Origin: Bacillota bacterium
Lineage (GTDB): Bacteria; Macinerneyibacteriota; Macinerneyibacteria; Macinerneyibacteriales; DSCS01
Length of the DNA: 51,500 bases
Assembly: GCA_011048995.1 (NCBI GenBank)
Contig: DSCS01000005.1
Span: 1-51,500, forward strand
Direction of reading: 5' to 3'
Shown here: one piece after another, positions 1 to 51,500 of the stretch
How positions within the stretch are numbered: position 1 is the first letter of the stretch
How the letters are laid out: each line of letters begins with the position of its first letter
Position numbers and translations under genes: made by a program
Notes under the pieces: model-generated
Database searches by the model: none
The model's input: the letters and a program-made list of their open reading frames with translations, nothing else
What the model was told of the DNA's origin: nothing

Positions 1-78
1 AGGAAGTATCTGGATATGGCGGAGTATTATGAGTTTAAAGATAACGGCTCTGAGATGAAAAAAGAGAAAGTGGCATAG
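1..78 (+). CDS. C-terminal end of an unidentified protein (partial)
   Basis: The window opens inside a reading frame that runs 25 codons to a TAG at 76-78. The fragment is rich in Lys, Glu and Tyr (ends KKEKVA) and hydrophilic, so it looks like a normal soluble C-terminus. Too little is visible to assign a family. It is read in the same direction as the lipoprotein gene that follows after a 168-nt gap. Confidence 0.5.
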   Translation, partial: RKYLDMAEYYEFKDNGSEMKKEKVA

Positions 79-246
79 GGAAATCCATGACAGAGGAATT
101 TACACACTTTTTTGGACTTGACTAGAAAATATCAAGTTAAATGACATTTATTTAAGGGTATAGGGATAAATTTAAAAATTTTATGTGCCTCTTCTTGAAA
201 TATGAACCCTTTTAAATATGATTAATAAAAAGTTGAGGAGGCAAAA

Positions 247-965
247 ATGAAACGAATTGTTTTCGCAGGAATGGTGTTATCCGTTTTGTTGTTTACCGGA
301 TGTGCTTCAAAAAGAAATTATATCGTGCGCATGGATGCTTCTGAGATGAAAAGTGTCGTAGCGAATGAAAAAGAGTTTTTTGTCGCGGAAGGCAACGAAC
401 TGGATATTAAAGTGGCACCGGTATTCGGAAAGAACGGGTACCTTCTCCTTTATGTTGATGCGGAGAATAAATCGGATCAGCCTGTTCATATGGACTATAC
501 GAACATTTCGTCGGTTCCATTCGTCCTGCAGATCCCAATAGGACTATCGAGACGATGTATTCAAATGCAGAGGAGATCCGGGAAAATATATTTCGCAGCA
601 AACAAAAAACAGCGGCCCTTAAGGTTGTTCGTCTCTTAATGCGTGGCCCGGATCTTTTCAAGAACCCTACGACGGGAGCATCAAGCCTTATCGCAGGAGA
701 AATAATAGACTTTCCTTGGGATATGTACCAGAATAGTCAATTCAAATCAGCAGAAGAAGTCGCGGAGGCCTTAGATTATACCGCGATTTGGCTGGAAGAT
801 AACGCTCTTTTTTCTGTAGAGATACCCCCCGGAGAGACAGTGTATGAAAAAGTCGTCATTTTTTCTGTACCTGATTATTTTACAAATATCCGTTTGAAAT
901 ACGGGACTCAGGAAGATTATGTGTGGGTATTTGTAGAAAAGCGGTTGAAAGATCTTAAAGATTAA
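247..965 (+). pseudogene. Frameshifted lipoprotein gene
   Basis: The gene starts at 247 after a good AGGAGG. The first frame codes a lipoprotein signal: MKRIVF, a hydrophobic stretch, then lipobox LFTGC with Cys19 as the lipidation site. Frame 1 reads sensibly to about codon 94 (FVLQ). After that the sensible protein continues in frame 3 (ADPNRTIETMYSNAEEIRE onward) to TAA at 963-965. The switch lies near 520-531 and fits loss of one base. The joined product would be about 239 residues, an unknown envelope lipoprotein, with a C-terminal half that has a beta-rich pattern. There is no homopolymer or slippery heptamer at the switch, so a mutation or sequencing error is more likely than programmed frameshifting. 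I recognise no family. Confidence 0.7.
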
Positions 966-983
966 TAACGTAAAGGTGTCAGT

Positions 984-1014
984 CCGGCACTCAACTTTTC
1001 GGAGTTGATTGCCG
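984..1014. terminator. Hairpin between convergent genes (GCACTCA palindrome family)
   Basis: Arms CCGGCACTCAAC and GTTGATTGCCGG pair with a single mismatch around an 8-nt loop. It lies between the convergent lipoprotein and sensor-kinase genes, so a two-way terminator role is likely, although no U-run follows directly. The same GGCACTCA arm appears in palindromes at 25289 and 50651. Confidence 0.55.
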
Positions 1015-1028
1015 GGCGGCTTCAAGAG

Positions 1029-3836
1029 TTAATTTTTCGGAAACATTTCCCTGATGATATCTGTAAGTTCGTGGAGTTCAAACGGTTTTTTGATCATATA
1101 CTTGAACAAAGAGCGGGATAGATATTCATCGGGAGGATTGCCGTACCCGGTCATGATAATAACAGGGATATTCCGGTTAATCTTTCGGGCTTCCTGAGCC
1201 AACTCCACACCGCTCATCTCAGGCATCGTCAGATCGGTGATAAGAAGATCAAAACGGGATGGATTATTTTGAATCGCCACTAAAGCTTCTTTACTTTGGA
1301 TGAAGCTGGTGACACGGTAGCCCAGCTTTGTCAGTGCCTCTTTCAACATCAATGTGATGGTCTCTTCATCGTCCACAAGGAGGATATGCTCATCTCCGCC
1401 TTGAATAGCGGAGATTTTTTCTTCCGGAGTGGGGGCGATAGCATCCACAACAGGGAAATAGAGGATAAAGACCGATCCTTTTCCCGGTGTGCTTTGGGCC
1501 TGAATAACGCCGTTATGGCTGGTTACAATTCCATGGACGATAGAGAGTCCCATTCCTGTGCCTTTATCCATGCTTTTTGTGGTAAAAAAAGGTTCAAAGA
1601 TGTGTTCCATCGTCTCTTTATCCATGCCCTGGCCGGTGTCTGATGCAGACAGGACCAGATACTCTTTCCCGGATTCGAGTCCTTTAACCGGACAGTCTTC
1701 TTTACTTTTGAAAAGCCGATAGTCCACTGCAAGGCGGAGAGTCCCTCCATCCGGCTCCATGGCATGGGTTGCATTGGTGCAAAGGTTGACAATGACTTGA
1801 TGGAGTTGTGTCCGGTCCGCCATGATGCTCTTACATGTGGACGGAAGGTCCAGTTCTATGCTAATGGTGGAGGGGATAAGAGAGCGCAGCATATGAACAG
1901 AATCATGGATAATGCTGCAGATATCCGTGGGAGTTTTGACATGTTCTGTCTGCCTGCTGAATGTCAAAAGCTGGCGGACTAAATCTTTAGCCCTGTGAGC
2001 CCCCGAAAGGATAGAGTCGAGATAATCTCTGATTTTTTTGTCCTCTGTTTTTTGCAGGATCATTTCCGAATAGCCGATGATGGGAAGAAGGATATTGTTA
2101 AAGTCATGAGCGATTCCTCCGGTCAGAGTGCCGATGGTTTCCAGTCTCTGTGACCGGCGTAATTGTGTTTCGAGTTTTTCCTTCTCCCTCTCCATTTCTT
2201 TTTTTTCAGAGACATCATGGATGATCGAGTAGAGAAGTTCCCGTTCTTCAAAATGAATCAGCCCGCTGTAAACTTCGACATCTTTGATCGTGCCGTTCGC
2301 CAGGCGATGTCTGAATTCAAAGTAGTTTTTTTTGAAGAAACGGGCCATATTCATCTCTTGCAAGATCTCATCATGTGAAAGAGTGTTGATCTCGCCGATG
2401 TTCATGGAGACAAGCTGTTCTCTGGGCCATCCATAGAAATGACAGGCCGCAGGATTCGCTTCGACGATCTGACCGTTTGTGGGGTCCAGAAGCAGCATAA
2501 TCGCATGATTGTTCTCAAAAAGGCTGCGGTAACGCTTTTCGCTGGAGAGCAGGGCTTTCTCGGCTTTTTTCCTCTGAGTAATATCGACATGGGTTCCGAT
2601 CATGCGCAAGGGGTGGCCTGTTTTTGTTCGTGAAACGACTTTACCCCGGTCCATCAGCCAGACCCAATGGCCGTCTTTATGTTGCATCCGAATTTCCAGG
2701 TCATAAGGGACGGTTTCGTCATTAAAATGGATCATAAGAGCTTTTCGGGCTCGTTTGAGGTCTTCGGGATGAGTCAGGCGTTCCCATGTCTCTATGGTGA
2801 CGGGAGTCAGCTCTTCCGGTTCATACCCCAGTAAATGGGCCCAGATTTCATTGATGGTCAACACATTCGTGTGCAGATCCCAATCCCAAAGGCCTGCATT
2901 CGTCCCTTGAAGAGCCATGGCCAGGCGTTGCTCATTTTCTTTGATCCAACGGGTCTGTTTTTGAATCTCCTTTCTCATGTAGAGGATCATAAGAATAAGA
3001 GTTGCGAAAAATCCGGCTAATGCAAGGAATACTCTTTTAACTCGCGGGGTTATCCCGGCAGTTCGTTCGGGAAGGCTCATGTAATGGGCGATAGTCTGAT
3101 GATAATAGGATGATTTGTCTTCTTTCAGCCTAGTCAGTTGATCGTCGATCCGCCTTTTTAAAAAGGGTGTTTTGGGAGAGCGGATAGGGAAGGCGAAATG
3201 AAGCATACTGGGGTGAAAGATCATGGCAGTTTCTCGTAAGTCATAAGTTTCTTTGAAAAGGGCGCCAAAAAGACGATTGACAACGGCAGCGTCAGCCCGT
3301 CCTTCTTTAACGAAGATAAAAGCATCTTCGTATTCGTCGACTTCAATGTAAGCCGCCTGAATTTCGAATTTACTCAAAAGATCTTGGACAGCGTCTTTAT
3401 AAATATCCTGCTTGATCACAGCAATTCTTTTCCCTTTTAAATCGGGAAAGCCTTCGATAAGGGGGCTTTTAACAAAGACTTGTCCCCAATTGGCAAAAAC
3501 AGCCTTTTGCGAAAAAGCGTATTTTTTTGCGCGCTCCTGAGTAAAAGCAATACTGGTCAGGATGTCGATCTCCCCGGCATCCAGGCGTTCCAGACATTCT
3601 TCCCACGTGCCTTTTACAAATTCGATGTCCCAGTTCTCCGCCCGGCCGATGTAGTTGATCAGGTCCACATAAATGCCTGTTATCCGGCCATGTTCGTCTG
3701 TATAGACTTGAGGCCTGTTTTCGTAAACACCGACCCGAACCCGGTTCGGGGGTTCATTCGCTTGAAGAACAGCAGGAAAGATAAAAAAGAAAATATAGAA
3801 AAGAGCAAAAATAAAGAACTTTTTTGTCAAAGACAT
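1029..3836 (-). CDS. Hybrid sensor histidine kinase with periplasmic solute-binding domain, two PAS and receiver
   Basis: 935 residues. Signal peptide or N-anchor (1-26), then a bacterial extracellular solute-binding family 3 domain (about 32-255; VRVGVYENRP, GIYVDLINYI, DILTSIAFTQ), as in BvgS-type kinases. One membrane helix lies at about 268-287. Two PAS domains follow (about 300-425 and 430-550; the first ends IGTHVDITQRK). The HisKA H-box GGIAHDFNN puts the phospho-His near 577. The ATPase has N-box NLCTNATHAM, G1 DTGQGMD and G2 GTGMGLS. A C-terminal receiver (about 816-933) has VDDEE, phospho-Asp near 868 in TDLTMP, and the conserved Lys in KKPF. It probably senses a small periplasmic ligand and passes phosphate internally. 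No partner regulator is adjacent, so the target genes are unknown. Confidence 0.93.
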   Translation of the reverse strand: MSLTKKFFIFALFYIFFFIFPAVLQANEPPNRVRVGVYENRPQVYTDEHGRITGIYVDLINYIGRAENWDIEFVKGTWEECLERLDAGEIDILTSIAFTQERAKKYAFSQKAVFANWGQVFVKSPLIEGFPDLKGKRIAVIKQDIYKDAVQDLLSKFEIQAAYIEVDEYEDAFIFVKEGRADAAVVNRLFGALFKETYDLRETAMIFHPSMLHFAFPIRSPKTPFLKRRIDDQLTRLKEDKSSYYHQTIAHYMSLPERTAGITPRVKRVFLALAGFFATLILMILYMRKEIQKQTRWIKENEQRLAMALQGTNAGLWDWDLHTNVLTINEIWAHLLGYEPEELTPVTIETWERLTHPEDLKRARKALMIHFNDETVPYDLEIRMQHKDGHWVWLMDRGKVVSRTKTGHPLRMIGTHVDITQRKKAEKALLSSEKRYRSLFENNHAIMLLLDPTNGQIVEANPAACHFYGWPREQLVSMNIGEINTLSHDEILQEMNMARFFKKNYFEFRHRLANGTIKDVEVYSGLIHFEERELLYSIIHDVSEKKEMEREKEKLETQLRRSQRLETIGTLTGGIAHDFNNILLPIIGYSEMILQKTEDKKIRDYLDSILSGAHRAKDLVRQLLTFSRQTEHVKTPTDICSIIHDSVHMLRSLIPSTISIELDLPSTCKSIMADRTQLHQVIVNLCTNATHAMEPDGGTLRLAVDYRLFKSKEDCPVKGLESGKEYLVLSASDTGQGMDKETMEHIFEPFFTTKSMDKGTGMGLSIVHGIVTSHNGVIQAQSTPGKGSVFILYFPVVDAIAPTPEEKISAIQGGDEHILLVDDEETITLMLKEALTKLGYRVTSFIQSKEALVAIQNNPSRFDLLITDLTMPEMSGVELAQEARKINRNIPVIIMTGYGNPPDEYLSRSLFKYMIKKPFELHELTDIIREMFPKN

Positions 3837-3854
3837 TCAAAACCTCCAGTTTCA

Positions 3855-3883
3855 AGTATAATTTGAAATGAAGGGATTGACAA
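3855..3883 (-). promoter_or_regulatory. Promoter of the hybrid sensor kinase
   Basis: On the minus strand a TTGTCA -35 (3883-3878) and a TATACT -10 (3860-3855) are 17 nt apart, 19 nt upstream of the ATG at 3836. An RBS (CTGGAGG) lies just before the start codon. Confidence 0.7.
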
Positions 3884-3975
3884 GAAAATTATAAAAAAAC
3901 AAATAAAGTAAGCGGATAAAAACAGATTGTTAGGATGCACCTACAGAACAGACACAATAACAACTGTTTGTTATT

Positions 3976-4011
3976 GAGATCTGCTCCCCGGAGAGGAGCA
4001 GATCTCTTTTT
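3976..4011 (+). terminator. Strong intrinsic terminator with a plus-strand U-run
   Basis: A perfect 12-bp stem (GAGATCTGCTCC with GGAGCAGATCTC) around a 7-nt loop is followed by five T on the plus strand. Both flanking genes are on the minus strand, so the U-run faces the wrong way for them. It could still stop marR transcription weakly, or end a short plus-strand RNA. Confidence 0.7.
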
Positions 4012-4033
4012 GAAACATGGATGACATACAGGC

Positions 4034-4528
4034 TTAGGCTTTACGGTTGCGTCCGGGTTTGCGTTTGGTAGGCATTTTAACCGGGGGATCCATGATCTTG
4101 TTCAGGAGACGGCCCAGTTCTTCCCGCTCGCTGCGAACAAGAGGAGAAAGCTTTTCTTCCAGATGTTTTAAGTACATGGGATAGAGCTTCTCGAAGAGCG
4201 ACTCGCCTTTCTGAGTAAGAATGATGTTAAAGGCCCGCGCATCATCGGGATCCACAACACGGCTGATCAGCCCGGCTTTACTCAGTTTCCGTAGAATAAC
4301 CGTCATATTGCCGCCGGTGGTGTGTGTGCCAAATGTCAAATCGCCAATACGCAGGTCTTCGTAGTGATAGAGCATCTCCATGACGCGGAACTGAAAGTAG
4401 CCCAATTTGTGCGGCCGAAGCATGGGTTTCACGACATCCTCGATAAGGGCCATGACATTTCCCATCTCGTCCACGATTCTCATGTTTAGCCTGTCTGTCA
4501 ACGGGTAATTCAAATTATTTGTTTTCAT
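4034..4528 (-). CDS. MarR-family transcriptional regulator
   Basis: 164 residues, the usual MarR length. The winged helix is visible: an N-terminal dimerisation helix, the recognition region around RIGDLTFGTHTTGGNMTVILRKLSKAGLI, and the wing with DPDDARAFNIILTQKGE, where the D-x-R-A signature is kept. The C-terminus is basic (KRKPGRNRKA). The ATG at 4528 follows a -10 box by only 6 nt and no RBS is present, so the transcript may be leaderless. A perfect AACAATTGTT palindrome lies just upstream, between this gene and the divergent V4R-like gene, and is a good autorepressor site. It probably controls itself and that neighbour in response to a small ligand. Confidence 0.9.
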   Translation of the reverse strand: MKTNNLNYPLTDRLNMRIVDEMGNVMALIEDVVKPMLRPHKLGYFQFRVMEMLYHYEDLRIGDLTFGTHTTGGNMTVILRKLSKAGLISRVVDPDDARAFNIILTQKGESLFEKLYPMYLKHLEEKLSPLVRSEREELGRLLNKIMDPPVKMPTKRKPGRNRKA

Positions 4529-4534
4529 GACTAA

Positions 4535-4562
4535 ATATTAACCCTTATTTGTAATTTGTCAA
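4535..4562 (-). promoter_or_regulatory. Promoter of marR-like gene (apparently leaderless)
   Basis: On the minus strand TTGACA (4562-4557) and TAATAT (4540-4535) are 16 nt apart. Only 6 nt separate the -10 from the ATG at 4528, so transcription would begin at or next to the start codon. Confidence 0.7.
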
Positions 4563-4575
4563 GTATTGGTATAAA

Positions 4576-4585
4576 AACAATTGTT
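4576..4585. promoter_or_regulatory. Candidate MarR operator AACAATTGTT
   Basis: A perfect 10-bp palindrome within a longer A/T-rich imperfect palindrome, 13 bp upstream of the marR -35 and 55 bp upstream of the -35 of the divergent gene. An identical AACAATTGTT occurs at 25401-25410 upstream of the metallo-beta-lactamase-fold gene. A looser version (ATAACAACTGTTTGTTAT) lies near 3956. Confidence 0.4.
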
Positions 4586-4640
4586 GTTTTTTTGATTTTT
4601 TTTTCAAATTAATGGGTCCTACCCTTTTTTTGATTGTGTA

Positions 4641-4668
4641 TTGACAAAAAAAAAGGGGCTCGTATGAT
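4641..4668 (+). promoter_or_regulatory. Promoter of the V4R-like gene
   Basis: TTGACA (4641-4646) and TATGAT (4663-4668) are 16 nt apart. They are followed by a near-perfect Shine-Dalgarno AGGAGGT at 4677-4683. Confidence 0.75.
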
Positions 4669-4688
4669 ACAAGTTCAGGAGGTAGACC

Positions 4689-5657
4689 ATAAAGAATCAA
4701 AAAGGATTCTTTGAATATTTGAAGGGGCGTCCGGGAGACTCTGAATCCATTCCGGCCATTTTAAGAAATGTTCAACACTTTCTAAAAAATGTCTCTCTCA
4801 CAGGAGAGAACCAAGAGAAAAAAGAATCTTTGAAAGCCTATCTTCAAAAACATGTGGCAGGAAAACCGGAAGCTTTTCTGAAAATCGTATCAATAGCCCG
4901 TTATTTGTCTTTTGCCGATGAGAAAGACCTGCTGGCTTATATTTTGACTTTAGCCGGAACCGGCGGAGTACTGGAAAGTATTCGGATAAGTGCCGCAGAA
5001 TCGGCCGGCGAAGAAACGGCAGAGCAGATATTTGAAAATATTGCCCCTCTTCCGACAGGAACGCCTTATGAACACTATCCTCCCCTTGTCGAGCGCCTCA
5101 TGACTCAATTGATGTGTAAAGTCAATGAGGAGACAGCAGGGCAGATCATGGCCGGGAACCATCATGGAATCCCTGATGAATCAAAATGGCCTGAGCGGGA
5201 AAGGTTTATCGCAATGGGGAGGGATATTGATGCCTATTTGAAAGATTATCATGCCAGAAAAGGAGATGAGTTAGAGATGTGCCGAAGAGAAAACCGGCTT
5301 TGGTATGAAACAGTTATTACCTCGGAAGTCGTTGCTTTTGTCCGGGATAATCCGGAAGTTTTAGGCGGTGTCCGCAAAGGGAAAGAAATCTTTGTGACAA
5401 AATTTCCTTTTGACGCTTCCGCCTATTTGAAAGAAACTGATCCTTTGTTAAAACGCTTTTATGCCTGTCATTGCGGTTTTGTCCGTTCATCAATTGTTGA
5501 AGCGTCTGCTTCTGTTCCTGGGCTTTGGTGTATGTGCTCCGGTGGTTTTAACAAGCATCTCTTTGACGTGATCTTTGAAAAACAAACGAAAGTCCGGGTC
5601 CTGGAATCGGTTTTGAATGGAGACAGCCGATGCCGCTTCGCCATAACGATACCCTGA
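4689..5657 (+). CDS. Cysteine-rich V4R-like (hydrocarbon-binding-type) protein, possible ATA start
   Basis: 322 residues from 4689, or 312 from the TTG at 4719. The Shine-Dalgarno AGGAGGT at 4677-4683 is 5 nt before an in-frame ATA at 4689 (KNQKGFFEYLKG follows) but 35 nt before the TTG. I therefore prefer the ATA, though it is a non-standard start. The C-terminal third carries the pattern FYACHCGFVRSS, then LWCMCSGGF, then a GDSRCRFAI end. This resembles V4R/4-vinyl-reductase-like and L-2-amino-thiazoline hydrolase-like sensor domains (DUF6144 type), with Cys residues that could bind metal. The N-terminal half is alpha-helical and unassigned. It is divergent from the MarR gene and likely under its control. 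Function is inferred from fold resemblance only. Confidence 0.65.
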   Translation: MKNQKGFFEYLKGRPGDSESIPAILRNVQHFLKNVSLTGENQEKKESLKAYLQKHVAGKPEAFLKIVSIARYLSFADEKDLLAYILTLAGTGGVLESIRISAAESAGEETAEQIFENIAPLPTGTPYEHYPPLVERLMTQLMCKVNEETAGQIMAGNHHGIPDESKWPERERFIAMGRDIDAYLKDYHARKGDELEMCRRENRLWYETVITSEVVAFVRDNPEVLGGVRKGKEIFVTKFPFDASAYLKETDPLLKRFYACHCGFVRSSIVEASASVPGLWCMCSGGFNKHLFDVIFEKQTKVRVLESVLNGDSRCRFAITIP

Positions 5658-5737
5658 AGATGTGCCCAGGTTTTAATTTGTTTTAAAAAAAGCAGGCTTT
5701 TGCATCGAAATATAGGCAAAAGAGTTAGCCTCAAGGC

Positions 5738-5765
5738 TTGAATTTATAATAACGATTGGTATAAT
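5738..5765 (+). promoter_or_regulatory. Promoter of the polysaccharide locus (galE)
   Basis: TTGAAT (5738-5743) and a consensus TATAAT (5760-5765) are 16 nt apart, 20 nt upstream of galE, with a purine-rich RBS in between. An imperfect hairpin formed by AGGCTTTTGC (5694) and GCAAAAG/AGCCT (5716-5731) ends next to the -35 and may be a terminator or operator. Confidence 0.65.
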
Positions 5766-5785
5766 AAAAGGAAAGGGAAGGGGAT

Positions 5786-6787
5786 ATGGGGCATTTGCTC
5801 GTCGCCGGAGGAGCCGGTTATATCGGGGCCAATTTTGTGAAATACCTGTTGGATCACACAGATGATCACGTGACTGTTGTTGATAATCTTTCCACAGGTC
5901 GCCATGAAGCTGTGAAAGCCCTTGAGAACAGGTTCGGCAGCCGTTTTACATTTCTTTTATCTGATTTAGGGAACGCTGAAAAACTTCACTCCTTTCTGCA
6001 TAAAAACCCTGTTGACGGTGTTTTTCATTTTGGGGCATTCAGTTTGGTCGGCGAGTCTCAATACGACCCTTTGAAATATTATTATAACAATGTAGCGCAG
6101 ACACTTGCCCTTTTAAAAACAGTTGTCGAGCATGAAATACGCTACTTTATTTTTTCTTCGTCGGCGGCTGTTTACGGAATCCCCGAAAAAATCCCTGTCA
6201 AAGAAGATGCGCTTTCACGGCCGATAAACCATTATGGGAAAACAAAGGCCATGACAGAGGAAATTCTGGCTGCTTTATCCGGACGGGAAGATTTTGTCTA
6301 CGCTTCCCTGCGTTATTTCAATGTGGCCGGAACGGATGAAGAACTTCTGACAGGAGAATGTCACGATCCCGAGACTCATCTGATTCCTATTGCCGTTAAG
6401 ACGGCTATGGGCAAAAGAGATCATATGGCCCTTTTCGGCACGGATTACGAAACCCGGGACGGAACGGCCGTTCGAGATTATATTCATGTCACTGATTTGT
6501 GTGAAGCACATTGGGCTGCTTTTAAAAAAATCCGTAAAAGTGGAGATCCCCTTATTGTCAACCTGGGGAGTGCGCGGGGGTACTCGGTAAAAGAAGTCTT
6601 GGAAACGGTAAAAGATGTCACGGGAAAAGATTTTAAAATCATTGAAGAGGGCCGCCGCCCGGGAGACCCCCCTGTGCTGATCGCCTCTTCCGAAAAAGCA
6701 AAAACGGAACTCGGGTGGACGGCCAAACGCTCATTAGAAGAGATGATCGTCACGTCGTGGGAGTGGGAAAAGAAGAACCGGAAGTGA
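5786..6787 (+). CDS. galE: UDP-glucose 4-epimerase
   Basis: 333 residues, typical for GalE. It interconverts UDP-glucose and UDP-galactose in the cytoplasm, supplying galactose donors. Visible: the NAD-binding GGAGYIG at residues 8-14, VVDNLSTGR, the serine of SSSAAVYG and the catalytic YGKTK pair of the short-chain dehydrogenase fold. The substrate loop includes YFNVAGTD and the later GTAVRDYIHV. It opens the polysaccharide locus and its stop is 4 nt from the next start, so it is co-transcribed with the sugar transferase. Closely related nucleotide-sugar epimerases (UDP-GlcNAc or uronic acid) cannot be excluded from sequence alone. Confidence 0.93.
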   Translation: MGHLLVAGGAGYIGANFVKYLLDHTDDHVTVVDNLSTGRHEAVKALENRFGSRFTFLLSDLGNAEKLHSFLHKNPVDGVFHFGAFSLVGESQYDPLKYYYNNVAQTLALLKTVVEHEIRYFIFSSSAAVYGIPEKIPVKEDALSRPINHYGKTKAMTEEILAALSGREDFVYASLRYFNVAGTDEELLTGECHDPETHLIPIAVKTAMGKRDHMALFGTDYETRDGTAVRDYIHVTDLCEAHWAAFKKIRKSGDPLIVNLGSARGYSVKEVLETVKDVTGKDFKIIEEGRRPGDPPVLIASSEKAKTELGWTAKRSLEEMIVTSWEWEKKNRK

Positions 6788-6791
6788 TAAT

Positions 6792-8204
6792 GTGATCAAA
6801 AAGATTAAAGAATATCAATATGTTCTTCTTTTCATCACGGCCGGAGTCGTCTTTGTTGCCACAATTCTGAGACGGATACTCTTCAGAGAAGAATTATTCG
6901 TCCCCAGCCATTGGATCGATATGGGTGTTCACGGTATTCTTTGGGTCATTGCCTTGTACTACTTCAGGTATTTTGTCGTTTCGGATCTCCGGGTCAATGT
7001 TACATTTTTCAAGTCATTGATCAATTCTTTTTTTATGGTTTTTTTTCTCTCTTTGCTTTACAGATTCATTCACCAAAGTAACCTGAACCGTTGGAGTGCA
7101 GACCTCTACAAAAACAGCATCATCTTCTTCATGCTTGTTGTCAGCACCGGTGTAGCGGCGGGTCTCTTTTTAAAACGGAGAAAAGGGACCGTAGCTGTTA
7201 TCGGGGGAGGGTTTTCCGGGCGTTCAGTCTGCCGTGAACTTTTAATGAGTAAAATCTTGCGCATAAAAATTGAAGGGTTTTTCAGCGATCTGATGAAAGA
7301 AACAATGCATATTTATGACGGGGACGAAATCAAAGAAGACAGAGAAAAGATTCTTGGCAAGATTCCCTGGCTGGGTGAGGAAAAATGTGTTCCTGCCGAA
7401 GTGGCGCGAAGGGATATCGATTATCTGATTATCGCAAAGGATCTCAAGATGAGCAGTGATCTGATCCGCAATATTAATCAACTGAGACGTTCGGATATCC
7501 GTGTTTATTATATGGATGAGATCTTTGAGACCATTGGCCGGCGTTTACCTGTGCTGCACATGGAAAAGCAATATTTTTATCATATATTCAGGGAAATTGA
7601 AAAAAAACAAAATGAGTTCTCTCTCTATCGGATGGGAAACCGGGTTTTCAATATGCTCTCTTCACTGCTTGTTCTTCTTATTCTTTCCCCTCTTTTTGCA
7701 TTGACAGCATTGATCATTGTTTTAGAATCCAGCGGTCCTGTCTTTTTCAAACAGACAAGAGTGGGGCGTTACGGAGAGCCTTTTACCCTCTTCAAGTTCA
7801 GAAGTATGCGGGTGCATGACCCTCAACGGTTTCCTAAATATTCCTGTAAAGGAGATCCGAGAGTCACCTGTTTCGGAAAATTGATCCGCAAATTGCGAAT
7901 TGACGAGATCCCGCAGTTTATCAATATTCTCCGGGGCGAGATGAATCTCATTGGCCCCCGGGCGGAATGGGACGTCTTGGTCGATCAGTATGAGAAAGAT
8001 ATCCCTTTTTATCAGCAGCGCCATATGATACGGCCCGGGATCACGGGTTGGGCGCAGGTGAACTATCATTACGGAGAAAACAGCGAAGATGCTTTGTATA
8101 AACTTCAATATGATCTTTATTATGTCAAACACCGTTCCTTTTTGCTGGATTTCAAGATTGCCATCCGTACGATCGGAATTATGTTGGGGGCTAAGGGTCA
8201 GTAA
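6792..8204 (+). CDS. Polyprenyl-phosphate sugar-1-phosphate transferase (WbaP/WcaJ type), copy 1
   Basis: 470 residues starting GTG. It has four N-terminal membrane helices, a Rossmann-like CoA-binding domain (VAVIGGGFSGRSV), a further membrane hairpin and a C-terminal bacterial sugar transferase domain. Signature stretches are FKQTRVGRYGEPF, LRIDEIPQFINIL, EMNLIGPRAE and RPGITGWAQVNY. The family moves a sugar-1-phosphate from its nucleotide donor to undecaprenyl phosphate, starting a lipid-linked repeat unit at the inner membrane. It is translationally close to galE. A second gene of the same architecture lies at 15108, so the locus has two potential initiating enzymes. Confidence 0.93.
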   Translation: MIKKIKEYQYVLLFITAGVVFVATILRRILFREELFVPSHWIDMGVHGILWVIALYYFRYFVVSDLRVNVTFFKSLINSFFMVFFLSLLYRFIHQSNLNRWSADLYKNSIIFFMLVVSTGVAAGLFLKRRKGTVAVIGGGFSGRSVCRELLMSKILRIKIEGFFSDLMKETMHIYDGDEIKEDREKILGKIPWLGEEKCVPAEVARRDIDYLIIAKDLKMSSDLIRNINQLRRSDIRVYYMDEIFETIGRRLPVLHMEKQYFYHIFREIEKKQNEFSLYRMGNRVFNMLSSLLVLLILSPLFALTALIIVLESSGPVFFKQTRVGRYGEPFTLFKFRSMRVHDPQRFPKYSCKGDPRVTCFGKLIRKLRIDEIPQFINILRGEMNLIGPRAEWDVLVDQYEKDIPFYQQRHMIRPGITGWAQVNYHYGENSEDALYKLQYDLYYVKHRSFLLDFKIAIRTIGIMLGAKGQ

Positions 8205-8286
8205 GATTCAGAAAGCGTCAGCTGTTTTGTTATTCGGCCGACATCCTTGGATTTCGCTTTTTTTTTGATAAGGGGAAAAAGAGCCT

Positions 8287-8320
8287 TCTCCATATTCTCT
8301 CCATATTCAGGACGTATAGT
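8287..8320 (+). promoter_or_regulatory. Activator-type promoter of the Spy-like gene, with two tandem 11-bp repeats
   Basis: TCTCCATATTC occurs twice head to tail (8287-8297 and 8298-8308), one helical turn apart, followed by TATAGT (8315-8320). No good -35 exists; the repeats cover its place. This layout is typical of sites for OmpR/PhoB-family response regulators. Confidence 0.5.
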
Positions 8321-8347
8321 AAAGGCAGAAACAAACGGAGGTGTCAT

Positions 8348-8800
8348 ATGAAAAAGCAAGTTGTGTTCGTATTGGTCTTGTTGACAGGAGTCGCCGTTAT
8401 GGCTGCCAATCCAAAAAAAGGCCGTGATAACATGGAGAACAGGGACGGAATGCGCTCTGAAAGGTATGAAGAAGTGAAAGCATTAAAAGCGAAGGTGTAT
8501 GAGCAGCATAAAGGGCTGTTGGATGCAAACAGAGAGAAGATCCAAAAGCTGCGCCTTGAACAGGAGAAGGTCCATCTTGCTCTGAAAGAGGAATTGATGA
8601 AAGAGAAGCCTGATTGGAATAAAGTCTCAAAATGGATGGACGAACAGAAAGCCGCCCGTGACGGTATTTGGAAAATCCAGAAAGAGCAGCAGCTCACGAT
8701 CATGAAAAGTCTCACCCATGAAGAAAGGGCAAAATGGGGCTCTTATTCGAGAATGAGAGGTTCAGACGGCTACAAAGGGCGTCCCGCAAAAGGAAAGTAA
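8348..8800 (+). CDS. Spy/CpxP-like periplasmic stress protein
   Basis: 150 residues with a signal peptide (KKQVVFVLVLLTGVAVMAA) and a highly charged, entirely helical mature part. Helices run EEVKALKAKVYEQHKG, KIQKLRLEQEKV and KVSKWMDEQ, ending in LTHEERAKW, close to the LTxxQR repeat of Spy, CpxP and ZraP. These are periplasmic chaperones or stress sensors that bind unfolded envelope proteins. The gene has its own promoter with tandem 11-bp repeats, a good RBS (CGGAGG) and its own terminator. It is therefore an independent unit within the polysaccharide locus, possibly answering envelope stress from polymer export. Sequence identity to the family is low; the assignment rests on architecture and the LTxEER motif. 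Confidence 0.7.
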   Translation: MKKQVVFVLVLLTGVAVMAANPKKGRDNMENRDGMRSERYEEVKALKAKVYEQHKGLLDANREKIQKLRLEQEKVHLALKEELMKEKPDWNKVSKWMDEQKAARDGIWKIQKEQQLTIMKSLTHEERAKWGSYSRMRGSDGYKGRPAKGK

Positions 8801-8823
8801 GCGCCAACCCTTACGTCTTTTTT

Positions 8824-8852
8824 AAAAGCCCCTGAAAAGGGGCTTTTTTTTT
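8824..8852 (+). terminator. Rho-independent terminator
   Basis: AAAAGCCCC, loop TGAA, then GGGGCTTTT running into nine T. It ends the Spy-like gene before the next promoter (TATAAT at about 8870). Confidence 0.92.
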
Positions 8853-8889
8853 GCCTTAATCCCGCTATAATGGGTCTTTAAGGAGAGAT

Positions 8890-10020
8890 ATGGCCCGTCA
8901 TAGGATTCTTTTTGTGATTTCATCGCTTAGAAAATGCGGCCCTGTACGCCAGTTGGGGTATATTATAAAGTATTTGGACCGCGAAACGTTTGTGCCGGTA
9001 ATTGTTAAATTAACGGAAGAAAAGGAAGGATCCATGGATGATTATTTCAGGGCTATGGGTGTTTCTGTCTCCACATTCTTTTTCCCCATAAGGGATATCG
9101 CCCTGAAACGGAAAAGATCACGAAAAGAAATCCTAAAAGTTACCCACCCCGATCTGGTCCATGTTCATGGGTTTCGACCCGATGCTCTTTTTTCAGGATA
9201 TGAAGAAAGGCCCGTGGTGACGACCTTGAGGAATTTCCCCGGAGCTGAATACAGGCTGCGTTTAGGTACATTTGCCGGTCAGATATTTGAAAAGGCCCAT
9301 ACAGGGTTTATCAAAAATATCACAATTCCTGTGGCCTGTTCTCCCTATGTTGCAGAGCAACATGAAAAGCAATATGATTTATCGGTGCTTGGTATTGATA
9401 ACGGAATTGATACAAAGTTTTACGTGTCTCTTTCCGATGAAGAGAAGAAAGCATTACAAAAAAAGTTGGCTCTGGATAATAGTGAAATGGTTTTTATCAG
9501 CAGCGGAGACCTCTCTTTGCGAAAAGATCCCGAAACATTGATACATGCATTTTTGAAGAGCCGTTGGCGTGATCGGGGAGTGTTGATCTTTGCAGGAAAA
9601 GAAAAGATAAACGGCTTTAAGAAGAAGTGGGCTCATCCCCGGATTCTTTTCTTGGGAGAGGTCAATGATATTCGCTCTTGGTATCAGGCTTCTGATGTTT
9701 TGCTGAGTGCATCCCGGGCTGAAGGGCTGCCCAATGCTGTTTTGGAAGGGATGTCCTGCGGTTTGGCGCCGCTTCTTTCCGATATCATACCCCATGCCTA
9801 TATTCTTGACTCTTGCCCGGAAGGCGAAGCTCTTTTTCCGCCGGGGGATTCTTCCAGACTGGTCGCTCTGCTTGATGAGTTGACCCCGGAAAAAGTAGAT
9901 AAAAGAGGTCAGGCGGCCTCCCGCCACGTGAATCTTCATTTCTCTGCCCAGAAAATGTCCCAAGAGTACCAGGATCTATATCTTCGCCTTATTTCACAAA
10001 AAAGAGAAAATATTTTATGA
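8890..10020 (+). CDS. Glycosyltransferase family 4
   Basis: 376 residues, GT-B fold. The N-terminal half has VISSLRKCGPVRQLG and DLVHVHGFRPD. The C-terminal half has the donor-site pattern: SSGDLSLRKDPETLI, FLGEVNDIRSWY, and SRAEGLPNAVLEGMSCG with the E-x7-E type motif that holds the nucleotide sugar. It adds a sugar to the lipid-linked repeat unit at the cytoplasmic face. The gene starts a second transcription unit: an extended -10 (CGCTATAATGGG) and an AAGGAG RBS lie upstream, and its stop overlaps the flippase start (ATGA). Confidence 0.9.
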   Translation: MARHRILFVISSLRKCGPVRQLGYIIKYLDRETFVPVIVKLTEEKEGSMDDYFRAMGVSVSTFFFPIRDIALKRKRSRKEILKVTHPDLVHVHGFRPDALFSGYEERPVVTTLRNFPGAEYRLRLGTFAGQIFEKAHTGFIKNITIPVACSPYVAEQHEKQYDLSVLGIDNGIDTKFYVSLSDEEKKALQKKLALDNSEMVFISSGDLSLRKDPETLIHAFLKSRWRDRGVLIFAGKEKINGFKKKWAHPRILFLGEVNDIRSWYQASDVLLSASRAEGLPNAVLEGMSCGLAPLLSDIIPHAYILDSCPEGEALFPPGDSSRLVALLDELTPEKVDKRGQAASRHVNLHFSAQKMSQEYQDLYLRLISQKRENIL

Positions 10021-11507
10021 GTCGGAAGATGCAGTCCCGCTCCATAAAGAAAAATTATTTTTATAATGCTCTTCTTATCGGGCTCCGCATGCTTTTCCCT
10101 TTAGTGACCTACCCTTATGTTTTGCGCGTTTTAGGGCCTGAAAATGTGGGGAAAGTAAATCTGGCTATTTCGTTTGCCATGTATTTTTCCATCTTTGCCG
10201 GCTTGGGGATCCCTCAATACGGGATCCGTGAATGTGCCCGTGCCAGAGATGACAAAGAGGCTCTCAGCCGCGTTTTCAGCGAGCTTTTTTGGTTGAACAT
10301 GGTATCGATGATCGTAACTTCTGCCGTCTATGCCGCATGCTTTTTTTATGTGGGGAAAATGCAGCAGGAAGCTCTGCTTTATCTTATTGTCGGGGGGATC
10401 GTCATCATGAACCCTTTTGCTGTTGAATGGCTTTATGCCGGAGTGGAAGATTACCGGTATATTTCTTTGCGCAGTATTGTTTTTAAGGTGGCGTCAGTGG
10501 CGGCTCTTTTTCTGCTTGTCCTTCACCCGGGAGATTATCTGGTCTATGCCGGGATAACGGTATTTGCCACTGTGGGAGCCCATACAATCAATATGCTTCA
10601 CTCCCGTTCCTATGTGCGTCTGACATTTCGGGGACTGCAGTTCAAAAAACATTTGAAGCCTGTCATGGCTCTCTTTTTTGCAGCTTTTGTGGCCAGCATC
10701 TATACCCGTTTTGACTTGGTCCTTCTGGGTTTTCTCGGGGCAGATAAAAATGTCGCTTTTTATAATGTAGACCGAAAACTTTCGCTTTTGGCTACAAGCG
10801 TTGTCATCTCTCTTTCAACTGTTTTGGTCCCCCGCTTGTCTTATTATTTTAAACAGGGGATGATCGGGGAGTTCAGAAGGCTTGCAGAAAAATCCATTAA
10901 TTTCATTTATTTTCTGGGTTTTCCCATTGTGGCCGGGGTCGTTCTTCTGGCCCCGGAAATACTCCATGTCTTTGGAGGGAATGAGTTTGTAGAAGGAGCG
11001 CTCTCTTTGAGGCTTATCGCTCCGGTCATTATTTTAGAAAGCTTGAATACCTTCTTGTCCCTTCAAATCCTTCTGCCGACAGGGCATGAAGGACGGATTA
11101 CTCTTGCCAACACAATAGCGGCTGTTGTGAATCTTGTTCTCAACTTTATTTTTATACCCCTTTATATGCATAACGGGATCACCGCTGTTTTGGTTGTGAC
11201 CCATGCGACTCTTTTTCTCTTTCAATTGTATATGGTCAGGGGGTTAGTCAAATTCCATCTTTTTAAAAGAGAAAGTTTTCATTATATTATTGGCAGTATG
11301 CTGGTGATCTGTGTCTCAGCGGGGATAAAAATGATGGAGGTTGGTCCTTACCGGACATTTCTTTTGGCAGTGGGGAGCTCTTTTTTGATATACGGGCTCT
11401 ATATGATTTTGGTTAAGGATCCCTTTGTTTATATTTCGTTTGCAGTTATCAAAAAACATCTTCGCCGACTCAAAGGGATAGAACGCCCGTGGGAGGAAAT
11501 CGAATGA
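10017..11507 (+). CDS. Polysaccharide flippase (Wzx-like, MOP superfamily)
   Basis: 496 residues with about 12 to 14 hydrophobic helices. The N-terminal RSIKKNYFYNALLIGLRMLFPLVTYPYVLRVLGPENVGKVN is a close match to the start of PST/Wzx transporters, and NPFAVEWLYAGVEDYRYI is another family stretch. It flips undecaprenyl-linked repeat units to the periplasm. ATGA overlaps join it to the glycosyltransferase on each side, so it is in one operon with them. Confidence 0.92.
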   Translation: MSRKMQSRSIKKNYFYNALLIGLRMLFPLVTYPYVLRVLGPENVGKVNLAISFAMYFSIFAGLGIPQYGIRECARARDDKEALSRVFSELFWLNMVSMIVTSAVYAACFFYVGKMQQEALLYLIVGGIVIMNPFAVEWLYAGVEDYRYISLRSIVFKVASVAALFLLVLHPGDYLVYAGITVFATVGAHTINMLHSRSYVRLTFRGLQFKKHLKPVMALFFAAFVASIYTRFDLVLLGFLGADKNVAFYNVDRKLSLLATSVVISLSTVLVPRLSYYFKQGMIGEFRRLAEKSINFIYFLGFPIVAGVVLLAPEILHVFGGNEFVEGALSLRLIAPVIILESLNTFLSLQILLPTGHEGRITLANTIAAVVNLVLNFIFIPLYMHNGITAVLVVTHATLFLFQLYMVRGLVKFHLFKRESFHYIIGSMLVICVSAGIKMMEVGPYRTFLLAVGSSFLIYGLYMILVKDPFVYISFAVIKKHLRRLKGIERPWEEIE

Positions 11508-12634
11508 AAAAAGTCATGATGGTCGCGCCGTCTGTTCCGGATCCGCGTATGTTAAACAGGGTACAGGCTCTTTACAAGGATTACCGTCTCGTCTTCTACT
11601 ACTGGGACCGCCTGAGTCAATCCATTGAACCCGATATGAGACGGGTCGAGCGTGTATATGTGCGGACCAGAGGTCAAAGCCGGGGCATGTCCGTAAAGAC
11701 TTATTTCGCTTATTGGGGTTTTATTTTGGAAGGAGTGCGTCGCCTGGCCCATGAAAGCCCCCATATCATCTACGCCTACCGTTATGAGGGATTACTTATC
11801 GCTTCCTTTTACCGCTTCTTGTGTGACAGAGGAGTCAAGATCGTCTATGAAATCGCCAATCTCCCTTCTGTGATCTTTCCGCGGGGAAGATCGGTTATAA
11901 AAAAAGTAATGGCTAAGTTTTGTGCTGCTACAGAAAAGCGCCGAATAAAAAAGTGTGCTCTTCTTGTCTTTACATCACAGGGATTTTATGATTATTATTA
12001 CAAAAAGTTTACTTCTTCAATCCCCCGGGTAGAACAGGAATGTCTCGTGGGGCCCGGTGCCTTAGACAAATATCAGAAACATCCGCTGGATTTCAAGCCA
12101 CTTGTGGTGGGATATTTCGGAAATATGCGATATCTGAATACAATCAAAACCCTTTTGGATGCTGCTGAGGGAGAACCTAAACTGAAAGTGGAATTGGCCG
12201 GATATACTCAAAATGAAAAAAAGATGAAAAAGCTGTTGAGTCGCTATAAACAGGTTCGGTATCACGGAGTTTTTCCCTCCGGCGGGTTATGGAAATATTA
12301 TTCCATGGTGGATGTCATCTATTGCGCCTATGATACTGATGATCAGAATGCATTGGTGCTGATGCCCAATAAATTTTTTGAGGCTATAGAGCTGGGATTG
12401 CCCCTGATCGTCTCAAAAGAGACCTATTTAGCCAAAAGGACGAAAGAAGAAGGAATCGGGTATGCGGTTGATGAAACCAACAGCTCAGAGTTGAGAGAGC
12501 TTCTGCTCTCTTTGACTCCCGATGATTTTAAACGCATTGAAGCCGCGAGTATGGAGGCCCGGAAAAAATACAGGCTGGATAAGCATAACCCCCGGCTTTT
12601 AGCTGCTTTTAAGGAGCATGTGGATCATGAATAA
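11504..12634 (+). CDS. GT-B glycosyltransferase (family 4-like)
   Basis: 376 residues from the ATG at 11504, chosen because GGAGG lies 6-7 nt upstream and it forms ATGA with the flippase stop. Starts MKKVMMVAPSV; the N-terminal domain has PHIIYAYRYEG and VYEIANLPS. The C-terminal domain has VVGYFGNMRYLNTIK, YHGVFPSGGLWKYYSMVDVIYCAYD and LMPNKFFEAIELGLPLIVS, the usual donor-binding region with Glu. It probably adds one residue of the repeat unit. Acceptor and donor cannot be told from sequence. Confidence 0.85.
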   Translation: MKKVMMVAPSVPDPRMLNRVQALYKDYRLVFYYWDRLSQSIEPDMRRVERVYVRTRGQSRGMSVKTYFAYWGFILEGVRRLAHESPHIIYAYRYEGLLIASFYRFLCDRGVKIVYEIANLPSVIFPRGRSVIKKVMAKFCAATEKRRIKKCALLVFTSQGFYDYYYKKFTSSIPRVEQECLVGPGALDKYQKHPLDFKPLVVGYFGNMRYLNTIKTLLDAAEGEPKLKVELAGYTQNEKKMKKLLSRYKQVRYHGVFPSGGLWKYYSMVDVIYCAYDTDDQNALVLMPNKFFEAIELGLPLIVSKETYLAKRTKEEGIGYAVDETNSSELRELLLSLTPDDFKRIEAASMEARKKYRLDKHNPRLLAAFKEHVDHE

Positions 12635-13940
12635 TCCTTCTGTTCTCATTTGTCAGGGCCCGTATTCCTTTTTTCTCAGAGATATAGGGCTTCTGTTGGA
12701 AAAAGAAGGAAGAGGGGTGCAGGCTTTGACTTTTCATCCCGGGGACGCTTATCTGATGAAAGGTTTGAGTCAGCTCAATTGGCGCTCTTTGATGAAACAA
12801 TACGGAGAAAGTGGAAAAGCACCTGTGCTGGAGACCTATTACTCCGCCCGGGTTGAAAAAATTGAAAAGAGGGCATTAACACAGAAGGAAAAAGAGTTCT
12901 TCAAGGCCTATTTTTTGGCAGTGAGGGATTATCTTCAAAAAAATAATATAAGAATGCTGCTTCTTCACAATGATACCCGCTGGCAGCATGCCTATGCGAT
13001 AGAGGCTGCCCGACAATTAAATATTCCCTACTTTGTTTTTGAATTAGGCCTGTTTCGTCCCAACACGATTACTATGGATCCCCGGGGTGTCAATGCGCGA
13101 AATTCTGTGCCCCGTGAGCCGTCATTTTATGCTCAATTTCAAACAGAGAGAGTTGTCCATGCGGATCAGATCTCCTCTTCGATCTCTTTAAAAAAGAGAA
13201 ACGCTGTTATTGCCCGTTTTCTGTTGCACTACAGGCTGGGAAAGTTCTTGGGGCTTAATGCTCCGGAAAACAAAGTCATGCGGCTGAAGGATTATTTTCG
13301 GCGTTTTTGGAAAGCCTATGTGAAAAAAGACAAAAGAAAAGAGCCGGGTACGTGGCCGGAGCGCTTTCTTTTCGTCCCCTTTCAGGTCGTCAATGATTCC
13401 CAGACGCTGCTTTATTCGCCTTATCGTGAGATGAAAACCATGGCGGATGATATCATCAAAGCGGTTAAAACCATCAACAAAACAACGCATGAAAAAGAGC
13501 GGCTGGCTGTGGTTTTCAAAGAGCATCCCATGGACAGAGGGGCGGTTTCTTACGATGACCTGCGGGTTCAGTACTCCGAAGATCCTGAGGTGATTATTCT
13601 CTCCAACGGAGACTTGAATGAATTGATCGAACAGAGCCTGGGGGTGGTTACGCTGAACTCAACAGTGGGCTTAGACGCTGTGAAGCAGGGGAAACGGGTG
13701 TTGTGTATCGGAGAAGCTTTTTATGCCATTGATGGAATCGCCCTTCGGGGAAGCGTCTCATCACTGGAAGAAGATATACGGAAGCTTTGTGTCTTTGAGC
13801 CGGATAAGCATTTGGTTACACGTTTCCTGCATTATCTGAAGGACGAATATTCCATGGAAGGCAATGAATATCAATATGATATTGTACAGCTTAAGACAAT
13901 CGTAAACCGCATCCGGGAAGCCATAAAGGAGACTTTATGA
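12627..13940 (+). CDS. Capsule polysaccharide synthesis protein, KpsS/LipB-like
   Basis: 437 residues from ATG 12627; AAGGAG lies 10 nt upstream, whereas the alternative ATG at 12618 is only 1 nt from it. Family stretches of the capsule synthesis/export family (Pfam PF05159 type) are LLHNDTRWQ, YFVFELGLFRP, FLFVPFQVVNDSQ, VFKEHPMDRG and VTLNSTVGLDAV. In well-studied members these are Kdo transferases (KpsC/KpsS) building the lipid-linked capsule anchor, with GT-B-like folds. Here it more likely adds one sugar of the polymer. It overlaps both neighbours by a few bases. Confidence 0.85.
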   Translation: MNNPSVLICQGPYSFFLRDIGLLLEKEGRGVQALTFHPGDAYLMKGLSQLNWRSLMKQYGESGKAPVLETYYSARVEKIEKRALTQKEKEFFKAYFLAVRDYLQKNNIRMLLLHNDTRWQHAYAIEAARQLNIPYFVFELGLFRPNTITMDPRGVNARNSVPREPSFYAQFQTERVVHADQISSSISLKKRNAVIARFLLHYRLGKFLGLNAPENKVMRLKDYFRRFWKAYVKKDKRKEPGTWPERFLFVPFQVVNDSQTLLYSPYREMKTMADDIIKAVKTINKTTHEKERLAVVFKEHPMDRGAVSYDDLRVQYSEDPEVIILSNGDLNELIEQSLGVVTLNSTVGLDAVKQGKRVLCIGEAFYAIDGIALRGSVSSLEEDIRKLCVFEPDKHLVTRFLHYLKDEYSMEGNEYQYDIVQLKTIVNRIREAIKETL

Positions 13941-15124
13941 AGATTATGATGTTAAACAGCCTTTATCCACCCGATTCTATCGGAGGGGCCGAGCATACGA
14001 CATCTCTTTTGGCCGAAGGCCTGGTCAAAAAAGGACATGATGTTATTGTCGTGCGGGTGGGAGCTGAGGACTCTTCTTATGAACATAACGGTGTCACAGT
14101 CCATGTCCTTCATCACAGGAATGCTTATTGGGTTCACGACGGGCGCCGGAGGCCTGCGCCTTTGCGTTTTGCCTGGAAAATGATTGATATGAGCAATTTC
14201 CCTATGACCATCGCCCTCATGGAGCTTTTTAAGCGTTACAAGCCCGATGTGTTGCATAGTCACTGTATTTCAGGTTTTTCCACTGATTTTTTCATTGCGG
14301 CCCGAAGGATGGGAATCCCTGTCGTCCATACCTTGAGAGAGTATTATCTGCTATGTGCCCGTTCTCTGATGGTGCACGGGGGAAAAAAGATGAGCCGTCA
14401 GGCTTTGAAATGTAAACTTTATACGTGGAATAAAAAGAGAGCTGTGAATCGGATCGATGCCGTCTGCTCGGTGAGCCGGGCCACGCTGGATAAACATCTG
14501 CAGGCGGGTTACTTTCAAAAAGTGCCCGTGAAACGGGTGATCTATAATCCCTGCCCTCTTCCCGAAGTCCTTCCTGAATTAAAAGATCATGGCCGGCCGC
14601 TTCGATTTGCCTATTTGGGGCGATTGGTTCCCAGCAAAGGCATGGAAGAGATGATTGCAGCATTTCGAGACAGGCCGGAAGGGGAGCTTCACTTTTTCGG
14701 CGCATCGGACCCGGCTTATCTGGATCTTCTAAAAAAGGCCGCTGCCGGGCAAAGGCATATTCTCTTTCATCCCTACACAGAAAGAGAGATGATATACCGG
14801 GATTTTTGTGATGTCCTTCTCTTTCCCGTCAATTGGGATGAGCCCTTGTCCAACACAATTCAGGAAGCCCGTGCCCGGGGAAAATATATCGTAACGACTC
14901 CTTTCGGTGGTATCCCTGAAGCGTTAAACGAATATGATAAAGTGTCATGGATTGATAAGTGCCATGAAGAAGAGATTCGAAACAGCTGCCAAGCTCTCTT
15001 CCAACAACGGGAAAAAGTCTTTGGGCTTTCTTCGAAAAGAATTATCCCGTCAATGAAAACCGCGTCGTATGTCGGTGCTTACGAGAACGTTTATCAGGAG
15101 GTGGTCTATGGGACGAAGACGTAA
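13937..15124 (+). CDS. Glycosyltransferase family 4
   Basis: 395 residues. The acceptor domain begins MKIMMLNSLYPPDSIGGAEH, a common GT4 start, with DVLHSHCISGFS. The donor domain has FAYLGRLVPSKGMEEMI, LHFFGASDP and PVNWDEPLSNTIQEARARG, keeping the GT4 Glu. DAVCSVSRATLDKH is the usual linker where these enzymes name the next strand. The ATGA overlap with the KpsS-like gene and the 17-nt overlap with the next gene show translational coupling. Confidence 0.9.
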   Translation: MKIMMLNSLYPPDSIGGAEHTTSLLAEGLVKKGHDVIVVRVGAEDSSYEHNGVTVHVLHHRNAYWVHDGRRRPAPLRFAWKMIDMSNFPMTIALMELFKRYKPDVLHSHCISGFSTDFFIAARRMGIPVVHTLREYYLLCARSLMVHGGKKMSRQALKCKLYTWNKKRAVNRIDAVCSVSRATLDKHLQAGYFQKVPVKRVIYNPCPLPEVLPELKDHGRPLRFAYLGRLVPSKGMEEMIAAFRDRPEGELHFFGASDPAYLDLLKKAAAGQRHILFHPYTEREMIYRDFCDVLLFPVNWDEPLSNTIQEARARGKYIVTTPFGGIPEALNEYDKVSWIDKCHEEEIRNSCQALFQQREKVFGLSSKRIIPSMKTASYVGAYENVYQEVVYGTKT

Positions 15125-16496
15125 AAGGCTGGAGCATACTCTTTTTTTCCTTCTTCTGGTCGGCGGGGTTCCTTGTATCATGTTTTTCAGGCAGATTTTT
15201 TCAGGCGAGTTTTTTTGGGAAAAATTTCCCTGTTATTATGCGGCTTATACCGGAGTATGGGTTTTTTTGTTGTATCTTCAGGGGTTTTTCCGCTTAAGCA
15301 TTGTCCGCAGAGCCGGTTATGTGGCGGCGACGTCTTTCAAAACATGGGCCTATGCTTTAGCTTTGATGATGTTGGCCCGTATTTTCCCAAAAGTCACCGG
15401 GGCCTATTTGGCGGTGAATCTAGTTAAAAACAGCACCCTTTTAGGATTCTACTTTTTAGCAACGGTTCTTGTCGGCTCTTTTATTTATGCCCGTAAGGGG
15501 AAAAAGGCCGCTTTTTGGGGCAGTGGGGAGTCGGCATTGCTTGTAGCGGATGAGCTTTTGTCTCGCTCTAAAAGCCCTTTAGAGATTTTAGGGATCTATG
15601 CCGAAGGGCGGGAAAAAGGAGCCTTTGTCAAAACAGAAAAAGGGCAAGAGCTTCAAGTGCTTGGCGGGACAGGGGCTTGTCTCAATGACGAATATGCCGA
15701 CAGCCTCAATATATTGATATCGGCTCGAACGCGCCGTGCGGAAGAAAAAGAGTTTTCTGTCTTTGAACGGGCGGAAAGAAAGGGCATAACAGTGGCCTAT
15801 TCCGATGAAATCGTCCAGATCTTCTCTATGAGGCTGCCGGTGTCCCATATGGACAAAGACTATTATTACTATCTTTTTCGATTGATCAGGGAACAAGAGG
15901 ATGCTATTTCGTTTTACGGTTTTATCAGCCGAATATTTAATATTCTTTTAGGTTTTGTCGGAATGGTTGCTTCTTTCCCGGTGGTCCTCGCCGCCGTCAT
16001 CCTTCAGCAGATCGATGATCCCGGGCCGGTCTTTTTTATTCAGATGCGGACAGGGAAAAACGGCTTCCCCTTTCCAATATATAAACTACGCAGCATGCAC
16101 GTTCATGACCCTGATAAGCATCCGCTGAACCCCCTATCGGGGGATGACCCTCGAATAACGCGAGTGGGCCGGTTTTTGAGAAAATCAAGAATTGACGAAC
16201 TCCCCCAGTTCATCAATATTTTCATGGGGCATATGAATCTTATCGGGCCACGGCCGGAGCAGCCGATTTTAGTCAACGAATATAAAAAAAAGATCCCTTT
16301 TTACGGGTTCCGGCATATTGTCCGCCCCGGGATCACGGGATGGGCGCAGGTGAATTATGACTACGGTGCCACTGTCGAAGATGCTCTGCGCAAACTGGAA
16401 TTCGACCTCTATTATGTAAAAAACCGTAGTCTGCTGTTGGATCTTGTGATTGCGGCAAAAACCGTGGGGATTATCATAAAGGGAAAAGGACGTTAA
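15108..16496 (+). CDS. Polyprenyl-phosphate sugar-1-phosphate transferase (WbaP/WcaJ type), copy 2
   Basis: 462 residues from ATG 15108, chosen for AGGAGG at 15096-15101; longer forms would overlap the previous gene further. Same architecture as the gene at 6792: N-terminal membrane helices, Rossmann-like middle (AAFWGSGESALLVADEL), then the transferase domain with FIQMRTGKNGFPF, SRIDELPQFINIF, HMNLIGPRPEQ and RPGITGWAQVNYDYG. Both copies end in a very similar YYVKxRSLLLD stretch, so they are paralogs. They may start two different polymers or use different sugars. Confidence 0.93.
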   Translation: MGRRRKRLEHTLFFLLLVGGVPCIMFFRQIFSGEFFWEKFPCYYAAYTGVWVFLLYLQGFFRLSIVRRAGYVAATSFKTWAYALALMMLARIFPKVTGAYLAVNLVKNSTLLGFYFLATVLVGSFIYARKGKKAAFWGSGESALLVADELLSRSKSPLEILGIYAEGREKGAFVKTEKGQELQVLGGTGACLNDEYADSLNILISARTRRAEEKEFSVFERAERKGITVAYSDEIVQIFSMRLPVSHMDKDYYYYLFRLIREQEDAISFYGFISRIFNILLGFVGMVASFPVVLAAVILQQIDDPGPVFFIQMRTGKNGFPFPIYKLRSMHVHDPDKHPLNPLSGDDPRITRVGRFLRKSRIDELPQFINIFMGHMNLIGPRPEQPILVNEYKKKIPFYGFRHIVRPGITGWAQVNYDYGATVEDALRKLEFDLYYVKNRSLLLDLVIAAKTVGIIIKGKGR

Positions 16497-16502
16497 GTGT
16501 TC

Positions 16503-16530
16503 TTGATAACACATAAGAATTATGTATAAT
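16503..16530 (+). promoter_or_regulatory. Promoter of the polymerase/ligase gene
   Basis: TTGATA (16503-16508) and TATAAT (16525-16530) are 16 nt apart, 21 nt before the ATG at 16552, with RBS CAGGAGGG. The polymerase can therefore be transcribed apart from the glycosyltransferase operon. Confidence 0.7.
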
Positions 16531-16551
16531 CATCGATAAACAGGAGGGTGT

Positions 16552-17712
16552 ATGTTGCTAAAAGTTTACCGATACATTGCTTTAGCTGTTTTTTTCTTTT
16601 TGGGCATGTTGAAGCTGCCTCTGGAATATGCCGGAATGTTTATGCTTCTGGCTTTACTGATATATGGCATTATCAGAGACAAAAGACTGGAATGGGATAA
16701 GACAGCGCATCTCTTCAGCCTCTTCTTTCTGGTTTTGGGCGGCAGCCTTCTCTTGGGATTGACTCATGCTGTCCATCACGGGCGTTTTTTCAGTGAAGTC
16801 GAGAAATATTGGGGGAGTTTTGTTATCTTTCTTGTGGCCTATTTTTTGATGAAAAAGCATCTTGTCCGGGTGAGCCAGGTCGTGAAGTTTTTTATCGGCG
16901 GGCTTTTCGTGACCTCTGTTCTGGGCTGGCTGCGAATGATTCCGCATTTACGGTATTTGGGTTTTGCTGACAGGGCAGCCCGTTTAGATACACCGTTAGG
17001 GATCTGCAACAATTACGCATCTATCCTCATCATAGGAATACTGATCCTTGCTTATCTGATCAAAGAGAAAAAATCCCTTTTCCTGCCCTGGATCGACTGG
17101 TCCCTTTTTATCTTTTTTATTCTGTCAGTCTTTTTTTCGCAAAGTGACGGCGCGATGCTGGGTATTGTTGTCGGGGTCATTATGATTGTTTCCATGAGCA
17201 AAGAGGGTTTCCGACCGAAGCGTTTTTTTGTTCTCACCGGGGTGTTGCTGGCGCTTTTTGTTTTGACCGTCTTTGCCGCAAAACCCTATTTCCTGAGGCG
17301 GGGGAACGCGGTCCGTCTGGGGTTGTGGCAAAGCTATGCAGAGACCGCTGTCAAATATCCTCTGACAGGAGTCGGTGCCCGCCAGATGGGTTATTTTTAT
17401 GAGGATTGGAAGCGACCCCTTCCTTTCGGATATGACGGGGAGAGCCCTGCGATGGATGCCCATAATTTTGTGCTTCAGTATGCAGCTGAACACGGTATCC
17501 CGGCATTGCTTTTGATGTTGACCTTTTTAATGTATTATTTCTCTAAAACCTCAGGATATAGGGGACGATGGTTCGGCATCTATTGCGGAATGGCCGCTTT
17601 CCTGATCCAGGCTCTTTTTTCCAACAATTTTATTATGATTCGGCAGATGATGTATTTTTGGTTTTTTATGGGTTTGTTCCTGGCCGAGATGGAGATCTAT
17701 AAAAGGAAGTAG
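16552..17712 (+). CDS. O-antigen polymerase/ligase-like membrane protein (Wzy/WaaL)
   Basis: 386 residues, about ten membrane helices with one large periplasmic loop. The loop contains the family stretch YPLTGVGARQMGYFYEDW and then MDAHNFVLQYAAEHGIPALLL, where the His-Asn and Glu-His-Gly pattern matches Wzy_C/O-antigen ligase proteins. It either joins repeat units into polymer or transfers them to an acceptor at the periplasmic face. Its place after flippase and glycosyltransferases argues for Wzy, but WaaL cannot be excluded. No chain-length regulator or outer-membrane exporter is present in the window. Confidence 0.85.
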   Translation: MLLKVYRYIALAVFFFLGMLKLPLEYAGMFMLLALLIYGIIRDKRLEWDKTAHLFSLFFLVLGGSLLLGLTHAVHHGRFFSEVEKYWGSFVIFLVAYFLMKKHLVRVSQVVKFFIGGLFVTSVLGWLRMIPHLRYLGFADRAARLDTPLGICNNYASILIIGILILAYLIKEKKSLFLPWIDWSLFIFFILSVFFSQSDGAMLGIVVGVIMIVSMSKEGFRPKRFFVLTGVLLALFVLTVFAAKPYFLRRGNAVRLGLWQSYAETAVKYPLTGVGARQMGYFYEDWKRPLPFGYDGESPAMDAHNFVLQYAAEHGIPALLLMLTFLMYYFSKTSGYRGRWFGIYCGMAAFLIQALFSNNFIMIRQMMYFWFFMGLFLAEMEIYKRK

Positions 17713-17782
17713 TGTTCTCTCAGGTCAGATTCTGAAAAAAGTTCTGAAGTTTATTTTGGAATGCGATATTTTTCAGTTTCCC

Positions 17783-17810
17783 TTGGATTTTTCATAATTT
17801 TCAATATACT
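17783..17810 (+). promoter_or_regulatory. Promoter of the outer-membrane barrel gene
   Basis: TTGGAT (17783-17788) and TATACT (17805-17810) are 16 nt apart. They give a leader of about 65 nt before the ATG at 17880. Confidence 0.65.
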
Positions 17811-17818
17811 ATGAAGAG

Positions 17819-17844
17819 AAGCCGGGTTGAAGGCTTTTTTTTTT
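17819..17844 (+). terminator. Attenuator-like hairpin in the 5' leader
   Basis: AAGCC, an 8-nt loop, GGCTT and ten T lie just after the expected start of transcription. The stem is only 5 bp, so it would be a weak terminator or pause site ahead of the barrel gene. Confidence 0.3.
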
Positions 17845-17879
17845 GCAGGGTGAAGACAACCGAGAAAAAAGGAGGTTTT

Positions 17880-18395
17880 ATGAAGAAGGTCTTGTTATTA
17901 GTTGTTGTTTTGATGTTTGTTGCATCTCCGGTAATTTTGGCCCAGGATATCAGTTTTGGTGTTAATGGTGAATTAGCCATGCCGACCGGGAATTTCGGTG
18001 ATACCAGCAGCATAGGGTTTGGTGTGTCCGGGCAAGTCGAATATCCCTTCAGTGGACAGCTGATCGGTGTAGGGAATATCGGCTTCCTCTATTTCGGTGA
18101 AAAGGATAATAGCGGACTGACCATGTCAGTTATCCCGATCAAAGCCGGTGCGAAATATATGTTCGATGAAGCAGGAACAGGTTTCTACGGAATCGGCCAA
18201 CTCGGTATGTATTTATGGTCATGGAAAGTAGAATATGAATTGTTCGGCGAGACCATTTCCGCAGACGGAAATGAAAGCGAATTCGGTTTTGCTTTCGGCG
18301 GCGGCTACCTCTTTGATTCCGGGTTGGATCTTTCCGCTCAGTATGAGACAGCTGATGCTGATTATTTCAGTATTAAAGTCGGTTATAGGTTTTAA
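17880..18395 (+). CDS. Outer-membrane beta-barrel protein (porin-like, OmpW/OmpA-barrel type)
   Basis: 171 residues from ATG 17880, chosen for GGAGG 4-5 nt upstream and the fitting signal peptide (KKVLLLVVVLMFVASPVILAQ). The mature part alternates polar and hydrophobic residues as in an 8-stranded barrel, with Gly/aromatic turns (GFGVSGQVEYPF, IGFLYFGE, FAFGGGYLF). It ends in ...IKVGYRF, the aromatic C-terminal signal read by the BAM complex. A strong RBS and own promoter suggest high expression. Function beyond an outer-membrane protein is unknown. It resembles the two barrels at 50052 and 50785 in size and style. Confidence 0.8.
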   Translation: MKKVLLLVVVLMFVASPVILAQDISFGVNGELAMPTGNFGDTSSIGFGVSGQVEYPFSGQLIGVGNIGFLYFGEKDNSGLTMSVIPIKAGAKYMFDEAGTGFYGIGQLGMYLWSWKVEYELFGETISADGNESEFGFAFGGGYLFDSGLDLSAQYETADADYFSIKVGYRF

Positions 18396-18453
18396 TTGGC
18401 CTGATCAAAATTAATAAAGAGTTAACATCTTCTCGGAAATGTCTTAAGCTCAT

Positions 18454-18490
18454 ACCCGTCGGCAGGGTCCTTGCCGGCGGGTTCTTTTTT
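18454..18490 (+). terminator. Rho-independent terminator
   Basis: ACCCGTCGGCA and TGCCGGCGGGT pair with one G-U or mismatch around AGGGTCCT-type loop bases, followed by TTCTTTTTT. It ends the barrel gene. Confidence 0.85.
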
Positions 18491-18626
18491 ATTATCTTCT
18501 TTCCTTAACATTGACCTGTTGAAAAAGGTCAGCCCGGATTTGATCGTTTCCACATTCATTCCATATTTGTGGGCTATTCTGGAGGAAACGACGCAAAGGA
18601 ATATGTTACGGCAAGCGAAATATATC

Positions 18627-18674
18627 TTGACAGGAGGGTTTTGAAGGCCTATCATTGACCGGTCGGCAAGTCAA
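18627..18674 (+). promoter_or_regulatory. Promoter and TetR operator of the efflux operon
   Basis: TTGACA (18627-18632) and TATCAT (18650-18655) are 17 nt apart. The inverted repeat TTGACCGGTCGGCAAGTCAA (18655-18674) touches the -10 and runs over the start point. It contains the GACCGGTC core common in TetR/AcrR sites, so the regulator would block its own operon. Confidence 0.7.
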
Positions 18675-18693
18675 ATGCCGGCGGGGAGGGTGT

Positions 18694-19296
18694 ATGGAGC
18701 ATGATACACGCAAAGAGATATTGCAAAGCGCCTTGGAACTCTTTTCATCCAAAGGGTTTGACGGAACCGCATTGTCGGAGATCGCAACAGGTGCCGGGGT
18801 AACGAAGTCATTGGTCTATCATTATTTTAAAAAGAAGGATGAGCTGCTTAAAGAGATCATCGCTCATTTTTTTGAATATTTGACGGAGAAGCGGATGGAA
18901 GCCAAAGACATGATAAAAAAGGACGACCCGGAGTATCATAATAAACATCGTGAGTTTCTGTTGGAGAAATTTGGGCAAATGGAACCGTATCTGAAGATCA
19001 TTTTCGCTGAAATTCCCAAACGAAATGATGTCCGGGAAAGTTTTGTCTCTTATCTGAATAAATGGGCCCGGGAATCGACAGCTGAATTTTGTAAAGATAC
19101 GAAAAAGACAATTGTTCCGGAACACTTTATGTTTCGCTTTGTTTTCTTTCATCTGGCTCCGATGATGCTTTATACTTCGATGAAGGAGATGTGGCAAAAT
19201 GTGCTGGATATGAGTGACCGAAAGATCAAAGAAGGATTCAGAGACGAGTTTTATATTTTGGTCAAAGCTGCCATAGAAAGGAAGGACACGGAATGA
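18694..19296 (+). CDS. TetR-family repressor of the efflux operon
   Basis: 200 residues from ATG 18694 (GGGAGGG upstream). The N-terminal helix-turn-helix is classic: RKEILQSALELFSSKGF, ALSEIATGAGVTKSLVYHYFKKKDELL. The ligand domain is helical and variable. It is the first gene of the tetR-tolC-RND unit, overlapping the next by ATGA, and an inverted repeat covers its promoter. It probably releases DNA when bound by a pump substrate. Confidence 0.93.
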   Translation: MEHDTRKEILQSALELFSSKGFDGTALSEIATGAGVTKSLVYHYFKKKDELLKEIIAHFFEYLTEKRMEAKDMIKKDDPEYHNKHREFLLEKFGQMEPYLKIIFAEIPKRNDVRESFVSYLNKWARESTAEFCKDTKKTIVPEHFMFRFVFFHLAPMMLYTSMKEMWQNVLDMSDRKIKEGFRDEFYILVKAAIERKDTE

Positions 19297-20690
19297 GTAT
19301 AATGAAGCGTATAATTGTGTCGGTCATCTTGATTTTTACTATCTCTTTGTCAGCATTCGGAGTTGACGTCTTGACATTGAGTGAATACCTTGAAAAAATT
19401 ACGGAAAAACTTCCCCAAATCAGGCAAAATCTGATCAAAGAGGAAATGGCAGAATTGAATATTATCAAAGCCGATTCCTATCGGGATCTCTCCTTGAGTG
19501 CGGGAGCTTCATGGAACGGTGTCAACGGATACTCAGGGTACGATTATTCTAACGGACTCTCTCTTTTTGCTAAACTCAAGAAGACATTACCTGCAACAGG
19601 GGCTGTTCTGTCCACTGGAATTGAATATGATTTTCTCAGTATGGAAACGAACGGAAACAACGTCCATCGGTTTGCACCGGCCTTGACTGTGGATGTGACC
19701 CAACCCTTAATGAAGAATTATTTGGGAAAGCTGGATAAAATACCTTTGCTTAAAAGCAAATTAGCTTCTCAGATCCAAAAGCTTCAAACGGATGATGCCC
19801 TGACGGCGTTGCGAACTGATTTCACAAAATTGTATTATCGGTGGGCCTCTTTGGATAATGCTTTACAATTACTGGAAAAGCGTATAGAGAATGCCCTTTT
19901 GATGGAGGAAGAGGTTCAGAGACGTTATCGGAACAACTTAGCCGATGCCGATGAAGTCTACCAAAGCCATTCAACAGTTTTGACGTACAGAGAGGGATAT
20001 GTCCAGACAGAGCGAGGTGTGCAGCAGTTGAAGAAAGAGCTGGAGCCGTATATTGACCTGAGTCATGCCCGTCCGGATGTGGCTCTTTTTGAATCTCTCT
20101 GGCAAAAAGCGGCCGAATACGAGTTTGTCATAACGCCCTTTGAAGAGACGCGTCATTACCTGATGCTAGCGACAACCCTTGAGCAGGCCGGCCTGGATAT
20201 TACACTCAGCCGTGAATTGACAAAACCCGATTTGAATCTTTCGGCCGGGTTGACTTTTCGAACTCAGGAAGAAGCGTTCAGTGATTCTTATAAAGTCGAC
20301 GATTTGGATTACCGTGTGAGTTTGACTCTTAGTTTTCCTTTGGGGAACAGGGCGGCAAAGGCCGGATTATCTCTTTCGCAGCTGGATTATGAATATGCGG
20401 GGTTAGAGATCGTCAACGCTGCATTGTCACATCAAAAGGCCTTGGGGCAGCTTTCAGCACAATTCGGGGGGAATTACCGCCTTCTCGAATTGCGGAAGGA
20501 AAATTTAGAGACACTGAGAAGTCAATACGAAGCTCAGCGAAGAAAATACAATCAAGCCCGCCTGGAGCTCAACAACTTGATTCAGACGGACAATCAGATC
20601 ACCGGGGAGCTTATTCAGATCAATGATCTGAAGTATAATTTGATTGAAGCCTATTTGCAATATTTGTATCTCACAGGACAAAGCCAATAA
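19293..20690 (+). CDS. TolC-family outer-membrane efflux protein
   Basis: 465 residues with a signal peptide (MKRIIVSVILIFTISLSAFG). It has the tandem-duplicated TolC layout: coiled-coil helices (ALQLLEKRIENALLMEEEVQRRYRN, with ADADEV) alternate with amphipathic strands (LNLSAGLTFR, YRVSLTLSFPLGNRAA). The second half ends with the LRSQYEAQRRKYNQARLELNNLI helix. It forms the outer-membrane channel and periplasmic tunnel for the RND pump encoded 14 nt downstream. Confidence 0.9.
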   Translation: MSIMKRIIVSVILIFTISLSAFGVDVLTLSEYLEKITEKLPQIRQNLIKEEMAELNIIKADSYRDLSLSAGASWNGVNGYSGYDYSNGLSLFAKLKKTLPATGAVLSTGIEYDFLSMETNGNNVHRFAPALTVDVTQPLMKNYLGKLDKIPLLKSKLASQIQKLQTDDALTALRTDFTKLYYRWASLDNALQLLEKRIENALLMEEEVQRRYRNNLADADEVYQSHSTVLTYREGYVQTERGVQQLKKELEPYIDLSHARPDVALFESLWQKAAEYEFVITPFEETRHYLMLATTLEQAGLDITLSRELTKPDLNLSAGLTFRTQEEAFSDSYKVDDLDYRVSLTLSFPLGNRAAKAGLSLSQLDYEYAGLEIVNAALSHQKALGQLSAQFGGNYRLLELRKENLETLRSQYEAQRRKYNQARLELNNLIQTDNQITGELIQINDLKYNLIEAYLQYLYLTGQSQ

Positions 20691-20704
20691 TCAGGGGGGC
20701 TAAG

Positions 20705-23700
20705 ATGGAAAAAATCGTACGCTATTTTGCAGAAAACAAATTGGTTGTGAATCTTCTCGTGATCCTTATCGTTTTAGGGGGGATTTTCAGCCTTCTGCGG
20801 GTGAAGCAGGATCATATGCCCAATGTGGAGTCCCATTTTATGATTGTCCGTATCGCTTATCCGGGTTCCAGTCCGGAAGATGTGGAGATGAATGTCCTCA
20901 TCCCCGTGGAAGATGAGCTGGAAAATATCAGCGGGATCGATGAGTTTAATGCCGTTGCTTTTGAAAACGGCGCCAGTATCACAGTCAACCTTGATGAAGG
21001 CCTGAAAGATCCCCAGGCGGTGAAAGACGCGATCTTCCGCCGTATATCCATTTCCAATATTTCCGGGTTGCCGCCGGAGGTGGATGAGATCAACGTCATC
21101 GATTTCAGTCCCACGATGTTTACCGTGTTTGGTATCAGTGTTACTGCTAAAGAAGGCCAAAACGTTTCCCCGCGGGAGCTTTTCTATTTTTCCGACCGCC
21201 TCAAAAATGAATTGAAAAAAGTCCCCGGAGTCGGAGAAATCGACATCGAAGGCTATAGAGAAAGGGAGATCCATATTGTCGTAGATCCGGACAAAATGGA
21301 AAACTATTATGTGTCTTTGAACAGTATTGTCAGTTCGATCAATGCCAGAAACACCCGGTCCACCGGTGGAAAGATCGTTTTGGAAAACGGGGAGCATCTT
21401 GTGGTGACCGACGGGATATTCCACGACCCTATGCAGGTGGGAGAAGTTATCGTCCGCTCTAATTTCGGAGAAAAAAGAGTGCGGGTCAAGGATATTGCTG
21501 ATATTGTGGATGATTTTGAAGAAGAGACGATCCGATTCCGCGTCAACGGACAAAACGGCGTTGATATTGATATTAAGAAAAAAGCCAATGCCGATATTAT
21601 GCGGACGAATAAAAATATCAGGGCCTTTTTAAAGGACTTTGAATCCCAGATACCTGATAACATGGAGATTAACATAACCCGTGACCGGTCGCGGAATGTC
21701 TCCTCACTTTTAAGCGTTGTCCAATCCAATGCGATCATCGGATTTATTTTAGTGATCATCATCCTTCTTTTCTTTTTGGATGCCCGGACTTCTTTCTGGA
21801 CGGCTTTTGGGATCCCTATTTCCCTCTTTTTGACGATGATCTATATGTATGCCATCGACCAGACGCTGAATGTCATTACCCTGGGAGCGATTATCACGGT
21901 GATCGGAATGCTTGTGGATGACGGAATCGTGGTCGCTGATGTTATTTTTGAAAATAAACGCAAAGGGATGCCGTCCATCGATGCGGCTGTGAAAGGGACA
22001 ATGCGTGTTCTCCCGGCTGTTACCGTGACCATTGTGAGTACCATTGCCGCCTTTATGCCTCTTTACACCATCGGCGGGATGATGGGGAAATTCATCTCTT
22101 TTTTCCCGGTGGTGATTTCCGCTATGCTTCTCTTTTCTCTGTTTGAAGCCTTTGTGATCTTACCCAATCACCTGGCGCATGTCCGTCCGGCGAAAGCTCG
22201 GAAAAAAGCCCATTGGTTCCAACCTTTAAGAGACGGGTATGAGCGGCTATTGAATAACGTGTTGCGCTTCCGCTATCTTTTGGTTTTAGTTGTGGTCCTT
22301 ATGGGAATCGGGATCCTCTGGGTGTCTCAGCCGACAATACGGAATTTTGTATTGATGTATGACAATTCAGCTGACCGTATACGCTTGACCGTAAATGCTC
22401 CGGAAGAGGGGATCAGCTTAGACGAGATGGAAAAAAGGGCTGCAACAATTGAAGAGATCATTGTATCTGTGGTCAAGCCTGAAGAACTGGAAGCCTTTAC
22501 AACACAGGTCGGAAGTACAGGAAGTACCGGCAATAAACGAGCATTTTTCGGAATCAATCTTGTGCCTAAGGAAAAAAGGGAAAGGGACGCACGGGCTATA
22601 CTGAGCGAGCTGAGAAAAGAGATCAACCCCAAAAAGATGAAAGGAATCAGCCAGGTCTGGGCCGGTGTTTCCGGCGGAGGCCCCCGGGGAGGAGCGGCTG
22701 TCGATGTCAAGATCATGACCGTAGAACTGGAAGATTCCCTGGCTATTGCTGATGAATTGAAAAGCTATCTTCAGTCCATTCCCGGAGTCACCGATATTGA
22801 TGATGATTATGATGAAGGCAAGCCAGAGTTGCGTATCGAATTGGATTATGGCAAATTGGCATCACTGGGCCTTTCTGTCAGTGATATTACCCGGACTGTG
22901 CGCACAGCCTACAACGGGATCGTGGCGACCAGCATTCAGACGACACGGCAAAAGCTCAACTTCATTGTTAAAGCAGGAAACGGGACAAAGGACAACAAAG
23001 AGTTTCTTTTAAACCTGCTTGTTCCCAATAATCAGGGCCGGTTGATCCGTTTGAGCCAGGTCGCTTCATTGAAAACTGTGGCCGGCGCGTCGCAGATCCG
23101 TCATCATATGGGAGAGCGTGTTATCAGTGTGACGGCTGACGTGGACCCTGCCGTGACGACATCAGCTAAGGTCAACGCGCGGTTGACTGATGAATTTATG
23201 CCTCAGGTCAAAAAATATGACCAAGCATTTCTGAAATTGGGCGGAGAAGCAGAACAGACGAAAAAGACCATGGGCGGAGTCGTCTTTGCCTTCATCATGG
23301 CGGTCTTTTTCATCTACTTCATTATGATCCTCCTCTTCAAGTCTCTTTCGCAGCCCATCATCATTATGATGACCATTCCTTTCGGGTTGTTAGGATCGCT
23401 TCTGGCTTTCCGGCTCCACAATGTCCCCTTGTCCTTCATGGGGATCATCGGGATGATCGGGCTTATGGGAGTGGCTGTCAATGACAGCGTGGTGATGATC
23501 GATTTTATTAACAGCGTCTTTAAAGAGCATCCGGCCAAAGACCGGCTTCATCAGATGGCCAATATCGCGCGCGGGGCAAAGATGCGTCTGCGGCCGGTTA
23601 TTTTGACAACAGTGACTACTGTCGCCGGCCTTATGCCGACTGTCTACGGATTCGGCGGCGATGCAAAGATTATTGTTCCGGTCGTCATGGCGTTGGCCTA

Positions 23701-23809
23701 CGGATTGCTGTTAGCCAGTATTTTAACCTTGTTTATGATTCCTTCTCTCTATATGGTGAATCTTGATATTCGGAGGTTTTTCCGTTTAGATAAGAAACAA
23801 GAGAGTTAA
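20705..23809 (+). CDS. RND-family efflux transporter permease (AcrB/HAE-like)
   Basis: 1034 residues, full length. Membrane helix 1 (LVVNLLVILIVLGGIFSLL) is followed by a porter-domain start with PNVESHFMIVRIAYPGSSPEDVE. Helix 4 carries the proton-relay pair in GMLVDDGIVVADVIFENKRKG. The second half repeats the topology, with GLMGVAVNDSVVMIDFINS and a PVILTTVTTVAGLMPT stretch. It is a proton-driven inner-membrane pump. The operon has no gene for the usual membrane-fusion adaptor between tolC and this gene. Substrate is unknown; drugs, lipids or detergents are typical. Confidence 0.93.
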   Translation: MEKIVRYFAENKLVVNLLVILIVLGGIFSLLRVKQDHMPNVESHFMIVRIAYPGSSPEDVEMNVLIPVEDELENISGIDEFNAVAFENGASITVNLDEGLKDPQAVKDAIFRRISISNISGLPPEVDEINVIDFSPTMFTVFGISVTAKEGQNVSPRELFYFSDRLKNELKKVPGVGEIDIEGYREREIHIVVDPDKMENYYVSLNSIVSSINARNTRSTGGKIVLENGEHLVVTDGIFHDPMQVGEVIVRSNFGEKRVRVKDIADIVDDFEEETIRFRVNGQNGVDIDIKKKANADIMRTNKNIRAFLKDFESQIPDNMEINITRDRSRNVSSLLSVVQSNAIIGFILVIIILLFFLDARTSFWTAFGIPISLFLTMIYMYAIDQTLNVITLGAIITVIGMLVDDGIVVADVIFENKRKGMPSIDAAVKGTMRVLPAVTVTIVSTIAAFMPLYTIGGMMGKFISFFPVVISAMLLFSLFEAFVILPNHLAHVRPAKARKKAHWFQPLRDGYERLLNNVLRFRYLLVLVVVLMGIGILWVSQPTIRNFVLMYDNSADRIRLTVNAPEEGISLDEMEKRAATIEEIIVSVVKPEELEAFTTQVGSTGSTGNKRAFFGINLVPKEKRERDARAILSELRKEINPKKMKGISQVWAGVSGGGPRGGAAVDVKIMTVELEDSLAIADELKSYLQSIPGVTDIDDDYDEGKPELRIELDYGKLASLGLSVSDITRTVRTAYNGIVATSIQTTRQKLNFIVKAGNGTKDNKEFLLNLLVPNNQGRLIRLSQVASLKTVAGASQIRHHMGERVISVTADVDPAVTTSAKVNARLTDEFMPQVKKYDQAFLKLGGEAEQTKKTMGGVVFAFIMAVFFIYFIMILLFKSLSQPIIIMMTIPFGLLGSLLAFRLHNVPLSFMGIIGMIGLMGVAVNDSVVMIDFINSVFKEHPAKDRLHQMANIARGAKMRLRPVILTTVTTVAGLMPTVYGFGGDAKIIVPVVMALAYGLLLASILTLFMIPSLYMVNLDIRRFFRLDKKQES

Positions 23810-23840
23810 GGATACAGGCGGAAATCAATTCCGCCCGTGA

Positions 23841-23892
23841 AAAGGAAGCGGCACTCGACAGGTTCCCCCCTGAAAAGCCGCTTCCTTTTTTT
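23841..23892 (+). terminator. Rho-independent terminator after the efflux operon
   Basis: AAGGAAGCGGC pairs with GCCGCTTCCTT (11 bp) across a 24-nt loop and runs into TTTTTTTT. The loop contains a GCACTCG piece similar to the GCACTCA palindromes elsewhere. Confidence 0.85.
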
Positions 23893-23896
23893 AAAA

Positions 23897-23925
23897 TTGA
23901 ATTCATTTGGTTTTTCTCTTATACT
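23897..23925 (+). promoter_or_regulatory. Promoter of purB
   Basis: TTGAAT (23897-23902) and TATACT (23920-23925) are 17 nt apart, directly after the efflux terminator. Confidence 0.7.
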
Positions 23926-23953
23926 CAAAACCGAAGCAAAAGGGGGATCTTAT

Positions 23954-25249
23954 ATGATAGAGCGCTATACCCGTGAAAAGATGGGGGCTGTGTGGACGGA
24001 AGAGAATAAGCTCCGTAAATGGCTGGAAGTGGAATTGGCTGTATGTGAGGCGTGGCACACAAAAGGGGTTATCCCGGACGAAAGCCTCAAGACGATCCTT
24101 AAAAAGGCTGATTTTAATCTGGACAGAGTGAGGGAGATCGAAGATGTGACCCATCATGATGTCATTGCCTTTTTGACATCGGTGGCTGAATTTGTGGGCC
24201 CCGATAGCCGTTATATTCATTGGGGAATGACCTCCTCTGATATGCTTGATACGGCAAACGGGCTGCTTATGAAAGAGGCCGGAAGATTACTGCTCCATGA
24301 AGTCGAACGGTTGATCGAAGCCCTGGGTGAGCGGGCAAAAGAACATAAATATACTCTGCAGATCGGTCGCTCTCACGGGATCCATGCCGAGCCTATTACT
24401 TTTGGACTTAAGCTTGCAGTTTGGTATGAGGAGATGAAACGCAACCTGAAAAGGCTCCGGCAGGCTGTCGAGGATGTCGCCGTTGGGAAGATCTCCGGTG
24501 CTGTGGGCACCTTTGCCAATATTGACCCTGAAATCGAAGAGATGGTCTGTGAAAAATTAGGCCTTGCCGCCGCCCCTGTATCCAATCAGATTGTTCAAAG
24601 AGACCGCTATGCCTTCTTTATGGCGACATTAGCGGTTATTGCTTCAACGCTGGATAAAATGGCCACAGAACTCAGAGCTTTGCAGAAAACGGAAGTCCTG
24701 GAGGTCGAAGAGCCTTTTAAAAAGGGACAGAAGGGGTCATCGGCTATGCCCCATAAAAGGAATCCCATTATCGGAGAGCGGGTTTGCGGCCTGGCTCGGC
24801 TGATACGGTCGAATTCCTTGGCGGCCATGGAAAACGTAGCGCTTTGGCATGAGCGTGATATTTCCCACTCGTCTGTAGAGAGAGTGATCCTCCCTGACTC
24901 AACGATTGCTTTGGATTATATACTGGACAAAATGACCTGGGTGATCTCAAACATGGCGGTGTATCCTGAAAACATGATGAAAAATCTGGAAAAGATGAAA
25001 GGGCTTGTCTTTTCCCAGTATTTTCTACTCAAACTCACGCAAAAGGGGATGACCCGGGAAGAAGGCTACGCTTTGGTTCAACGCAATGCCATGAAAGTAT
25101 GGGAAGAAGGAAAAGCGTTCAACGAGGTGCTGCTTGAAGACAAAGAATTCACGAAACATTTTTCATCGGAAGAGATCGAGAAAGCCTTTGATTACAATTA
25201 TCATCTCCGCAACGTTGACAAGATCTTCGCCCGCCTCGGCTTAGTATAG
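23954..25249 (+). CDS. purB: Adenylosuccinate lyase
   Basis: 431 residues from ATG 23954; a longer frame back to 23837 would run through the terminator and promoter. It catalyses two fumarate-releasing steps of purine synthesis (SAICAR to AICAR, adenylosuccinate to AMP). Visible: MIERYTREKM start, THHDVIAFL, WGMTSSDMLDTA, QIGRSHGIHAEP with the active His, and the superfamily signature GSSAMPHKRNP with the mobile catalytic Ser. It lies 7 kb from purH-purD under its own promoter. Its TAG stop (25247-25249) lies inside the first bases of repeat copy A, so the last residues may have been set by the repeat insertion. Confidence 0.95.
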   Translation: MIERYTREKMGAVWTEENKLRKWLEVELAVCEAWHTKGVIPDESLKTILKKADFNLDRVREIEDVTHHDVIAFLTSVAEFVGPDSRYIHWGMTSSDMLDTANGLLMKEAGRLLLHEVERLIEALGERAKEHKYTLQIGRSHGIHAEPITFGLKLAVWYEEMKRNLKRLRQAVEDVAVGKISGAVGTFANIDPEIEEMVCEKLGLAAAPVSNQIVQRDRYAFFMATLAVIASTLDKMATELRALQKTEVLEVEEPFKKGQKGSSAMPHKRNPIIGERVCGLARLIRSNSLAAMENVALWHERDISHSSVERVILPDSTIALDYILDKMTWVISNMAVYPENMMKNLEKMKGLVFSQYFLLKLTQKGMTREEGYALVQRNAMKVWEEGKAFNEVLLEDKEFTKHFSSEEIEKAFDYNYHLRNVDKIFARLGLV

Positions 25250-25274
25250 GGGTCGCGTCTTGTATTTAGTATTA
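25246..25274 (+). repeat. Transposase-associated repeat, copy A (solo)
   Basis: 29 nt identical to copies B and C, starting ATAGGGGTCGCG and ending TTTAGTATTA. It continues ACGCTG and a short CGCTGAGAGCG hairpin, matching copy B for part of the way. It starts at the purB stop codon. Confidence 0.9.
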
Positions 25275-25288
25275 CGCTGAGAGCGCCC

Positions 25289-25320
25289 CCGGCACTCAAC
25301 TCTTAAGAGTTGAGTGCCGG
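25289..25320. terminator. Perfect 32-nt palindrome (GCACTCA family), probable purB terminator
   Basis: CCGGCACTCAACTCTT followed by its exact reverse complement. A weak TCTTTT follows. It is joined to repeat copy A through a short C-rich run. The arm matches the hairpins at 984 and 50651. Confidence 0.65.
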
Positions 25321-25400
25321 ATAAATCTTTTCCGGTCGATAAAATGAATTGATTATTACCCTGACTCAAGCAAAAATTTCGTCTCCCAAAAGTAAATTAA

Positions 25401-25410
25401 AACAATTGTT
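25401..25410. promoter_or_regulatory. AACAATTGTT palindrome upstream of the metallo-hydrolase gene
   Basis: Identical to the palindrome in the marR control region (4576-4585). It is followed by a weak TTGAAA (25414) and GATAAT (25439) pair with 19-nt spacing. The MarR protein might bind both sites. Confidence 0.3.
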
Positions 25411-25465
25411 CTATTGAAATCATCGGTATTTGGACGAAGATAATACTATGTTCAAAGGAGGGTGT

Positions 25466-26464
25466 ATGAAGAAACATATCTTTATTTCGGTATTAATAGC
25501 TTTATTCTCCGGAATAGGAGGTCTTCTAATGGCGGATGAAAACCACATTGTAGAAAAGGTGAATGACCATCTCTATGTGATCCAAGGATTAGGCGGGAAC
25601 ATCTCTTTTCTGATTACAGATGAGGGTGTTTTTCTCATCGATATGGGGAATAGCCGGAAAGACGGAGAAACCGTTCTCGAAGAGATTAGAAGGATTACCG
25701 ACAAGCCTTTGATCTATGTCTTTTTGACTCATTATCATGGAGATCATGTCAATGGTATGGCTGCTCTCCCAGTACATGTTCCGGTTATTGCTACAGAGCA
25801 TACTTTGGAAAATTTAAAGAATATAACAACTCCGAACAGAGCCTATAATATCAAAGAGGCTTATCCTGCAGCTATCAAAGATTTGAAAGAAAAGGCGCAG
25901 AAAGACTCGACAGACTCTGAAAAGGCTGCCCGTGAACTGAAGGAAATGCAAAAAAGGTTTGAAGCATATAAAAATGAATCTGTCCGATATCCCGATGAAA
26001 TTTTTGAAACCCGGCGAACCCTTCGGGTAGGGGACTTTACCGTGGAACTCTTTCTTCCGGGGCCGGCCCATACCGGAGGCAATGCTATGGCATTTATTAA
26101 AGAAATGAATGTATTGATTACCGGGGATAACCTCTTTCATAATGATTTTCCCTATATTGATATCCGGGGCGGAGCGGATCCTTATCATTGGATAACGATT
26201 GCCCGTGAACATAGCAAAAAAGGTTATGATATCATTATTCCCGGTCATGGCCCTGTAGCAAAGGGTACGGAGGCTTTGGCTCGTTTTGCCGATTATCTGG
26301 AGTATGCTGCAAATGAGGTGAGAAAAGCAAAAGAAGACGGACTCACTGAAGACGAAGCCGTGGAAAAGATCACTATGGAGCCGTATACCCATTTGGGGAA
26401 AGCCCGTTTCCGGGAAAACAATATCCGAGTGTTTTATAACATAGGGGTCGCGTCTTGTATTTAG
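25466..26464 (+). CDS. Secreted metallo-beta-lactamase-fold hydrolase
   Basis: 332 residues from ATG 25466 (AAAGGAGGGTGT upstream). A signal peptide (KKHIFISVLIALFSGIGGLLMA) puts it in the periplasm or envelope. The fold motifs are complete: FLIDMGNS, the zinc motif THYHGDHVNG, AHTGGNA with the third His, TGDNLFHND with the bridging Asp, and PGHGPVAKG with the last His. It resembles SoxH/quinoprotein-relay and class B-like hydrolases rather than a proven beta-lactamase. A charged insert (about 130-180) separates the halves. The last residues IGVASCI and the TAG stop are encoded by repeat copy B, so the native C-terminus has been replaced. Substrate is unknown. Confidence 0.85.
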   Translation: MKKHIFISVLIALFSGIGGLLMADENHIVEKVNDHLYVIQGLGGNISFLITDEGVFLIDMGNSRKDGETVLEEIRRITDKPLIYVFLTHYHGDHVNGMAALPVHVPVIATEHTLENLKNITTPNRAYNIKEAYPAAIKDLKEKAQKDSTDSEKAARELKEMQKRFEAYKNESVRYPDEIFETRRTLRVGDFTVELFLPGPAHTGGNAMAFIKEMNVLITGDNLFHNDFPYIDIRGGADPYHWITIAREHSKKGYDIIIPGHGPVAKGTEALARFADYLEYAANEVRKAKEDGLTEDEAVEKITMEPYTHLGKARFRENNIRVFYNIGVASCI

Positions 26465-26469
26465 TATTA
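26441..26469 (+). repeat. Transposase-associated repeat, copy B (left end of the element)
   Basis: 29 nt identical to copy A and to the reverse complement of copy C. It overlaps the last 24 nt of the metallo-hydrolase gene. Inward it continues ACGCTG into the hairpin at 26470. Confidence 0.93.
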
Positions 26470-26489
26470 CGCTGGGGGTGCCCCCAGCG
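26470..26489. repeat. GC-rich hairpin at the left end of the element
   Basis: CGCTGGGGG, loop TG, CCCCCAGCG: a 9-bp perfect stem directly inside repeat copy B. Such a head-plus-hairpin arrangement is what REP-type transposases recognise. Copy A has a related, shorter hairpin in the same position. Confidence 0.75.
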
Positions 26490-26587
26490 TTCAATGAATG
26501 TGACAAAAACAGGGAGAATAATCCCGGAAATTTATTTTTCCTTTAATCTTCTTGACCTAAACAGTGTCATTTAGTGTTGGCTTTAAA

Positions 26588-26604
26588 TCTTGTGCTTAGT
26601 ATTA
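26588..26604 (+). repeat. Degenerate internal repeat copy
   Basis: TCTTGTGCTTAGTATTA matches the 3' part of the repeat at 15 of 17 positions. It lies 14 nt past the end of the transposase gene, inside the element. Confidence 0.5.
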
Positions 26605-26617
26605 AAGATGTAAGAAT

Positions 26618-27580
26618 TCATTTTTTGCCAAGAGTGACGTCTATTTTTTCCTTCATCACTTTGAGCTCGTGTGCAACATCAATCTTTTTATTGAATGATC
26701 TCAGGAGGGGATGGACACTATTATATTTGATGCCAAAGATCGAAGCGATCTCTTTTAAAGATAGATTCGTGTACTTTTTCAATGTGTAAAGAAATAAAAG
26801 ACGAAGTTGGTTATTTTTCCGTTTGACCAAAATTTGACTTTGAGAAACATGAAATAAATTGAAAAAGAGAGAAAATATATCTTCTTTTGTAAATGAAATG
26901 ACAGCTTTGTAGTCGGGAATTTCTGAAGCAGATGTTTCTTTGAGAGGATCCCCTTTGAGTTTATTTTGTATCTTTTTTTGAAAATCTTCATCTCCCAAAA
27001 TCCCATTTGTTCCATATACTTCTTTTGGGTTGATATCACGATTATTAATCTGCCAACGCATGAGGAAGTTTTTATACTCTTTTGCTGACCTTCCCTTTAA
27101 CAATTCATCGGTTTTTAGCCACTGAAAAGTATTTTCCTTTTGTCCGATAAAAAAAGGAAGGCTGCTCCAAGGATAAAATCCGTCTAAAGAGCAGATGCCG
27201 GCTCGAACAGGATTGAGGTGAATATAAGCTCCTAATGTCTCAAAATAATTTTCTTTTTCAACGAGTATAGCTTTATAGCGGCCCTGGAAAACAGATCCGA
27301 TAAGGCTGTGCCGGGCTTTGAAAAAGTTTGAGTATGCTGTGTTTAAAAAGTGGATGGCTGTGGATAAATTAGCCATGGGAGTCTGAAGGAGGAGATGATA
27401 ATGGTTTCTCATGAGAGTATAGCAATGAATCACAGTCGAATACTTTAAGTACATTTCGTTGATCAGTTCAATGAAATGCTCTCTGTCCCTTGTGTCAAAA
27501 TAGATGTTCTCTTTTCGCTCGCCTCTGGAAAAAATATGGTATAAAGCGTTTTCATACTGAATGCGTAATGGACGTGCCAT
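26618..27580 (-). CDS. REP-associated tyrosine transposase (Y1, HUH superfamily)
   Basis: 320 residues from ATG 27580, chosen because MARPLRIQYENALYH is the usual family start. Single-strand DNA nuclease/ligase domain: HFIELI, then MRNHYHLLLQTP with the metal-binding HYH at 60-62, and LGAYIHLNPVRAG with the likely nucleophile Tyr119. The C-terminal third adds a helix-turn-helix (SLKEIASIFGIKYNSVHPLLR), a fused DNA-binding domain also seen in longer members. It would cut and join the repeat ends flanking it. A TTGACA/TATGCT promoter (18-nt spacing) puts the start point next to the ATG and no RBS is seen, so it is probably leaderless and weakly translated. The frame is intact. Confidence 0.92.
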   Translation of the reverse strand: MARPLRIQYENALYHIFSRGERKENIYFDTRDREHFIELINEMYLKYSTVIHCYTLMRNHYHLLLQTPMANLSTAIHFLNTAYSNFFKARHSLIGSVFQGRYKAILVEKENYFETLGAYIHLNPVRAGICSLDGFYPWSSLPFFIGQKENTFQWLKTDELLKGRSAKEYKNFLMRWQINNRDINPKEVYGTNGILGDEDFQKKIQNKLKGDPLKETSASEIPDYKAVISFTKEDIFSLFFNLFHVSQSQILVKRKNNQLRLLFLYTLKKYTNLSLKEIASIFGIKYNSVHPLLRSFNKKIDVAHELKVMKEKIDVTLGKK

Positions 27581-27586
27581 ACCAAT

Positions 27587-27616
27587 AGCATAAAAAAAAA
27601 ACAAAGGCATTGTCAA
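27587..27616 (-). promoter_or_regulatory. Promoter of the transposase (apparently leaderless)
   Basis: On the minus strand TTGACA (27616-27611) and TATGCT (27592-27587) are 18 nt apart. Six nt separate the -10 from the ATG at 27580. Confidence 0.6.
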
Positions 27617-27650
27617 GGAAGAATTGATAAAAATGAAAAATTCTGGTCGA

Positions 27651-27679
27651 TAATACTAAATACAAGACGCGACCCCTAT
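27651..27679 (-). repeat. Transposase-associated repeat, copy C (right end of the element)
   Basis: Exact reverse complement of copies A and B over 29 nt. On its inner side it continues ATC instead of the ACGCTG hairpin, as copy D does, so left and right ends differ. Confidence 0.93.
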
Positions 27680-27725
27680 ACGGTGTCAGGTTATCGGACT
27701 ATAATGCCACTTTATCGCAATATTC

Positions 27726-27753
27726 TTGCATTTTTAAGTATCGTGCCTAATTT
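27726..27753 (+). promoter_or_regulatory. Promoter of the lamin-tail operon (apparently leaderless)
   Basis: TTGCAT (27726-27731) and TAATTT (27748-27753) are 16 nt apart, with 6 nt between the -10 and the ATG at 27760. No usable RBS lies before the start. Confidence 0.5.
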
Positions 27754-27759
27754 AAGGGC

Positions 27760-29886
27760 ATGAGAGTTGCGAACCGAATTCTCATAATGATCCTGTTTCA
27801 ATATTTTCTTGTCTTATCAGGAGCGGGTCTTTCCATCACAGAGCTGATGAGTGACCCTGATTCCTGGTCTGACTATGATCTGGAGTGGGTGGAACTGTAC
27901 AATAACAGCAGTGAACCCCTTGTTATGGAGGATTGGACACTCAACGGGAAATCTTTCTCAATGACATTGGAGCCTTATTCGGCCGGGATATTAGCCCGAA
28001 AACTTACAGGCGAGAAAGACAACTTCGAATCCGTGTACGGTGATGGAAGCGGAGTATGGGGTGATACTCCTGAAGAAAACTATCCCTGTAGTGAGGCATC
28101 GCTTTCTTTACTGAACGGCGGCGGAACGCTTGTCATTCAAAATGACAGGGGGGAAACCGTTCTTCAAAGAGACTACCCTTCAGATGAAGGCGATGTGGAG
28201 GACAACACACTTTTGCTCTATTCAGGGGGTTTTTGGGACTATGGAACAGTCCCCGGAGGGACTCCGGGAGAAGCCGAACTTATGATCTCCTATCATTTTT
28301 CAGATAACGCGTTGAAAGAGGGGGATCTTTATAGAGATGATGAGATCCTTCTAACAGAGACATGTGCAGAAAGTTGGATAATCAGCCCGATGAAGGCCGG
28401 AGAAGATTACCGGGCGGAAATACGTTATAACGGAGTAGTTATTTTTGAGGATATTTTCTCTCTTTGGGATGATTACCGCGCTGATGTCGAACTGAACCTT
28501 CCGCCGCCCTTTGAGATCACTTTTTCTTTTAAAAATACAACAGGAGAATTTTTCCCATCCGCTTATATACGCGTTGAAAGAGAGGATGCCGTTTTTTTTG
28601 ATGGAGAAGCCCTTTCAGGAAAAGCTCTGTCTCTTTATCCGGGGTGCTATGAGATCTATGCAGCCCAGGAGGGGTATTTAGGACGTTATGAGACTGTTTC
28701 CGTTGAGGGGTCTGAAGAGTTGTGTATTATTTTTCCTCCTCCGGATCGGTTGATTATTTCAGAGTTTGCACCTTACGGCACTGTTGAATGGGTAGAACTA
28801 CGGAATCTTTACCAAAGTCCCGTCACGACAAGGGGATTATTTTTGAGTGATGATTCAACCCAAGTCCGTTTGGAAGAGAGTGTTGTGGAAAGGTATTCTG
28901 TTTTTACAAAAGACAAAGAATTATTTTGCGATCTGTGGGGAGAGGGATTGCCTGTCATTGAAATCCGTTCCTTTCCAATTCTCAATGATACAGGGGATTC
29001 TCTCTCCCTTCATAACCAGGAGGAGGTCTTTGACGCTTTGCAGTATGATTCTTCCTGGCATAAAGGAGAGCGTCCCGGCTCATATGAGCGCATTATGCCC
29101 GAAGAGGCATTTCAGCCCGGGAATGTCTGGCCTTCTGAAGAACCGACACCGGGATGCGAAAACCGGGTGGAGGGGATGATGAGCGCGAATCGTCTGCTGC
29201 TGTTGAAAGAAGTCTCTCCTTTCACTCCGGAAGGCTATGTGCGATGCCTTGTAGCAGATGACGGGACAGAAGGGCGGGGATGTCTTTTTATTGATCATGA
29301 AGTGACAGATCTGGACACAGCCGTTTCTCTTGAAGAACGCATATACCAAGAGGGAGAAACCGTTATGGTCACCGGGCTCACTTTGGGAAAAAGAGGAGAC
29401 CAGGCTTGTATTATGGGGAGGGGGGGGCTTATGGATGCCTTTGCCTGGAGAAAACGGTATACAGATGTCGGGGCTGCAGAAGATGAAGATTATCGCTTTC
29501 TTCAAGAAAAGGGTGTGGAACCGATGTTATTTGATGATTCTGATCCGACGATGTCCTTTCATCAGCAAAACGGAGTATGGATCATAGATTCGGCCTCTTC
29601 TGATGTTGATACCGAGGAAAGCTCCTGGGCTCTTTCCCTTCCTGCGGTATTTCCGGCTGATCAGGGGGAGATCCTTCTCCAATATTCTTTTGATGTTATG
29701 ACAGAGTTGAAGCTCACTCTTTTTGATGTCGGCGGTTTCTGCCGAAGAGAACATGAAGCGGTGGTCTCAGGAGACGGGGTTCTCTCCTTATCGCATTCCC
29801 TGACACAGGGCCGGTATCTTTGTGTCATCAGGCTGCGTCGAGGAGAAAAAAAAAGAGAAACCCATGAAACGTTAGTTTTGTATTAG
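27760..29886 (+). CDS. Secreted protein with two lamin-tail domains and a sorting-type C-terminal domain
   Basis: 708 residues with a signal peptide (to about 24). Lamin-tail domain 1 (about 24-150) has ITELMSDP, LEWVELYNNSSEP and GGTLVIQND. A middle beta-rich, carboxypeptidase-regulatory-like part (about 245-320) follows. Lamin-tail domain 2 (about 328-440) has LIISEFAPYGTVEWVELRN. The end (about 630-708) reads LKLTLFDVGGFCRRE then GRYLCVIRLRRG, similar to FlgD-like or type IX sorting C-terminal domains. It is likely exported or surface-bound; lamin-tail domains often accompany extracellular nucleases and DNA-binding proteins. It heads a tight four-gene operon ending with an HhH-barrel protein. 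No catalytic domain is seen. Confidence 0.8.
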   Translation: MRVANRILIMILFQYFLVLSGAGLSITELMSDPDSWSDYDLEWVELYNNSSEPLVMEDWTLNGKSFSMTLEPYSAGILARKLTGEKDNFESVYGDGSGVWGDTPEENYPCSEASLSLLNGGGTLVIQNDRGETVLQRDYPSDEGDVEDNTLLLYSGGFWDYGTVPGGTPGEAELMISYHFSDNALKEGDLYRDDEILLTETCAESWIISPMKAGEDYRAEIRYNGVVIFEDIFSLWDDYRADVELNLPPPFEITFSFKNTTGEFFPSAYIRVEREDAVFFDGEALSGKALSLYPGCYEIYAAQEGYLGRYETVSVEGSEELCIIFPPPDRLIISEFAPYGTVEWVELRNLYQSPVTTRGLFLSDDSTQVRLEESVVERYSVFTKDKELFCDLWGEGLPVIEIRSFPILNDTGDSLSLHNQEEVFDALQYDSSWHKGERPGSYERIMPEEAFQPGNVWPSEEPTPGCENRVEGMMSANRLLLLKEVSPFTPEGYVRCLVADDGTEGRGCLFIDHEVTDLDTAVSLEERIYQEGETVMVTGLTLGKRGDQACIMGRGGLMDAFAWRKRYTDVGAAEDEDYRFLQEKGVEPMLFDDSDPTMSFHQQNGVWIIDSASSDVDTEESSWALSLPAVFPADQGEILLQYSFDVMTELKLTLFDVGGFCRREHEAVVSGDGVLSLSHSLTQGRYLCVIRLRRGEKKRETHETLVLY

Positions 29887-29897
29887 AAAGGAGGGCT

Positions 29898-30263
29898 ATG
29901 AGAGCTATTGAAGAGTATGATTTATTCAAAAAAGCTCATGAACTGAATGTCAAACTTGCGGGAATGATTGAAAAGAGGGACAGAGAAAAAAGTTTTCTCA
30001 TCACCGAAGCATTGCGATCGGGGACGGGCATTAACATCGCATTGATCGAAGGAGCCTATACAGGGAAAGGGCATTTCCGCCCTGCCCTGGACAGGGCTTT
30101 CGCAAAAGGAGCCGGGGTGCGCTATTTCATCAATCTGATGAAGGAATCTTCTCTCCTGGATGATAAAGAAGGGAAAACCCTTGAAGAAGAGGCCGTCAAT
30201 ATCTGCAAAATGATTTCAGGGTTGCGCAATAAAATTGATGAGGAGAGTAAAAACGAAGGATGA
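29898..30263 (+). CDS. Four-helix bundle protein (23S rRNA-intervening-sequence type)
   Basis: 121 residues with an excellent RBS (AAAGGAGGG). All-helical; the pattern EEYDLFKKAHELNVKLAGMIE, then SFLITEALRSGTGINIALIEGAYTG and a C-terminal ICKMISGLRNKI helix fits the S23/four-helix bundle family. Members form pentamers of unknown function and are widespread in candidate phyla. The usual family motif is altered here (GINIALIEGA for SIPANIAEG). It overlaps the next gene by 4 nt and sits among envelope genes, which is unusual for a cytoplasmic protein. Confidence 0.7.
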   Translation: MRAIEEYDLFKKAHELNVKLAGMIEKRDREKSFLITEALRSGTGINIALIEGAYTGKGHFRPALDRAFAKGAGVRYFINLMKESSLLDDKEGKTLEEEAVNICKMISGLRNKIDEESKNEG

Positions 30264-31039
30264 GGCTGTCTATTGCACTGCTCTGTCTCCTTTTTTTCAT
30301 AACAGAGGGGGCGTCAGCTTTTTTTCTCTACGCCGATGAAGGAATGTCCGGGTTGACGGGACGATGGGGCAACAAAGACGATTTGACAGCGTTTCGGGAT
30401 AATCCCGCTTTGTTGACAGGAGAGATTCTGGTCGGGGGGTACTATGCCCGAAAATACGGGTTTAAAGAGTTGGAGCTTATAGGGGCAGGCTGTCAGGGGC
30501 GATGGAAAAAACTTCATTGGGGACTATTTATCCGGCAATTTCAGAAAAAACCTCTTCAGGAAAAAGAGGCTCTTTTTGCACTCAGCGCCCCTTTGGGAGG
30601 TGATTGGCGTTTCGGGGCAGCCCTGAAATATCTCAGAGGAGTCAAGATGGGAGAAACAGATTCTGCGCTGTCATGGGATATGGGGTTTTCCTGGACAAAC
30701 GAGACGTTCGGAATTCACGCGGGGATCCTTAACGGAGAACATCCCGAAATAGGAGAAGAGATCACTCATACTTTAACCGGGGGCGGCGTTATCCGCCGGG
30801 GTCCTGTTCAGGCCTATCTTAAAGGGGTCTCTATAGAAGGGCATTATGCCTATGTCGTCCCTGCTTTGTTCTATATGTTTTCCCCCCATTGCACGATCGG
30901 ATATGCTTTGAATACGGGGAACAGCGAGCATCGCTGTGTGCTGATCGTTCAGCAAAAAAAAGCGACATTGACTTTTACGTATGTCATTCCGCCGCTCCTT
31001 AAACGTTATGTCTCTGTTGAGGTGAGCATTTTACAGTGA
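30260..31039 (+). CDS. Putative outer-membrane barrel protein (PorV-like)
   Basis: 259 residues with a signal peptide (MRLSIALLCLLFFITEGASA). The motif FRDNPALL near residue 50 matches the conserved NPA-type turn of PorV/UPF0164 barrels. The remainder alternates strands (ALFALSAPLGGDWRFGAALKYL, SWDMGFSWTNETFGIHAGIL) and ends with a strand close to the C-terminus. PorV-family proteins carry cargo out of the outer membrane in type IX secretion and related paths. The upstream protein has a sorting-like C-terminal domain, so a cargo/shuttle pair is possible. It overlaps its neighbours by 4 nt on both sides. Confidence 0.6.
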   Translation: MRLSIALLCLLFFITEGASAFFLYADEGMSGLTGRWGNKDDLTAFRDNPALLTGEILVGGYYARKYGFKELELIGAGCQGRWKKLHWGLFIRQFQKKPLQEKEALFALSAPLGGDWRFGAALKYLRGVKMGETDSALSWDMGFSWTNETFGIHAGILNGEHPEIGEEITHTLTGGGVIRRGPVQAYLKGVSIEGHYAYVVPALFYMFSPHCTIGYALNTGNSEHRCVLIVQQKKATLTFTYVIPPLLKRYVSVEVSILQ

Positions 31040-32631
31040 AAGCACATTGTCTTTCTTTTCTTGTATGGAGCATTCTTTTTCCCTCGCTCATGGGGGCTTT
31101 GCCGCTTCCCTCAGAGTTAAATGTTCAAAGTGAAGAGGATATCATTCGGTATTGTGAGGAGGGTTATTTTGAAGGGGTTTCTCAGGAAGAGCTTCTTCAG
31201 CTTTACCGTGAAAAAGTCAATTTAAATACGGCGACTCTTTCTCAGCTTTTGAATGTGCCGTACATGACGCGGGAGACCGCTGCGCGGATCATCGCCTATC
31301 GAAAATCAAGGGTCTATTTTTATGTTGAGCAGCTTCTCTCAGACGGGATAGTCGAGTTAAGGGATTATAATTTGATGCGTCCTTTTTTGAAAGCGGGGTG
31401 GATCCGGCGGGTAAAGGGAAATGTGCGCCTGCAGGCAAACGAAGATAAAGTTGTATCGACTCTTACGGCAGGATTGGGCGGAGTCGAAGGGGAAATGAGA
31501 GGCGAGTTGCGGGAACGGGCCCGTTTTATCCCCGGACAAGAATATTGTCTTAGCGAAAAAAAAGAGTCTTTTTTACCTGAAGACTGGTCCCTTTTTTGGG
31601 AAAATGATGAAGCAGGGGCTTATGCCGGTTCTTTCCGGGTTCATTTCGGCCAGGGGCTTCTTGTTTGCGGCGGGAGCCTCCGCTCTTCAGAAGGGATTCG
31701 AGGCGGGACGACAGCAAAAGAATATTTTAAAGGCGGAGCCCTGGATTGGAGAAGCCGGCCTCTCGGGGGGAGTTTTTTTTATTCACGTTTCAAGAAGAAT
31801 GAGAGGCTGACTCTGTATGATGAAAGTGTGGGGGAGTATCAGAAATATTATTGTGACAATGTTATTCCATGTGAAAGCGCCGGCGGGAGGCTTGTCTGGG
31901 AGTCGGCTTCTTTGGCTGTTGCTGTCGCGGGATTGTATCATGAAGAAGATGATAAGACTCATCGTCTGGGTAGTGTGGCCTGGCGGTATCAAAAAGGGGC
32001 TGTCGGTTTTGAGGGGGAGGCTGTTTCTGACGGGATCGCCGGAGCCTGGCAGACAGCTGCGCGTTATGACGGAACGTCTGTACGGGGAGAAATCTTTTTT
32101 TATGAAAATACCGGAATGAGGCTGCCATTGACAGACTCCATAAGAAAAAAAACGAAGACCTATTGGGAAGGGGCCCTGAAGAAAACAATGAAGCAGGGGA
32201 GTGTGGATGTCCGGGTCAGATCATACCAGCACCGGGATGAAAAAAATGATCTTCGATACCGTTTTACGGCAGAGTGGATTCCGTTACCCGATATGAAAGT
32301 GCAGGCCCGTCGTTATCATTATCAGAAGAACCTCTATTATTCATCTGTAAAAATGGAGTTGCGAAAAAGCGCATGGAAACCGGCCGTCGAATACAGGCTT
32401 TATTACAGCCGGGCCCAAAAGATCTACGTCAACATCGATTACAGCAATAACCCCTTCCGTGCAGGATTGTCTTTGCGCTACGGGGGGGCTTATTCCTGGG
32501 ATAAAGTTGTTATCCTCTCCGGAGCCTTACGGTTAGGGCGGCATTATTATTTTTCAGGACGATATCGCTATGACCATACTGCTGAAAAGGACGGCTCTTC
32601 ATGGAGTATATATTTCAGATCAAGCCTTTGA
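31036..32631 (+). CDS. Helix-hairpin-helix protein with outer-membrane-barrel-like C-terminus
   Basis: 531 residues starting GTG (GTGA overlap). A signal peptide (to about 21) is followed by a helical segment. A ComEA-type helix-hairpin-helix at about 60-95 (VNLNTATLSQLLNVPYMTRE, ARIIAYRKSR) is followed by a half-repeat (FYVEQLLSDGIVELRDYNLM). From about 130 to the end it is strongly beta, with paired basic/aromatic strands (GSFRVHFGQGLLVCGG, KNLYYSSVKMELR) and a terminal YYFSGRYRYD...WSIYFRSSL. HhH binds DNA backbone; on an outer-membrane protein this suggests DNA contact or uptake, though HhH folds are also used for protein contacts. Such HhH-plus-barrel proteins occur in Bacteroidota-like lineages without assigned function. 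Confidence 0.7.
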   Translation: MKAHCLSFLVWSILFPSLMGALPLPSELNVQSEEDIIRYCEEGYFEGVSQEELLQLYREKVNLNTATLSQLLNVPYMTRETAARIIAYRKSRVYFYVEQLLSDGIVELRDYNLMRPFLKAGWIRRVKGNVRLQANEDKVVSTLTAGLGGVEGEMRGELRERARFIPGQEYCLSEKKESFLPEDWSLFWENDEAGAYAGSFRVHFGQGLLVCGGSLRSSEGIRGGTTAKEYFKGGALDWRSRPLGGSFFYSRFKKNERLTLYDESVGEYQKYYCDNVIPCESAGGRLVWESASLAVAVAGLYHEEDDKTHRLGSVAWRYQKGAVGFEGEAVSDGIAGAWQTAARYDGTSVRGEIFFYENTGMRLPLTDSIRKKTKTYWEGALKKTMKQGSVDVRVRSYQHRDEKNDLRYRFTAEWIPLPDMKVQARRYHYQKNLYYSSVKMELRKSAWKPAVEYRLYYSRAQKIYVNIDYSNNPFRAGLSLRYGGAYSWDKVVILSGALRLGRHYYFSGRYRYDHTAEKDGSSWSIYFRSSL

Positions 32632-32656
32632 CAGTGAAACACGCAGACTATCCTGA

Positions 32657-32685
32657 TTGACAGCCCGGCCTTCTCCGTTTATACT
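32657..32685 (+). promoter_or_regulatory. Promoter of purHD
   Basis: TTGACA (32657-32662) and TATACT (32680-32685) with 17-nt spacing, the best promoter in the region. The leader is about 20 nt, so there is no room for a purine riboswitch; a repressor site is not evident. Confidence 0.8.
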
Positions 32686-32710
32686 TGAACAAACAAAATA
32701 AGGAGGCAAA

Positions 32711-34252
32711 ATGACGGGAAAAAGGGCTTTGATCAGTGTTTGGGATAAAGAGGGAATCGTCCCCTTTGCCGAGGCACTTGTGGAAAATAACTGGGAAATT
32801 ATCTCCACAGGAGGCACTTTTCGGCTGCTTGAAGAGTCCGGGATTCCCTGTCGGCAGGTTTCTGAGATTACAGGATTTCCTGAAATTCTGGATGGCCGCG
32901 TCAAGACATTGCATCCGATGATCCACGGTGGCCTTTTGGCAGTGCGGGAGAACAAAGACCATTGCGAGCAGCTGGAAAAAAACCGGATAACCCCTATCGA
33001 CATGGTCGTGGTAAACCTTTATCCATTTGAAAATGTTTCTTCCGGCCCGGATGCCGCAGAAGAAGATGTCATTGAGATGATCGATATCGGCGGTCCCTCA
33101 ATGATCCGTTCAGCAGCCAAAAACTTCAAGGATGTCCTGGTCCTGTGTCGGCCTTCCCAATATGACGAAATCCTTCCTTTTATCACAGAACAAAAAGATA
33201 TCCCCTTTGAGATACGAAAAAATTTTGCTGCAGAAGTCTTTCAAAGAACATCAGCTTATGACGCAGCTATCGCCCACTATTTGCAAAACAGCGATCTGCC
33301 CCATGAAATCGTGATCAACGGGGTGAAGTCACAAGATCTGAGATATGGAGAAAACCCGCATCAAAAGGCGGGAGTTTACCGGTTGAATACAAAAGATGCT
33401 TCATCCCTTGTCAATGCCGATGTTTTATGGGGGAAACCCCTTTCTTATAACAACCTGATGGATGCTGAGGCTTGTCTGAGCCTGACGTATTCTTTTCAGG
33501 AATCCCTGTGCACAATCATGAAACACAGCAATCCCTGCGGGGTGGGAATCCATGAAAAACCGGAGATGGCCTATCAACGGGCTTTGGCCACCGATCCGAT
33601 TTCCGCTTTCGGAGGTATTGTCGGATTCAACAGAGTAATTGAAAAGGAAGCGGCGAAAGAACTTTCGACAGCATTTGTAGAGGTTCTTATCGCTCCTGAT
33701 TATACCGCCGAAGCTTTGGAGATTTTAAAGAAGAAGAAAAATCTTCGCATTATACGCGTTCCCCTGGAGGATTACGGGCGTTTCAAATACATGGAATACC
33801 GCAGTATACGCGGGGGGCTCCTTGTACAGGAAATGGACGACTATATTGTCTCCCCTGATGAATTGAAAATCGTGACGCGTAAGGAAGTGAATGACCATGA
33901 GGTTAAAAATCTCCTTTTTGCCTGGAATGTGGTTAAATCAGTAAAATCCAATGCGATTGTCCTGGCTGACGAAACCGGGACCGTTGGAATCGGCGCCGGA
34001 CAGATGAGCCGTGTCGATTCTGTTCGGTTTGCTATCGAGAAAGCCCAACAGGCCGGTTTGAACATTAAAAATTGCGTTTTGGCTTCTGATGCTTTTTTCC
34101 CATTCCGGGACAGTATTGATGAAATCCATCAATTAGGGGTTAAGGCTGTCATTCAACCGGGAGGTTCCATCCGCGATAAAGAAGTGATCGAAGCCTGCGA
34201 TGAGCACGGCATCGCTATGGTCTTTACGGGAATCCGGCATTTCAGACACTGA
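32711..34252 (+). CDS. purH: Bifunctional AICAR transformylase / IMP cyclohydrolase
   Basis: 513 residues, the normal PurH length. It performs the last two steps to IMP. The N-terminal MGS-like cyclohydrolase domain (1 to about 200) has [34 protein letters not shown] and [14 protein letters not shown]. The transformylase domain has [11 protein letters not shown], the active [32 protein letters not shown] and SDAFFPF, ending in IQPGGSIRD and [19 protein letters not shown]. PurD follows after 11 nt, forming a purHD operon as in many bacteria. Confidence 0.97.
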
Positions 34253-34263
34253 AAGGAAAATTT

Positions 34264-35514
34264 ATGCGTATTGCTGTTATCGGATCGGGTGGCCGCGAAC
34301 ACGCCATAGTGGAAGCTTTGGCCAGTGAAAAAAAACATGAGATCTATGCATTTCCCGGGAACGGAGGAACAGCCGCTTCGGCTGTTAATATTTCCGTCCA
34401 TGGTGATTCCTCAGATGAGTTACTGGAAGCTGTCCTTACTCAGCAATGTGAGATGGCAATTATCGGGCCGGAAAAACCATTAGTGGAAGGGCTGGCTGAC
34501 AGATTAAGGGAAAAGGGCCTTACTGTTTTGGGGCCGGGAGCCGGTGCTGCCCGCATTGAGGGATCAAAGGTCTGGGCAAAGAAATTTATGGAGCGCCATC
34601 ACATTCCGACAGCAGGTTATAAAGCCTTTCACGCTTTCGAAGAAGCCCTGGAATATGTACGAAGCGGTCTTTCTTATCCTGCCGTCATAAAAGCCGACGG
34701 GTTGGCGGCCGGCAAAGGGGTCGTCATTGTTGAAAATGCACGTGAGGCTGAGCAGTCCCTATTGGATATCATGGTGGAAAAGCAATTTGGGGCGGCAGGG
34801 GATATGGTGGAAATCGAAGAGTTTTTGAAAGGGACAGAGACATCTTATCTTGTTTTTTGCGATGGGGATAATTTTCTGCCTATGGTGACATCAAAAGATT
34901 ATAAAAAAGTCTATGACGGGGACCGGGGCTTGAATACCGGAGGAATGGGGACATTTTCTCCTTCTCCTTTGGTAGATGAAATGTTGGAAAACATTGTTCA
35001 GGAGACGATTGTCCGTAAGGCTGTCGAAGGTTTCAAAGAAGAGGGGATTCCCTTTACGGGCGTTCTCTATGCCGGATTGATGTTGACAGAAGAGGGGCCC
35101 AAAGTACTTGAGTTTAATTGTCGTTTCGGAGATCCGGAAACGCAAGTTATTCTTCCCCGGTTGAAAACCCCTTTGAGTGAAGTGGTCCAAGCTGTCCATG
35201 AAAAAAAACTCAAGACTTTTCGTCTGGAATGGGATCCCCGCCCGGCTGTCTGTATCATTGCTGCATCATCAGGATATCCCGTGTCTTATCAGAAAGGAAA
35301 ACCGGTAACAGGGCTGGACCGTGTAAAACAGGGAATCGTCTATCATGCGGGAACCCAAAAAAAGGAAGGAAAGATCTATACATCAGGAGGACGTGTTCTG
35401 GGTGTAACCGCTTTGGGAGATTCTCTGGAAGAGGCCAGAACAACGGCCTATAGAGAGATAGAAAAAGTGACTTTTGAGGGAATATATTACCGAAAAGATA
35501 TTGGTCTGTTATAG
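34264..35514 (+). CDS. purD: Phosphoribosylamine-glycine ligase
   Basis: 416 residues. ATP-grasp enzyme joining glycine to phosphoribosylamine, the second step of purine synthesis. Visible: [84 protein letters not shown], the metal/ATP Glu-Asn in [13 protein letters not shown], and a standard GARS C-terminal domain. RBS GAAAGGA. It may be co-transcribed with the genes that follow, as the next start is 22 nt away. Confidence 0.97.
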
Positions 35515-35535
35515 AAGAAGCTTTCGCGGGGATAA

Positions 35536-36621
35536 ATGGTCATATTAAAAAAAGATGACAAAGAGCGGATTGTTCAAATACTTAACCGCGGCGGGTTAAT
35601 GGCTATTCCTACGGATACTGTCTACGGTATTGTAGCAAAAGCGGATTTCCCGGACAGTACGGAAAAGTTTTTCACGGTCAAGGGAAGGGACGAGGGTAAA
35701 AAAATACCGTTATTAGTCTCCGATGAGCCGATGTCCCGCCGGATTATTCGCTCCCCTTTTCCCCGGTATTTGAAGAAAGCCCTTGACTTGCTCCCACGGG
35801 GCGCCGTAACCTACGTGGGTCCGGCCGCTTCGGGCTATGAGTATTTCAGTTCTTCTGATGGTTCCCTGGCTTTTCGTATTCCCCAAGACCCTTTTCTTAA
35901 AGAGATCATGGAGCTCATAGATTCACCTCTTTTGGCAACATCGGCCAATCGTTCCGGGCACCCTGTCCTTAAGGATGCCGCTTCTATCTGTCAGGAGTTC
36001 GGCGAGGCGCTGGACGGGATTGTCGATGGTCTTCCCGGAGGAGACAAGCCTTCTTCTCTCATCTCCTTTATGGAAGAAATTCCTTTTTTATTACGTCTGG
36101 GGGCTTTATCTAAAGAAACAATAAGGCGAAAGATCCCCCTTCAAACACTTGTTCTTTTTGTCTGTACAGGTAACACTTGCCGGTCGCCCATGGCAGAACG
36201 ATATGCAGCATTCCGATGGCCGGTGAAAGTCCTTTCCGCAGGCCTGTCTGCAATGCCAGGCGCTTCGCCTGCTCCGGAGGCTCTGCGTATCATGGAGCGT
36301 TTCAGTTCAAAAGAGAAAAAAGCTTTTGTTTTTGACCGGGAGCTTTTTGAAAGGGCTGATCTTATTTTAACCATGGAAAGAGAGCATAAAAATGTCATCG
36401 AAGAGCATTTCGGACAGGAGAAAACCTTCGTTTTAAGTGATTTTGCTCTTTCGGGAGGGGCAATCGGGAGGAATGGCACTTTCAAAAAAGATAAACAAAC
36501 GATCAGAGGGAAAAATATTCCTGATCCTTATGGTTACGGCCGCGATTATTATGAGAAGGCATTTGAGATGATCCGTTCTTTTATTGATATGATCGACACG
36601 GGAGAAACGGATGAAACGTAG
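35536..36621 (+). CDS. Fusion: YrdC/TsaC threonylcarbamoyl-AMP synthase plus low-molecular-weight phosphatase
   Basis: 361 residues. The N-terminal 1-200 is a YrdC/Sua5-type domain: GGLMAIPTDTVYGIVA, KFFTVKGRDEGKKIPLLV, LLATSANRSG, PSSLISF. It makes threonylcarbamoyl-AMP for the t6A tRNA modification. The C-terminal part (about 205-355) is a low-molecular-weight protein phosphatase: P-loop VCTGNTCRSPMAE (CX5R), and the general-acid DPYGYG near the end. In Bacillus the two are adjacent separate genes (ywlC, ywlE; YwlE removes phospho-arginine), so the fusion mirrors a known linkage. The Thr in the P-loop (CTGNT) is the residue associated with arginine-phosphatase rather than tyrosine specificity. 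Overlaps the radical SAM gene by 11 nt. Confidence 0.9.
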   Translation: MVILKKDDKERIVQILNRGGLMAIPTDTVYGIVAKADFPDSTEKFFTVKGRDEGKKIPLLVSDEPMSRRIIRSPFPRYLKKALDLLPRGAVTYVGPAASGYEYFSSSDGSLAFRIPQDPFLKEIMELIDSPLLATSANRSGHPVLKDAASICQEFGEALDGIVDGLPGGDKPSSLISFMEEIPFLLRLGALSKETIRRKIPLQTLVLFVCTGNTCRSPMAERYAAFRWPVKVLSAGLSAMPGASPAPEALRIMERFSSKEKKAFVFDRELFERADLILTMEREHKNVIEEHFGQEKTFVLSDFALSGGAIGRNGTFKKDKQTIRGKNIPDPYGYGRDYYEKAFEMIRSFIDMIDTGETDET

Positions 36622-37609
36622 AAAGCCCCGCATCCTGACCCTTTATGTAACAGAACGTTGCCAGGCGCGTTGTTCTTTTTGCCGAATTTGGGAGAAGGGA
36701 AATCCTAAAGATGCAGCCCCGGCCCATTTCAAGGCTCTTCTTACGGAAGCCCGGAGACTATTCGGACGTATTTTTGTGGATTTTACCGGAGGGGAGCCTC
36801 TTCTTTACGAACCGCTGCCTCTTCTACTGAAACAGGCTAAAGAAGCCGGGCTAAGGACATCAGTGACGACGAACACAAAGCTTTATCGCCAGCGAGCGGA
36901 GGAATTGAAAGGAAAAATCGATTATCTGCTGTTTTCTTTAGACGGGACCCGTGAGTACCATGATCAAAACCGGGGAATCTCTCTTTACGACACTGTCATT
37001 GACAGTATTGAGACAGCTCGCCGCTTGGGGGAATGGCCTGATCTTCTGATGACGGTGACAAGAGAGAATATTAAAATGATTCCCCATGTGGCCTCAATTG
37101 CCAATCACTATAAACTTATTTTTCAGATAAACCCTGTTTTTTCCTATTTTGGTAACACCGGCTTGACAGAACAAGACGTGAAGATGATGAAGGAGTACAT
37201 TGCCTATCATAAGACCTATGTCAACTATGCTCAACTGCGCCTTATCAGCCGCGGCGGGAATTCGACTTTACAACCTTCCTGCAGGGCTGTAACATCTCAA
37301 ATCGTGATCGACCCCCAGGGCCGTATGCTGCTTCCCTGTTATCATCACGCTCTTGACCGTCTTGATACCGAGGGCTCCTTAAAAAAGGCCTTTGATTCCA
37401 CTCTGCGGCGATGGTATGAAAAACGCCAGGGAACGTTTGATTTTTGTGAGGGCTGTACGATTAATTGTTATTTTGACCCCTCATTTGAATATATGCGCAA
37501 TCAAGCGGCTTTGCTCAGCTTGTCTTGCCGGGCGAAATATGCATGGCTTCGCTATGTGGAGCGCCCCATCGAAGAGGCCTTTAAAAACCGAAAGCGAGGA
37601 GAGTTATGA
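36611..37609 (+). CDS. Radical SAM protein with a SPASM-like C-terminus
   Basis: 332 residues. Cluster motif CQARCSFC near residue 13 (CX3CX2C), then VDFTGGEPLLY and TSVTTNTKLY, the standard AdoMet-binding strands. The C-terminus has Cys residues in PSCRAVT, LPCYHH and FCEGCTINCYF, as in SPASM/twitch auxiliary cluster domains. Such proteins modify peptides or small molecules; the conserved YHH and INCYF resemble MoaA/HpnH-like hopanoid and tungsten-cofactor relatives only loosely. It overlaps the neighbours on both sides, indicating co-translation with the phosphatase fusion and the PHP gene. The substrate is not evident. Confidence 0.88.
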   Translation: MKRRKPRILTLYVTERCQARCSFCRIWEKGNPKDAAPAHFKALLTEARRLFGRIFVDFTGGEPLLYEPLPLLLKQAKEAGLRTSVTTNTKLYRQRAEELKGKIDYLLFSLDGTREYHDQNRGISLYDTVIDSIETARRLGEWPDLLMTVTRENIKMIPHVASIANHYKLIFQINPVFSYFGNTGLTEQDVKMMKEYIAYHKTYVNYAQLRLISRGGNSTLQPSCRAVTSQIVIDPQGRMLLPCYHHALDRLDTEGSLKKAFDSTLRRWYEKRQGTFDFCEGCTINCYFDPSFEYMRNQAALLSLSCRAKYAWLRYVERPIEEAFKNRKRGEL

Positions 37610-39165
37610 TTCTTTTTCCCTTGGGCGGATATGCGGAAGTTCATCACCGCCGCGGCAAACTTCCCAACCTTCTATGGCAAAATGAGCCTGAGATCTTCTG
37701 CGATTTCCCACGGCGAGTCGAACCCGGGGTGAAAATTTTTCCCGTCATTGTTTCAGTTAAAGATGCTCATCTCTACCCGGTCTTTATTGTGGAGATCACA
37801 TTGAAATTCCTCTTTGCAAAAAGAAAGCATGAAGAATCGCTTTTCAAAGGGAAGATGCTGATCAATCACTCCTTAAAGCAGTTTTTATTTGAGGTCTCTC
37901 TCCCGGAACAGGCTTCCGGTGATGTTCCTGTCGCTGTGGAGATCCGATATTTCCTTGGAGGACGGGAAAAAGTTATGACGAATCACAATTATCAAAAGAT
38001 CACAAGGGAATTATGGACTTGTTATTTTGCAGAAGAATCCCGCCCTCTTTTTTCGAATTGGTACGCCGGAGATATTCATTGGCATTCAGCTGCAAGTTCT
38101 GATGATGTCGAGTTCGGCTTAGATGCTGAATTAGCCTATGCTCCTGCTGTTGCCATGGGGCTTCATTTTTTGGCCGTTACCGATCATTCTTATGATCTGG
38201 ACGATACATATCAAAATCACAGGGAAAGCGATCCGGAGTTGCATAAATGGAATGATCTTCAAAGAAGTATTGACAGGGCCAATCAAAAAAGGGTCGACTT
38301 TACTTTGATTCGGGGGGAAGAAGCTTCATTGGGAAATGATAAAGGGCGGAATGTCCATGCTTTGATTCTCGGTAACAGAAAGTTTGTTCCCGGAAGTGGC
38401 GACTCTGCGGAAGTCTCTTTTAAGAACCGGCCGGACAACACCCTCCGGGATGCGGTTGAAGAGGGATATGAACTTATTGCAGCCCATCCGTTTGAAGGGG
38501 CCCATCTTTTGCCGTATTTTTTCTTACGTCGGGGAACATGGACAAACAAAGATTGGGAGAAGGCTTCCGGGATCGAATTTTATAATGGTGTCAAAGGTGC
38601 CGGATTTGAAAAAGGTAAAAAGAAATGGGTTGAACTCCTTTTAAGAGGGAGAAAGATCTTTACTTATGGAGGCAGTGATGCTCATGGAGATTTTATCCGC
38701 TATTTTAAGATTCAGGTGCCTTTTTTGAAAATGGGCTCGTCCCGGGATCATTTGACAGGAAAAGTCCAAACACATGTGAAGTGCCAAAAGATCCCTAATG
38801 AGACAATTCTTCTGGAAAACCTGAAAAAAGGGCATTGTTATGTGACAGACGGCCCGGCTTTGGATATGGCAGTTGAAGGATTTCCGGGCTTGTGCATGGG
38901 AGATACTATTTCGGTCGGGGAAGGCGAACCTGTCATAGATGTCAAAGCTTTGTCCACCAAAGAATTCGGGACTCTCAGCTCTTTAGTGATTTTTGCTGGA
39001 AACAGAGAAACGGGAAAAGAGGAAATTTTAGCGGCTAATACAGAAAAAGGGTTTTCTCTTGAGCTCCATGCCCGGGTCGAAAAAGACTTCTTCTATTTCC
39101 GGGCTGAAGCTGAAACAGAGACCGGGCATATCGCTTTTTCTAATCCGATTTTTATTGATAATTAA
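37606..39165 (+). CDS. CehA/McbA-type PHP-domain metallohydrolase
   Basis: 519 residues. No signal peptide is clear. The N-terminal third is a beta-sandwich-like region. The PHP domain begins near 150 with YAGDIHWHSAAS (metal-binding HxH), LAVTDHSYD, RGEEASLGN, HPFEGAH and ends GGSDAHGDF. A C-terminal beta domain follows (about 420-519). The family includes phosphoesterases and carbamate hydrolases acting on small substrates. The ATGA overlap with the radical SAM gene suggests a common pathway; both lie between purine genes and a membrane transporter. Substrate is unknown. Confidence 0.85.
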   Translation: MILFPLGGYAEVHHRRGKLPNLLWQNEPEIFCDFPRRVEPGVKIFPVIVSVKDAHLYPVFIVEITLKFLFAKRKHEESLFKGKMLINHSLKQFLFEVSLPEQASGDVPVAVEIRYFLGGREKVMTNHNYQKITRELWTCYFAEESRPLFSNWYAGDIHWHSAASSDDVEFGLDAELAYAPAVAMGLHFLAVTDHSYDLDDTYQNHRESDPELHKWNDLQRSIDRANQKRVDFTLIRGEEASLGNDKGRNVHALILGNRKFVPGSGDSAEVSFKNRPDNTLRDAVEEGYELIAAHPFEGAHLLPYFFLRRGTWTNKDWEKASGIEFYNGVKGAGFEKGKKKWVELLLRGRKIFTYGGSDAHGDFIRYFKIQVPFLKMGSSRDHLTGKVQTHVKCQKIPNETILLENLKKGHCYVTDGPALDMAVEGFPGLCMGDTISVGEGEPVIDVKALSTKEFGTLSSLVIFAGNRETGKEEILAANTEKGFSLELHARVEKDFFYFRAEAETETGHIAFSNPIFIDN

Positions 39166-39213
39166 CATTTCCCTCACATAAAGGCGTTAATTTGGGTTGA
39201 GAAAGGATTTTTC

Positions 39214-40002
39214 TTGACCCTTTTTTATGGATTTCTTTGCGGCCTATTTTCACAGATCATGCTTTCATCGGGTATTCTGATGATGAAAAAGGGAATCACG
39301 CTCAGGGACTGCCCGGAAAAGAAAAACAAAGGGTTGTGGTTGTGGATCCTGGGGTTTGCTGTGAACAATTTTTATGTTTTCCCTCTGGGAGGGGCCCTGA
39401 TGTTTCTTCCGCCGCATATTGTCGGGGCCTTCAGCGGGTTGGGATTGGTCTATATTATTCTCGGTTCACATTATTTTCTGAAAGAGCCCTTAAAGGGGAA
39501 AGATGGTATTTTAGCTGCGTTGATCTCGATTACGGTCGTTTTAATTGGATTAAGAGTAAACGCCGGAGCTGTTTTTGTTTTTAAAGAGATTCCATACTTT
39601 ATTTTCATTATAATCCCTATGGGCGTTATGATCACCATGCCTATCAGCCCTCTGTTTCGGAAAAACTGGGTGGAAGGTTCTCTTTCAGGAATATTCAGCG
39701 GTTTAGCTGTCGTTACACTTCATCTGTATATTATTTTTGAAGAAGAAAGTATAACAACGATATCCCGCACCGGTTTTCTCCTTTTTTATCTTTTGTTTTC
39801 AGTCCTCTCATTTTTTTTGTTACAGTATGGGTACCTCTCCGGGAAAGTCCTTTCAATCATTCCCGGACGGTACTCCTTTCTTCTCATCTACCCCGCTCTT
39901 CTTTCCTATCCGGTTCTAGGGGTTATTGTGCCGGTGGTTGATTGGCTTTTACTGGGGGTTCTTTTTCTCTTGATGTCATTTTTTGCGATGAAGACAAAAT
40001 GA
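39214..40002 (+). CDS. DMT-superfamily (EamA-like) transporter
   Basis: 262 residues with eight or nine hydrophobic helices in two halves, the EamA layout shortened. The TTG at 39214 is chosen because AAAGGA lies 6 nt upstream; no better codon fits. Helix 1 has GLFSQIMLSSGILMMKKG and the first half ends GLGLVYIILGSHYFLKEPLKGKD, the typical glutamate-proline turn of DMT carriers. Substrate is unknown; some relatives export metabolites or lipid-linked sugars. Direction and spacing suggest it belongs with the upstream radical SAM/PHP genes. Confidence 0.7.
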   Translation: MTLFYGFLCGLFSQIMLSSGILMMKKGITLRDCPEKKNKGLWLWILGFAVNNFYVFPLGGALMFLPPHIVGAFSGLGLVYIILGSHYFLKEPLKGKDGILAALISITVVLIGLRVNAGAVFVFKEIPYFIFIIIPMGVMITMPISPLFRKNWVEGSLSGIFSGLAVVTLHLYIIFEEESITTISRTGFLLFYLLFSVLSFFLLQYGYLSGKVLSIIPGRYSFLLIYPALLSYPVLGVIVPVVDWLLLGVLFLLMSFFAMKTK

Positions 40003-40081
40003 TAAATTAACAAAAAAAGAAAGAAAGGTTAATGCTGTCTTTATAATCGGCCTTTATATTGAAAAAAAGGAGGTCTGTTCA

Positions 40082-42493
40082 GTGCTGAAAGTGTTAAAAT
40101 GTGATATGCATGTCCATTCAGTTTATTCGGAACGCCCGGGCGAGTGGATATTAAAGACTTTGGGAACCAAAGAATCCTATACAGAGCCTTTGCGTCTTTA
40201 CGAAAAAGCAAAGGCAGAGGGGATGGATTTCGTCACGATAACGGACCATAACCGGATTGACGGTGTTATGCTTTTAAAAGAGCATTATCCGGATGACGTT
40301 TTTACCGGTGTTGAAGTCACCACTTACTTTCCCGAGGATAATTGTAAAATTCATTTGCTGTGTTATGATTTTACTCCTGAACAGTTTATCAGGATCGATA
40401 AACTGAGAAGTGATATCTATCATCTGAAAGAGTATCTTTGCAGAGAAAATATTTTGACATCTGTCGCTCATGCTACCTATTCGCTGAATAATAAGCTCAA
40501 AGCCTGGCATTTGGAACGGCTGTTGCTTTTATTTAATATTTTCGAGACCGTAAACGGTGGACGCGGTCTTTATGGGAATCAGACATGGCAGGAAATCCTG
40601 ATGAATTTGACTCCGGAACACTTTATCCGGTTAGAAAAAAAACATAAAATAGAACCTATTGGCCGCACCCCTTGGGTCAAAGGATTTACCGGCGGCTCAG
40701 ATGACCATGCGGGACTTTTTATCGCCAAGACATTTACTTCAGCAAAAGCGGATGCAAAGGAGAGTTTCCTTAAAGCTGTGCAGGAGCGAAAGGGGCACGG
40801 ATCGGGCCGAATGAATGACTACAGGTCCTTTGCCTTGGCTTTGTATAAGATCGGTTACGATCACGTCAATCAGCAAAAAGAAGGCGGTAAAGACTTGGTC
40901 TTGCAAAAAATCAATCAACTGATTTTTAATGAAAAAAAAGAGTCTTCCAAAGATCGTTTTCTTTTTAAAAGAGTAAAGAAAAAATATCAAAAAAGGAATC
41001 AGAAGGTCATGGATATTTTGCTTCGTATGGGCGAAGGAGGACGATGCCATGAGAACGGGGATGTCGATGCATGGATGAATCATCTCTATGATGCGCTGAC
41101 TGAACTATCGGATTATTACTTTGAATCAGTGGTCAACTCGGCCTTGAGAGATCTTAACCGTATGGACCTTATTACATTTATTCGAAAACTATCATCATCT
41201 GTTTTTGGTGTAGTGTTGGCGCTACCTTTTCTTTCTTCGTTCCGGCATATGGCATTGGAGCGCCCCCTTCTCGAGTCCTTTAAAAAGGATTATATTCCGG
41301 AAAAAGCAGAGGGTAAAAAAAATATACTATGGTTCAGCGATACTCTGTTTGATCTAAACGGTGTCTCAGTGACACTTCAAAAAGTGGCGGGCTTGGCAAA
41401 AGAAAAGGATTTGAATCTCTCTATTGTTACGGTAAAGGGCACAGATGAAACACTTCCCGGGGATATGGGGAATGTGGTCGAAGTCCCGTTACTCACAGCA
41501 ATCCGTCCGGAGATTTATCACACTGTTGAATTAAAATTGCCCAGTCTTTTGGGAGCGTTAAAGGTCATCAGTCAAAAAGCTTCGGATGAGATCATTGTTT
41601 CAACTCCCGGGCCTTTGGGTTTGTTCGCTTTATTGGCCGCCCGGCTCCTTCAAATCCCGGTAAAAGGAATCTATCATACAGATTTTACAGCGGAATTTCA
41701 AAAAATAATCGGGGACGACCCTGTCCTTGAAATCGTCAAGAATTATGTCCGTTGGTTTTATCATCAGATGGATGAGATCCTTGTCCCGACAAAAGAGTAT
41801 ATGAGCCTGCTTGTTGAACGGGGTTATCACCCGCATCGGTTGAACCTGTTCAAAAGAGGATTAGATCTGCGCCACTTCTATCCCCGGGAAACAGGAGAAA
41901 ACTACCTTTTAAATCAATACGGGGTCCAGGGAAAATACATATTTCTTTATACCGGAAGGATTTCAAAAGACAAAAATCTGAACTTTTTATGCCGTGTTTT
42001 TGATGATGTCAGCTCTCTTGCAGAGGCTTCCCTTGTTTTTGCGGGAGACGGGCCGGACATGGAAGAGTTAAAAAGACGATATAAGGAGAAAACGAATATT
42101 TACTTTATTGGGCCCGTGAAGCAACAGGAAATGCCGAATCTCTATTCTTCCGCTCATTTTTTTGTTTTCCCCAGTTTAACGGATACTTTTGGAATGTCTG
42201 TTTTGGAAGCGCAGGCTTGCGGTTTGCCGGCCTTTGTTACAGATAAGGGCGGGCCCAAACAGATTGTTATTGACCAAAAAACAGGATTTACCCTTCCCGG
42301 AGAAGATCTGGTCATCTGGGTTGAAGCGATAATGCACGGAATCCATATGCTTGAGAATCCGCTTTCCGGGTATGACATTTTGAAAAAAGCCGCTGTTGAA
42401 AGAGTAAGAAAGCAGTTTGATTGGGAGAATAATCTGGGGACACTTTTCCGCACCAACACCAAAAGAGATGATCTTAAGGTGTTTTCAAAATAA
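40082..42493 (+). CDS. PHP phosphoesterase fused to a GT4 glycosyltransferase
   Basis: 803 residues, GTG start with AAAAGGAGGT 7-8 nt upstream. N-terminal PHP domain: MHVHSVYSERPGE, TITDHNRIDG, GVEVTTYFPED, HLLCYDF, and GGSDDHAG near 205. A helical linker (about 230-410) contains one hydrophobic helix. The C-terminal GT4 domain starts LWFSDTLFDLNGVSVTLQKVAG. It carries FKRGLDLRHFYPR, LYTGRISKDKN, FAGDGPDMEELK and SLTDTFGMSVLEAQACG, very like MgdA-type and PimB-like enzymes that glycosylate lipids. One protein may both hydrolyse a phosphoester and transfer a sugar, or the PHP part may release a regulator. Both active sites look intact. Confidence 0.88.
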   Translation: MLKVLKCDMHVHSVYSERPGEWILKTLGTKESYTEPLRLYEKAKAEGMDFVTITDHNRIDGVMLLKEHYPDDVFTGVEVTTYFPEDNCKIHLLCYDFTPEQFIRIDKLRSDIYHLKEYLCRENILTSVAHATYSLNNKLKAWHLERLLLLFNIFETVNGGRGLYGNQTWQEILMNLTPEHFIRLEKKHKIEPIGRTPWVKGFTGGSDDHAGLFIAKTFTSAKADAKESFLKAVQERKGHGSGRMNDYRSFALALYKIGYDHVNQQKEGGKDLVLQKINQLIFNEKKESSKDRFLFKRVKKKYQKRNQKVMDILLRMGEGGRCHENGDVDAWMNHLYDALTELSDYYFESVVNSALRDLNRMDLITFIRKLSSSVFGVVLALPFLSSFRHMALERPLLESFKKDYIPEKAEGKKNILWFSDTLFDLNGVSVTLQKVAGLAKEKDLNLSIVTVKGTDETLPGDMGNVVEVPLLTAIRPEIYHTVELKLPSLLGALKVISQKASDEIIVSTPGPLGLFALLAARLLQIPVKGIYHTDFTAEFQKIIGDDPVLEIVKNYVRWFYHQMDEILVPTKEYMSLLVERGYHPHRLNLFKRGLDLRHFYPRETGENYLLNQYGVQGKYIFLYTGRISKDKNLNFLCRVFDDVSSLAEASLVFAGDGPDMEELKRRYKEKTNIYFIGPVKQQEMPNLYSSAHFFVFPSLTDTFGMSVLEAQACGLPAFVTDKGGPKQIVIDQKTGFTLPGEDLVIWVEAIMHGIHMLENPLSGYDILKKAAVERVRKQFDWENNLGTLFRTNTKRDDLKVFSK

Positions 42494-42626
42494 CGTTGAA
42501 TCTTCTGTTCCGAATTTCCGCCAATTCTATAGTTATGCAAACCATGATCGGGTGATGAATACCCCGAAAGAAAAAAGAGTACATTTAATCCATGACAAAA
42601 TTCAAGACGGCGGCCTAAAAACAGGT

Positions 42627-42638
42627 TATAATAAGACA
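42627..42638 (+). promoter_or_regulatory. -10 box of the C26 hydrolase gene (apparently leaderless)
   Basis: A consensus TATAAT (42627-42632) is 6 nt before the ATG at 42639. There is no RBS and no convincing -35 at normal spacing. Confidence 0.45.
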
Positions 42639-43451
42639 ATGAAAAAAGATCAAAACGAATGCTTCCATGCAAAAAAGAACAGTCACCCTCTGATACTTTT
42701 GACAGGCTATTATCTTCCCGGGGAACAGTGGACAGGAAAGCGGCCCTGTACGAGGAGTGATCAGGATGTTTTTCTCTCGACAATGGATTATCCCAGGGCG
42801 ATATTTGCAGCCGGAGCCTACCCTCTCTTTAGCCCGCCTCTTTTAGATCTGCCCTTTATAAAAAGAATTGTTTCCGAAGCGGACGGAGTTCTTTTGACAG
42901 GAGGGGCGGACATCCATCCCTCTCGGTACGGCGAAGAGCCCCATATTCGGTTAGGGCGGGTATCAAAAGAGCGTGATGCTTTTGAATGGGCTCTTCTTGA
43001 TACGGCTTTAGAGATGAAGAAGCCCGTTTTAGGGATTTGCCGGGGGTTACAACTGATAAACATCTTTTTTGGAGGTTCATTGTATCAGGACATTTATTTT
43101 GAAAGGACTGCAGAAATAAAACATTCCGGCTCCCGGCCCAAAGATGAAAGGGCTCATGATGTCTTTCTACAAAAGGGAAGCACTCTTTTTGAGGCTTACG
43201 GAAAAGAGAAGATTTCAGTAAACAGTTTCCATCACCAGGCGGTGAAAAAGCTGGGAAGAGATCTGAGAGACACAGGCTTATCAGAAGATGGGATCATTGA
43301 GGGCATTGAAGGAGAAGACGGGCGTCTTGTGGCTGTACAATGGCATCCTGAGATGATGTTTGAGAAAGAAAAAGAACAGCTGAACCTGTTTTCTTTTTTC
43401 ATCAGAGAAATTGTCTTTAAAAATCAAAGGAGGCAATCACATGAGTTATGA
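42639..43451 (+). CDS. Peptidase C26 / gamma-glutamyl-GABA hydrolase-like protein
   Basis: 270 residues from ATG 42639, chosen because LILLTGYYLP near the N-terminus is the family start; an upstream frame to 42417 overlaps the previous gene and adds unrelated sequence. Class I amidotransferase fold with nucleophile in VLGICRGLQLIN, and His-Glu in VAVQWHPEMM. Other family stretches: GVLLTGGADIHPSRYGE, RDAFEWALLDTAL, NSFHHQAVK. Such enzymes (PuuD-like) release glutamate from gamma-glutamyl compounds. The start has a -10 box 6 nt upstream and no RBS, so it may be leaderless. It overlaps the flavoprotein gene by 11 nt. Confidence 0.92.
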   Translation: MKKDQNECFHAKKNSHPLILLTGYYLPGEQWTGKRPCTRSDQDVFLSTMDYPRAIFAAGAYPLFSPPLLDLPFIKRIVSEADGVLLTGGADIHPSRYGEEPHIRLGRVSKERDAFEWALLDTALEMKKPVLGICRGLQLINIFFGGSLYQDIYFERTAEIKHSGSRPKDERAHDVFLQKGSTLFEAYGKEKISVNSFHHQAVKKLGRDLRDTGLSEDGIIEGIEGEDGRLVAVQWHPEMMFEKEKEQLNLFSFFIREIVFKNQRRQSHEL

Positions 43452-43899
43452 GCGTTTGACCGAGTTTTCCTGTATGGAGAAGATCCTTAAGGAAAACTAT
43501 TACTGTACGATCGCTTTGGAAGAAAAACCTTCTCCGTATCTCTTTGCGATGAATTACGGGTATGAAGAAAAAAATCTTTACTTTCACTCTTCTCCCAAAG
43601 GGAAAAAAGCCGGGTTATTCCGCCATTCCCGTTTTTTGAGTTTTTGGATAGCAAAAGATGTCCGTTTATGGGGAAATCCGCAAAATCCATGTGCTATGAA
43701 CATGCTATATGAAAGCCTTACGGGGAAAGCTGCAGTGGATATTATTGAAGATAACAAACAGAAGACGCATGCTTTGAACCTTATTACAGCCCAGGCGACC
43801 GGCTCATCGGGTTTTGAGTTTTCTTCAGAGCGTTTGGATTCCGTCTTGATTTTAAAAGCCACGATAATAGAGATAACGGGAAAAAGAAGCCTGAATTGA
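43441..43899 (+). CDS. Pyridoxamine 5'-phosphate oxidase-related (NimA-like) flavoprotein
   Basis: 152 residues from ATG 43441 (AAAGGAGG upstream). The split-barrel flavin fold is visible as YYCTIALEEKPSPYLFAMNYGYEEKNLYFHSSPKGKKAGLF, which is the normal NimA/FMN-binding start, followed by a shorter C-terminal half ending in strands. The insertion around CAMNMLYESLTGKA and the ILKATIIEITGK end match NimA-type members linked to nitroimidazole resistance, but many relatives are of unknown role. It is translationally coupled to the C26 hydrolase. Confidence 0.85.
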   Translation: MSYERLTEFSCMEKILKENYYCTIALEEKPSPYLFAMNYGYEEKNLYFHSSPKGKKAGLFRHSRFLSFWIAKDVRLWGNPQNPCAMNMLYESLTGKAAVDIIEDNKQKTHALNLITAQATGSSGFEFSSERLDSVLILKATIIEITGKRSLN

Positions 43900-43950
43900 A
43901 ACAAAAAACCTTTGATGATGTTCTTATAAGAAACGTTTGAAGGAGGGTTT

Positions 43951-44232
43951 ATGAACCCACAGCAGTGCCGGTCGCTTTTGCAGTGCCTGGCGGAAGGCAG
44001 TGAAGCGGAAAAAAAACGGGCAAGAGAAGGCCTTCAGCGTCTCCGGGTTAACGGCTATATAAAAACAATGCTTCTCTGCGAGGCGCCTTATCTGAATAAC
44101 AAAGAGGTGATGGAAGCCGTCTTTCATAAACTGCCTGATATTTCTCTCAACCCCCGGGATCACATCCGTTGGCAACGGGCGGTGAATCATTGGAAGAAAC
44201 GGGATCCCGAGTGGGTGTCGCGTTTTCAATAG
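43951..44232 (+). CDS. Small hypothetical protein
   Basis: 93 residues with a strong RBS (AAGGAGGG) and an all-helical, basic sequence (CLAEGSEAEKKRAREGLQRLRVNGYIKTMLLCE). It has no signal peptide or membrane segment. I recognise no family. It lies alone between the flavoprotein and NUDIX genes in the same direction. Confidence 0.65.
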   Translation: MNPQQCRSLLQCLAEGSEAEKKRAREGLQRLRVNGYIKTMLLCEAPYLNNKEVMEAVFHKLPDISLNPRDHIRWQRAVNHWKKRDPEWVSRFQ

Positions 44233-44292
44233 GGAGTTACTCTTTTTTTAGTTTCATACCAAGGTGTGGGCTTGGAGATGCAGGAGTGTCAT

Positions 44293-44853
44293 ATGTGTGA
44301 TAAAAAGCAAACAGATAATACTAAATACAAGACGCGACCCCTCCACAAGATATCGATAACGGAGAAGGAGCGGGCGTTTAACTTCAGGACGGCGGCTCTC
44401 ATCCTCAGGGGAAGCGAGGTCCTGTTTCATACGATTGAAGGAAACAATTTCTGGGTTCTGCCCGGCGGCCGGGTTCACATGGGGGAAAGCAGTATCGAGG
44501 CTTTACACCGGGAGATCGCTGAAGAACTGGGGGCCCGGATCGAGATCGTCCGTCCCTTATGGGTCGTTGAGAATTTTTTTGTTCATCAGAAAAAATTACA
44601 TCAGAATATCGGGTTTTATTATTTGACCCGGTTTAAATCACCTTGCGATTTCTATGATGCAAATGAGGTGTTTCAAAGGCAAGAGGGGGGGGAGACTCTT
44701 CTGTTTCAGTGGTTGTCTCCGGATCAGATCATGGAGGAGACTTGTTTTCCCGCTTTTCTTAAAGAGCGGGTGAATTCTCTGCCTTCTGTCCTGGAACATG
44801 TGGTCCATTGGGATGATGTCTCCCCTGATATTATTGCCCGGGGTTTAGAGTAA
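44293..44853 (+). CDS. NUDIX hydrolase with a repeat-derived N-terminus
   Basis: 186 residues from ATG 44293 (AGGAG 6 nt upstream). The Nudix box GX5EX7REUXEEXGU is intact as GGRVHMGESSIEALHREIAEELGA, preceded by FWVLP. This family hydrolyses nucleoside diphosphates linked to another group. The catalytic domain begins about residue 20 (KISITEKERAFNFRTAALIL). Residues DNTKYKTRPL, just before it, are read from repeat copy D, so an insertion has replaced or extended the native start. The 3' end is followed by a two-way terminator. Confidence 0.88.
   Translation: MCDKKQTDNTKYKTRPLHKISITEKERAFNFRTAALILRGSEVLFHTIEGNNFWVLPGGRVHMGESSIEALHREIAEELGARIEIVRPLWVVENFFVHQKKLHQNIGFYYLTRFKSPCDFYDANEVFQRQEGGETLLFQWLSPDQIMEETCFPAFLKERVNSLPSVLEHVVHWDDVSPDIIARGLE
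44316..44342 (-). repeat. Transposase-associated repeat, copy D, inside a gene
   Basis: 27 nt identical to the reverse complement of copies A and B (core AGGGGTCGCG ... TAGTATTA on the minus strand). It lies in frame within the NUDIX gene, 17 kb from the transposase. Its inner flank (ATC) matches copy C. Confidence 0.9.
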
Positions 44854-44856
44854 AAA

Positions 44857-44881
44857 AAAGGGGAGGATTTCTCCTCCCCTT
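44857..44881. terminator. Two-way rho-independent terminator
   Basis: AAGGGGAGGA, loop TTTC, TCCTCCCCTT. An A-run before it gives a U-run on the minus strand. It separates the convergent NUDIX gene and the FlgT-like gene. Confidence 0.88.
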
Positions 44882-44902
44882 CTACGGATGGCTCCGGTTA
44901 TT

Positions 44903-46090
44903 TTAGTCGCCTTCGATAGGAGAGGACTCAAGCTGGGGATTGTCGTCCCACAGCTCCTCTTCTTCCACATCTTCGGGGTTCTTTGAAAAATCAACAGTGA
45001 CACGGTCTCCGCCGCTTGTGGGTGGGGCTATAGTCACATACATCGATTCAAAGATCTTGTAAATAGACTCTTTCAGGCGTCCGATATCTCCGACAAAGGT
45101 CACTTCGTATTCCACCGAATTTTTAGTGGAATTACGTTGGATCAGATTTTTCACTCCGTCGGCGCTTTGTAATTTTGACTTGAACTCAATCAACATAGAG
45201 AAATCAGGAACATTAAGGAGTTCCAACGCAACCGCCCGGCCCGAAACAGTCTCTGATTCCCAACGTTTTATAAGTTTTTGAGAGATGAATTTGCCGATGG
45301 CGGCACCGCCTTTGCGGCCGCCTTTCTTCATGGCGAATTCCTGGGCATCTTTATCGGTTCCCGTGACTTTAAAATTATCAGCAGCGATGATCTGAGCAGT
45401 CGAGGTGTTAATGAGTTTGGCTGAAATCATAACACGGCCACGGTAGAAAACCGATGTTTTTTTCTGAGGCTCTGATTTGACATTAAAGACTAAAATATAT
45501 TCAGCCTGATTGTTCAATCCGAATCCCACAGATTCTTTATAGATCTCTTCGGAAGAAGAGAATTTTCTTAATGTGAACTGATCAGCTATTCTTTTGCTGA
45601 CGACGGGGAACTCTTTATCCGTGAGGTATTCGATGATCCCGTCATAAGCTTCTGCGACGACCGGGTTGTTCGGACTGTCCAGAGAATTGCTCACTGTGGG
45701 GTCATAGAGGACCAGAATACGGGGGTTTCCCATTTTTTCACGCAGAATGCCCAAAGCGTTCAGGTCATTTTTTAAGTCGCCCTGAGCGACAACAGCCTCG
45801 ATGGTCACTGTCCACGTGCCGTCGACTTCCTGTTTTTCGCTGATAACAGTATAGCTTTTGACATAACCGCGGGCTTTGGAGAGGATTTTATCCTCGACCA
45901 GCATAAAGTTCTGTGTGAGAGATTCAGAATCGATCAAAGTGCCGAGTCCCTGCTCTACGGCCAGCCGTTGCGCCGCATATGTGGCGTCCCGTTTTGTTGT
46001 ACCGATACCACTGGCTTTGACTACATTCTGGGCGGCGGCTGTCGCCGAGAAGAGAACGGCGACAATAAGGATAAGTAATGTTTTTTTCAT
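44903..46090 (-). CDS. FlgT/LPP20-like secreted protein
   Basis: 395 residues with a signal peptide (KKTLLILIVAVLFSATAAAQ). The first mature region has ATYAAQRLAVEQGLGTLID followed by ILSKARGYVKSYTVI and a TWTVTIEAVV strand, the pattern of FlgT N-terminal/LPP20 domains. Then comes LVLYDPTVSNSLDSPNNPV-type alpha/beta sequence, and an acidic tail with no barrel end. Soluble periplasmic role likely, perhaps in envelope assembly. It follows a related gene (46106) by 16 nt; the two share the signal, DAxxxA start and repeat layout, so they probably arose by duplication. No flagellar gene is near. Confidence 0.7.
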   Translation of the reverse strand: MKKTLLILIVAVLFSATAAAQNVVKASGIGTTKRDATYAAQRLAVEQGLGTLIDSESLTQNFMLVEDKILSKARGYVKSYTVISEKQEVDGTWTVTIEAVVAQGDLKNDLNALGILREKMGNPRILVLYDPTVSNSLDSPNNPVVAEAYDGIIEYLTDKEFPVVSKRIADQFTLRKFSSSEEIYKESVGFGLNNQAEYILVFNVKSEPQKKTSVFYRGRVMISAKLINTSTAQIIAADNFKVTGTDKDAQEFAMKKGGRKGGAAIGKFISQKLIKRWESETVSGRAVALELLNVPDFSMLIEFKSKLQSADGVKNLIQRNSTKNSVEYEVTFVGDIGRLKESIYKIFESMYVTIAPPTSGGDRVTVDFSKNPEDVEEEELWDDNPQLESSPIEGD

Positions 46091-46105
46091 ACTTTTCCCT
46101 CCCTT

Positions 46106-47290
46106 TTATTGTGCTTCTCGGAAGAAGCGTATGGTGTTCCCAAGGACAATGGGATCTTCTTTTAAACTGAGTTCGATGCGTCCGGGGATTTCAAAGAGGA
46201 GATCGTCAAGCTGTCCGTCATACCAGACAGTGAAGGATGTCACGTTGCCTGCCCGGGTCCCTAATTTGATCTGGTTTGTCATATTTTGAAGGACACGGCG
46301 GATTGATCCGACTTCTCCAAAGGAATAATCGTAGAAGACCAGTTTGTAGGGGCGTCCGTCAGCGACATAATCCTTCCAGAACAGGCGCAGTTTATTCATA
46401 ATGTCGCCCATGGCGCTATTGATGGCTTCTTCCATTCCTGCTGATATAGAGGCATCTTTGGAGCTTAAAGTCAGAGGCCTGGAGTATCCTGTCTGAGAGG
46501 CGATGTTTTCGCCGGTCATAACGGTATAGGCGCTGATAGAGATACTGACTTTGAAGGCTTTCATCCCCTGGGAGAAGGCCTCTTCGACATCTCCGACCAC
46601 TTTGATGTAAAAGTCGGCATTGGTATTGCGGGCCAGGGTAAGCATCATATCCTCTTCCCCTGTCTCAAGGGCTCCGGCGCTCTTTTCCAGATTGATGAGT
46701 TCTTCATTGGCTTCGATATCTTTGATCTCCTGCTCGCCGATAAAAGGAATATGCTGGTTTTGCAGGAAAGAGCCGATTTTTGCATAAGCCATGTCTTTTC
46801 TTCTGTAAAAATCAGGATCCGAAGCCTTTTCATCAACGTATGGCATCATAGAAAAGTTGTCCAATTGTTTGCGCAGATCCTTGGATGAAGCGATGATCCC
46901 CATCATCTCCAGGTCTTTTCTGATCTGTTCGGTGTTGAGTGTGAAAGTCACCGTCATCGTGACTTTGTATTTTTTTCCGTTGAACTCCTGAGTCCGTTTG
47001 GCGGTTGTTTTGCCGTTTATCGTGCCTCCGGAAAGCTGATAATTCATGGCATTGGCAAGAACAGCCTCTTTGTTGGCCTGATATTTCATCTGTTCTTCAG
47101 GCATGGTGAGCATATTAAGAATAATAGTGTCAACAGCGCTGACTAATGCGTCTGTTTTTGCATCTTCGGTTTTCATTCCCCGGCCAATAGAACGAACGGA
47201 AACCGTTTTTTCATCAATTGGCGTAATCTGTGCGGCGACAAAAACTGACGCGAAAAGCAGTAAAGTCGTCAAGAGCATTGTTTTTTTCAT
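46106..47290 (-). CDS. DUF6175-like secreted protein
   Basis: 394 residues with a signal peptide (KKTMLLTTLLLFASVFVAAQ). Mature start VSVRSIGRGMKTEDAKTDALVSAVDTIIL matches the LPP20/FlgT style, with strands KYKVTMTVTFTL. The later part has AYAKIGSFLQNQHIPFIGEQEI and NADFYIKVVGDVEEAF, typical of DUF6175-type proteins. RBS AAAGGAGG. A terminator separates it from the upstream gene, so it may depend on read-through. Function unknown; cell envelope. Confidence 0.65.
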   Translation of the reverse strand: MKKTMLLTTLLLFASVFVAAQITPIDEKTVSVRSIGRGMKTEDAKTDALVSAVDTIILNMLTMPEEQMKYQANKEAVLANAMNYQLSGGTINGKTTAKRTQEFNGKKYKVTMTVTFTLNTEQIRKDLEMMGIIASSKDLRKQLDNFSMMPYVDEKASDPDFYRRKDMAYAKIGSFLQNQHIPFIGEQEIKDIEANEELINLEKSAGALETGEEDMMLTLARNTNADFYIKVVGDVEEAFSQGMKAFKVSISISAYTVMTGENIASQTGYSRPLTLSSKDASISAGMEEAINSAMGDIMNKLRLFWKDYVADGRPYKLVFYDYSFGEVGSIRRVLQNMTNQIKLGTRAGNVTSFTVWYDGQLDDLLFEIPGRIELSLKEDPIVLGNTIRFFREAQ

Positions 47291-47310
47291 GATTTTCCTC
47301 CTTTACATAA

Positions 47311-47345
47311 AAAACGCAGGGAGAGCAACCTCTCACCTGCGTTTT
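47311..47345 (-). terminator. Terminator inside the minus-strand envelope gene cluster
   Basis: AAAACGCAGG and CCTGCGTTTT form a 10-bp stem with an inner GAGAG/CTCTC pair. The minus strand ends in six U. It is 21 nt upstream of the next gene and no promoter fits in between. Confidence 0.8.
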
Positions 47346-47358
47346 GGCTCAATTATAA

Positions 47359-48894
47359 TCAGAATGTGATTCCAAGGCCGAAGGCCATCCCGACGCCACC
47401 GGCGTTGAAGTCTTCCAGCCCGGCATCTTCTAAAGTGCCTTTATCACCGGAAACTTCCTCTTTAATTTCCGAAGGATTTGCTAAAATATCGTAGGTCAGT
47501 TGTCCGTAAGCGTAAAAGGAGGGCGAGATAAGGATTTCCGCTCCTCCGCGGATCGTGGCTCCGATAGAATTGGCTGTATATTCCCAACTTTCATCTTCTG
47601 TTGTCCATGAGTAGGATGAATATGTTCCGGAAAGCCCGGCTGTGATGGCAAACCGGGAGAGGTAGAATTTTTTCATAAAACCGACATCAACAGTCGAGAC
47701 ATTCATGGACCACTCATCTGTCAATCCGGAAAATCCTTCCGGGTCTTCAAAAGCCGGAGAAGAGATCCGTGCATTGGCCGTCAGATAAAATTCAGAAAAA
47801 TTTATCGCGCTAGCCAGAGAGTAATCAGCGCCGACAAGAAAAGCGATATGCTGCCCGCTGATGAATTCCGTACCGCCGCTCATGACTTTTAAGTTAAACG
47901 GCACATAGGCCAAGCCGGCATGGACATTCAGCCCCAATTTGGGGTCTTCCAGGATCTGATCGCCTTCTTCGCTTCGTCCGATGAGGACCTGGGCTTCGGA
48001 ATAGTTCGCATCGATCTTGCGGATCTTGGCAAAAGCCGTCATGCGGCGTTTTCCTTCTTCGTCATAAGTAAAGGCTTTATAACGCTGATCCATACGGATG
48101 CCGGTGTCTTTTCCCATATCAAAGCCAATAGATCCGGCTGTGACCGTGGAAGCAACGGCTTTGATCTGAAACTCGGGGATGGCCCGGAGATCTTTTTTCA
48201 AAACAGTGAGAAGCCCTCCGACAGCGGCGTTGAATTGACGCTCTTTCAAGGCTTCAAGTTCATCCTCTGTCTTTTTGCTCTCATCATTGACGAGAGAGTC
48301 TCCTACACTGGAGAAAAGCATCCCCATGAGATTCGATCCGTTGTTGGCTTTGACCGTCCGGACCTTGGCTCCTGTGGATGTGTTGTAAAGATCAAGACGC
48401 ATATAAATGGTGTATTTGTAAGAAACGGGAAGATCGACATCTTTTCCGTTTTCTGTGAAAGTCTTTGTCTTGACCTCCTCTTTGACCGATTCGACATAAG
48501 GGACAAGGGCATAAGAATTTTCCAGGGTTTTGAGCAGATCGTCCAAGGTTACCATGGCTTCCTTGAATTTTCCGTCAGCGTCCATGCGCTGAGAAGCGAT
48601 GTCCCGGGCATTGTCCCGGATGAAAGTATCGGCATCAGCTAAAAATTCTTCAAAGGATTGATCGGACTGAACGTCAAAAAAATCGACACGGACAAATTCT
48701 TTGACGACCATGTCATAGATCCTTGTGTCGATGCTTTGAAGCCGCTCCGGCGTAATAAGGCCTGATGCGATCTCAGGGTTATATCCTGCGGGAAAAAGAA
48801 AGAGAGATTTTCTCTCATAGGTCTCTAATTCCGCGGCGGAAACCATTCCCGCCAATAAAACGCAAAAAAGAATGACAAGTACAATTTTTTTCAT
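47359..48894 (-). CDS. Envelope protein with periplasmic domain and outer-membrane barrel
   Basis: 511 residues with a signal peptide (KKIVLVILFCVLLAGMVSAA). The N-terminal half (to about 270) is a mixed alpha/beta domain (LETYERKSLFLFPAGYNP, YKYTIYMRLDLYNTSTGAKV) similar in style to the next two gene products. The rest alternates strands (FYLTANARISSPAF, FAITAGLSGTYSSYSWT) and ends GVGMAFGLGITF, an outer-membrane insertion signal. RBS GGGGG. First gene of a three-gene minus-strand set; a terminator follows it. No family recognised with certainty. Confidence 0.65.
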   Translation of the reverse strand: MKKIVLVILFCVLLAGMVSAAELETYERKSLFLFPAGYNPEIASGLITPERLQSIDTRIYDMVVKEFVRVDFFDVQSDQSFEEFLADADTFIRDNARDIASQRMDADGKFKEAMVTLDDLLKTLENSYALVPYVESVKEEVKTKTFTENGKDVDLPVSYKYTIYMRLDLYNTSTGAKVRTVKANNGSNLMGMLFSSVGDSLVNDESKKTEDELEALKERQFNAAVGGLLTVLKKDLRAIPEFQIKAVASTVTAGSIGFDMGKDTGIRMDQRYKAFTYDEEGKRRMTAFAKIRKIDANYSEAQVLIGRSEEGDQILEDPKLGLNVHAGLAYVPFNLKVMSGGTEFISGQHIAFLVGADYSLASAINFSEFYLTANARISSPAFEDPEGFSGLTDEWSMNVSTVDVGFMKKFYLSRFAITAGLSGTYSSYSWTTEDESWEYTANSIGATIRGGAEILISPSFYAYGQLTYDILANPSEIKEEVSGDKGTLEDAGLEDFNAGGVGMAFGLGITF

Positions 48895-48983
48895 ACTACC
48901 CCCTTCAGATGGTATTAACTTTCTCCTATTATAACATGACCAAGGTGTTTTTCAAAGGCTAAGAAGGCGCTTTTTCATTTTTT

Positions 48984-49919
48984 TCACGGGGTAGCAATGA
49001 CCAGCCCCCTTTTTCGTTGTGATTCGTCCAGAGCCTCCTCCAGTGCCCGTATCACGGAAAGATAAGGGATGTTTTTATCTACGAAAAGAATAGCATAATC
49101 CATGGGGGCTTTCATTTCGATCTCTTGAAGTCCTTCTTCTATAATAGTGATGATCCTCCTGGCCAGAGGACCCGCCGCCTCTTTTTGGGGTGTGCGGAGA
49201 AGGATGTAAAAGGTGGACTCTTCGAAACGAGCCGGGGTGTCGATCGTGCGGATAGCAGAACGGATCTTTTGAGTTAAAACACAAAGGCTCTCCCGGACGC
49301 GCAGATTTCCGTAAAGGCGTTTCAAAGAGATAGTGGAGCGGTAGCGGATCCCGAGAACGGCAAATCCATGATTGTAGCGGTCGAGGTATCCCAAAGCATC
49401 AGCCATTTTGAGCTTGAAATAGAAAGCATTATAAGCTCCTGTCTCATCGTCAAAGATGGAGCGACTGCGAAGTTTTTCTTCCAGGATCTCATCATGGAGA
49501 ATAAAAGCAGCCAAAATACTCAGGTTTTCAAAAGTCATGAGCTCATCGGGTGAAAAGGGATTACGGCGGGCCATAACGGAAAAGCCGATGCAAAGCCCTT
49601 TAAACTGAAGGGGAAAGAGAAAAAGATGATTCCCTTTTTTTTCAGCGAAAGGGCCTCCGTCCTCAAAGGACATTCCCCGGGGACAGTTCAGCAGGGCTGA
49701 GAAGTGCTCATCACTCTCTGACGGCAGAAAATGGCGCTGAAACCGGGAGGAAAAGCCCCGGCTTATTTTGACTTTAAAGCGGTCTCCTTTTTTGAGAAAG
49801 ACAGCGCATCCGGAAAGGCCAAGTTGATGGACTGCCGAATCCATGATGCCGGAAAGCATTTCTTCGTGGCTGGTGGCCCGGTTCAGCTTATTCATAAATT
49901 CATGGAGAGAATGAGGCAT
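48984..49919 (-). CDS. GAF domain plus degenerate GGDEF protein
   Basis: 311 residues from ATG 49919 (AAAGGAG upstream). N-terminal GAF domain (about 1-140) starts LHEFMNKLNRATSHEEMLSGIMDSAVHQLG and carries LFLFPLQFKGLCIGFSVMARR. The C-terminal half has the diguanylate-cyclase layout: DDETGAYNAFYFKLKM in place of DxLTGLxNR, then FEESTFYILLRTP where GGDEF should be. The catalytic GG[DE]EF is absent, so it should not make cyclic-di-GMP. It may be a receptor or protein-partner. Own unit on the minus strand. Confidence 0.8.
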   Translation of the reverse strand: MPHSLHEFMNKLNRATSHEEMLSGIMDSAVHQLGLSGCAVFLKKGDRFKVKISRGFSSRFQRHFLPSESDEHFSALLNCPRGMSFEDGGPFAEKKGNHLFLFPLQFKGLCIGFSVMARRNPFSPDELMTFENLSILAAFILHDEILEEKLRSRSIFDDETGAYNAFYFKLKMADALGYLDRYNHGFAVLGIRYRSTISLKRLYGNLRVRESLCVLTQKIRSAIRTIDTPARFEESTFYILLRTPQKEAAGPLARRIITIIEEGLQEIEMKAPMDYAILFVDKNIPYLSVIRALEEALDESQRKRGLVIATP

Positions 49920-49995
49920 AAGGACTCCTTTCACTGTCTTTAAGTATGGCTCATATTTAAAATAATTTCAACAGATAAATAAAGAGAATGAGGGA

Positions 49996-50023
49996 TTGAA
50001 TTTATAAAGAGTTGTGCTATACT
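49996..50023 (+). promoter_or_regulatory. Promoter of the first tandem barrel
   Basis: TTGAAT (49996-50001) and TATACT (50018-50023) with 16-nt spacing. RBS GGAGG follows. Confidence 0.7.
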
Positions 50024-50051
50024 TCAAGGACAATTAACTTGGAGGTGTGTT

Positions 50052-50621
50052 ATGAAAAAAATGTTAATGATCGTGATTTTGATGGTCTTGGCTGTATCTA
50101 TGGTATCAGCCACACAGTTCGGCGTGAAAGCGGGCCTTGTCATGTCCAAATTCACAGAAGACCTTGAAGGTGTAGAGCCCGGTGTGAATACAGGGCTTCT
50201 GTTCGGCGGGATGATCCATATGCCTTTGCCGGCCCTTCCTTTGACGATTATCGGTGAAGCCAACTACATTCAGAAGGGAGCGAAGTATGAAGCATTGGGA
50301 GAGGAATTGCTTTTTAATACCAATTACATCGAACTGACAGCTCTGGCTAAATACAATATCGTCCCTATGGTGGGAATCTATGCCGGCCCCTCATGGGGTT
50401 TTCTGGCTTCAGCTGAACTGGAATCCGACGGGGAGACCACTGACATCAAAGATGATCTCAAAGGGTCTGAAATGTCTCTTAATATCGGTGCCCAGGGCAA
50501 TCTCGGCCCCATTCTTCTTGATGGCCGTTTTAACATGGGTTTGACTGATAATTCGGACGAAGATTTTGGTGCAAAGTTGAAAACCAGCACTTTCATTATC
50601 TCCGCCGGCATCCTTTTTTAA
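50052..50621 (+). CDS. Outer-membrane beta-barrel protein, tandem copy 1
   Basis: 189 residues with a signal peptide (KKMLMIVILMVLAVSMVSA). The mature part begins TQFGVKAGLVMSKFTEDLEGVEPG and has barrel strands (GEANYIQKGAKYEALG, IELTALAKYNI, GIYAGPSWGFLASAE). It ends STFIISAGILF, a C-terminal aromatic insertion signal. The FGVKAGLxxSKFTEDxxG start and QKGxKxE strand are the outer-membrane beta-barrel (PF13568-like) pattern. The next gene is a clear paralog with the same strand order. Unknown role. Confidence 0.82.
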   Translation: MKKMLMIVILMVLAVSMVSATQFGVKAGLVMSKFTEDLEGVEPGVNTGLLFGGMIHMPLPALPLTIIGEANYIQKGAKYEALGEELLFNTNYIELTALAKYNIVPMVGIYAGPSWGFLASAELESDGETTDIKDDLKGSEMSLNIGAQGNLGPILLDGRFNMGLTDNSDEDFGAKLKTSTFIISAGILF

Positions 50622-50650
50622 TCAGTTTTTAAGAATCTGATTGATTCCGT

Positions 50651-50693
50651 CCCGCACTCAGTTTGCATGCAAACTGAGTGCGGGGTTTTTTTT
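50651..50693 (+). terminator. Perfect 34-nt palindrome with U-run (GCACTCA family)
   Basis: CCCGCACTCAGTTTGCA followed by its exact reverse complement (50651-50684), then G and eight T. It terminates the first barrel gene and shares the GCACTCA arm with 984 and 25289. Confidence 0.9.
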
Positions 50694-50729
50694 GTCTCTT
50701 TCTCCCTTGATCACAAGAGGAAACTTTAT

Positions 50730-50759
50730 TTGGGCAAACGGGCTCTTTTCTTTTATACT
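50730..50759 (+). promoter_or_regulatory. Promoter of the second tandem barrel
   Basis: TTGGGC (50730-50735) and TATACT (50754-50759) with 18-nt spacing. A strong RBS (AAAAGGAGGG) precedes the ATG at 50785. Confidence 0.6.
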
Positions 50760-50784
50760 GAAAAATCAAATAAAAGGAGGGTCT

Positions 50785-51363
50785 ATGAAAAAGATATTGT
50801 TTCTGGTTGTTTGTCTGGGAATTATCTTGAGCGGGGCGTCTGCTCTGGAGTACGGGGCCAAAACCGGGTTGGTCTTTTCCAAATATACCGATGATATCGA
50901 GGGGATTACTCCGGAGTTCCGGACGGGGTTTTTAACGGGGGGTTTTTTGAGAATCCCGGTGACAGGGATGCCTCTTACCGTCATAGGAGAAGCGCTTTAT
51001 ACCCAGAAGGGATCCCATTTCGAAGAAGCGGGGTTTGAGGCGACACTCAGAATGGATTATTTCGAACTGGCTCTTCTGTGCAAGTATCATTTTCTTTCCC
51101 ATGCGGGGGTTTATCTGGGGCCGTCTTTCTCCTATTTAACAAAAGCTGAGATGAAACAGGACGGTGCAGGAACGGCTGATCTCACTGATGAGTTCAAGGG
51201 AAGCGAGTTTTCTCTCAATATCGGAGCCCAGACCGATGTGAATGCCTTTGTCTTTGATGTCCGCTATAATCTGGGGTTGACAGACACCAATGATTCTCTT
51301 AACGGCGGGGATTTCAGCATTAAGACAATGTCTTTGATGCTTTCGGCCGGGTATTTGTTTTAA
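50785..51363 (+). CDS. Outer-membrane beta-barrel protein, tandem copy 2
   Basis: 192 residues from ATG 50785, chosen for its RBS and signal peptide (KKILFLVVCLGIILSGASA); the longer frame to 50641 passes through a palindrome and promoter. The mature start LEYGAKTGLVFSKYTDDIEGITPE closely follows copy 1, as do strands TVIGEALYTQKGSHFEEAG and GVYLGPSFSYLTKAEM. It ends MLSAGYLF. The two genes are a local duplication, each with its own promoter. Confidence 0.85.
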   Translation: MKKILFLVVCLGIILSGASALEYGAKTGLVFSKYTDDIEGITPEFRTGFLTGGFLRIPVTGMPLTVIGEALYTQKGSHFEEAGFEATLRMDYFELALLCKYHFLSHAGVYLGPSFSYLTKAEMKQDGAGTADLTDEFKGSEFSLNIGAQTDVNAFVFDVRYNLGLTDTNDSLNGGDFSIKTMSLMLSAGYLF

Positions 51364-51373
51364 CATAAAAAAA

Positions 51374-51407
51374 CGGCTCTCTGTTTTACGTCAATGGCAG
51401 AGAGCCG
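51374..51407 (-). terminator. Hairpin terminator, U-run on the minus strand
   Basis: CGGCTCTCTG and CAGAGAGCCG form a 10-bp stem around 14 nt. A-runs on the left give a U-run on the minus strand, pointing to a convergent gene beyond the window end. The last 90 nt hold no recognisable feature. Confidence 0.7.
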
Positions 51408-51500
51408 AAAAAAGTCTTTCGCTTGTCATGGGCGATCATTTAGAAATAAAGCATAGTAAAAAAGTGAAACCCTTGAAATTCGAGAAATGACATGTTATAT

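Follow-up and report, generated by a model that had tools for sequence, protein, structure and literature searches.

A TIRYT-like Y1 transposase element in Macinerneyibacteriota and the two-module architecture of its family's terminal repeats

The described systems closest to the element reported here are the TIRYTs or TIRtrons, in which a Y1 transposase is flanked by long terminal inverted repeats (TIRs) with an outer motif of the GGGG type (Di Nocera 2013; PMC3733652). According to the text of that paper, the motif GGGGWSAS is common to some published TIRs, and the TIR repeats of TIRYTs are dispersed in the genome singly or as dimers. A further trait of TIRYTs is a transposase that nicks its own TIR. 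The text of a later survey (Quentin 2018; PMC6006769) delimits a TnpA-Y1 subclass 2.1, the subgroup 2.1.2 of which has the motifs NH[YF]H and Y[IV]HLNP, a Bac_DnaA_C-like C-terminus and no hairpin REP; such proteins are treated there as not associated with typical insertion sequence (IS) features, and it is left undecided whether their helix-turn-helix (HTH) recognises the ends. REPtrons combine a RAYT such as E. coli TnpAREP (PDB 4er8) with REPs and REPINs, the REPs being hairpins with a GTAG foot, while elements of the IS200/IS605 group (IS608, ISDra2) carry a Y---Q motif and subterminal hairpins that differ between left and right, and lack both TIRs and an HTH. The element analysed here belongs to an already known kind, and what is new is the architecture of the ends at the level of the family. 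A two-box layout such as the one set out below was found neither in the text, as distinct from the figures, of PMC3733652 and PMC6006769 nor elsewhere in the literature searched, as far as which shows the architecture is undescribed.

In the window, by which we mean the whole stretch of 51,500 nucleotides that was analysed, a Y1/HUH transposase gene (26618-27580, reverse strand) lies between a left TIR at 26441-26469 (forward strand) and a right TIR at 27651-27679 (reverse strand) that match as an inverted repeat at 29 of 29 bp, just as a preliminary description of this DNA had stated when it reported a Y1 transposase with a fused HTH between perfect inverted repeats. The left end comprises a flanking ATA, the head GGGGTCG (26444-26450), the linker CGTC (26451-26454), box 1 TTGTATT (26455-26461), box 2 TAGTATT (26462-26468) and a final A. 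In the right end, which is identical, the head occupies 27676-27670, the linker 27669-27666, box 1 27665-27659 and box 2 27658-27652. The two boxes are alike at six of seven positions. A degenerate copy reported earlier at 26588 is real; it is an internal, headless copy of the two-box part (TTGTGCT TAGTATT; 26588-26604, forward strand; TCTTGTGCTTAGTATTA) that covers the inner half only, with 2 mismatches, and 0.01 matches of that quality are expected in the window. The element, which extends over about 26444-27676 (1233 bp), is probably an IS-like unit of the TIRYT/TIRtron family, a judgement that applies jointly to the whole of the explanation developed here.

The likely start codon of the transposase is the ATG at 27580 (MARPLRIQYENALYH), giving a product of 320 aa with the HUH motif NHYH at residues 59-62, the catalytic Tyr119 in YIHLNP and a DnaA-domain-IV-like HTH at about 228-305. 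Domain matches were obtained to Y1_Tnp (E 8e-11) and Bac_DnaA_C (E 1e-4), and H60, H62, Y119, N123 and P124 are invariant across 47 relatives. A profile of the family matches DnaA domain IV structures (1j1v, 5e-8) as well as TnpAREP (4er8, 3e-5), and the same two folds are returned by Foldseek for the AlphaFold2 model (pLDDT 89.6), with 4er8 as the best match of the model and 1j1v as a match of the C-terminal domain (target TM 0.79, rmsd 2.0). Under the same joint judgement, we consider it likely that the transposase is a single-tyrosine HUH enzyme carrying a C-terminal HTH derived from, or resembling, DnaA domain IV.

These features fit both the TIRYTs and the TnpA-Y1 subclass 2.1. The Y1 HUH domain with its catalytic tyrosine, the long TIRs and the dispersed single and dimeric copies are all shared with TIRYTs, although the window TIR GGGGTCGC agrees with the published GGGGWSAS at seven of eight positions and is thus one base off. 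The motifs NHYH and YIHLNP, and DnaA domain IV as recognised by profile and by predicted fold, are those of subgroup 2.1.2. With IS200/IS605 the element has in common the Y1 HUH catalytic domain and that no target duplication was seen; membership in that group was rejected, as the window motif is YIHLNP, TIRs are present and the right end has no hairpin.

The preliminary description had read the locus as REP-like, and it could indeed be a REPtron of the ordinary type, in which a RAYT goes with REPs made of a head and a hairpin and the head is long by chance. The HUH catalytic fold and the dispersed inverted pairs of short repeats are common to both, the closest solved fold is that of E. coli TnpAREP, the NCBIfam model REP_Tyr_transpos (NF047646) matches the transposase at 55 bits, and hairpins lie just inside the left end and behind the copy at 25249. 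However, the NCBIfam score falls below the cut-off of 80, and whereas REPs are hairpins, the window ends are unstructured: folding of the 29-nt end itself yielded no hairpin (0 kcal/mol), and the end starts with GGGG and lacks a GT[AG]G foot. A 9-bp hairpin that adjoins the left end on its inner side (26469-26490, forward strand) has no counterpart at the right end, does not define the shared repeat and was rejected as part of the recognition unit; among relatives, the common inner half is defined by sequence and not by structure. We regard an ordinary REPtron as very improbable, and of the REP-like reading the terminal repeats and dispersed copies survive, but the REP head and hairpin give way to a TIR-flanked TIRYT.

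A 26-nt core of the ends occurs in nine exact copies in the 1.88-Mb assembly, in which no copies with one to three mismatches and 0 matches to a reversed control pattern were found, so that the dispersed copies of the preliminary description are borne out at the level of the genome. The window itself holds four core matches, with 0 expected by shuffling. The nine copies consist of the element's own two ends, three single copies, one of them near a contig end, and two further inverted pairs, which span 113 nt on contig C27 and 253 nt on contig C44; of the single copies, one lies on contig C10. Both solo copies claimed earlier for the window were recovered. The first (25249-25274, forward strand) is located directly at the stop codon of purB (TAG, 25247-25249) and is followed by a GC-rich hairpin, and identity between the copies at 25246 and 26441 extends to 34 nt, reaching into CGCTG; the second (44316-44341, reverse strand) is read in frame in the extended 5' part of a NUDIX-type ORF (44266-44853). 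No match to the exact core was found in viral contigs. The solo ends and inverted pairs (68-253 bp) would be non-autonomous derivatives comparable to REPINs or MITEs, and the inverted pairs may have been mobilised as such.

The copies are also conspicuous for their position relative to genes. An MBL-fold hydrolase in the window (25430-26464) ends in a tail ...GVASCI that is encoded by the inserted end, and a methyltransferase of the same-genus species G001 (L017, 1260-2003) likewise ends in ...GVASCI from an inserted end. Other copies supply the stop codon to purB and to a lipoprotein gene, and one follows directly after the stop of an alr-like gene.

The comparison within the host phylum covers three genomes. 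In G001, the genome of which is 98% complete, no transposase was detectable, and four exact cores are present as two inverted pairs. One of these pairs is orthologous to the host pair on C44; its two 27-nt ends have stayed unaltered (54/54), while identity in the interior is 171/200 and divergence hence about 15%, a difference that is significant by Fisher's test (p 6e-4; 0.0015 with the upstream flank added). A stem similar to the hairpin at 26469-26490 is found inside this pair and its orthologue, and stems of the CGCTGGGGG...CCCCCAGCG type occur at 26469-26490 of the window and in the pair interiors of L018 and L016, adjoining or inside copies. At the site corresponding to the window element, gene order in G001 is as in the window with the transposase missing, and the spacer is so diverged that the exact empty-site junction is unreadable. 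At the purB-distal site G001 retains a shortened remnant, TATAGGGGTCGCG, of the copy at 25249. This purB-distal copy (L063, reverse strand, about 77-105) has apparently been shortened by a deletion between two GCG triplets.

It had been suggested from the identity of the copies that the family is active or recent. This does not follow, since four exact copies are kept by G001, in which no transposase was detectable, and copy identity alone does not show recent activity; as the orthologous pair demonstrates, copies can remain identical over long periods, so that identity is no clock here. Copies in relatives without the transposase, which the preliminary description itself had named as speaking against its reading, were found in one relative, G001. 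The nine identical copies look recent, and selection, gene conversion or a recently lost transposase may be what keeps copies identical. The repeats might accordingly be mainly host elements today, that is stop-codon or 3'-end elements or selected binding sites, with a transposase that is incidental or was lost in relatives. The unchanged ends of the orthologous pair in a species without detectable transposase and the several copies at gene 3' ends, where they give the stop codon or the last codons, argue for such a role. However, only a single orthologous pair is involved, the purB-distal copy has decayed in G001, and at 98% completeness the transposase of G001 could have been missed or recently lost. 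Moreover, transposases within one genome have TIRs unlike each other's, which is what cognate transposon ends would lead one to expect, and we consider it unlikely that host elements are the main identity of the repeats.

The latter point derives from the one other Y1 transposase in the host genome (contig C31), which is 42% identical to that of the window and has inverted ends of its own, GGGGTCA GGTC TTGAATA TTAG. Compared with the window ends, the outer half is nearly the same and the inner half differs; its end GGGGTCAG agrees with GGGGWSAS at 8/8 positions. Each transposase in the genome has its own cognate ends. Short inverted pairs of the second-type end are present on contig C59. Pairs of 68-75 nt with the second-type head (L226, 820-894; L016, 416-485; L017, 2351-2418 and 3614) can fold into long, REPIN-like hairpins, and the second-type copies at L226 3413 and L017 3614 look alike between the two species. 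The more distant relative G002 has a third end type, GGGGTCA GGTC TTCACAT TTATACA, many copies of which lie about 110 nt from contig ends (L228-L235); contig breaks of this kind are as expected of a collapsed multi-copy element and suggest one of recent date in G002.

From genomes of other phyla, 120 distinct transposases with flanking DNA were collected, for 95 of which an automatic search found an inverted repeat of score at least 14. In three other genomes, near-identical elements (97-99%) share about 1.05-1.11 kb, and the shared stretch stops at the terminal GGGG or within a few bases of it, the elements lying in both orientations and between differing flanks. The repeats are therefore the borders of the mobile unit in these relatives, and the multi-copy elements in other genomes demonstrate that the family is mobile. 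No target-site duplication was seen in the multi-copy elements of these three genomes, and bases -1 and -2 outside the ends are A/T in about 81-90% of cases at both ends. In many relatives (L031, L032, L035, L038, L070, L084) about 20 nt of the inverted repeat are shared with the 3' end of the transposase gene, whose final codons or stop are thus supplied by the repeat.

When 44 non-redundant ends are anchored at GGGG, positions 1-7 form a near-invariant head GGGGTCA, positions 8-11 a linker and positions 12-25 a variable part. Pairs of bases at a distance of seven within the variable part match at a frequency of 0.588, where 0.325 would be expected (z 10.4); none of the other offsets from 1 to 11 gives an excess. 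Ends chosen solely by a head upstream of the gene, with no inverted repeat required, give the same period of seven (z 10.8). Within an element the two 7-nt boxes agree at 4.05 of 7 positions against 2.77 when permuted (z 7.8), and after strong thinning to 15 strongly divergent ends at z 4.1.

The two parts of the end covary with different domains of the protein, as assessed by Mantel partial correlations on pairwise similarities among 56 elements of less than 75% protein identity. The head and linker (positions 1-11) vary with the Y1 domain and with the middle region and not with the HTH. For the boxes (positions 12-25) the covariation is with the HTH core (partial 0.264, p 0.001) and, to a lesser degree, with the Y1 domain (0.185, p 0.009), and positions 27-32 just inside the end follow neither. 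After thinning to 35 elements, the link between HTH and boxes is kept (0.217, p 0.008) and that between Y1 and boxes is weaker (p 0.10). Caution is in place with these partial correlations, which are of modest size (0.2-0.3), and a correlation with the boxes is found for the Y1 region too. When residues were compared with end positions in a column-by-column scan of mutual information, the signal was diffuse; it did not single out the recognition helix, and no contact residues are named. In comparison with Quentin 2018, the elements here are multi-copy and sharply bounded in several genomes, and their boxes track the HTH.

Correlations of this kind fit a division of labour, which we propose, between a catalytic core that would read the head and an HTH that would read the boxes. 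Alternatively, recognition of the boxes could fall to the Y1 core or to DNA/DNA guide pairing, with the HTH targeting the replication fork, an idea found in the text of Quentin 2018 (PMC6006769). The resemblance of the HTH to DnaA domain IV and the correlation of the Y1 region with the boxes that persists after correction (0.19, p 0.009) are consistent with this. It is nevertheless doubtful, as no region has a higher partial correlation with the boxes than the HTH core, which shows none with the head, and as a direct-repeat layout in itself offers no guide/target pair.

In the two-module explanation, which taken as a whole we hold to have a good chance of being right, the outer GGGGTCR and the 4-nt linker would be recognised by the catalytic core, which may cut a single strand just outside the GGGGTCR head, after the A/T-rich dinucleotide, and the inner tandem 7-nt boxes would be bound physically by the HTH, giving each transposase its cognate ends. 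Going further, TIRYTs may be an HUH lineage in which hairpin recognition was replaced by a captured DnaA-domain-IV-like module, two copies of which, on duplex DNA, read the two tandem 7-bp boxes, the Y1 core cutting at the fixed GGGGTCA head; for this extension the chances appear even. Against the two-module explanation itself it counts that a period of 7 bp is tight for two DnaA-like domains on duplex DNA.

The class, widespread yet little studied, was called in 133 of 395 genomes of one phylum, and the findings suggest that this large class includes genuinely mobile IS-like elements besides domesticated single-copy genes. If the extended reading with a captured DnaA-like module is true, both boxes and the HTH would change in concert as end specificity evolves. 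The covarying boxes make the role of the DnaA-like domain, which the 2018 survey left undecided, directly testable by a swap of domains and ends, and the architecture hints at a way in which these enzymes could locate their ends where the customary DNA hairpin is missing.
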